DNA of 29,906 nucleotides from a virus: the IMG/VR virus record IMGVR_UViG_3300050821_009352, positions 1 through 29,906 of that record; one strand, given 5' to 3'. Under the pieces are notes generated by a model, which saw nothing but the letters and a program-made list of their open reading frames with translations, did no database searches and was not told the origin of the DNA. The position numbers and the translations under genes were made by a program. This document shows, in pieces, positions 1 through 29,906 of this stretch; the stretch's first letter is position 1; each line of letters begins with the position of its first letter.

Positions 1-1
1 G

Positions 2-148
2 ACGGAGCATGTGCACCAGCATCTCCACGTCATTCTGGAAGGGATGACGCAGGACGAGTTACGGAAGTTGGGCGACCAGAATGAATGGCCCGAGCGGTTG
101 AAGCCGATGGTGGCGAAGCTGGGCTTGCCGGCGCCCGAGGCGAAATGA
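2..148 (+). CDS. C-terminal fragment of a small protein, possibly terminase small subunit
   Basis: An open frame enters from the left edge and ends at the TGA at 146-148, leaving the last 48 residues. They are polar and probably helical, with the segment ILEGMTQDELRKL. Its stop overlaps the next ATG (ATGA), and the terminase ATPase gene follows about 185 bases later. A small terminase subunit is expected at this place in phage packaging operons, and a charged helical C-terminus would fit. No DNA-binding domain can be seen because the N-terminus is missing, so the function rests on position only. Confidence 0.5.
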   Translation, partial: TEHVHQHLHVILEGMTQDELRKLGDQNEWPERLKPMVAKLGLPAPEAK

Positions 149-342
149 GCAGCGGGCTGGTGTTCCCGCACGTCGACGCGGCGACCCACGTGGTGCACCT
201 CGGGCCGTTCCACTGCGCGCATCTCTGGGACAACGTGGCCCTCTGCGTGGCGGTGGCGCTGCTGGAGCACTGGGGCGTGACGGCGCTGGCGTGGCCGAAC
301 GACGAGGACCACACGCTCGGCTGGCTGGCCGATGCCCCGTAG
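145..342 (+). CDS. Small hypothetical phage protein (65 aa)
   Basis: I choose the ATG at 145, which overlaps the preceding stop as ATGA, over an upstream in-frame GTG because this genome uses such overlaps constantly. The product begins MSSGLVFPHVDAATHVVHLG and has a hydrophobic centre (DNVALCVAVALLEHWGV) too short and polar for a clear membrane segment. It overlaps the terminase start by 11 bases. I do not recognise the family. Its place between a possible small terminase and the large terminase suggests a packaging or head role, but that is inference. Confidence 0.55.
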   Translation: MSSGLVFPHVDAATHVVHLGPFHCAHLWDNVALCVAVALLEHWGVTALAWPNDEDHTLGWLADAP

Positions 343-1057
343 GCCGCGGCAGTTCGTCCCGCCGCCGCAGCGGGAACCCGACTACTCCGATCCGAGCCAG
401 ATCCGGGCGCTCGCCAAGCTGCATGCGACCCGGCGCGCGCTGGAAGAACGCTACCAGGCCGACTGCTGGGCGTTTCTCACCGAAGCCTGCTCGACGCTGG
501 ATCAGATTGATGGCCAGACCAAACTGATCCCGGCCAAGCCGTATCTCGAGTGCTGCGTCCGCGAGTGGCTGGCGTATACGCAGGTCGCGGTGCCGAAGTC
601 GCGCCGCATGATGGTCACCTGGCTCTTCTGCGCCTGCTACTACTGGCTGGCGCGCTACACGCCGGGCGCCAAGATCGGGTTCTTCGCCCGCAAGCAAGGG
701 GAGAAGGAGACGGAGGGCTCGAACGAGCTCGTGTGGCGGGCGCATTTCATTCATCGCCACCTGCCGCCCTTGCTGCGCCCGCGCCCCGACTACGACTACT
801 CGACGGGCCGCCTCGTCTTCAATGAGACGCAGTCGGAGATCTTGGCGTTGGCGCAGGGCGCCGATCAGGCCCGGCAATATACCTTCACGGGCGTGCTCTG
901 CGACGAGATGGGCTTCTGGGAGCAGGCCATGGAGACGTATGTGGCCTTGCGGCCGACGACGCAGGGCGGCGGGCGGCTGACGTGCGTGTCGTCGGCCAAT
1001 CCCGGGTTCTTCGAGAGTATAGTATATGATAGATTGCCAGGTTTGCGGGCGGCGTGA
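332..1057 (+). CDS. terL: Large terminase, ATPase half (split gene, N-terminal part)
   Basis: This 241-residue protein is the motor ATPase half of a phage large terminase, which drives DNA into the prohead. A Walker-A-like loop (PKSRRMMVTW, residues 88-97), in the form typical of terminases rather than canonical GxxxxGK[ST], is followed by a Walker B strand ending in acidic residues (FTGVLCDE, 185-192). A coupling-type motif with SSANPGFF lies near residue 216. It stops about 15 residues after this motif, exactly where other terminases pass into the linker before the nuclease domain. The missing nuclease half is encoded separately at 2954-3793. Codons near the stop (ATA, GTA, AGA) are unlike the rest of the gene. 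ATPase identity is firm; whether the two halves work as separate subunits is not known. Confidence 0.85.
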   Translation: MPRRPRQFVPPPQREPDYSDPSQIRALAKLHATRRALEERYQADCWAFLTEACSTLDQIDGQTKLIPAKPYLECCVREWLAYTQVAVPKSRRMMVTWLFCACYYWLARYTPGAKIGFFARKQGEKETEGSNELVWRAHFIHRHLPPLLRPRPDYDYSTGRLVFNETQSEILALAQGADQARQYTFTGVLCDEMGFWEQAMETYVALRPTTQGGGRLTCVSSANPGFFESIVYDRLPGLRAA

Positions 1058-1515
1058 CCATGGGGACGCTCGACATCGCCGCGCTGTTCGCGTGGTGCGA
1101 TTTGCACGTGTCGCGGTGGCGCGTGATGCCCGGCCTCGCCGGCTTCCTGAGCCGCCCGATGTACTACGACCGCGACGGCTTTCCGATTCCCGACGAGGGG
1201 GACACGCCCGCGACGCTCGTCTGGGCCCGTCTGCGCGAGACGACCGATCCGGTGCTGGCGCGTGACGAGTTGCCCGACGGCTCGCGTCTTTCGACGGTCT
1301 GGCTCGGGCTCGACCACTCGCACCCGATGGGGCCGCCGCTGATTTTCGAGACGATGCGCTTTGCCGCCGCGCTGGACCATCCATCGCTCGCGTTTCCCGA
1401 CCCGTTTGGCGAGCCGGGTGAGGACACCGAACAGCTCCGCTATACGACCGTCGAGGAAGCCCTCGCGGCCCACCACGAGATTTTACGCCGGTTCCGGCTC
1501 CGGCTCGGGCACTGA
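1054..1515 (+). CDS. Conserved phage protein of unknown function inserted between terminase halves
   Basis: A GTG at 1054 overlaps the terminase stop (GTGA); an ATG two codons later (1060) is an alternative. The 153-residue product has the pattern STVWLGLDHSHPMGPPLIFE followed by ETMRF and a C-terminal TTVEEALAAHHEILRRF. I recall this combination from many phage and actinobacterial hypothetical proteins, in which a TVWLGLD/PLIFETM core precedes a short helix ending in EEALAGH. No catalytic role is established for that family that I know of. Here it is the first of five genes between the terminase ATPase and nuclease halves. Confidence 0.8.
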   Translation: MTMGTLDIAALFAWCDLHVSRWRVMPGLAGFLSRPMYYDRDGFPIPDEGDTPATLVWARLRETTDPVLARDELPDGSRLSTVWLGLDHSHPMGPPLIFETMRFAAALDHPSLAFPDPFGEPGEDTEQLRYTTVEEALAAHHEILRRFRLRLGH

Positions 1516-1556
1516 CTCGACAGCCTCCGTGGCGCGTGCTACGGGGCCGCGCCGGC

Positions 1557-1934
1557 ATGACCGTTGCTTCCCCGTCGGCGCCGCGCTCCTCGGCCACCGC
1601 CACCACCACCAGCACGGACACCCCGGCCGCCCAGGCTGCTTGGTCGGCCTGGGCGGCGTCGACGCATCCGCGGTCGCACCCGACGCCGACGCCCGCGGGC
1701 GAGGTGCCCATCGGCGAGCCGCCGAAGCCAGGCGCTCCCGGCCCGCACCCCGACCACGACCTCCCGCGCCCGGAGGTCCCGACGCAGGGGCCCGACGTGC
1801 CGCCGGGAGCGCCCGATCTCCATGCCGCCGTGCAGGCCCTCACCCGCGCCGTCGGCTACCTCGCCAGCCATGCACCGCCCTTTGTCCAGTTGGCCGTCGA
1901 CGAGGCCGAGCGCGCCTTGACGGGGCTCGGCTGA
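1557..1934 (+). CDS. Pro/Ala-rich hypothetical protein
   Basis: The 125-residue product starts at ATG 1557; a GTG at 1536 would add seven residues, and neither has a clear Shine-Dalgarno site. The first two thirds are low complexity, rich in Ser, Thr, Pro and Ala (for example PTPTPAGEVPIGEPPKPG). The last 40 residues look helical (LHAAVQALTRAVGYLASHAP). It ends in TGATG, overlapping the next start. This build, a disordered arm plus a helix, is common in small head or tail accessory proteins, but the family is not recognised. The ATG directly follows a degenerate copy of the 20-base motif found at 4028 and 8883. Confidence 0.6.
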   Translation: MTVASPSAPRSSATATTTSTDTPAAQAAWSAWAASTHPRSHPTPTPAGEVPIGEPPKPGAPGPHPDHDLPRPEVPTQGPDVPPGAPDLHAAVQALTRAVGYLASHAPPFVQLAVDEAERALTGLG

Positions 1935-2329
1935 TGCCTGCCGCCGTCCTCTCCTCCGCGCCCGTCGCCTGGAACACGCTGCTGACGAGCCTCGCCGGCT
2001 ATGATGAGGCCGTGCAGGGCTCGAACCGCCCGATGACGATCCAGATGGCGCCCGGCGATCTCCTCCTTGTCACCGCGCCCGCCGCCGTGTCAGTCCCGAC
2101 CGGGGCCACCGGCGTCGGCGTCGCGCAGACGCCCGCGGTCACCGCCAATTTCCCGCCTGAGGTCATTCAGATGATCCAGTTGGCGCAGCTCGGCTGGGGC
2201 GCGCAGCTCGGTGCCGGCCGCCGGATCTCGACGTGGACCGCCGCCACCCTCTTGCGTGACATGCTCACCGCCTACATCAATTGGGGCACCCCGCGCTGGA
2301 ACGCCGTCAACCAGGGCGGCGCGCCGTAA
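1934..2329 (+). CDS. Small structural-type protein, paralogue of next gene
   Basis: ATG 1934 overlaps the previous stop (TGATG); the product has 131 residues. An N-terminal beta-like region (WNTLLTSLAGYDEAVQGSN) leads to a C-terminal block, PPEVIQMIQLAQLGWGAQLG then TAATLLRDMLTAYINWGTPR. The following protein repeats that block closely (PPDEVRQLIRLAQDGWGSLI then TVVLLREFFTAYGNLGTPR). The two genes are therefore tandem duplicates that diverged at their N-termini. Function is unknown. Size, polarity and position suggest a virion component such as a head decoration or fibre-base protein, but no known fold is identifiable by eye. Confidence 0.7.
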   Translation: MPAAVLSSAPVAWNTLLTSLAGYDEAVQGSNRPMTIQMAPGDLLLVTAPAAVSVPTGATGVGVAQTPAVTANFPPEVIQMIQLAQLGWGAQLGAGRRISTWTAATLLRDMLTAYINWGTPRWNAVNQGGAP

Positions 2330-2333
2330 AAAC

Positions 2334-2621
2334 ATGGCGCAGCTCTCGAGCACCGGCACGTGGTCGCCGCTGGCGACGAACCTGGTGCCCATGCAGGACA
2401 TCAATGTCGGCTCTCAGCTCGTCGCCTTCAACATCGCGCCCGCCGATCTCTTGAATCCGCCCGATGAGGTCCGCCAGCTCATTCGGCTCGCGCAGGACGG
2501 CTGGGGCAGTCTCATTGGGTCGGGCAACCGGCTCGGCTACTACGCCACCGTGGTCCTGCTGCGCGAGTTCTTCACCGCCTACGGCAACCTCGGCACCCCG
2601 CGCCCGCTCGGCGGGCCCTAG
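2334..2621 (+). CDS. Small structural-type protein, second tandem paralogue
   Basis: ATG 2334 lies four bases after the stop of the previous gene; the product has 95 residues. It shares the C-terminal half of its upstream neighbour: a PP(D)EV.Q.I.LAQ.GWG helix, a glycine turn, then LLR(E/D) and TAY.N.GTPR. Its shorter N-terminus lacks the PAAVSVPTGATGVGV stretch of the paralogue. It is not recognised. It belongs to the gene group that separates the two terminase halves. Confidence 0.7.
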   Translation: MAQLSSTGTWSPLATNLVPMQDINVGSQLVAFNIAPADLLNPPDEVRQLIRLAQDGWGSLIGSGNRLGYYATVVLLREFFTAYGNLGTPRPLGGP

Positions 2622-2630
2622 GAGAACACC

Positions 2631-2942
2631 ATGCCCGCGCCCACCGTGACCATCGGCGGCACTGCCGAACCGTTCGTCAACAAGCCCACCGAAGCCTTCG
2701 GCACCGTCCTCCAGTTCAACGCCTACACCGACGCCCTGATGACGCCGCCGCCGGGCCTCGTCGCCACCTCCCCGGGCTCGACCGCCAACCAGCTGCAGAA
2801 CGCCGCCATCGCGACGCAGCCGGTCCAGACGGTGAACCTCTTCATCGGCGAGTTCTCCCGGGTGTACGGCTTGACACCGCAGGCCAGCATCGTGGCGCTC
2901 ATGTCGATCTTGTCGAACTTTCGGGAACAGGCGTACCAGTAG
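2631..2942 (+). CDS. Small hypothetical protein before terminase nuclease half
   Basis: The ATG at 2631 is preceded at good spacing by a TAGGAG Shine-Dalgarno sequence (around 2619-2624) that overlaps the previous stop. The 103-residue product is rich in Thr, Ala and Asn, with an extended N-terminus (TVTIGGTAEPFVNKPTEAFG) and a helical C-terminus (FIGEFSRVYGLTPQASIVAL). The composition resembles virion surface proteins. It shows no clear similarity to the two paralogues just upstream apart from size. No family recognised. Confidence 0.65.
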   Translation: MPAPTVTIGGTAEPFVNKPTEAFGTVLQFNAYTDALMTPPPGLVATSPGSTANQLQNAAIATQPVQTVNLFIGEFSRVYGLTPQASIVALMSILSNFREQAYQ

Positions 2943-2953
2943 CGTCGCGCGTC

Positions 2954-3793
2954 ATGGCCGAGCCCGAGGAGGTTCCGGCCCCCACCGAGCCGCCGGAGGG
3001 TGTCACCGCGTGGACCAACCCGCACAACGGCTTCCGGGTGGTGCAGGTGCATTATTCGGCCGACCCCGAGAAGCGGTCGCCCGCCTGGAAGGCGAAAGCG
3101 TCCTCCGGCATGCCGACCCGGGGCTGGCTGCGGGAATACGAGATCAACTTCTCGCTCCCGGAAGGCGTCCCCGTGTTCCAGGAGTTCCAGGCTGGCGACA
3201 TGGTGCGCGACATTCGCGTGCTGCCCGGCGCCCGCCTCCTGCGCTTCTGGGACTTCGGCCACGTCTCTCCGGTCTGTCTGCTCGCCCAGCTCGATCCCTG
3301 GGCCCGGCTCTGCATTCTCCGGGAGATCGTCCTGCAGTACGCCTCGATCGATGTGCTCCTCGAGGCCGTGCTCGGCGCCACGGCGGATCTGATGGGCAGC
3401 GGGTGCCGGGTCTGGGATGCCGGCGATCCCGCCGGCGAGTCCATGACGGATCTGGGCGCCGTCAGTCAGATCCTCATGGGCCGCGGCATCCTCTTACAAA
3501 CCATCCGGTCCCGGCTCGGCTCCTATGCCGCGCTCCGCACCCGGCTCATGGGCCGCACTATGGTGAACGCCCAGGTGTCTCCCCTCTTCTTGGTGCGGCC
3601 GGAGTGTACGACGCTCATCCGGGCGCTCTCCGGCGCCTTCCATCTGAACGAGCAGGGAAAACCCGTGGACACGCATCCGTGGAAAGACGTCTGCGATGCG
3701 CTCCGCTACGGGAACGATAACCTGGCCGGCCAGTCCGACGGCCACCTGGAAGAAATGAAGAAGATGGCCCGGGTCGATTGGGCCTGGCAGTAA
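2954..3793 (+). CDS. terL: Large terminase, nuclease half (split gene, C-terminal part)
   Basis: The 279-residue product carries the RNase-H-like endonuclease domain of a phage large terminase, which cuts concatemeric DNA. The linker signature NPHNGFRVVQVHYSADPEKR (residues 22-41) is the usual sequence after the ATPase core. Acidic candidates follow: D100 in RFWDFGHVSP, D155 and D158 in VWDAGDPAG, and D245/D248 in HPWKDVCDALRYG. There is no ATPase motif. Together with 332-1057 it would rebuild a complete terminase of about 520 aa with little or nothing missing, so both halves look functional rather than decayed. The start is ATG 2954, eleven bases after the previous stop. It overlaps the next gene as TAATG. 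Confidence 0.87.
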   Translation: MAEPEEVPAPTEPPEGVTAWTNPHNGFRVVQVHYSADPEKRSPAWKAKASSGMPTRGWLREYEINFSLPEGVPVFQEFQAGDMVRDIRVLPGARLLRFWDFGHVSPVCLLAQLDPWARLCILREIVLQYASIDVLLEAVLGATADLMGSGCRVWDAGDPAGESMTDLGAVSQILMGRGILLQTIRSRLGSYAALRTRLMGRTMVNAQVSPLFLVRPECTTLIRALSGAFHLNEQGKPVDTHPWKDVCDALRYGNDNLAGQSDGHLEEMKKMARVDWAWQ

Positions 3794-4032
3794 TGATTCC
3801 TCCGGTCCACGTTGGGCAGAATATCTGGGTTCTGGACCTTGACGACGTGTGCCGACGGGCGACCGTCATCAGTCTGATTGACGACTGGATGGGCTGGGCC
3901 GTCGTCTGGCGGGACCGCCCGGCACCGGCCTGCGAGCAGTGGACCGTCTCGCGCCTATACTGGTGTCCGACGACCTGCATCGTCGGGCCCGCCGAGACTG
4001 CCCCGCTCGACCGCCGCGCGCCGCAATGCTAA
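3793..4032 (+). CDS. Small Trp/Cys-rich hypothetical protein
   Basis: ATG 3793 overlaps the terminase stop (TAATG). The 79-residue product has an N-terminal strand pattern (HVGQNIWVLDLDDVCRRATV) that resembles small SH3-like barrels opening with a VWVLD strand, then Trp-rich strands and four Cys. The resemblance is weak and I do not assign a fold. Its stop lies inside the first copy of the 20-base motif that precedes the next gene. Confidence 0.6.
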   Translation: MIPPVHVGQNIWVLDLDDVCRRATVISLIDDWMGWAVVWRDRPAPACEQWTVSRLYWCPTTCIVGPAETAPLDRRAPQC

Positions 4033-4047
4033 GGGGCCGCCCCCGCA
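4028..4047 (+). promoter_or_regulatory. Repeated 20-base motif, copy 1
   Basis: GCTAAGGGGCCGCCCCCGCA occurs here and, base for base, at 8883-8902; a copy with three mismatches is at 1538-1557. All three lie just before a gene start. The GGGG and CCCC runs can form a short hairpin. At this copy a further arm (GGAGGCGGC) can pair with the GCCGCC segment and would occlude the Shine-Dalgarno site that follows. It could be a phage promoter element, a translation-control hairpin or a processing site; the sequence alone does not decide. Confidence 0.5.
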
Positions 4048-4054
4048 AAGGAGG
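4047..4054 (+). promoter_or_regulatory. Strong Shine-Dalgarno site
   Basis: AAAGGAGG lies nine bases before the ATG at 4064, an almost ideal match to the 16S anti-Shine-Dalgarno end. It fixes the start of the exported protein. It also forms one arm of a possible hairpin with the GCCGCCCCC stretch of the preceding motif, which could tune translation. Confidence 0.7.
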
Positions 4055-4063
4055 CGGCGAGCC

Positions 4064-4474
4064 ATGCGGCGAATTGTGGGCAGTCTGCTCCTGCTCCTCG
4101 GGAGTGTCAGCGGGGCCGGCGCGGTCGGCACGCTTTCCTGTGTGCCGGTGGCGAGCGGCATCCTCGCGCAGCTCGGCGCCGCCTCCTATATCAACGTTAC
4201 GCAGTGCACCACGTCGGCGGCCTATACCGCCGGCGGGGATCAGTTCGCGCAGGTCGGCCGCGACCTCTGCGGCTCGGCGAACCGGCTGGTCAAGTTCGTG
4301 CTCGTCGAAGGCGTCAAGGCGAACGGCGCGGCCACGGCGGTCACCTTCGACTACGTGCCGGCCACCCAAAAGCTGCAGTGCTTTCTCACGGGCGCCGTGG
4401 TGTCGACCGCGCTGGCGGAATGCACCACGCAGGGTCAGGGCCTCGTCGTCAACCTGATCGCCTTCTGTGCCTGA
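4064..4474 (+). CDS. Exported small protein with signal peptide
   Basis: The start at ATG 4064 is set by the AAAGGAGG site. The 136-residue product opens with a textbook Sec signal peptide: MRR, a hydrophobic core (IVGSLLLLLGSV) and a small-residue cleavage region (SGAGAVG). The mature part contains about seven Cys (for example LSCVPVAS, VTQCTTS, RDLCGS, LQCFL, AECTT, AFCA), consistent with disulphides outside the cytoplasm. It has no recognised domain. Exported Cys-rich proteins are unusual between terminase and portal genes, so this may be a moron-type cargo or a surface-acting virion factor. Confidence 0.75.
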   Translation: MRRIVGSLLLLLGSVSGAGAVGTLSCVPVASGILAQLGAASYINVTQCTTSAAYTAGGDQFAQVGRDLCGSANRLVKFVLVEGVKANGAATAVTFDYVPATQKLQCFLTGAVVSTALAECTTQGQGLVVNLIAFCA

Positions 4475-4480
4475 AGCGCG

Positions 4481-4828
4481 ATGCCGCTCCTGACCAACCG
4501 GACCGGGGTGCTCGCCGCTGCGCAGGGCACCACCGGCGTGTCGGCCAATGCCGTCAACATCGACGGCTGGGATGCCGTCGTCCTCTATATCCAGGTCGTG
4601 GCTGCCGGCAGCACCTGTCAGGTCGAGCAATCGATTGACGGCGGCGTGACCTTCGCCGCGCCCATCTTCGCCGTCAACGTCGCGACGGGCGCGACCGGGT
4701 CGACCGCCGGGTCGGCCAACGCCCTCTTCCGGATCGATAATCCCGCCGGCATCTACCGCACCAATGTGACGGCCTTCGTCGGCGCGGCCACGACCAATTA
4801 CAAAATCGGCGCCGTCTATCAGGAGTAG
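4481..4828 (+). CDS. Small beta-rich hypothetical protein, likely structural
   Basis: The 115-residue product starts at ATG 4481, six bases after the previous stop. It has no signal peptide. The sequence alternates in a beta-strand pattern (DGWDAVVLYIQVVAAGSTCQ, then GGVTFAAPIFAVNV and RTNVTAFVGAATTNYKIGAV), as in small phage decoration or tail-surface proteins. Its neighbours on both sides carry signal peptides while this one does not, which makes a virion role more likely than export. I do not recognise a specific family. Confidence 0.65.
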   Translation: MPLLTNRTGVLAAAQGTTGVSANAVNIDGWDAVVLYIQVVAAGSTCQVEQSIDGGVTFAAPIFAVNVATGATGSTAGSANALFRIDNPAGIYRTNVTAFVGAATTNYKIGAVYQE

Positions 4829-4829
4829 G

Positions 4830-5177
4830 ATGCGCTTGGCGCTGCTCCTGGTGCTCCTCGTCGCCGGGCCGACGGTCGGCGGGGCGCAGCAGACCAAAAA
4901 CCTCGGGCTGCTGTTGGGAGGCCAGGGCTACGAGAACCAGAACTGGCAACTCCTCGATCAGGTGCTCTGCCAGACCCCGGGCACCGCGCTGCCGTGTGCC
5001 AATGGCGGGGGGCTCATGCCCCAAGGGGCGACCGCGCCGTTTGCCTGCACCGCGACGACCGATGGCGTGTACACGGATACGACCTGCCGCCAGGTGTGTG
5101 CCTGCAATCCCACCCAAGCGGCGTGGTGCCGCTCGGATACCGGCGTGTGCGGCACCGCCACGGACTGCTGCCCGTGA
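4830..5177 (+). CDS. Exported Cys-rich protein, module shared with next gene
   Basis: ATG 4830 follows a GGAG site (around 4822) that overlaps the previous stop. The 115-residue protein has a signal peptide (MRLALLLVLLVAGPTVGGAQ). The mature domain begins QQTKNLGLLLGG, then YENQNWQLLDQVLC, and continues with about eleven Cys, ending CGTATDCCP. The next gene repeats the same domain after its own signal peptide (TKNLGLLLGGAQYENQNWQ, ending AATDCC), so the two are duplicates. Here the protein stops where the other continues into a Thr-rich linker. Probably a disulphide-rich extracytoplasmic module; binding partner unknown. Confidence 0.75.
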   Translation: MRLALLLVLLVAGPTVGGAQQTKNLGLLLGGQGYENQNWQLLDQVLCQTPGTALPCANGGGLMPQGATAPFACTATTDGVYTDTTCRQVCACNPTQAAWCRSDTGVCGTATDCCP

Positions 5178-6667
5178 CGACGTCCAGCCTCGCCGGACTG
5201 ACCGTGCTGCTCGTGCTCGCCGGGAGCGTCCGGGTCGTGCGGGCGCAGCAGCACACCAAGAATCTCGGGCTACTCCTCGGCGGCGCGCAATATGAGAATC
5301 AGAACTGGCAGCGCCTCGATGAGGCCGTGTGCCATCCCACGCTGTGCACCACGGGCGGGCCCGGGAACCTGATTCAGGCGGCGACGGCGCCCTTTGCCTG
5401 TGCCGCCAGCACGAGCGGACTCTACACGGACACGGACTGCAATCAGGTCTGCCGCTGCAATCCCGGGCAGGCCAAATGGTGCCGCTCCGATACCGGCGCG
5501 TGTCTCGCGGCCACCGATTGCTGCGCGCCCCCGACGACGACGAGCACGACGACCACGAGCACGACGACGACGACTTCCACTACGCTCTCCACGGTCAGCA
5601 TCCCGGCCACGGTGGGCTTCGATACCAACTGTGCCACGAGTACGCCGCCGGTCCCCACCGGCAATGAGACGGGCTGGACGGGCGATGTGGCCTACGGGCT
5701 CACCTGCCCGACCGGCGCCTCCGGCAGCGGCTACGACGTGACGGCGATCTCCCAATACATTGCCGGCGCGGTGCCCGGGAGTAAGTTCCGGTGCTCCGTC
5801 TATGATGCGTTCAACCCGCATACGCATCTCGCGGCGGGCTGCGACACGGTGGAGGCGACGGTGCCGGGGAGTCCGCAGGCTTATGTCACGCTGGCGACGA
5901 CGGGGAGCTGCCACCTCGCCGCCGCCACCCGGTACTGGATTGCCTGCGCGACCAACGATGCCAGTGTGGGCTTCGGGGAGGTCGGGACGGTCTGCGGCGG
6001 CTGCTACCACTTCACCCCCGCGGCGTACCCGCTGCCGTGGCCCAGCACGCTGCCCAACGGCAGCCAGGTGAATGCCTCGATGGCCAGCTACCTGACGGCC
6101 GCCACCAGCGTCACCACCACGACGACGAGCACCACCAGCACGACCACGCTCTCCTCCGTCCTCCTGCCGGTCGCGGTCGGGGCCGACACCAACTGTCCCG
6201 TGACGGCGCCCGTCCAGAACGGCAACAATGGCGGCGGGTGGAACGGCTATGTGCTCGGCCCGCAGACCTGCACGGCGGGCGCGAACGCGCACGGCTACGA
6301 TGTGGCGTCGATCGCGGTCTTTATCGCTGGGGCGTCGGCGGGCGGCCACGTCAAATGTTCGGTGTACGACGCCGCGCAGGTCCAGATCGCGACGGGCTGT
6401 AACAGCGTCGAGGCGACGCTCGGCGCGAACCCGAACGCCTATATTACGGTGGCGACGACCGGGGCCTGCCATCTCGCCCCCGGCGTGCGCTTTCGGATCT
6501 TCTGCGCGACCGATTCCGGCACGACCACCTGGGGCACGAATGCCGGGGGGGCGACCCCCTATCAGAGCGGCGTGTCCTATGCCTCCCTGTGGCCCGCGTC
6601 GTTCGCCGTCAGTCCAACCAACGCCGGCATCTTGGCGGCGTACCTGACGGTGACGCCGACCCCATGA
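5174..6667 (+). CDS. Large exported protein: Cys-rich module plus two repeated domains on Thr linkers
   Basis: GTG 5174 overlaps the preceding stop (GTGA); the product is 497 residues. Order: signal peptide (1-25, ending VRAQQ); Cys-rich domain (26-118) homologous to the previous protein; Thr/Ser linker (about 119-139); beta-rich domain A (140-310); second Thr/Ser linker (311-328); domain B (329-490). A and B are repeats: DTNCATSTPPVPTGNETGW against DTNCPVTAPVQNGNNGGGW, then SGYDVTAISQYIAGA against HGYDVASIAVFIAGA, and RCSVYDA against KCSVYDA. Thr-rich linkers between exported domains are typical of surface proteins in some deltaproteobacteria-like lineages. It may be a surface or adhesion factor carried by the phage, or a virion spike; not recognised as a known family. 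Confidence 0.75.
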   Translation: MTTSSLAGLTVLLVLAGSVRVVRAQQHTKNLGLLLGGAQYENQNWQRLDEAVCHPTLCTTGGPGNLIQAATAPFACAASTSGLYTDTDCNQVCRCNPGQAKWCRSDTGACLAATDCCAPPTTTSTTTTSTTTTTSTTLSTVSIPATVGFDTNCATSTPPVPTGNETGWTGDVAYGLTCPTGASGSGYDVTAISQYIAGAVPGSKFRCSVYDAFNPHTHLAAGCDTVEATVPGSPQAYVTLATTGSCHLAAATRYWIACATNDASVGFGEVGTVCGGCYHFTPAAYPLPWPSTLPNGSQVNASMASYLTAATSVTTTTTSTTSTTTLSSVLLPVAVGADTNCPVTAPVQNGNNGGGWNGYVLGPQTCTAGANAHGYDVASIAVFIAGASAGGHVKCSVYDAAQVQIATGCNSVEATLGANPNAYITVATTGACHLAPGVRFRIFCATDSGTTTWGTNAGGATPYQSGVSYASLWPASFAVSPTNAGILAAYLTVTPTP

Positions 6668-8847
6668 AACGCCTCGTCAATCCCCAGCTCGCCCGGGACC
6701 GGCAGTACCGCGAACCCGTCAAGGACCAGCTCGTCCCGCTCGTCAAACGCATCCGCACCGACCGCAACGTCTTGCGGGAGACCTGGCTGCGCTACATCCG
6801 GCTCTGTACCAACGTCCGCGACCAGCAGTCCTATTCGGGCCGCTCCCAGACCTTCATCGGCACCACGCGCAAGATCGTGGACAACTGGACCCGGCGCATC
6901 GTCCGGGACCTCTTCCCGACCGATACCTGGTTCGACATCCGCGCCGTCCGTGCGGCCTACGAGAACCGCGTGCCGGCGCAGCTCGCCCTCTACATGTATT
7001 TTTTCTCCAAGCACGCGCGGGTCAAGGAACACGCCACGCCGTGGATCCGTCAGATGGTGCAGCTCGGCACCTCGCCCCTCAAAGTGGTCTGGCGCAAGAC
7101 CGAGCGCGAAGTCGAATACCTCCAGGACATCTTCGACCCGGAAGGCCATCCGACGGGCGACTTCGAGCGCAAGATCGAGAAGGTGATCGACTTCATCGGC
7201 CCGACGTTCCAGCCCGTCGATCTTTTTGCGTGGTACATTTTCCCGTACACGGTCTCGAATGTGAATGACGCCGAGATCGTCTTTCAGGACATCCTGGTGT
7301 CGCGCGATCGGGTGCGGGAGCTCCGCGACCGTCAGATCAATCCGGACGACAAGGCCGACGGCACGGTCTACGAGGAGAAAGCCGTCGACACACTGTTCTC
7401 CCGCTTTGCGGCATCAGGAAAGGCGCGGGATAAGTTCGATGCCGAAGCCCGCCGGCTCTCCGACAAGGGGTTCACTCACCAGCTCGATATGAAGATGCAT
7501 CCCGAGCTCTGGCCCGTCGATCTCACAGAATGCACCTGGGTGAAGGATTTGGAGGAGACCGGCGCCCCGCAGCGCTATCTCGTCACGCTGGGCGCCGACG
7601 AGGAGATCCTGCGGATCCAGAAATGCCCGTTCATGCATGGCCGGACGCACTGGCTCGCCGGCCGCTTCGAGGTCTTCGTCGATGAGTTCTACGGCCATGG
7701 GATTCCGGAGCTGGTCGACCGCCTCAACTACACGCTGATCGATATTGCGGATCAGGCGAGCGATGCGCTCACGTGGTCCATGAACCCCATCTCGGTCGTG
7801 GACCTGTTCGCGGTTCAGGATCCGACCTCGCTCCGCATGCGGCCCGGGGCCAAGTGGTTGGCCCAGGTCGCCGGCATCAAGTTCATCGAGCCACCCAAGG
7901 AATCCGCCACCGTCGGCTTCAACGCCGTCTCCCAGTTCCGCGGCATGATCCACGAGCTCGCCGACGTGGTGCCGGTTGGCGGCGGCATGCCGAAGTCCCG
8001 CGGCCGGGGCCAGCAGTCGTCCGCCGGCATGCAGATGGCCATGAGCGAGGCGCAGGTCGATATCAAGGAAGTGGTCGAGACGAACGAACAGGTCCTCGTC
8101 CAGTTCCTCGAGATGACGCAGTCCCTGACGCAGCAGTTCCTCGACCGCCGCCTCACCCTCCAGATCGCCGGCGCCGACGGCGTGACGCAGGTCGAGCAGG
8201 AGGTCGGCATCGCTGATGTCGTTGGCGATTTTACCTACCAGTGGCTCGGCTCGACCCAGACCCAGAACCTGCAGGTGCGGTCGGGGCAGCTCCTCCAGTT
8301 CCTCGGGCTCGTGTCGAAGATCCCGCCGCAAGTCCTCCAGGCCCAGAACATCGATATCGACATGAAATACCTGCTCCGGGAGATCTACGGCACCGGCATG
8401 GGCATGCGGAACCCCGAGCGCGTGGTGAAGGAGAAGGTGAAGCAAATCTCCGTCGACTGGCGGATCGAGAACGACCTTTTCCGGTTGCAGCGCGGCCACG
8501 AGGTCACCATCAGCGAAGGGGACAACCACGTCGAGCATGCCGAGGGGCACCAGCATCTGCTCCGGGAGGGCGACATCCCCCTCGAGACGCAGCAACTCGT
8601 GTTCGCGCATATCCGGGGCCACGTCGCCGCCCAGATTGCCAAGCAGATGCAGCAGCGCATGCAGGAGGCGCAGCAGCAGGGGCTCCAGAATGCCGGGGCG
8701 CCGCAGCGGCCGGGACCACCGGGGGCGCCTCCTGGGGGACCGCCGGGGGCCATGCAGAGCCGGCTGCAGCCGCCGGCGGGCCCGGGTCGCATGCGGCAGA
8801 CGGCGGGGGTGGATGACCTCTTCCGGTCGCTCCCCCGGCTGGGCTGA
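6664..8847 (+). CDS. Portal protein
   Basis: The start at ATG 6664 overlaps the preceding stop (ATGA). The 727-residue product matches the large portals of short-tailed phages (P22 gp1 class, about 725 aa). It forms the ring at the head vertex through which DNA passes. Signs are the N-terminal helical region with TFIGTTRKIVDNWTRRIV, the WIRQMVQLGTSPLKVVWRKT core, the clip/wing region around GHGIPELVDRLNYTLIDIAD and the long helix VDIKEVVETNEQVLVQFLEM. The tail is Gln- then Pro/Gly-rich (QQRMQEAQQQ, PPGAPPGGPPGA), resembling the barrel/tail extension of such portals. It sits upstream of scaffold and capsid genes as expected. Confidence 0.85.
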   Translation: MKRLVNPQLARDRQYREPVKDQLVPLVKRIRTDRNVLRETWLRYIRLCTNVRDQQSYSGRSQTFIGTTRKIVDNWTRRIVRDLFPTDTWFDIRAVRAAYENRVPAQLALYMYFFSKHARVKEHATPWIRQMVQLGTSPLKVVWRKTEREVEYLQDIFDPEGHPTGDFERKIEKVIDFIGPTFQPVDLFAWYIFPYTVSNVNDAEIVFQDILVSRDRVRELRDRQINPDDKADGTVYEEKAVDTLFSRFAASGKARDKFDAEARRLSDKGFTHQLDMKMHPELWPVDLTECTWVKDLEETGAPQRYLVTLGADEEILRIQKCPFMHGRTHWLAGRFEVFVDEFYGHGIPELVDRLNYTLIDIADQASDALTWSMNPISVVDLFAVQDPTSLRMRPGAKWLAQVAGIKFIEPPKESATVGFNAVSQFRGMIHELADVVPVGGGMPKSRGRGQQSSAGMQMAMSEAQVDIKEVVETNEQVLVQFLEMTQSLTQQFLDRRLTLQIAGADGVTQVEQEVGIADVVGDFTYQWLGSTQTQNLQVRSGQLLQFLGLVSKIPPQVLQAQNIDIDMKYLLREIYGTGMGMRNPERVVKEKVKQISVDWRIENDLFRLQRGHEVTISEGDNHVEHAEGHQHLLREGDIPLETQQLVFAHIRGHVAAQIAKQMQQRMQEAQQQGLQNAGAPQRPGPPGAPPGGPPGAMQSRLQPPAGPGRMRQTAGVDDLFRSLPRLG

Positions 8848-8882
8848 TTCCCCGCCCCCGCTCGACAGACTCGCCCGCGTGC

Positions 8883-8902
8883 GCTAAGGGGCCGCCCCCG
8901 CA
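8883..8902 (+). promoter_or_regulatory. Repeated 20-base motif, copy 2
   Basis: This copy is identical over 20 bases to 4028-4047. Its last base is the A of the ATG at 8902. It occupies the only sizeable gap in this part of the morphogenesis block (8848-8901), after the portal stop. A GGGG/CCCC hairpin and a possible GCCGCC/GGCGG pairing that would include the start codon suggest control of transcription or translation of the downstream head genes. Confidence 0.5.
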
Positions 8903-9084
8903 TGAGGCGGAAGGCGCGCAAGCGCAGTGGCCGAGCCGGGAAAATCGCCAAAGTCCTTGGCGAGTACAAGCGCGGCACCTTGAAGAGCGGCTCGAAACAC
9001 GGGCCCCCCGTGAAGGACCGCAAGCAGGCCGTCGCGATCGGACTGAGCGAAGCCCGCCAAGAGCGCGCACGGGAACGAAAATGA
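8902..9084 (+). CDS. Small basic DUF6496-like protein
   Basis: The 60-residue product is very basic (MRRKARKRSGRAGKIAKVLG). It has the signature EYKRGTLKSGSKHG, then VKDRKQAVAIGLSEARQE, which matches the DUF6496 family (F/YK.G.L.SGS...V..RKQAIAIALSEA), common in phages and of unknown function. Family assignment is from remembered signature residues, not a search. The stop overlaps the next ATG. A basic protein beside head genes could bind nucleic acid. Confidence 0.7.
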   Translation: MRRKARKRSGRAGKIAKVLGEYKRGTLKSGSKHGPPVKDRKQAVAIGLSEARQERARERK

Positions 9085-9446
9085 GATACGCGAAGAAAAG
9101 CCGGTCGATGAAGGCAAAATCCCTGCACACCCGCGGCGGCATGCATACCGGCGGGGCGCGCGGGAAGAAGGCGCTGCCCCGGGGCATCGGCATGCGCGTC
9201 GGCGAGCATTCCGGTGGCGCGCTCGGCCCCGGGCCGCATGCACCCTCGACGCACACGAAAGCCGCCCGGGTCCGCAAGCAGTCCGGCGGCAAGCGCACTG
9301 CGAAGGGAAAACTCCCGCGCCGCAGCCGCCACGGCGATGCCCGCGGGGGCCGCATGCGCAAGCGTCCGCCGAAGATGGACCAGTCGGTCTCCCGGGACGA
9401 CTTCATCAGCCACGCCGAAGAGGCGCTGGGCGATACGGAGTTCTAG
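9081..9446 (+). CDS. Basic Gly/Lys-rich hypothetical protein
   Basis: ATG 9081 overlaps the previous stop (ATGA); 121 residues. The N-terminal two thirds are rich in Lys, Arg, Gly and His (MRYAKKSRSMKAKSLHTRGG, later KQSGGKRTAKGKLPRRSRHG), and the last 25 residues are acidic (DDFISHAEEALGDTEF). It is probably disordered with nucleic-acid-binding potential. No family recognised. Position between portal and scaffold genes suggests an internal head component. Confidence 0.6.
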   Translation: MRYAKKSRSMKAKSLHTRGGMHTGGARGKKALPRGIGMRVGEHSGGALGPGPHAPSTHTKAARVRKQSGGKRTAKGKLPRRSRHGDARGGRMRKRPPKMDQSVSRDDFISHAEEALGDTEF

Positions 9447-9761
9447 GTGCCGGCCCCGGATCACGCTGCCAAGGCATTCGCCGAGATTCAGGCGGTGATG
9501 CGGTCCCGCTATTTCCAGCTGGTCCGCAACTACTTCATTGCCCGCCGCGAAGCCCTCTTTCAGGAAGAGTGCACCACCGAGTTCGGGCTGCTCCAGAACC
9601 GCGGCGCCATCCGCGAGGTCACCCGCTTCCTCCAGCACCCCGAGCTGATGGCGGAATACTACGCGGCGCAGGACACCGCGACGTCGGCCGGCACGCCCAC
9701 CCAAACAGTGCCGAACTGGATTCAGGCGCTCCAGCAGCATGCCGGCGAGGATCTCATCTGA
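9447..9761 (+). CDS. Small helical hypothetical protein
   Basis: GTG 9447 follows the preceding stop directly; 104 residues. It looks largely helical (FAEIQAVMRSRYFQLVRNYF, then REALFQEECTTEFGLLQNRG) and ends with TPTQTVPNWIQALQQHAGED. Its stop overlaps the scaffold-like gene start (TGATG). Small helical proteins at this spot are common in phages with N4-gp56 capsids, but their function is not known to me. Confidence 0.6.
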   Translation: MPAPDHAAKAFAEIQAVMRSRYFQLVRNYFIARREALFQEECTTEFGLLQNRGAIREVTRFLQHPELMAEYYAAQDTATSAGTPTQTVPNWIQALQQHAGEDLI

Positions 9762-10453
9762 TGGCGGACGACAAGCCCGACAAGGCGGACGACGCCCCCG
9801 ATCTCGACGCCATGCGGAAGGAGATCGAGACCTTAAAGACCCGTACCCAGGTCTACGAGCAGACCTTGAAGGCGCTCCAGCCGGCCGGCGGGCGGGAATC
9901 TTCGCCGGACCAATCCCCCTCGTATAGCTACCGCCCGTCGGCTCTCCCCTCCGACGCCCGCCAGCGCTTGAAGCAGGCCCTCGGGCAGGGTTGGACGGAT
10001 CAGGATCTCGACACCCACTGGTCAATCATCGGCTCGTTTCTGACCGAGCTCGGCCAGCCGCTGGTGAACGCCATTGGCACCCTGGCCGACTCGCAGGACT
10101 ACGTCCGCACCCGCCTGACCAAATCCGACTACGCCGAGATCGAGGACGACGTCGAGCAGGAATACAAGCAGCGCCTGCGCCGCGGCAACCCGGCGTCGCG
10201 CGCCGAGCTCTACGAGGTCGTGAAGGCGCGCAAGATGCCCGAGCTGGTGGAGCGCAAGGTGCAGGCGAAGCTCGACGAAGAGAAAACCCGCAGCGCGCAG
10301 GCGAAGGCGGCGGAAACCGAAGGCGCCGTCTCGGGCGGCCAGGCGAAACCCGGGGACAATCCCTTCAAGAGTGGCCGGGACCTCTCGGTCGACGAATTCG
10401 GCAAGCTCTCGCTCGAGGACAAGGAAAAGTACCTCGAGGGCAAAACCTTCTGA
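9761..10453 (+). CDS. Putative scaffolding protein
   Basis: ATG 9761 overlaps the previous stop; 230 residues. The protein is highly charged: an acidic N-terminus with coiled coil (DLDAMRKEIETLKTRTQVYE), a middle with QALGQGWTDQDLDTHW, then a Lys/Glu-rich helical segment (ELVERKVQAKLDEEKTRSAQ) and a polar C-terminus. Charge, coiled coil and location directly upstream of the major capsid gene are typical of phage scaffolds, which shape the prohead and leave before maturation. Scaffolds diverge quickly, so this is a positional and compositional call. Confidence 0.65.
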   Translation: MADDKPDKADDAPDLDAMRKEIETLKTRTQVYEQTLKALQPAGGRESSPDQSPSYSYRPSALPSDARQRLKQALGQGWTDQDLDTHWSIIGSFLTELGQPLVNAIGTLADSQDYVRTRLTKSDYAEIEDDVEQEYKQRLRRGNPASRAELYEVVKARKMPELVERKVQAKLDEEKTRSAQAKAAETEGAVSGGQAKPGDNPFKSGRDLSVDEFGKLSLEDKEKYLEGKTF

Positions 10454-10470
10454 GGAGTTGAGGCCACGCG

Positions 10471-11763
10471 ATGGATACTACTTCCACCCTCGCCGCGGAT
10501 CTTGTCCCCCTCGTCATCAAGGAGAAGATGCTGTCCCTTGCCGAGAAAGACCTGGTCTTTTTCGAGCTGGCGGATAAGGAGAATCTCCCCGAGGCGAGTG
10601 GAAAAACCATCCAGTTCACGCGCTACGAGCGGCTGACGCTTCCGTCGGCGCCCGTCACCGAAGGCGTGACGCCGGTGGAGCAGCCCTTGCAGACCTCGGT
10701 CGTGCAGGCCGTCGTCGATCAGTGGGTCGCCGTCGTCGTGTTGACGGATGTCGCAGTGCTCACCGTCCGCCATCCCGTCCTGAAAGTTGCCCAGGATCGG
10801 CTCGGCCACCAGCACGATGAGACGGTGGACCGCGAGATCCAGAAGGTCTTGATGGGCAGCAGCAACGTCTTCTTCCCGAACAAGCAGACCTCGCGCTCGG
10901 CGCTCACCGTGAACGATGTGATGTCGACGGACGTGGTCCGCACCGTCGTGGCCACGCTCCGCGTCAACGGCGCCATGCCGTTCGTCGAGTCGAAGTTCGT
11001 TGGCTGCGTCGACCCGTTCGTCGAGATGGATCTCTCGAAGGATGGCACGTTCATCAACGCCTCGTCGTACTCCAACATCAAGGCGCTCATGGTGGCCGAG
11101 ATCGGCGACTGGATGGGGGTGCGCTGGAAGCGCTCGAACTTCATCCCTATCATCGCGCTTTACACGCCCGGCACCGCCGCCGCCGCCACCGATGTCGGCG
11201 CCGCGAACGGTGGCAACACCAACTTCGGCGCCGGCACGACGACGCTGGTCACCATCACCCGGCTCGATCCGGTGTCCGGGTTTGAGACCTTCGTGTCGGC
11301 GTCCACTGGTGTCACGAACGCCGGCACGTTCGCCGTGCTGGTCACCATCGCCGCCGCCGATCCCACGGGCCTCTACAACGTCTATGTGTCGCTCCAGGCC
11401 GGTACCGTGGCCACCCTGCAGCAGCAGATCGTCCATGTCGCGGGCACGGCCAACACCGCCAAATTCGTCCCGGCCTCGACCCAGTTGAACGCCGGCTACT
11501 TCGTCGTGCAGGCGACCGGCCCCGTGGCGCCGCCCGCGCCGCCCGCCACGAACATCAATATTCACCTGTCCTACGTCTTTGGGAAAGAGGCGTTCGGGGT
11601 GACCGAGCTCGGCGCCCTGCAGACCTTCCTCACCCCGCCCGTGCCGAGCGATTCCGATCCCGCCGTCCAGCGCCGGAAGGCGTCCTGGAAGCAGATCTTC
11701 AAGGCCGTCATCAAGAACACCGCGTTCTTCACCCGCGTGGAGAGCGCCTCGGCGTTCAACTAG
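10471..11763 (+). CDS. Major capsid protein, N4-gp56 family
   Basis: The 430-residue product shows the hallmark order of N4-gp56 capsids: LPEASGKTIQFTRYERLTLP (near 39-58), TEGVTPVEQ, VLTDVAVLTVRHPVL, DETVDREIQKVL, then FVGCVDPFVEMDLSKDGTF and IGDWMGVRWKRSNF. The C-terminus carries YVFGKEAFGVTELG and SDPAVQRRKASWKQIFKAVI. Residues about 235-365 form an Ala/Thr/Val-rich beta insert between shell segments, probably an Ig-like surface domain, as in other members. A GAGGAG site (about 10452) precedes ATG 10471. It would assemble the HK97-type shell. Confidence 0.92.
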   Translation: MDTTSTLAADLVPLVIKEKMLSLAEKDLVFFELADKENLPEASGKTIQFTRYERLTLPSAPVTEGVTPVEQPLQTSVVQAVVDQWVAVVVLTDVAVLTVRHPVLKVAQDRLGHQHDETVDREIQKVLMGSSNVFFPNKQTSRSALTVNDVMSTDVVRTVVATLRVNGAMPFVESKFVGCVDPFVEMDLSKDGTFINASSYSNIKALMVAEIGDWMGVRWKRSNFIPIIALYTPGTAAAATDVGAANGGNTNFGAGTTTLVTITRLDPVSGFETFVSASTGVTNAGTFAVLVTIAAADPTGLYNVYVSLQAGTVATLQQQIVHVAGTANTAKFVPASTQLNAGYFVVQATGPVAPPAPPATNINIHLSYVFGKEAFGVTELGALQTFLTPPVPSDSDPAVQRRKASWKQIFKAVIKNTAFFTRVESASAFN

Positions 11764-11765
11764 CC

Positions 11766-12173
11766 ATGCCAGTCGAGCAGAAGCCGAGCCATAAAAAGCG
11801 CCCCACGGCGGACGAACTCGCCGAGCTGACGACGGCGTATCGCGAGGTGGCGACGGGTGAGGACGAGGACACCGTCGAGCGCCGCCGCCAGCTCTTGAAG
11901 GAGATCCGGCGCTCGCGCCACGAGGACCGCCACCCCGACGAGCCGCAGGTGGAAATCGACATGCCCAAGGCCGCCGACGGGTCGCTCTTCAAGATCAACG
12001 ACATCCCCTTCGTCGGCAAGGTCACTGTCCCGCAGTGCGTCGCGCAGCAGCTGCTGTGGATGGTCGACAACAACTACCGCGTCGACAAGGAGCGGCTGCG
12101 CGAAAAGCGCTACGGGTTCGATCTCGACCGCGGCATCTTGGGGGAGCGCGCCCGGCTGATCGCGCAGGACTGA
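11766..12173 (+). CDS. Hypothetical protein downstream of capsid
   Basis: ATG 11766 lies two bases after the capsid stop; 135 residues. Polar, basic-acidic N-terminus (KPSHKKRPTADELAELTTAY, then RRRQLLKEIRRSRHEDRHPD). The C-terminal half has FKINDIPFVGKVTVPQCVAQ then LLWMVDNNYRVDKERLREKR. I recall similar half-domains as conserved hypothetical genes following N4-gp56 capsids. A head-completion or capsid-associated role is likely but unproven. It overlaps the next gene as TGATG. Confidence 0.65.
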   Translation: MPVEQKPSHKKRPTADELAELTTAYREVATGEDEDTVERRRQLLKEIRRSRHEDRHPDEPQVEIDMPKAADGSLFKINDIPFVGKVTVPQCVAQQLLWMVDNNYRVDKERLREKRYGFDLDRGILGERARLIAQD

Positions 12174-12484
12174 TGGAGAAGCCGGTCTTCAATGGCCGCC
12201 TGGTGAAGGGTACCGGGAACGGCGAGCAGATCGAGGTCGTCTTCGCGGCGACCGATGGCGAGCAGCTCCGCAGCCGGCTCCGGACCGCCGTCAAGGTCTG
12301 CGAAGAGCGGATGAAGGCGAACAACGAGCAGGTGCTCGAGCTCGCCGACGCCGTCAAGTTGAAGGTCGACCAGATCAAGGAAACGGCACGGCGCGAAGTC
12401 GTCGCCGAACTGGGCTTATCCACGCCCGAAGGAGAGAATGGTGGCGCTCCCGCCGGGCCAGCTCACCTTCGGGCAGATTCGTGA
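12173..12484 (+). CDS. Small helical hypothetical protein
   Basis: ATG 12173 overlaps the preceding stop; 103 residues. The N-terminus is beta-like (VFNGRLVKGTGNGEQIEVVF) and the centre a long helix (LRTAVKVCEERMKANNEQVL then KLKVDQIKETARREVVAELG) with coiled-coil character. The end runs 47 bases into the next gene, the longest overlap on this strand. Function unknown; head-to-tail region. Confidence 0.55.
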   Translation: MEKPVFNGRLVKGTGNGEQIEVVFAATDGEQLRSRLRTAVKVCEERMKANNEQVLELADAVKLKVDQIKETARREVVAELGLSTPEGENGGAPAGPAHLRADS

Positions 12485-13163
12485 TCTCGCCCTCCGGCGG
12501 GTCGGCAATACCGCACTCGTCGTCGACGGCGGCACGCTGCTCTCGCAGATCCTCTACGAGACCTATGTCGCCTGGGAGTGGCCCTTCCTGAACGTCACGG
12601 CGACGGTGAGCATCAGCGGCCCGTCGTTCGTGTTGCCCCCGGATTTTCTCAAGGCCACCGATGACCGCGCGCTCGAGGTCGTCACCTTCGACGGCGGCTC
12701 GGCGAGCGGCTCCGTGGTGCGCGAGATCGATCCGTACACGTTCAATACGGTGTCGCAGCCCCAGACGTCCTTCGGCCGCCCGCAGCTCTGGATGGCCGAC
12801 CGCGCCAACGGCGTCGGGCTCGTGTTCCCCGACAGTACCGGCCACGTCGCCGTGTGTATGTTGCGCTACAAGCGGCTGCCGCTGAACGAGATCGCGCCGC
12901 CGCCCCCGGGAACGCCGACCGCCAACGATGCCATCGTGCCGGTCTTTCCGTATCATCTGTATCTCTGCCAGGCGCTCTTCGTGGAGCTCCTGAAGTTCGA
13001 GAAGGACGCGCGCGCCGACGCAGAAGAAGCGCGGGCCAACCGGCAGTTCACCACCCTGCAAATGGGTGCGCACCCGCTGCGCTCCCAGGTGCCGATCATC
13101 CCGCTCGACGGCACGGTGTTCGGGCCGACGTTCAGCGGCGACGGCGGCGGCGAGGACTTTTAG
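12438..13163 (+). CDS. Head-to-tail connector (adaptor) protein
   Basis: ATG 12438 has a GAAGGAGAG site just before it, inside the previous gene. The 241-residue protein starts with a helical segment (LTFGQIRDLALRRVGN then LLSQILYETYVAWEWPFL) and has a conserved-looking late helix (FPYHLYLCQALFVELLKFEK). That layout is typical of the adaptor/gatekeeper proteins (P22 gp4 or T7 gp11 class) that dock onto the portal of short-tailed phages. The place between capsid and nozzle genes agrees. The exact family cannot be settled by eye. Confidence 0.65.
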   Translation: MVALPPGQLTFGQIRDLALRRVGNTALVVDGGTLLSQILYETYVAWEWPFLNVTATVSISGPSFVLPPDFLKATDDRALEVVTFDGGSASGSVVREIDPYTFNTVSQPQTSFGRPQLWMADRANGVGLVFPDSTGHVAVCMLRYKRLPLNEIAPPPPGTPTANDAIVPVFPYHLYLCQALFVELLKFEKDARADAEEARANRQFTTLQMGAHPLRSQVPIIPLDGTVFGPTFSGDGGGEDF

Positions 13164-15206
13164 GTGCCGGGCGAGTCGCGGATTGGCGGCGCGGGCGCCG
13201 AGGTCGCCATCCCCATGGGCGGGTTCCTCGGCGTCAACACGACCGACGAGCCGACCCGGTTCCCGCCGGGCATCATGCAGCAGGCGACGAACTGGATCCC
13301 GAATCCGGTGGGAACCCTGCAAAAGCGGCCGGGGACCGCGTTCTTCCAGGCGATCCCGCTGACGACGGCCGTCGTCACGCAGGCCCTAGTCTGGGCACTC
13401 GATGGTAGTGGCAACCGCTACCTCTACGCCTACGTGAATCAGACGACGGCGCCCGATGCCCTCTTCGTGTCCACGAATGAGGGGCCGTTCACGGCGGTGA
13501 CCGGCGGCACGTTCGCATCCACGGGGCTTCGCGGCGGCCTCTGCGTCATGAACGGGACGGTCTACGCCGGGAACGGCACCGACCCGCTCATCCGGGTGCC
13601 GCTGGGGGGCAGCGGCCTGAGTCTCACGCCGCCGGCACTGGCGAACGACACCGGCCAGTCCGCGGTCTTGGTCGCCGATGCGGGCAGCTTCCTCGAGACC
13701 GGCACGTACAGTTATCGCTGGGCCATCTTCGACACGAGTACTTCCACGTGGCCGGCGCTCGGCCCCGTGGAGACCGTCACGGTGAGCGCCCGCAATGATG
13801 TGCTCTTCACGGCGCCGCAGGCCGGCGCGCCGGCCACCGTGCTGACCGCGACCCAAAAGTGGCATCTTTTTTTGCCCTTCGCGAATCAGCCGGTGGAGTT
13901 TGGCTATGATCAGACGGCGGCGGGGCTGGCGGCTGGGGCGACGTATCAAGCTATCACCGTGACGGCGACGGGGACGCCGGTGCCGATCCCCTCGACCGTC
14001 ACCCGCACCGGCCGCTTTTTGGTCTCGCATCGCGGCCGGCTCTTTATTGGGTCCGCGAGCACGATGCAGGTCTCGGCCACGAACGTGCTCGTCCCCGGCA
14101 CCGAGCAAGTCCTCTTTAACCAGGCCGACTTCTTCCCGGCCAACGCGACCTTGACGATCGATGACTTCGTCACCGGGATCGGCGTGGCCGCGCTGACGAG
14201 CACCCCGGAGCAGCCGCAGGCCCCGCTCGCGATCTTCTCCAACACGTCCACCTGGATGCTCATCGGGGACATCATCAACGACCCCAACGCGATCTTCTTC
14301 CGGTTGTCGGACCACATTGGTTGTGTGGCGCATCAGACCATCGTGCCGACGCCCATCGGCCTCTTATGGCTTGGGCACGAATCGGTGTACTGGCTGCAGT
14401 CGTCCACCGGGGAGCCGATCGATCTCGGATGGCCGATCACGAACGGCATCCGGCAGATCCCGGTGAGCCAGCGGCCCTTTGCGTGTGCGACGTATCACAA
14501 GGGCTTTTACAAGCTCTGCGTGGCGGGCTCGGCCGACATTACGAACACCGTCGAATGGTGGCTCGATCTGCGCCCGCAGGTGCGGTCCCAACTGCTCTCG
14601 TTGCCGTCGTGGTCGGGACCGCACAAGACCGGCGCACCGCTGTCCTGTGTCGCGCAAGCCGAGGACCATCCGGTCGAGGACGACCGGGCGTGGGGCGCCC
14701 TCACGGTGCCGCTCGGGGGGCCCGCTGCCGGTATCTGGGATATCGCGATCTGGGATGTGGGCATCTGGGGGGGCACCACGGGCGCTGGCATTCTCCTGCT
14801 CCATCAGCCGGGGTTTCAGGACAACAACGTCACCATCCAGTCGGTGCTGTTGACGGCGCGCTTCACCTTGGGCGAGCCGTTCAGCCGCAAACGGGTCAAG
14901 CGGGCCCGCTGCATCGCGCAGGTCGGCGTCGCGCAGACGGTCCCGATCTCGGTGCTGGTCGATCAGGGCGCCAGCGGCTCGGCGGCGGCGTGGATATTCC
15001 CGAATCAAACCGGCGGCATCTGGGATGTGGGCATCTGGGATCTGGCGGTCTGGGGCGCGGATCAATTCCTCGAGGGCGATGCGCCGCTGCCGACAGAACC
15101 GCTCGGGCAGTCGGTCGAGCTGCGCGTCGAGCATAACTTAAACACGGCCATCACGCTGCGCGATCTGGAAATTCGCGTGCAGCCGATGGATCGCGTGGTG
15201 GGGTGA
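13164..15206 (+). CDS. Tail nozzle / DNA-stabilisation-like protein (beta-propeller type)
   Basis: GTG 13164 follows the adaptor stop directly; 680 residues. The N-terminus GGFLGVNTTDEPTRFPPGIM then ATNWIPNPVGTLQKRPGTAF matches the opening of tail-tube-B and P22-gp10-like proteins, which seal the short tail and hold DNA in. The body is beta-rich with propeller-like blades (RGRLFIGSASTMQVSA, GLLWLGHESVYWLQSSTG). Two copies of a Trp motif, GIWDIAIWDVGIWGG (about 518-532) and GIWDVGIWDLAVWGA (about 615-629), flank a Gly/Val region; the spacing suggests equivalent blades or plug loops. At 680 aa it is longer than P22 gp10 (about 470) and closer to T7 gp12 (about 790). Confidence 0.7.
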   Translation: MPGESRIGGAGAEVAIPMGGFLGVNTTDEPTRFPPGIMQQATNWIPNPVGTLQKRPGTAFFQAIPLTTAVVTQALVWALDGSGNRYLYAYVNQTTAPDALFVSTNEGPFTAVTGGTFASTGLRGGLCVMNGTVYAGNGTDPLIRVPLGGSGLSLTPPALANDTGQSAVLVADAGSFLETGTYSYRWAIFDTSTSTWPALGPVETVTVSARNDVLFTAPQAGAPATVLTATQKWHLFLPFANQPVEFGYDQTAAGLAAGATYQAITVTATGTPVPIPSTVTRTGRFLVSHRGRLFIGSASTMQVSATNVLVPGTEQVLFNQADFFPANATLTIDDFVTGIGVAALTSTPEQPQAPLAIFSNTSTWMLIGDIINDPNAIFFRLSDHIGCVAHQTIVPTPIGLLWLGHESVYWLQSSTGEPIDLGWPITNGIRQIPVSQRPFACATYHKGFYKLCVAGSADITNTVEWWLDLRPQVRSQLLSLPSWSGPHKTGAPLSCVAQAEDHPVEDDRAWGALTVPLGGPAAGIWDIAIWDVGIWGGTTGAGILLLHQPGFQDNNVTIQSVLLTARFTLGEPFSRKRVKRARCIAQVGVAQTVPISVLVDQGASGSAAAWIFPNQTGGIWDVGIWDLAVWGADQFLEGDAPLPTEPLGQSVELRVEHNLNTAITLRDLEIRVQPMDRVVG

Positions 15207-15207
15207 G

Positions 15208-15876
15208 ATGGCACTGATTCAGCGGCCCGTGAAGACGCTCGGCAACCGGGAATATGCCCAGGAGAAGGCGGCGAATCCGAACGAGCCGATCAAGTCGGCC
15301 GAGGTCGATGGCGATCTCGACACGATCTACGCGCTCGTCAATGGCCAGCTTGATACGGCGAACCTGAAGGCGAGCGCGAACATTGTCGGCACGCAGCTGG
15401 CGCCGGGCGCGAATATCCTTGCCTCGCAATTGGCACCGGGGGCAGGCATCACGGTAGGCCAGATAAGCCCAGGCTCCACCCTGCGAGGTGTCGTCACTGC
15501 GAGCCCGGTGCTGACGAGTATCACAACCACCGAAACGCCCATCTGCACGCTGCCGAGCCTGTCGACGCATGGTGGGCTCGTGATCATCGCCGGCTGGTGG
15601 GATGCCACGGTCGATCTGCTTGCCACTGCCGGGGGCACCACCGGGGTCGTCACGATCCGTGTGAAGCGCGACGGGACAGGGTTTTGGGCAATTACCCCCA
15701 CGTTCGGCGTCTCGCCCAACATTAGTATTACCGTGGCGCTCCCGGCTCCCGTGATATTCGACTCGCCGTCGCCCGTGGGAGCACATGTCTACTCGATTAC
15801 GGCGGTGAGCAACACGGCGAATATATCGATCGCGTCGGGGACCAGTGGAAACATCTGGGCCGTGGAGTTCGCATGA
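15208..15876 (+). CDS. Tail-fibre-like protein with C-terminal knob shared with 23433-24239
   Basis: ATG 15208; 222 residues. The N-terminus (KTLGNREYAQEKAANPNEPI then DGDLDTIYALVNGQLDTANL) is the kind of segment that anchors fibres to the tail. A short beta-helix-like repeat follows (NIVGTQLAPGANILASQLAP). The last about 120 residues are a beta domain, GGLVIIAGWWDATVDLL ... GAHVYSITAV ... GNIWAVEFA, with the same pattern as the end of the collagen-like fibre at 23433. It is probably a trimeric receptor-binding fibre. The stop overlaps the GNAT gene (ATGA). Confidence 0.7.
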   Translation: MALIQRPVKTLGNREYAQEKAANPNEPIKSAEVDGDLDTIYALVNGQLDTANLKASANIVGTQLAPGANILASQLAPGAGITVGQISPGSTLRGVVTASPVLTSITTTETPICTLPSLSTHGGLVIIAGWWDATVDLLATAGGTTGVVTIRVKRDGTGFWAITPTFGVSPNISITVALPAPVIFDSPSPVGAHVYSITAVSNTANISIASGTSGNIWAVEFA

Positions 15877-16466
15877 TTGTTCGGCCCGCCACGCTCGCCG
15901 ATATCCCCGACCTCCGCCACGGCTACGCCGCGCTGGTCACCGAACAGCAACAGCGCTATCCGAGCGAGTATCCGGTGGTCGACGCCGAGGAGCTCGATAA
16001 TTTTGTGTTGGCCATCGTGCGGGCGCTGCAGCAACCGCAGAGCTTTCGCGCGTGGGTGGCGGAAGGGTTCGGGCAGCACATCATCGGGTTTGTCGGCGGC
16101 TCGATCGAGAGCCGCGCCGTCACGAAGCCGCATCTGTACGGCTACATCCATTGGATCTGGGTGGAGCCCAGCGAGCGGCAGCACGGCATCGCGAAGGCGC
16201 TCCTCGCCGCGATCTCCGGGTGGTACGCCGGCACCGAGATCGCGCACATCGAGGCGCACGAGCTGGCCCGTGACCACCAGTGGGAGTCGCGGGGCTGGCG
16301 GCCGTTGCGGACGCATCTTTACATCCCGACGGGCACGCTGGCGACGTGGGCCCACGGGCACCCTGCTGCGCCCGAGGTGTCCGCGGCGCCCGCCCTTCGG
16401 AAACGCCCCGGGCGCCCCAAGAAGCGCAAGGAGCGCGTACAGCACGTGAACGGGGGCGCGGCATGA
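15873..16466 (+). CDS. GNAT-family N-acetyltransferase with basic AT-hook-like tail
   Basis: ATG 15873 overlaps the fibre gene stop. The 197-residue protein opens IVRPATLADIPDL, the classic first strand/helix of GNAT enzymes. The acetyl-CoA pyrophosphate loop is WVEPSERQHGIAKALLAA, with R102-x-x-G105-x-A107, followed by the usual helix. The last 30 residues carry RKRPGRPKKRK (176-186), an AT-hook-like GRP core flanked by basic residues. GNATs move an acetyl group from acetyl-CoA to an amine; the target is unknown. Coupling to a fibre gene suggests either virion-protein acetylation or modification of a host factor; the basic tail could bind DNA. Confidence 0.8.
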   Translation: MIVRPATLADIPDLRHGYAALVTEQQQRYPSEYPVVDAEELDNFVLAIVRALQQPQSFRAWVAEGFGQHIIGFVGGSIESRAVTKPHLYGYIHWIWVEPSERQHGIAKALLAAISGWYAGTEIAHIEAHELARDHQWESRGWRPLRTHLYIPTGTLATWAHGHPAAPEVSAAPALRKRPGRPKKRKERVQHVNGGAA

Positions 16467-17377
16467 AGCCCGACAGCCGCCGCTACCACCGGCGAAAGGG
16501 CCCGCGGCATCAGCGCGGCTTCAACTTCGGCCAGCAGTCGTCGACGCCGGAGATCATGCGGCCCTTCGGCTACATGCCAAACAACATCGCCCGGCAGATG
16601 TGGCGGCAACAGGAGCAGCCGTTCCTGCGGGCGCTCGGCATCCAGGGCGGTCAAGGCCCGGAGGCGGGCCTCTTGAATTTCCTGGGCGGTGGTGCCGGCG
16701 CCGGGCCGACCGGCGGCTTCCTCGGGCAAATGATCCCGGGCCTCCAGGGCATCGGCGCGGATGCCGCGACCACGGGCACGCAGACGTTTCAGGGGCTGCA
16801 AGGGCAGGTCGATCAGTTCCTGAACCAGTTGCCCGGGTTCCAGCAGGTGGCGAATCAAGGCATCGGGGCGACCGAGCAGGGCGCGGGATACGCCGGCCAG
16901 TTCGCCCAGAGCGCCTTCGATCCGCAATCGCAGAATGCGCTCTACCAGCAGGCAGGCCAGCGGATGCTCGATCTGATGCGGCCGGGCGAAGCGGGGCGCG
17001 GCCTCCAAGCGCAAGGAGCCGGGCAGCAGAGCGAGCAGGATGCGCTGCAAAATCTCTCGTTCCAGCAAGCCCAGCAGCAACAGGCCAATCAGCTTCAGGC
17101 CATTCAGCAGATGATGGGCGCGGGCGGGCAGCTCGGGCAGGCCGCCGGCGTCGGGGCGCAGCTCGGGCAAGCGGGCATCAGTCCGATGGCGCAACTCTTC
17201 GGCCAGGTGCCGGGATTGATGAATATCCAATCGCAGCAGTACGGCCTGCCGTTCCAGGGCGTGCAGGACTTCCTCGGGCTCCTTGGGTTCGGCCAGCAAG
17301 GCGCCGGCAACCTGCTCGGCATGACCGCGCCGCAGGTGGCGACCAAGTCGAGTCAGTACAACGTCGGGATCCTCTGA
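16463..17377 (+). CDS. Gln/Gly-rich internal virion-type protein
   Basis: ATG 16463 overlaps the GNAT stop (ATGA). The 304-residue product has a short basic N-terminus (KPDSRRYHRRKGPRHQRGFN), then Gly-rich and Gln-rich helical stretches (SFQQAQQQQANQLQAIQQMM, GQLGQAAGVGAQLGQAGISP). The composition resembles ejection (internal core) proteins of short-tailed phages, which leave the head ahead of DNA. It is the first of five consecutive genes of this character (16463-22163). No specific family recognised. Confidence 0.6.
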   Translation: MKPDSRRYHRRKGPRHQRGFNFGQQSSTPEIMRPFGYMPNNIARQMWRQQEQPFLRALGIQGGQGPEAGLLNFLGGGAGAGPTGGFLGQMIPGLQGIGADAATTGTQTFQGLQGQVDQFLNQLPGFQQVANQGIGATEQGAGYAGQFAQSAFDPQSQNALYQQAGQRMLDLMRPGEAGRGLQAQGAGQQSEQDALQNLSFQQAQQQQANQLQAIQQMMGAGGQLGQAAGVGAQLGQAGISPMAQLFGQVPGLMNIQSQQYGLPFQGVQDFLGLLGFGQQGAGNLLGMTAPQVATKSSQYNVGIL

Positions 17378-18123
17378 TGAATCTTGCGTATGGTGGTCCG
17401 ACGATGGGGGGCGATGGGGGGAGTGGATTCAGTCCCTTCGGCAACTACGGTGGTGGGGGTTTCGGGAACTTCGGCGGCGGAATGTTCGGCGGCTCGATGG
17501 GGAACTACGGCGGCGGGATGGGGAACTACGGCGGCGGGATGTTCGGTGGCTTCGGGGGCGGACCGCAGGACTTCAGTCAGTTCATGGGCGGGATGTTCGG
17601 GAACCAGGGACCGGGCTTCGCGCAAGGGCCGGCGGGCTACCCGCAGATCCAGCAGATGCTGCAGGGGCCTCAAGGGGGCTACGGCGGTCCCATGGGCCCC
17701 TACGGCGGCCCCAGCTATTTCCAAGGCAACTTCTCCCAAGGCACCGGCGATCAACTGACGCCGGCCGGGATGCTGGCCCTCGGCCAGAGCCAGATGGGGG
17801 CTGGCCTGCCGCAAGCCGGCTACACCCCGCAGACGATGGCGGGCCCGGCGCCCGCTGGCCCGGGCGGTCCCGGCATGCCGGCGGCCCCGATGCAGCAACA
17901 GCTCCCGCAGGCCCTGCAGACCTTCCTCGGTGGCCTCCAAGGGCCCGCAGCGGGCGCGCAGCAAGCTGGGCGGTATGGAGGCCAGCACCCCTTCCACCAG
18001 CTGCAGGCCATGCTCCATGGGCTCGGTGGCGCTGGTGGTGGTGCGACGCCGTATGGGGGCGTCCATCCCGTCCACCAACTCGAGGCCACGCTGCGCGGGC
18101 TCGGCTACGGTCGGAGGGGCTGA
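17377..18123 (+). CDS. Gly/Met/Tyr-rich low-complexity virion-type protein
   Basis: ATG 17377 overlaps the previous stop; 248 residues. The first 65 residues are Gly-rich repeats, with MGNYGGG twice in a row and FGGGMFGG blocks. The middle is Gly/Pro/Gln-rich (QGPQGGYGGPMGPYGGPSYF). The C-terminal part has two related copies: HPFHQLQAMLHGLGG and HPVHQLEATLRGLGYG. Probably flexible, perhaps a virion-internal or linker protein. Function not assignable. Confidence 0.55.
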   Translation: MNLAYGGPTMGGDGGSGFSPFGNYGGGGFGNFGGGMFGGSMGNYGGGMGNYGGGMFGGFGGGPQDFSQFMGGMFGNQGPGFAQGPAGYPQIQQMLQGPQGGYGGPMGPYGGPSYFQGNFSQGTGDQLTPAGMLALGQSQMGAGLPQAGYTPQTMAGPAPAGPGGPGMPAAPMQQQLPQALQTFLGGLQGPAAGAQQAGRYGGQHPFHQLQAMLHGLGGAGGGATPYGGVHPVHQLEATLRGLGYGRRG

Positions 18124-18791
18124 TGGACCCGAACCAACTGATGCAGATCATCCAGATGCTCAGCCAGCAAGGTGGTAGCGGTGGTATGGGCGGCATGGGC
18201 ATGGGCGGCATGGGCGGCATGGGTGGCATGGGCATGGGGGCGATGGGGCAGGCGATGCCGCAGATCCAGATGCAGCCGATGCAACCGACGGCGCCCGCCA
18301 CGCGGGTGATTCCGGCCGCACCCATGGCGCCCATGGGAGGCGGGCATTCGATGAGTGCGGGCAGTCTGCTCGGCGGCATGATGGGCCCGTCGCAGCAGGC
18401 ACCGGCGGGGCCTCAGCCCCCGCTCCAGAGCGCGCAGGGCCCCGACCCGAGCACCTTGGCGCCCGCCGTGCAGGCCGGCATCACGCAGATGCAGTCGCCG
18501 GTGCCGCTCCAGGCCGCGCAGGCCCCGGATATCAGCACAGTGCTCGGCGGCGTGACGCCGGATCAGTCGCGGCTTGGGCCGTCCGGCGGTGGTGACGGCG
18601 GCATCGCCAGCACGCTCGGCACCGCCGGCACGAACATTTACCAGAACTTCCTTGCGCAGTTCGGGCTCGGGCCGAAGGCCCAGACAGGCCCCGCCTCCAA
18701 GGTGAACGAGCCCTTCAGCCCGCCGTACACTGCGGGCCACAACTTCTTCCATATCGGCTCGATCATCGGCGCGGCACTCGGCGCGATGTAA
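18123..18791 (+). CDS. Met/Gly-repeat virion-type protein
   Basis: ATG 18123 overlaps the previous stop (TGATG); 222 residues. A short helix (MDPNQLMQIIQMLSQQ) is followed by a Gly-Gly-Met repeat (GGMGGMGMGGMGGMGGMGMG, residues 20-39), then a Pro/Gln/Ala-rich stretch. The C-terminal 70 residues look folded (IASTLGTAGTNIYQNFLAQF, HNFFHIGSIIGAALGAM) and could insert in a membrane. The ending and gene order fit a small ejection protein; this is inference. Confidence 0.55.
   Translation: MDPNQLMQIIQMLSQQGGSGGMGGMGMGGMGGMGGMGMGAMGQAMPQIQMQPMQPTAPATRVIPAAPMAPMGGGHSMSAGSLLGGMMGPSQQAPAGPQPPLQSAQGPDPSTLAPAVQAGITQMQSPVPLQAAQAPDISTVLGGVTPDQSRLGPSGGGDGGIASTLGTAGTNIYQNFLAQFGLGPKAQTGPASKVNEPFSPPYTAGHNFFHIGSIIGAALGAM
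18179..18241 (+). repeat. GGCATG-type short tandem repeat
   Basis: The stretch is built of repeated units of GGC ATG and GGC/GGT ATG GGC that encode the Gly-Gly-Met tract of the gene at 18123. In-frame copy-number change by slippage would alter tract length without breaking the gene. There is no sign of a regulatory role. Confidence 0.7.
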
Positions 18792-18792
18792 G

Positions 18793-20637
18793 ATGGCGTG
18801 GGACGACGTCAAGCACTTTCTCGGGGAAGCCCTCGGGGATGTGTCCCTGTTTCTCCGCCCAGCGAGCACGTGGGGCACCATCCCCGATGTCATCGCGAAG
18901 CGCCAGGAGGAAGTGCAGAAGCCGGGGGTGGCGCAGTCGCTCGTCGGGAGCCCCTTTCGGGCTGGCCTCCTCGGGGTTGGTGGCAAGGATGTTGGTGGGC
19001 AGTTCAAGCCCGACATCCCGCCACCCGCGAACGTCGTCCTGCACCACGTCACGGACGAGAACGGGAAGGTCGTTCCCGGTGCCTTCGTCGATCCGAACAG
19101 TGGCAAGTTCTTCAAGGGGGGTTGGGACCTCGATGAGGTGATGACGAAGGCGAAAGAGCTGGGCCTCACGGGGCCCGGTGGCGACTACGAGACGGGCGAT
19201 GTGCGGGTGGGGCCGTTGACATTGCATCGCAAGCCCGGGGCGATGCCGGCGCCGCCGGAAGGCATGACCCCGGCGGGGGCGCGGTTCGATGAGAAGACGA
19301 ACCGCTGGATCCCGTACTACAAGACGCCGGGCGCGGACAAGGGCCCGACGGCGATTCCGCCCGACCAGCTGCCGTTTTCGACGGACGAGACCCCGCCCGC
19401 TACACCCCAAGGCGCCAAGACCACCGCCCCCACCACGACGACGCTGCCGACGCGCACGAACAATCCCGGCGATATCACGGCGTCACCTGCGACGCTCGGA
19501 TTTCCCGGCGTGACCGGCACCGTGAAAGGCCCGACGGGCCTGCACTTCCTGCAGTTCGACACGCCGGAGCACGGCGCACAGGCCATTGGGCTCGAACTCC
19601 AACGGCCGCTGTATCGCGGGCTCACGTTCGACAAGGCGATGCACAAGTGGAGTGGCGGCGGCTACGGCGCCGCCGACGTGGCCCCCGACATCGATCCGAA
19701 CCAGCAGATCGGCACCATGACACCGGAGCAACTGCAGCAGGTGGGCCAGGGCATGGCGCGGCGCGAAGGGTTCCAGGGCGGCGTGCAGCCAGTGGCTGCG
19801 CGGCCCGGTGGCTCCCGCCTCGGCCCGAGCGGGGCCCCGCCCGAGGGCGCTCCACCGCAGGCGGGCGCCGCAGCACCGAAGCCCTCACAAGAGGAGTGGT
19901 TGCGGCAGCATCCCGGCTCCTCCATCGAGTACGGGCCCCACGGTGTCGCCCACATCCGGCAGGCGGCCCCGCCGGCCCACCGCACCGACCAAGAACGCTT
20001 CTTCGACGAGCATCCGACCGCCACCATGCAGGACTGGGAGGACTTCTTGACGGCTAATAAGGGCAATCAGGCCAGTGCGCGGGCGGAAGCGAACGCGCTC
20101 GTGAAGGAGAAGTACAAGACCTTCCCGGCGGCGGCGCAGGCGACGCTCTCAAGCATCTACGCCGTGCGCGGGCTCGCCGCGGAGATGAAAGCGGCGCTGG
20201 CGGACCCAGCGGTGGCCGGCAATCGGGGCGTCTTTGAAGGCCGGATGAAAAACGCCATTACCAGATGGGGCTTCTCGCAGAGCTCCGGCGAGGATGTCTA
20301 TCAGGTGCTGCAGCGGGAGATGGGAGTCATCGGCATTAAGCCCTACTTGACCGGCGGGCGCGGCGCCCAGCGCTGGATCAAGGAATTGCAGACCTTCATG
20401 CCTGCGGCCAGCGACGAGGGGCCGCTGCTCAATACCAAGCTGGATCAGATCCTCGAGCGGTCGAACGAGCTCGAGAAGGACGTGCGGAACGCCGCCAAGG
20501 AGCGCGTGAATCCGGAGCTGGGCGCGCCGGGTCCGGAGGCGACACCGACCACGACGGCCCCCCCGACGACGACGACGACCCTGCCGGCCGGTGATGCCCA
20601 GAAGGCCTTTGACGAGCACCTGAACCAGTACCGCTGA
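18793..20637 (+). CDS. Large virion-associated protein with lysozyme-like domain
   Basis: ATG 18793; 614 residues. Residues about 220-325 hold a lysozyme-like peptidoglycan-hydrolase signature seen in phage virion proteins: RTNNPGDI, then GLHFLQFDTPEHGAQAIGLE, and a late helix with DKAMHKWSGGG, as in NNPGN-type muramidases. A Thr/Pro stretch precedes it (TTTTLPTRT). The C-terminal third is helical (FEGRMKNAITRWGFSQSSGE, LDQILERSNELEKDVRNAAK) and contains a second Thr linker (TTTAPPTTTTTLP). It would open the cell wall locally during DNA entry. No catalytic Glu can be assigned with certainty by eye. Confidence 0.65.
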   Translation: MAWDDVKHFLGEALGDVSLFLRPASTWGTIPDVIAKRQEEVQKPGVAQSLVGSPFRAGLLGVGGKDVGGQFKPDIPPPANVVLHHVTDENGKVVPGAFVDPNSGKFFKGGWDLDEVMTKAKELGLTGPGGDYETGDVRVGPLTLHRKPGAMPAPPEGMTPAGARFDEKTNRWIPYYKTPGADKGPTAIPPDQLPFSTDETPPATPQGAKTTAPTTTTLPTRTNNPGDITASPATLGFPGVTGTVKGPTGLHFLQFDTPEHGAQAIGLELQRPLYRGLTFDKAMHKWSGGGYGAADVAPDIDPNQQIGTMTPEQLQQVGQGMARREGFQGGVQPVAARPGGSRLGPSGAPPEGAPPQAGAAAPKPSQEEWLRQHPGSSIEYGPHGVAHIRQAAPPAHRTDQERFFDEHPTATMQDWEDFLTANKGNQASARAEANALVKEKYKTFPAAAQATLSSIYAVRGLAAEMKAALADPAVAGNRGVFEGRMKNAITRWGFSQSSGEDVYQVLQREMGVIGIKPYLTGGRGAQRWIKELQTFMPAASDEGPLLNTKLDQILERSNELEKDVRNAAKERVNPELGAPGPEATPTTTAPPTTTTTLPAGDAQKAFDEHLNQYR

Positions 20638-22163
20638 TGCCGGAGCTCGACGCCAACCAGCAGAAGCTCCAGGCGTTCCTCGCGCGGTCCGACGTGCCGG
20701 AGGACGCCAAGCGCAAAGCCGTCGCGCTCTACGATGCGACGCGGGCAGAGCAGGCGCACGTCGCCCGCCAGCGGATCGTCACGGAAGGGTTCCGCGAGGC
20801 GATGCCCACCGGGCCGGCGATTCCTCCGGAACAGCAGGCGCAATTCGTGCGCGCAGCGCCGGCGGTCGCGGGCGCCATCAAGGGCGGCGAAACCGGCGCG
20901 GAACTCGGGGCGCCGTATGGCCCCTGGGGCGTGCTGGGCGGTGCCGCGATAGGGGCTGGTCTCGGGGCCATGCCGCCGGAAGCAGCGCTCTGGCTGGGAC
21001 AACATGCGCTCGGCCTGCCGCAAGGGCAGCAGGAGCCGATCCAGCGCACGGCGGAAGCAGGCAGGCAGGGACTCAAGGCAGAATTCTACGGGCGCACCCT
21101 TGGCCCGGTCGTGCAGAAGGGGCTGGAAGCCGTCGGGCAGGTGGGCAGCAAGCTCGCCTCCCGGATCGGACTCCGGAAAGGGTTCGGCATCGAAGGCGGC
21201 GGCGCGAGCGAGCAACTGGCGGCGGGCAGGGCAGCGACGCCCGGCGCGGCGGGTGTGGTGCGGAAGGCAGCGCTCCGGCAGGGCTCCCAGATTGCCAAGG
21301 CCGGGCAGCAGGTCTTGGATGACATGGGGATCAGGGAGCATGAGCAGGTCGTCACCCAGCGGGCGACACGCGCCATGCGGACGGCATTTCGGGATCTGCT
21401 GACGCGGGGGGTCCGCAAAGGGCCCGCGGGCTATCCGGACGCCGGGGAACTCGTGGAACGGCTCCCGCTCCGTCTCGGGAAACACGGGTACGGCGTGGCC
21501 GTCCGCGCGGGTGAGACCTCCGAACGGATCGAAAACCTCATCAATCACACGATCACCGAGGCCACCGTCGCGGAGCGCTTGGCGGCGAATCCCGGCGCCT
21601 TTGATGCCCTGATCCAGCGCACGGGGCGGCCCGTGGCGGATGAGATGCGGCGTAGCTGGTGGACGAAGACCTTGACCGAGGCGACGGGGACCAAAGGGCT
21701 GCAAAAAGGCGTGCTCGATGCCTCGAAAGTCGTGGACGACTTCGACGGCCGGACGCCGCAGTGGCGGCAACAAATGTTCGGCGAGAACTTGCCGCAGGTG
21801 ACGCGCTTCATCGAGACGCTGCGCGGGATGCCCTTGGGGGGCGCGGTGCCCGAGAAGATCAAGCCGATCCCGTGGACCGTCCTCTCGGGCGGCCTTGCTG
21901 CGCTCTTGGGGCACGGGAGTTTTCAGCGCGCGGCGCAGGCCGTCGGCGGGGCCACCGTAGGCCTCGCGGTGCCCTTCGTCGTCGCCAAGATGCTCACCAC
22001 GCCGCAAGGCGCGGAATTCCTGACCCGCGTGCTTACGTCCTCCACGCTCTCGACGGCCGCGCAGGTGGCGCCCGCCGCCATCCGCGCCGGCGCGCAGGTC
22101 GTGACGCAGACCAAGCCGGCCCCGCCCCCGAAAGTCCCCGACCACGTCCAGGTCCCGCCGTGA
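20637..22163 (+). CDS. Internal virion (ejection-type) protein with membrane-like segments
   Basis: ATG 20637 overlaps the preceding stop; 508 residues. Gly/Ala-rich hydrophobic stretches (GPWGVLGGAAIGAGLGAMPP near 100-120; LSGGLAALLGHGSF and VGGATVGLAVPFVVAKML near 420-445) alternate with charged helical regions. Proteins with this make-up, coded next to a wall-degrading virion protein, are typical ejection proteins of podovirus-like phages that form a conduit across the envelope. The C-terminus is Pro-rich ([16 protein letters not shown]). Its stop overlaps the ATP-grasp start (GTGA). Confidence 0.6.
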   Translation: MPELDANQQKLQAFLARSDVPEDAKRKAVALYDATRAEQAHVARQRIVTEGFREAMPTGPAIPPEQQAQFVRAAPAVAGAIKGGETGAELGAPYGPWGVLGGAAIGAGLGAMPPEAALWLGQHALGLPQGQQEPIQRTAEAGRQGLKAEFYGRTLGPVVQKGLEAVGQVGSKLASRIGLRKGFGIEGGGASEQLAAGRAATPGAAGVVRKAALRQGSQIAKAGQQVLDDMGIREHEQVVTQRATRAMRTAFRDLLTRGVRKGPAGYPDAGELVERLPLRLGKHGYGVAVRAGETSERIENLINHTITEATVAERLAANPGAFDALIQRTGRPVADEMRRSWWTKTLTEATGTKGLQKGVLDASKVVDDFDGRTPQWRQQMFGENLPQVTRFIETLRGMPLGGAVPEKIKPIPWTVLSGGLAALLGHGSFQRAAQAVGGATVGLAVPFVVAKMLTTPQGAEFLTRVLTSSTLSTAAQVAPAAIRAGAQVVTQTKPAPPPKVPDHVQVPP

Positions 22164-23446
22164 CCATCGTCGTCCACTCGCAAACCGGCACCGACTTCCT
22201 CGCCCTCGCGCTCCGCATGCAGGACGAAGGGCACACCGTCGCGCTCTACATCGAGGACCCGGGAACGACCATGGTCGGCACCGGGCTCATCGCGCACGTC
22301 CCCGACTTCCTGGTCGCCGCCGACAAGGCCGATCTCGTCATCTTCGATCAGGTCGGCCAGGGGTCGTTGGCCGACAAGCTCCGCGAGGATGGCCATGCCG
22401 TCATCGGGGCGGGCCGCTTCCAGGAGATGCTAGAGCACGACCGCATCAAGGGCATGGAGTTCCTGAAGGCCGCCGGGCTCCGCGTGCCCGAGACCGAACC
22501 GTTCCCCGATGGCGACTTCGACCGCGCCCAGGCGTTCGTCACCGAGGATGGAGGCCGTTGGGTGTTCAAGGCCGACGATGTCGAGAGCGATAAAACGTTC
22601 GTCGCCGCCGATGCGGACGCCATGGTGGCGTACCTGGAACACCTGAACGAGACGATCGAGCTCGAGGAAGGCAAAAGACCGCCGTTCATTCTCCAGCGCT
22701 TCGTCGACGGCGTCGAGGTGTCGACCGAGCGCTGGTACAGCTACGGCGAGCCGCTCCGCGCGCTCGACAACTCCACGTTCGAGACCAAGAAGTTCCTCGC
22801 CGGGGACCTCGGCGTGAGTGTCGGCTGCATGGGCAACGTGGTGCTCCCGCACCAGGATCAGCGGCTGCTCTCCCGCACGGTGGGCCGGTTCGATGCCCTG
22901 GCCGCCGCGCACGACGTCACGAGCCCGATCGATCTGAATGCCATCGTGTCCTTTGAGGACGGCTGGCCCTACATGCTCGAGGTGACGGGGCGGTTTGGGT
23001 ATTACGCGATCCAGGCGTTTTGTGCCTTGTGGGGCATGCCCATCGCCGAGACGTTCTACGCGGTCGCGACCGGGGGCACGCTCCCCGAGGTCCGATTCGT
23101 GGGCAAGGTCGGCGCCGCGATCCCCGTCTCGATGGCGCCCTATCCGTCCGCGATGCAGCATGAAAGAGGCACGCCGATTGTGGACGAGATCCTGGACGAC
23201 CCGGATATCTGGCCCGCCGATGTGATGCTCGATCGCGCCGAGCGCGTGGTGGTGGCGGGCTCCGATGGCATGATCTACTTGGTGACCGGCGTCGGCGACA
23301 CGATCGAGGCGGCGTTCGCGCCCTGCTACCGCACGTTGAACAAGGCCCGGATGCCGGACATCGGGTATCGGGTGGATCTCGTCGAAACCTTGGGCCGACG
23401 ATTCACGCACCTCCAGCGCCTAGGATACTTGCGTGGGTCGGTCTGA
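22160..23446 (+). CDS. PurD-like ATP-grasp ligase (divergent)
   Basis: GTG 22160 overlaps the preceding stop; 428 residues, the length of GAR synthetase (PurD, about 430). The order of motifs follows PurD: an N-terminal Rossmann-like strand ([15 protein letters not shown]), [19 protein letters not shown] (94-112), the ATP-binding lysine strand [13 protein letters not shown] (K137), [12 protein letters not shown] (215-226; PurD has GDxGPNTGGMG), and [12 protein letters not shown] (271-282; PurD has VLEFNxRFGDPE). The metal-ligand Asn of the last motif is Thr here (T276) and the GDPE is lost, so ligation of phosphoribosylamine with glycine is doubtful. More likely a specialised ligase joining an unknown acid and amine. 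It is flanked by virion and fibre genes. Confidence 0.8.
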
Positions 23447-24239
23447 TCCGCGGGCGGGTGTCGGCGTTCGCCGGCCGCTCGGGCCCCAAGGGGGCGGCGG
23501 CGGCACGGGCCCCCAAGGGCCGCAAGGCCCGCAGGGACCGGCGGGCGCGACGGGACCGGTGGGGCCGACTGGACCGCAGGGGCCGCAAGGGACGACCGGC
23601 GCGACCGGGTCGACGGGACCAACCGGGTCGACCGGACCGGCGGGGCCGGGGGTGCCAGCGGGTGGCGCGACCGGGACGGTGCTCGAGAAGACCTCGACCG
23701 CGGATTATGCGACGGCCTGGACGGCGCTGCCGACGTCACTGCCGCCCGCGGGCGCCGCGGGCGGAGACCTCAGCGGCTCGACGTACCCCAATCCGGTGAT
23801 CGCGGGGGGCGCCGTCACGCTCGCCAAGCTCGCCGTCGGGGCCACGGTGCGCCAACTGCTCTCCGTCGCCATCCCGGCCTCCATGTCGCTGACGCCGTCC
23901 ACGTGGAAGGACATCATCACGTTGTCGATCACCACCAGCGGCGGCGTGGTCCTGCTCGTCGGCGCGGGCGGGTGGTGGGCGGCGGGCGCGATGGGTGCCG
24001 TGTTCAACGTCGGCCTTGGCATCGCCCGCGACGCCACCACGCCGACGATGTATACGTTTACCCAGGTGAACGCCGCGGGGAGCGGCACGGCGAACGCGCC
24101 GCTCGGTCCCATGATCGGCATGGAGCAACCGCCTGCAGGCGCCCACGTCTATCACCTGATGGGCATCGCCATCACGACGGGGTCGACGATTGCGACCGGG
24201 GGCGGCGCGGGCACCTTCTATGCCCTGGAGCTCGGCTAG
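23433..24239 (+). CDS. Collagen-like tail fibre
   Basis: GTG 23433 overlaps the end of the ATP-grasp gene by 14 bases; 268 residues. Residues about 17-75 are Gly-X-Y collagen repeats ([20 protein letters not shown]). A linker ([19 protein letters not shown], a common phage-fibre segment) and a trimerisation-like region follow. The C-terminal domain ([14 protein letters not shown] ... [12 protein letters not shown] ... TFYALELG) is related to the end of the protein at 15208. It is the last gene of the rightward block and faces the leftward operon with a 3-base gap. Confidence 0.85.
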
Positions 24240-24255
24240 CGCTTACGAGCGCTGG
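24236..24255. terminator. Hairpin between convergent operons (possible bidirectional terminator)
   Basis: AGCGCT-TACG-AGCGCT (24238-24253) forms a 6-bp stem with a TACG loop, extendable by a G-U and a C-G pair. It spans the end of the fibre gene (stop at 24237-24239) and the stop of the leftward operon (24243). There is no T-run on either side, so if it stops transcription it is not a classical intrinsic terminator. Confidence 0.35.
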
Positions 24256-24386
24256 GCCCGATCCGACGCCGGCTTGAGGAAGCGGTTGAAGCGCCGCTGA
24301 CGGCGCAGGTGCCCCAGCCACTCGAGCACCCCGGGCACCATCACCCCGAGCCCGGCGCCCAGCAGAAACCAGCCGACGGCGTGCAT
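24243..24386 (-). CDS. Small single-pass membrane protein (47 aa)
   Basis: ATG 24386 shares one base with the upstream stop (TGATG). The product has a hydrophobic segment (VGWFLLGAGLGVMVPGVLEW) and a strongly basic C-terminus (HLRRQRRFNRFLKP), predicting one membrane helix with a cytoplasmic tail. It is the last gene of the leftward operon. Size and topology suit a holin-like protein, but small membrane proteins are too generic for a firm call. Confidence 0.6.
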   Translation of the reverse strand: MHAVGWFLLGAGLGVMVPGVLEWLGHLRRQRRFNRFLKPASDRAQRS

Positions 24387-24622
24387 CACGACGGCGTCTT
24401 CATGTACAGGTTCGAGATGTCGCCGTCCTGGCCGTGATCGTGCATGCATTGCCGGAACAGGGCGAGCGTCTTCCGGTTCGCGTAAAACTCGATGTGCCAG
24501 GTATCATCATCCACGTACAGGTTGAACTGCGGACTCACGCGCTGGACGTGATGCGTACAGACGGTGACCGCCTGGTCGAGGGTGAGCGTGAGCAGCAGCA
24601 GCAGGGCGGGCAGGGGTTTCAT
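24386..24622 (-). CDS. Small exported protein
   Basis: ATG 24622 overlaps the exonuclease stop (ATGA); 78 residues. A signal peptide is clear (MKPLPALLLLLTLTLDQAVT), followed by a polar domain with two Cys (VCTHH, RQCMHD) and FNLYVDDDTWHIEFYANRK. The VTVC after the hydrophobic core is not a canonical lipobox. It could be a periplasmic factor or part of a lysis set with its membrane neighbours; not recognised. Confidence 0.6.
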   Translation of the reverse strand: MKPLPALLLLLTLTLDQAVTVCTHHVQRVSPQFNLYVDDDTWHIEFYANRKTLALFRQCMHDHGQDGDISNLYMKTPS

Positions 24623-25308
24623 AGTTGCTCCTGGCAGGCCCGCGCGAAGGTGCTGTAATCATCATGTGAGAAGAGCGGCGTCCGCCGGGTGCGCGGCGGC
24701 GGCCGGTCATCCCACCAGAGCTCATAGTCCCCGGGGTGCAGGTAGAGCAGCACGCGGCGCTCGGCGGTCACCGCCGTGCCGTCCGCGAACAGCACCCCGG
24801 GCATGGCGTACCCGGCGGTCTGGTAGGCGTGGCTCTTCATGGGGTTGCGCGTGCGCTTCCACTCGATGACGGTGCGCCGCCCGTCGAGGATCCGGAACTC
24901 ATCCATGGTGCCGCAGTAGTCGAGTTCCGGGTGGTAGACGATCCGTTGCGTCGTGGTCTCGCGCCCGTAGCGATTGAGAAACCGCTCGTAACTCCGCACG
25001 CAGCCAACCGCGCGTGCGTCCACGCTCGCCCAATCGAGATCGCCCTCGGCCAGCAGCCGGCAGCAGAGGTCCACGTGGTCGCCGAGGCCGCGCGCCCGCT
25101 CCATGAAGATGGGGTTGACGCCGGTATATTCTGCCGCGCACTCCGGCATGGCGCGGACGATCTGGGTGACGCTGCGTTTCTTGACTCCGTCGACCAGATA
25201 GCTGTGGTCGTCAGCGAAGAACTGGATCACGGGTGGCCCCTTCGGCTTCACGAAATCTCGGCCGTACTTGTGGAAGAAGTCATCCAGGATGGGGTCGGGC
25301 TTACTCAT
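24619..25308 (-). CDS. PD-(D/E)XK exonuclease, recombination type
   Basis: ATG 25308 overlaps the annealing-protein stop by 8 bases (ATGAGTAA); 229 residues. The nuclease core is GTMDEFRI (D136) followed by TVIEWKR (E149, K151), the D-x(n)-E-x-K pattern of RecB/lambda-Exo/Cas4-like enzymes; H78 in GLGDHVD fits the upstream His seen in RecB-type members. The N-terminus (SVTQIVRAMPECAAEYTGVN) is also typical of phage exonucleases of this group. Such enzymes resect double-stranded ends and hand the single strand to an annealing protein, here the directly preceding gene. Confidence 0.82.
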   Translation of the reverse strand: MSKPDPILDDFFHKYGRDFVKPKGPPVIQFFADDHSYLVDGVKKRSVTQIVRAMPECAAEYTGVNPIFMERARGLGDHVDLCCRLLAEGDLDWASVDARAVGCVRSYERFLNRYGRETTTQRIVYHPELDYCGTMDEFRILDGRRTVIEWKRTRNPMKSHAYQTAGYAMPGVLFADGTAVTAERRVLLYLHPGDYELWWDDRPPPRTRRTPLFSHDDYSTFARACQEQL

Positions 25309-26470
25309 CGTCGTCCCCGTCGTCATCGCCGAAGCTCTGGACACTGCCGCCCCGGTGCGTCGGCGCCAGCGCGCGCTCCTGCTCCCGCTGCTGCTCCCAT
25401 TGGCGCTGCCAGTTCTCCCGCGTCCGGAATGCCTCCTCCTGCTGCTGCTCGAACTGCTGATAGTTCTGTCGGTAGTGGTAGGGGTCGGCCGGCACCTGCG
25501 CCCCCGCGACCCCCGCGGTAATGAGCACCGCCAGCAGGGCGAGGCCCCGCACCGCGGGCACCCAGCGGCCACGGACATAGCGGGCATGCGGCTTGGGCTG
25601 CGGCTTGGGCAGATTCGTCAGCAGCAGATGCATCACCTGCTGGTATTCGTGCGGCGTCAGGTCGGGGAAATGCTCCTTCCCGAACTCCTTGCCGATGTGG
25701 TTCTTCACGTTGGCTCTTACTTCCTCGAGGGGGCGCCCGAAGCCTTCCGAATACTCTCGGAGGGCGGCTTCCAGCGCGTTGTGCTGCTTGCGGGTGATGA
25801 CGGCGGCGAGTGGCACCGGCGGTGCGGGGGCCGGCGCCGGCGCCGCCGCGCTCACGGGATCGGCCGTTGTGGTGGGCGCGTCGGCCCCACCACCGACCGC
25901 CGTGTCTGCAGGCAATGTCCTCACCTCGTCGCCATGCCGCAGACTCCCCGTGGTGGCGCTGGCCCGCTGTGGGGGAGCGTAGGGCTCCCCCACATCCTCG
26001 ATGCTTGCCACTTCGGTCTCGTCCAGCATCCCGAGGCCGCAGATCGACAGCGTCCCGCGGCGTTTGGCTTTCGTCTCGCACTTCATGTAGGCGTTCGCGA
26101 GATTCTCGCCGGTCAGCCCCTTGATCGGCACGGCGCCGGTGGCGCGGTCGGTGCGGCCCGTGCCGTCCTGCAACGCGACCTCGATGACATAGACGTCCCC
26201 GATCAGGTCCTTCCGCATGTCGGTGACACTGACCTTGTGGAGTTTGCGGAGTTGCTCGGTGCAGTCGCGGAGCGCGTAGAGCACGAGTTTTCCGTTCAGC
26301 TTGATGTAGGCGAAGGGCTTGGTCAGGGGATTGAGACCCAGCGAGTCGCACACGCGGGCGTAGTAATCGAGACGTTCCTCGATGGTGAGCGCAGTCAGAT
26401 CGCCGCCGACGAGCAGATTCTCGAGCGTCTTGGGTGGCGTCGGGGTCAGGGCGGTCTCGGCGGTATTCAT
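25301..26470 (-). CDS. ssDNA-annealing recombinase with an unusual membrane/coiled-coil C-terminal extension
   Basis: ATG 26470 overlaps the RHH gene stop (ATGA); 389 residues. The N-terminal 155 residues (YYARVCDSLGLNPLTKPFAY, KLVLYALRDCTEQLRKLH, NAYMKCETKAKRRGTLSICG, LGMLDETEV) match a widespread phage protein type that I associate with RecT/Rad52-like annealing. An Ala/Pro linker (200-222) leads to a helical domain (226-290). Then comes a surprise: a hydrophobic segment (VRGLALLAVLITAGVAGAQ, 307-325) that resembles a signal anchor, and a Gln/Glu/Arg-rich coil (FEQQQEEAFRTRENWQRQWE) ending in DDDGDDDE. The second part looks like an inner-membrane spanin or a secreted protein fused in frame. 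Confidence 0.75.
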   Translation of the reverse strand: MNTAETALTPTPPKTLENLLVGGDLTALTIEERLDYYARVCDSLGLNPLTKPFAYIKLNGKLVLYALRDCTEQLRKLHKVSVTDMRKDLIGDVYVIEVALQDGTGRTDRATGAVPIKGLTGENLANAYMKCETKAKRRGTLSICGLGMLDETEVASIEDVGEPYAPPQRASATTGSLRHGDEVRTLPADTAVGGGADAPTTTADPVSAAAPAPAPAPPVPLAAVITRKQHNALEAALREYSEGFGRPLEEVRANVKNHIGKEFGKEHFPDLTPHEYQQVMHLLLTNLPKPQPKPHARYVRGRWVPAVRGLALLAVLITAGVAGAQVPADPYHYRQNYQQFEQQQEEAFRTRENWQRQWEQQREQERALAPTHRGGSVQSFGDDDGDDDE

Positions 26471-26667
26471 GCGTCCTCCTCGGGGGTGTCGGGGCCGGCA
26501 TGGGCCCGCAAGAACTCGGTGAGCGCGTCGTTGATGCAGTCGGACATGCTGCGCCCGCTCGTGGTGGCGTACACCTTGAGGCGGTGGTGCAACGTGGCGA
26601 GCATGCGCGCGTTGAATTGCACTTGGCTGCCGTAGAGCATGATGGGATGTGGCCGGGATTTGGCCAT
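26467..26667 (-). CDS. Ribbon-helix-helix DNA-binding protein
   Basis: ATG 26667 shares a base with the upstream stop (TAATG); 66 residues. VQFNARMLATLHHRLKVYAT then GRSMSDCINDALTEFLRAH follows the strand-helix-helix pattern of MetJ/Arc-type regulators, with an alternating N-terminal strand and a helix-capping SMSD turn. It would bind DNA as a dimer and could autoregulate the operon; no operator is identified. Confidence 0.75.
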   Translation of the reverse strand: MAKSRPHPIMLYGSQVQFNARMLATLHHRLKVYATTSGRSMSDCINDALTEFLRAHAGPDTPEEDA

Positions 26668-26888
26668 TAGGATTCCTTCGCCCACGGCAGGGCGTCGAAG
26701 GCGGCTAGCCGAGCACGGATGGCTTTAACGCCGATTGCTTGGCTATGAGGTTCGCGTAGGCAATGGTCGAGGAGGTATTGCACATCCGCCGCTCGCTGCC
26801 GTGCGATGACGCGGGCTTCGTCGCGCTCGGCGACTAACCGATCCATCTGCGTCCTGTGGTGCACGGCGAGTTCCTCAAAGGCGTTCAT
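26667..26888 (-). CDS. WAK-tail small protein with ERDEAR coil (73 aa)
   Basis: ATG 26888 overlaps the upstream stop (ATGA). The product has an N-terminal coil (EELAVHHRTQMDRLVAERDE), the shared block ERDEARVIAR, a unique middle (YLLDHCLREPHSQAIGVKAI), and the shared tail FDALPWAKES. The tail DNA carries AAGGA just before the next ATG. It is one of seven consecutive genes with such a tail. Function unknown. Confidence 0.7.
   Translation of the reverse strand: MNAFEELAVHHRTQMDRLVAERDEARVIARQRAADVQYLLDHCLREPHSQAIGVKAIRARLAAFDALPWAKES
26675..26686 (-). repeat. Junction core repeat, copy at end of gene 26667-26888
   Basis: The 12-base core CCTTCGCCCACG (plus strand) encodes the PWAK/SWAK tail on the minus strand and lies just upstream of the next start. 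Further copies lie at 27072, 27389, 27583, 27735 and 27920, always at the same place in the gene. Confidence 0.85.
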
Positions 26889-27061
26889 GCCGCGCGCTCC
26901 TTGGCGTTGATGGTTTCGACGATGAGGTCAGCGTTGTCCCGCAATCGGACATCCGCAATCCACGCACCCTGGCAGTCGTAGATGGCGAAGAAGGTCCCGC
27001 CATTGACGCCGTCGACTTTGGGCTCTCCGCGTCGCCACGGTCTCGGGGATATGTTGCTCAT
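26885..27061 (-). CDS. Small conserved phage-type protein carrying the AKERAA tail (58 aa)
   Basis: ATG 27061 overlaps the upstream stop (ATGA). The body, SPRPWRRGEPKVDG then FFAIYDCQGAWIADVRLRDN and ADLIVETIN, matches a common small phage protein pattern (S-PW ... I.DA.G ... NA.LI..A.N) of unknown function. It ends in NAKERAA, and its last 17 bases are identical to those of the unrelated genes at 27058 and 27366. It lacks the ERDEAR coil, which shows the tail is separable from the body. Confidence 0.7.
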   Translation of the reverse strand: MSNISPRPWRRGEPKVDGVNGGTFFAIYDCQGAWIADVRLRDNADLIVETINAKERAA

Positions 27062-27369
27062 GCCGCGCGCTCCTTCGCCCACGACAGCGCGTCGAAGGCG
27101 GCGCGGGCGGCGTCAAGTTCGTCGCGTCCGCATTCGCAGGCGGCGTTAGGTTTCCCGCGCGCCTTCGGGCACCGAAGGTCATGCTGGTCCGCGCACGAGA
27201 ACGCGCCACGATTCCCGTCGCATACATCAAGGGCCGCGATTACCCGCCGCGAGATGGAGCGTGCGGACTCTGTGTCTGCACGCGACTGCGTTAGCTGGGC
27301 GCGGGCTTCGTCGCGCTCGCGCAGAAACCCATTGCGCTCTGTCGCTAGTCTATCGCTAGGGTCGATCAT
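27058..27369 (-). CDS. WAK-tail small protein with ERDEAR coil and Cys-rich middle (103 aa)
   Basis: ATG 27369 overlaps the upstream stop (ATGA). It contains FLRERDEARAQLTQSRADTE as coiled coil, then a Cys/His-rich section (VCDGNRG, SCADQHDLRCP, NAACECGRDE) with five Cys that might bind zinc, and the tail AAFDALSWAKERAA. The coil and tail are shared with neighbours and the middle is unique. Function unknown. Confidence 0.7.
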   Translation of the reverse strand: MIDPSDRLATERNGFLRERDEARAQLTQSRADTESARSISRRVIAALDVCDGNRGAFSCADQHDLRCPKARGKPNAACECGRDELDAARAAFDALSWAKERAA

Positions 27370-27575
27370 GCCGCGCGCTCCTTGGCGGCCTTCGCCCACG
27401 GCAGGGGGCCGAGCGCAGCCCTCCCCTCCTTGCGGATGTACGCACGGAGTTGGGCAATGCCCCAACCGTCGACATTTTCGACGATCGTGATTAGCGCGGC
27501 GCGGACTTGGTCGCGCTCGGCTTTCAGCCGCGCATCGTAGATCGCCTGCTCTCGTTCGGGTTGTTCCAGGCTCAT
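27366..27575 (-). CDS. WAK-tail small protein with ERDxxR coil (69 aa)
   Basis: ATG 27575 overlaps the upstream stop (ATGA). Coil: REQAIYDARLKAERDQVRAA, a diverged ERDEAR block (two mismatches in the 19-base DNA core). Middle: ENVDGWGIAQLRAYIRKEGR. The tail is extended, GPLPWAKAAKERAA, as if a WAK end and an AKERAA end were joined in series, which is direct evidence of tail recombination or duplication. Confidence 0.7.
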   Translation of the reverse strand: MSLEQPEREQAIYDARLKAERDQVRAALITIVENVDGWGIAQLRAYIRKEGRAALGPLPWAKAAKERAA

Positions 27576-27727
27576 GCGTCGTCCTTCGCCCACGATACGA
27601 TCAGTCCGTGAGCCTCGCGTTGATGCTCAATCAGATGTTTCCGACAAAACCAGAGCGCGGGCTGGTCATCGACCGCGCAGCACATCAGGTCGTGGTAGGT
27701 TTCGCAGACTTCGCAGCGCGGTCTCAT
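27572..27727 (-). CDS. WAK-tail zinc-finger-like mini-protein (51 aa)
   Basis: ATG 27727 overlaps the upstream stop (ATGA). RPRCEVCETYHDLMCCAVDD then WFCRKHLIEHQREAHG has the Cys/His spacing of a small zinc-binding knuckle (CxxC, CC, C..H, H...H). The tail is SWAKDDA; no ERDEAR block is present. The tail is thus fused to a third, unrelated body. Function unknown; nucleic acid or protein binding is possible. Confidence 0.7.
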   Translation of the reverse strand: MRPRCEVCETYHDLMCCAVDDQPALWFCRKHLIEHQREAHGLIVSWAKDDA

Positions 27728-27909
27728 TTGTTGTCCTTCGCCCACGGCAGCGCGTCGAAGTCGTTGCAGACCTTCAGCCAAGGTTCGCAGTCATCTTCGC
27801 CCGTCATGCATGCCCGCAGCCGCCGCGCGATGGCGCGGGCTTCGTCGCGCTCGCGGCGTGCGCCGTGGTACAGGTCCACCATTGCAAGGTAATCGTCGCG
27901 CATCGTCAT
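27724..27909 (-). CDS. WAK-tail small protein with ERDEAR coil (61 aa)
   Basis: ATG 27909 overlaps the upstream stop (ATGA); an ATG two codons later (27903) is possible. RDDYLAMVDLYHGARRERDE then ARAIARRLRA forms the coil, followed by CMTGEDDCEPWLKVCND and the tail FDALPWAKDNK. A 32-base stretch over the coil is identical to one in the next upstream gene. Confidence 0.7.
   Translation of the reverse strand: MTMRDDYLAMVDLYHGARRERDEARAIARRLRACMTGEDDCEPWLKVCNDFDALPWAKDNK
27823..27854 (-). repeat. 32-base exact direct repeat, copy 1 (ERDEAR block)
   Basis: These 32 bases recur exactly at 28008-28039; both encode the ERDEARAIAR coil in neighbouring genes. The inner 19 bases (27835-27853) also occur exactly at 26811-26829 and 27301-27319, with a diverged copy at 27501-27519. 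Identity at nucleotide level, including third positions, implies recent duplication or gene conversion. Confidence 0.9.
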
Positions 27910-28112
27910 GCCGCGTCATCCTTCGCCCACGACAGGGCGTGCATCCTCTGGAGTAGCTCTTCATGCCCGGCCCAAATCTGGTAGTTGGACAGCGCCTCGG
28001 CGAGTTCCCGCGCGATGGCGCGGGCTTCGTCGCGCTCGCCGAGCGCTTGCAGTCGATCCTTGTGGATCGCGGCCACCTCACGCTCATGCAGCAGGTTCCT
28101 CTTCCCGCTCAT
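27906..28112 (-). CDS. WAK-tail small protein with ERDEAR coil (68 aa)
   Basis: ATG 28112 overlaps the upstream stop (ATGA). KRNLLHEREVAAIHKDRLQA then LGERDEARAIARELAEALSN forms one continuous coil; the middle is IWAGHEELLQRM and the tail HALSWAKDDAA. It is the first member of the array, next to conserved early genes that lack the tail. Function unknown. Confidence 0.7.
   Translation of the reverse strand: MSGKRNLLHEREVAAIHKDRLQALGERDEARAIARELAEALSNYQIWAGHEELLQRMHALSWAKDDAA
28008..28039 (-). repeat. 32-base exact direct repeat, copy 2 (ERDEAR block)
   Basis: Exact copy of 27823-27854, in the gene at 27906-28112. The two copies sit 185 bases apart in the same orientation, so recombination between them would delete one gene boundary and create an in-frame hybrid gene. 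Confidence 0.9.
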
Positions 28113-28519
28113 CGGGATGCCGCCTGATCTGCCGCATCGACCGCGGCGGCGTACTGCGTCCAGTCGACGCCGAGCTCGTGCGCTACGAGGCGCTCGATGC
28201 CCGACGCGAAGTCGTGCTCGTGGTGATAGATGATCCACGGCTGGTCGCCCGGCTCCTCGTAGGGCGCGGTGAGCGCTTGCGCGTCGGCCGCGTCGATCTC
28301 GGCCGGCGTGATGCCGCGCTGCAGGCAGGCCCACGCCTCCAGCAGTTCGTGGACGGCGACCAGGAAGCTGTACTCCGGCTTGGGCATCGCGGAGACGCGG
28401 ATGTGCAACGTGCCGTCCGGATCCAGCACCCAGTCGCCGACGGTCTGATAGCGCTGCGCCGCGGGCGCGATGGTCTCGATCACGATCCGAGGCGGCATGA
28501 CGCAGACTGCCGGGGGCAT
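28109..28519 (-). CDS. Conserved phage early protein with HE motif
   Basis: I take ATG 28519, which shares a base with the upstream stop (TGATG); ATG 28498 is possible. 136 residues. The core SFLVAVHELLEAWACLQRGI with AEIDAADAQ, then EEPGDQPWIIYHHEHDFASG and IERLVAHELGVDW, matches a conserved phage hypothetical type I recall from many genomes. The HELLE helix resembles a metalloprotease motif, but a full zincin site (HExxH) is not present. Function unknown. Confidence 0.7.
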   Translation of the reverse strand: MPPAVCVMPPRIVIETIAPAAQRYQTVGDWVLDPDGTLHIRVSAMPKPEYSFLVAVHELLEAWACLQRGITPAEIDAADAQALTAPYEEPGDQPWIIYHHEHDFASGIERLVAHELGVDWTQYAAAVDAADQAASR

Positions 28520-28800
28520 CACCTTGGCACCACTTCGCGGATGCGCGTGTGGATCTGCATCCAGATGTTCGGCACGTAGCACGGCGGGTCGCCGACCAGG
28601 TCCGCGTCGTCGCGCCCGTCACAGATGGCGGCGATCTCCTCGAGGACGGCGGTCAGTTTGTTGATGCGCGCCAGGCACTGCGCGTGCCCTTGGTAGTGCT
28701 TAACGGTGCCGGGGCCGTCGCGGTCCTCGGCGGGGTCGGGGGACTCGTCGCGGTCGGCGCGGCACTTCCAGGTGTCGTAGCCGCGGAAGCCGTCAGCCAT
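28519..28800 (-). CDS. Hypothetical early protein
   Basis: ATG 28800 overlaps the upstream stop by 8 bases (ATGGCTGA). The 93-residue product starts MADGFRGYDTWKCRADRDES, with a polar, acidic N-terminus and a helical centre (QGHAQCLARINKLTAVLEEI). The DTWK opening is frequent in small phage early proteins. No function assignable. Confidence 0.6.
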   Translation of the reverse strand: MADGFRGYDTWKCRADRDESPDPAEDRDGPGTVKHYQGHAQCLARINKLTAVLEEIAAICDGRDDADLVGDPPCYVPNIWMQIHTRIREVVPR

Positions 28801-28990
28801 CGATCGGACTCCGCAGGTAGTCGACCAACGCCTGCAAAACACTCGACTCGAGCGCAATGCGATTCCTGATCTCGATGCCGTTCTCGGTCGTCAACCACAG
28901 GAAGTGCCCATCCGTTTCGGCGTACACGGCATCCCCGAGATAATCCCGGGGGCGTTTCGCGAGACTGAACTTTCGGGTCGGTTCGTTCAT
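28793..28990 (-). CDS. Conserved phage early protein (YLGD-VY type), first gene of leftward operon
   Basis: ATG 28990 is the first start after the operon promoter; 65 residues. KRPRDYLGDAVYAETDGHFL then WLTTENGIEIRNRIALESSV with LQALVDYLR matches a small phage protein pattern (YLGDGVY ... WLTTEDG ... NRIALE) found beside recombination genes in many phages, with no known role. Only seven bases separate the -10 element from the ATG, so the mRNA is predicted to have no leader. Confidence 0.75.
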   Translation of the reverse strand: MNEPTRKFSLAKRPRDYLGDAVYAETDGHFLWLTTENGIEIRNRIALESSVLQALVDYLRSPIDG

Positions 28991-28997
28991 AGCTAGT

Positions 28998-29026
28998 CTT
29001 GTACATCCGGCATCGCCAAAAGTCAA
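28998..29026 (-). promoter_or_regulatory. Sigma70-type promoter of the leftward operon
   Basis: On the minus strand TTGACT (29026-29021) and TACAAG (29003-28998) are separated by exactly 17 bases. The match is 5/6 to TTGACA and 4/6 to TATAAT. A start point about seven bases after the -10 element falls at the ATG at 28990. AAAAG (29018-29022) and CTTTT (29037-29041) form a possible operator inverted repeat overlapping the -35. Confidence 0.6.
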
Positions 29027-29069
29027 ACCCGTCCGGCTTTTCCCGGGCTGCTTTCCCCGCCGGGTGGCC

Positions 29070-29078
29070 TATGCTAAT
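29070..29078 (+). promoter_or_regulatory. Weak -10 element for the divergent regulator
   Basis: TATGCTAAT offers overlapping -10 hexamers (TATGCT, GCTAAT) 11-14 bases before the ATG at 29089. No good -35 is seen at the proper distance, which would fit an activator-dependent or weak promoter. It faces away from the leftward promoter across a gap of about 100 bases, the usual switch-region layout of temperate phages. Confidence 0.35.
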
Positions 29079-29088
29079 TTCCGGCGCC

Positions 29089-29436
29089 ATGGAGAACGCA
29101 GTCAGCAAGGCGATCCGCATCCTCGGGCCGACCCTCTTCCAAGCCGCCGTCAAGACCGGGATCCAGCCGACGACGCTCTGGAAGTGGGCGAAGGCGGGCC
29201 GCATCAAGGACGGGCTGCGCGCCGTCCAGATCGCGCGGCTGACGGACGGGCAGGTCACGGTCGAGGAGCTGGTGGGGGCGAGCCCGAACGGCCACCCGGG
29301 CGACGGCGCGCAGGCGAAAGGCCCGTTATCGGCTACATCCCCCGACTCCCCGGCGACTGAAGGCCCGCTATCGCCCGCATACCCGGCCTCGCCGGGGACA
29401 GCTACGGCCCCGGTCACGCAGGCCCTCGCCGCCTGA
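29089..29436 (+). CDS. Cro/YdaS-like HTH regulator
   Basis: ATG 29089; 115 residues. ENAVSKAIRILGPTLFQAAV then KTGIQPTTLWKWAKAGRIKD and LTDGQVTVEEL follows the YdaS/Cro helix-turn-helix pattern (helix 2-turn-helix 3 with TTLWKW, then the T.GQVT..EL helix). The C-terminal 45 residues are Pro/Ser/Ala-rich and disordered (KGPLSATSPDSPATEGPLSP), unusual for this family. It is divergently transcribed from the early operon and is the likely repressor of that promoter. Confidence 0.75.
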   Translation: MENAVSKAIRILGPTLFQAAVKTGIQPTTLWKWAKAGRIKDGLRAVQIARLTDGQVTVEELVGASPNGHPGDGAQAKGPLSATSPDSPATEGPLSPAYPASPGTATAPVTQALAA

Positions 29437-29465
29437 GCCGGGGATGAGGCCATCGTGGTGGTGGT

Positions 29466-29477
29466 TCTGGTACCAGA
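29466..29477. repeat. 12-bp perfect palindrome
   Basis: TCTGGTACCAGA reads the same on both strands. It lies in the 77-base gap between the regulator and integrase ends (29437-29513), a place where attachment sites or operators occur. No second copy was found in the window, so the role is open. Confidence 0.4.
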
Positions 29478-29513
29478 TGGATTGCGCCTGCGCGGCGGCT
29501 CAATGGGTGGCTG

Positions 29514-29891
29514 CTACGCCCGCCGTCGATGAGGCTTCGTGAACGCCAAGACCTTCCCGAGGCCGTGGTGGCGCGCAGGCTGCGGCGGATGACGGGTCGG
29601 CTCGTCATCGAGCAGGGCCAGGAGGTCGGGCCGGCTCGCGCGAATGCCACTTCCGTACAAATCCACGGTCAGCTTGATCGAGGCGTGACCCATCTGCTGC
29701 CGGACGTACTGCATATCCGCGCCCTCGCTCAGGAGCAGGGAGGCGTAGGTATGGCGCAAGGCGTGCGGGGTGAAGTGGGCGGGCAGTCCCGCCCGCGCGA
29801 CGGCGCGGCCGAAGGCCCGCTCCATGGATGCGGGATCCAGGGGCCGTCCGGGATGTCTCCCGGGAAACAAAAACCGGGAAACAGGAGCGAC
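29514..29891 (-). CDS. int: Tyrosine-type integrase, C-terminal part (truncated by window end)
   Basis: Reading leftward, the frame is open from the window edge to the TAG at 29514. The start is missing; a TTG at 29870 is not a real start because RFLFPGRHPGRPLDP continues upstream. The catalytic domain shows HALRHTYASLLLSEGADMQY (the H-x-x-R box and following helix) and QMGHASIKLTVDLYG with the second His and the nucleophilic Tyr. It catalyses site-specific integration and excision. Sequence beyond 29891 is a C-run and is not reliable. Confidence 0.88.
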   Translation of the reverse strand, partial: VAPVSRFLFPGRHPGRPLDPASMERAFGRAVARAGLPAHFTPHALRHTYASLLLSEGADMQYVRQQMGHASIKLTVDLYGSGIRASRPDLLALLDDEPTRHPPQPARHHGLGKVLAFTKPHRRRA

Positions 29892-29906
29892 CCCCCCCCC
29901 CCCCCC

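Follow-up and report, generated by a model that had tools for sequence, protein, structure and literature searches.

It is an old question whether short shared junctions guide phage mosaicism, or whether it arises at random and is then filtered. The question is raised by an IMG/VR virus record (29,906 bases, 67% G+C), referred to here as the window, in which seven consecutive mini-genes have closely similar ends. Is the repeated DNA at these ends a seam at which small genes are exchanged, or does it have a more ordinary origin? Based on the analyses described below, we think that the array is probably a shuffling cassette locus in a rare lineage of uncultured tailed phages, with two repeats acting as its recombination seams.

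The array and its two repeats

Starting at 28112 and ending at 26667, the minus strand carries the mini-genes A, B, C, D, E, F and G in this order; they encode proteins of 51-103 aa. Translation recovered all seven genes together with the tails that had been quoted for them in the preliminary description. Gene A (27906..28112, minus strand, as are all features below; 68 aa) ends in HALSWAKDDAA, gene B (27724..27909; 61 aa) in FDALPWAKDNK, gene C (27572..27727; 51 aa) in VSWAKDDA, gene D (27366..27575; 69 aa) in the double tail LPWAKAAKERAA, gene E (27058..27369; 103 aa) in FDALSWAKERAA and gene G (26667..26888; 73 aa) in FDALPWAKES. A C-terminal (L/V)(P/S)WAK is present in these six of the seven genes, while gene F (26885..27061; 58 aa) has only the AKERAA junction in common with the others. 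The stop codons of A to F overlap the following ATG as ATGA without exception (6/6). Gene G meets the next gene, an Arc-like ribbon-helix-helix (RHH) gene (26467..26667), via TAATG, and its tail serves the start of that gene.

The core of the tail seam, CGTGGGCGAAGGA, was found exactly at the ends of A (27919..27931), B (27734..27746), C (27582..27594), E (27071..27083) and G (26674..26686), and with one mismatch at the end of D (27388..27400). When up to two mismatches were allowed over the entire window, 9 matches were obtained against 2.25 expected, and none of 100 shuffles reached 9. The longer junction AAGGAGCGCGCGGCATGA, which includes the Shine-Dalgarno (SD) site and the ATGA overlap, is exact at 26885, 27058 and 27366, where 17 identical bases had been reported; these are the passages from F to G (26885..26902), E to F (27058..27075) and D to E (27366..27383). 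Only 0.09 matches to it are expected at three mismatches, and shuffled windows fell short of the observed counts of both sequences. The double tail of D, previously thought to look like a recombination product, does exist, and the D and F junctions have 22 identical nt in common.

The bodies of the mini-genes had been assigned to at least three unrelated types. Alignment shows instead that A, B, D, E and G form a single diverged family, built as RERDEARA-(variable)-EARAIARR-(variable)-FDALPWAK, of which D is a diverged member and E contains two ERDEAR-type units; the number of units per gene ranges from 1 to 3. Judged by sequence, the Cys/His-rich gene C and the SPRPW gene F are the only members of the array outside this ERDEAR coiled-coil family, and it is for these two that the earlier assignment stands. 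For the five coil genes the tail is therefore simply the family's C-terminus. Searches of Pfam and NCBIfam with gene C gave no match, and all matches of the mini-genes to Pfam, PHROG and NCBIfam were weak and were set aside. From an alignment of ten members, AlphaFold predicts (mean pLDDT 90) that the coil proteins consist of one long helix (residues 5-88 of the member in the related phage L126), a short helix and the tail.

A second repeat, overlooked in the preliminary description, lies inside the coil genes. This is the ERDEARA-coding sequence GAGCGCGACGAAGCCCGCGCC, which is the same in A (28012..28037), B (27827..27852) and the first unit of E (27298..27318) and is 1 nt off in G (26803..26828). 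We also considered a Chi-like role for GAAGCCCGC and dropped it: GACGAAGCCCGC is confined to the array genes in each phage examined, and the phage makes frequent use of the GAA-GCC codon pair.

Changed partners and block edges in related phages

Relatives carrying the array are rare. Tail-pattern scans of IMG/VR identified L006, L008, L009, L010 and L011; L126 was recovered in addition with the L008 small terminase as query. These six records correspond to four distinct phages, or five with the window. In two near-identical pairs, L006/L010 (98%) and L008/L009 (99.9%), the members derive from different metagenomes, and for this reason the shared junctions are unlikely to be chimeric; the members of each pair match at the junctions, and assembly chimera was rejected as an explanation.

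Cassette order and neighbors, TerS among them, vary between relatives. The window reads A-B-C-D-E-F-G-RHH-SSAP, the last being a putative single-strand annealing protein; L006/L010 read G-TerS-E-X-MRARVV gene; L008/L009 read TerS-Y-MSAKRP gene; L011 reads TerS-Y-VSADGML gene; and L126 reads TerS-30 aa membrane (TM) peptide-X-MSADGML gene. A fixed cassette order in relatives had been named in the preliminary description as an observation that would count against shuffling, and neither order nor partners were found to be fixed. Between L126 and L011, TerS (273/300, 91%) and the downstream Z gene (226/240, 94%) are closely similar and the cassette between them is unrelated. In L142 no gene lies in the TerS-TerL slot, and in more distant relatives the slot is occupied by other genes; the ERDEAR family was not found in seven more distant records, each searched whole. 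Among GenBank phages, tblastn with B, E and F and blastn with the array returned nothing meaningful.

Four homologous pairs were compared by segment (W_E/L006_E, W_G/L006_G, L126_X/L006_X and L008_Y/L011_Y, where W is the window). In each pair there is no relationship between the N-terminal parts or between the downstream genes, and identity is 74-92% between the internal GACGAAGCCCGCGCC motif and the ATGA. N-terminal identity was 0.54 (E), 0.52 (Y), 0.48 (X) and 0.54 (G), with shuffled sequence giving 0.42-0.49. From the motif to the junction it was 0.92 (E), 0.90 (Y), 0.88 (X) and 0.74 (G), and over the downstream 90 nt it was 0.54 (E), 0.54 (Y), 0.56 (X) and 0.44 (G), which is near the null. 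Local alignments blind to the motifs started no more than 12 nt from an EAR motif and ended no more than 8 nt from the next ATG in 4/4 pairs; the alignment of the Y pair was restricted to the gene because it otherwise extends through the upstream TerS, which has 94% identity. Gene E has 103 nt exactly in common between the window and L006, two phages with 72% identity in TerL. Taken together, these sequence comparisons demonstrate shared seams, varying order and partners and, in four pairs, block edges at both seams.

The homologue of gene G in L006/L010 precedes TerS. It carries a 2-nt insertion in the tail that yields the frameshifted peptide FDALPWKRRTTHERPADG, and despite this the TerS ribosome site GCGAAGGACGACGCATGA is intact.

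Explanations for the seams

We propose that the two short repeats would act as seams, and that recombination between non-identical genes at these sites would give viable products. The 3′ seam would be the gene end, which codes for (L)(P/S)WAK(E/D)xxA and also contains AAGGA(G) as Shine-Dalgarno site, together with the stop/start overlap ATGA. A crossover there could join any upstream cassette to any downstream one with coupled translation retained, and would be translation-ready because the gene end carries the next ribosome site and the genes begin at the ATGA. The earlier wording, that each small gene arrives with its own ribosome site, is better put the other way: a gene end carries the site of whichever gene comes next. 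The 5′ seam would be the ERDEAR/EARAIARR-coding DNA within the coiled-coil family, where a crossover would keep the frame and either swap the N-terminal part or alter the number of ERDEAR units. The proposal of a homology seam for small genes is supported by the shared junctions and the changed order and partners; it had placed the seam at the gene junction, whereas the internal ERDEAR seam appears to be used too. We infer that the seams are sites of strand exchange and not merely well-tolerated edges. Selection alone, for its part, would put surviving breakpoints at gene ends.

How far do the junctions exceed an ordinary translational overlap? Fourteen array junctions were aligned on the ATG, and most were of two kinds, gggcgaaggacgacgcATGA and aaggagcgcgcggcATGA. 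The longest exact match between junctions of non-orthologous genes averaged 13.1 nt and was at least 17 nt in 25/87 pairs. As a control we used 19 ordinary SD-led ATGA/GTGA overlaps from the window and related phages, for which the mean was 7.4 nt (171 pairs); four values were at least 14 nt, and at least three of these look like orthologous genes. This agrees with the earlier statement that the similarity goes beyond ribosome-site constraint. The junction of gene C has 23-24 exact nt in common with those of L006 X, L008 Y and L126 X. The junction of the L126 membrane peptide has 17-19 nt in common with D, E and F, the bodies being unrelated, and the F and L126 TM junctions have 17-22 nt in common with D and E. 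Alignment of the tails at codon level, as had been recommended, revealed synonymous choices fixed beyond codon usage (about 2e-5). A similar figure for the ERDEAR codons (about 1e-5) is overstated, because GAA is commoner before Ala (half of Glu-Ala pairs); GAAGCC is a favored codon pair in this phage.

These results bear directly on the simplest alternative, namely that AAGGA at a fixed distance from the ATG produces convergent C-termini in an overlapping operon. With a relaxed junction pattern, WAKE/WAKD + ATGA ends were found singly in about 20 unrelated viral contigs of IMG/VR, which provides a baseline for convergence, and for this reason WAKE alone is not diagnostic. Against this, ordinary SD-ATGA junctions have about 7 nt in common where those of the array have 13, and the similarity reaches past the SD site in FDAL(P/S)W, in codon choice and in identities of 17-24 nt. 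In IMG/VR, moreover, DAL(P/S)WAKE was found at gene ends in this lineage alone, and the 33 matches to DA(L/F)(P/S)WAK(E/D) in GTDB contigs included no array-type gene end, being internal or unrelated except for one short chance frame. Ribosome-site constraint by itself can scarcely be the explanation. A plain paralogue array is easier to entertain. Here tandem duplication of an ERDEAR gene would be followed by conservation of both ends through protein function and fast evolution of the middle, with AAGGA as the ribosome site and no special role of the repeats in recombination. Five of the seven genes do belong to one family with conserved ends, a coiled coil whose C-terminal W motif is conserved makes a reasonable functional protein, and much of the tail identity in the window may accordingly reflect duplication without later exchange. 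Yet C, F and the L126 TM gene are outside the family and still have 17-24 nt of junction DNA in common with it, three pairs combine an N-terminal part at the level of unrelated sequence with a remainder that is 88-92% identical, partners and order vary, and the L006/L010 G gene retains its junction with a frameshifted tail peptide. We therefore regard the paralogue array as unlikely.

Illegitimate recombination followed by selection would also leave the repeats passive: exchange would occur anywhere, and a product would survive only if its breakpoint fell at the edge of a gene or where the helix repeat starts. Most mosaic boundaries are commonly seen in this way, shared sequences being unidentifiable there (PMC3029335). 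In the array, however, shared sequences are found at both edges, the left edges are intragenic and fall at a repeated motif, and a common junction of 17-24 nt in unrelated genes would be unexpected by such a route, so that we give this explanation a low probability as well. Recombination at the two seams is in our view the better account of the data, with the proviso that the independent exchange events are few, since five distinct phages, the window counted, carry the array.

What might perform such exchange? Beside the array the window encodes the putative SSAP (25301..26470) and an exonuclease (24619..25587). The exonuclease call made previously is supported by a match to PHROG_298 (1.7e-12). 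The call of an annealing recombinase is favored by a predicted RAD52/Red-beta-like fold, but no RecT, Erf, Sak or Rad52 family match was obtained in Pfam, PHROGs, NCBIfam or PDB sequences; the protein may nevertheless belong to such a family. The Rad52-superfamily fold is predicted for residues about 40-150, and the AlphaFold core has a pLDDT above 90. RAD52 and Red-beta lead the Foldseek matches (best E 1.7e-4), and VIA structure comparison gave Z values of up to 8.3 over 65-111 residues, with RAD52 at 8.3 over 75 residues. There is thus moderate support for a Rad52/Red-beta fold in this predicted protein. The SSAP was not found in 12 related records, all possibly fragments, and the WAK-tail array was absent from the SSAP relatives L012-L061.

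With a predicted Rad52-fold protein and an exonuclease next to the array, an annealing-recombination pair would be at hand, and annealing-driven exchange at the array is plausible. The minimal pairing length is 23-27 nt for Red-beta and 31-34 for RecA (De Paepe 2014, PMC3945230). Exact seam matches of 22-32 nt straddle the former and are at or below the latter. We tentatively suggest, as a possibility that falls a little short of probable, that Red-beta/Rad52-type phage annealing recombination performs the exchange. A bolder reading is that the array is a dedicated combinatorial diversification locus, in which recurrent exchange keeps the two DNA seams identical for the phage's own annealing recombinase. 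We find this very doubtful. If it were true, coil units, bodies and genes would be reassorted as translation-ready parts, and small accessory proteins would be continually renewed, for example against host defences.

The array among known mosaic systems

The array offers an unusually clear view of how phage genomes turn mosaic, with pieces of genes apparently swapped, gained and lost at repeats. Its junction is repeated many times per operon, is close to the Red-type minimum length and can be traced across several swaps. Its persistence is readily explained as well, since the ribosome site of the next gene is carried there. These properties open the seam hypothesis to direct testing.

For phage modules, short boundary sequences were proposed long ago (PMC3029335). 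In the account of Clark et al. (2001) for HK620, as cited in PMC2327257, short conserved boundary sequences are found at the module junctions of lambdoid phages. Going by that citation, the lambdoid sequences and the array have in common short homology at module edges and a proposed role in guiding homologous recombination, in otherwise different phages. Sequences of 17-24 nt are common to the unrelated C, F and TM genes and the coil genes, and differing modules and partners flank the junction in related phages. From these sequence features we would class the array as a variant of boundary-sequence mosaicism with new features. Unlike at lambdoid boundaries, the module is a single mini-gene or just a portion of it, and a boundary that recurs many times per operon serves both as ribosome site and as coding sequence.

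A second likeness is to the Start-Associated Sequences (SAS) of Cluster K mycobacteriophages, which are 13-bp, SD-containing repeats with the consensus GGGATAGGAGCCC a few bases before the ATG, in the non-structural region (Pope et al. 2011, PMC3203893). In both cases a short SD-containing repeat precedes the starts of genes of different families within one phage lineage. The array junctions, however, read gggcgaaggacgacgcATGA or aaggagcgcgcggcATGA and not the SAS consensus; they are longer, lie mostly within the upstream coding region and code for a C-terminal peptide. They are also paired with a second, internal seam, and partners are swapped at both.

The PeSL promoter/stem-loop cassettes of T4-type phages are likewise reported to shuffle genes (Arbiol 2010 and Comeau 2014, as cited in PMC4503421). 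As described there, they resemble the array in having a repeated regulatory element, small genes, cassette shuffling and expression signals that are brought along. PeSLs in that description are promoter-terminator elements between genes, whereas the array seams are translation-coupling elements inside overlapping genes; the ATGA overlaps leave no gap for an early promoter and stem-loop of that kind. The Rad52-like phage recombinases, described with relaxed homologous recombination (PMC3945230), provide a further parallel, in that the predicted annealing protein of the window adjoins an exonuclease and the Red-beta minimum is about the size of the seams. They differ in that the activity of the window protein is a prediction and its gene was not found in the relatives' records. 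The array is set apart from all of these systems by seams inside overlapping coding sequence, by a second seam that is intragenic, and by several swaps on the scale of single genes.

Mini-gene junctions in related phages

In the related phage record L006 (4361-4400), and at the equivalent position in L010, the homologue of mini-gene G of the ERDEAR coiled-coil family carries a 2-base insertion in its tail, which frameshifts the end of the peptide. Despite this insertion, which was seen in these two independent assemblies, the Shine-Dalgarno/ATGA junction leading from the G homologue into the small terminase gene (TerS) is unbroken. The GAGGAGCGCGCGGCATGA junction is also present on a gene for a 30-aa membrane peptide (MIAALGAGAGLLAAFVVVGCMWLVLEERAA) in the relative L126 (2556-2648), where this peptide gene is flanked by TerS and a coil gene.

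Annealing protein ORF and contig end

The C-terminal part of the putative single-strand annealing protein ORF (window 25301-25600) contains, in frame, a hydrophobic segment and a Gln/Glu-rich coil. This region also gave a weak match to Rz-like spanins (PHROG_312, E 0.038), as though a fusion had joined the annealing protein to a spanin-like gene or the two had a reading frame in common. Next to an integrase gene that is truncated (29514-29870), the contig closes with a run of C (29892-29906), which is probably an artefact of assembly at the contig end.

Large terminase and its variable slot

The large terminase (TerL) of the window appears to be split into two ORFs. The first (332-1057, 241 aa) matches the TerL family PHROG_2 and is kept, likewise short, in the relatives L006, L131, L137, L138 and L142. 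The second (2954-3793, 279 aa), about 1.9 kb downstream, is without a match in PHROGs and by eye resembles the TerL nuclease part. Across L126-L142, the slot separating TerS and TerL is variable: it is empty in L142, holds a single gene in L131, and spans several kb, including collagen-like tail fibre genes, in L128 and L132, as also in L006.
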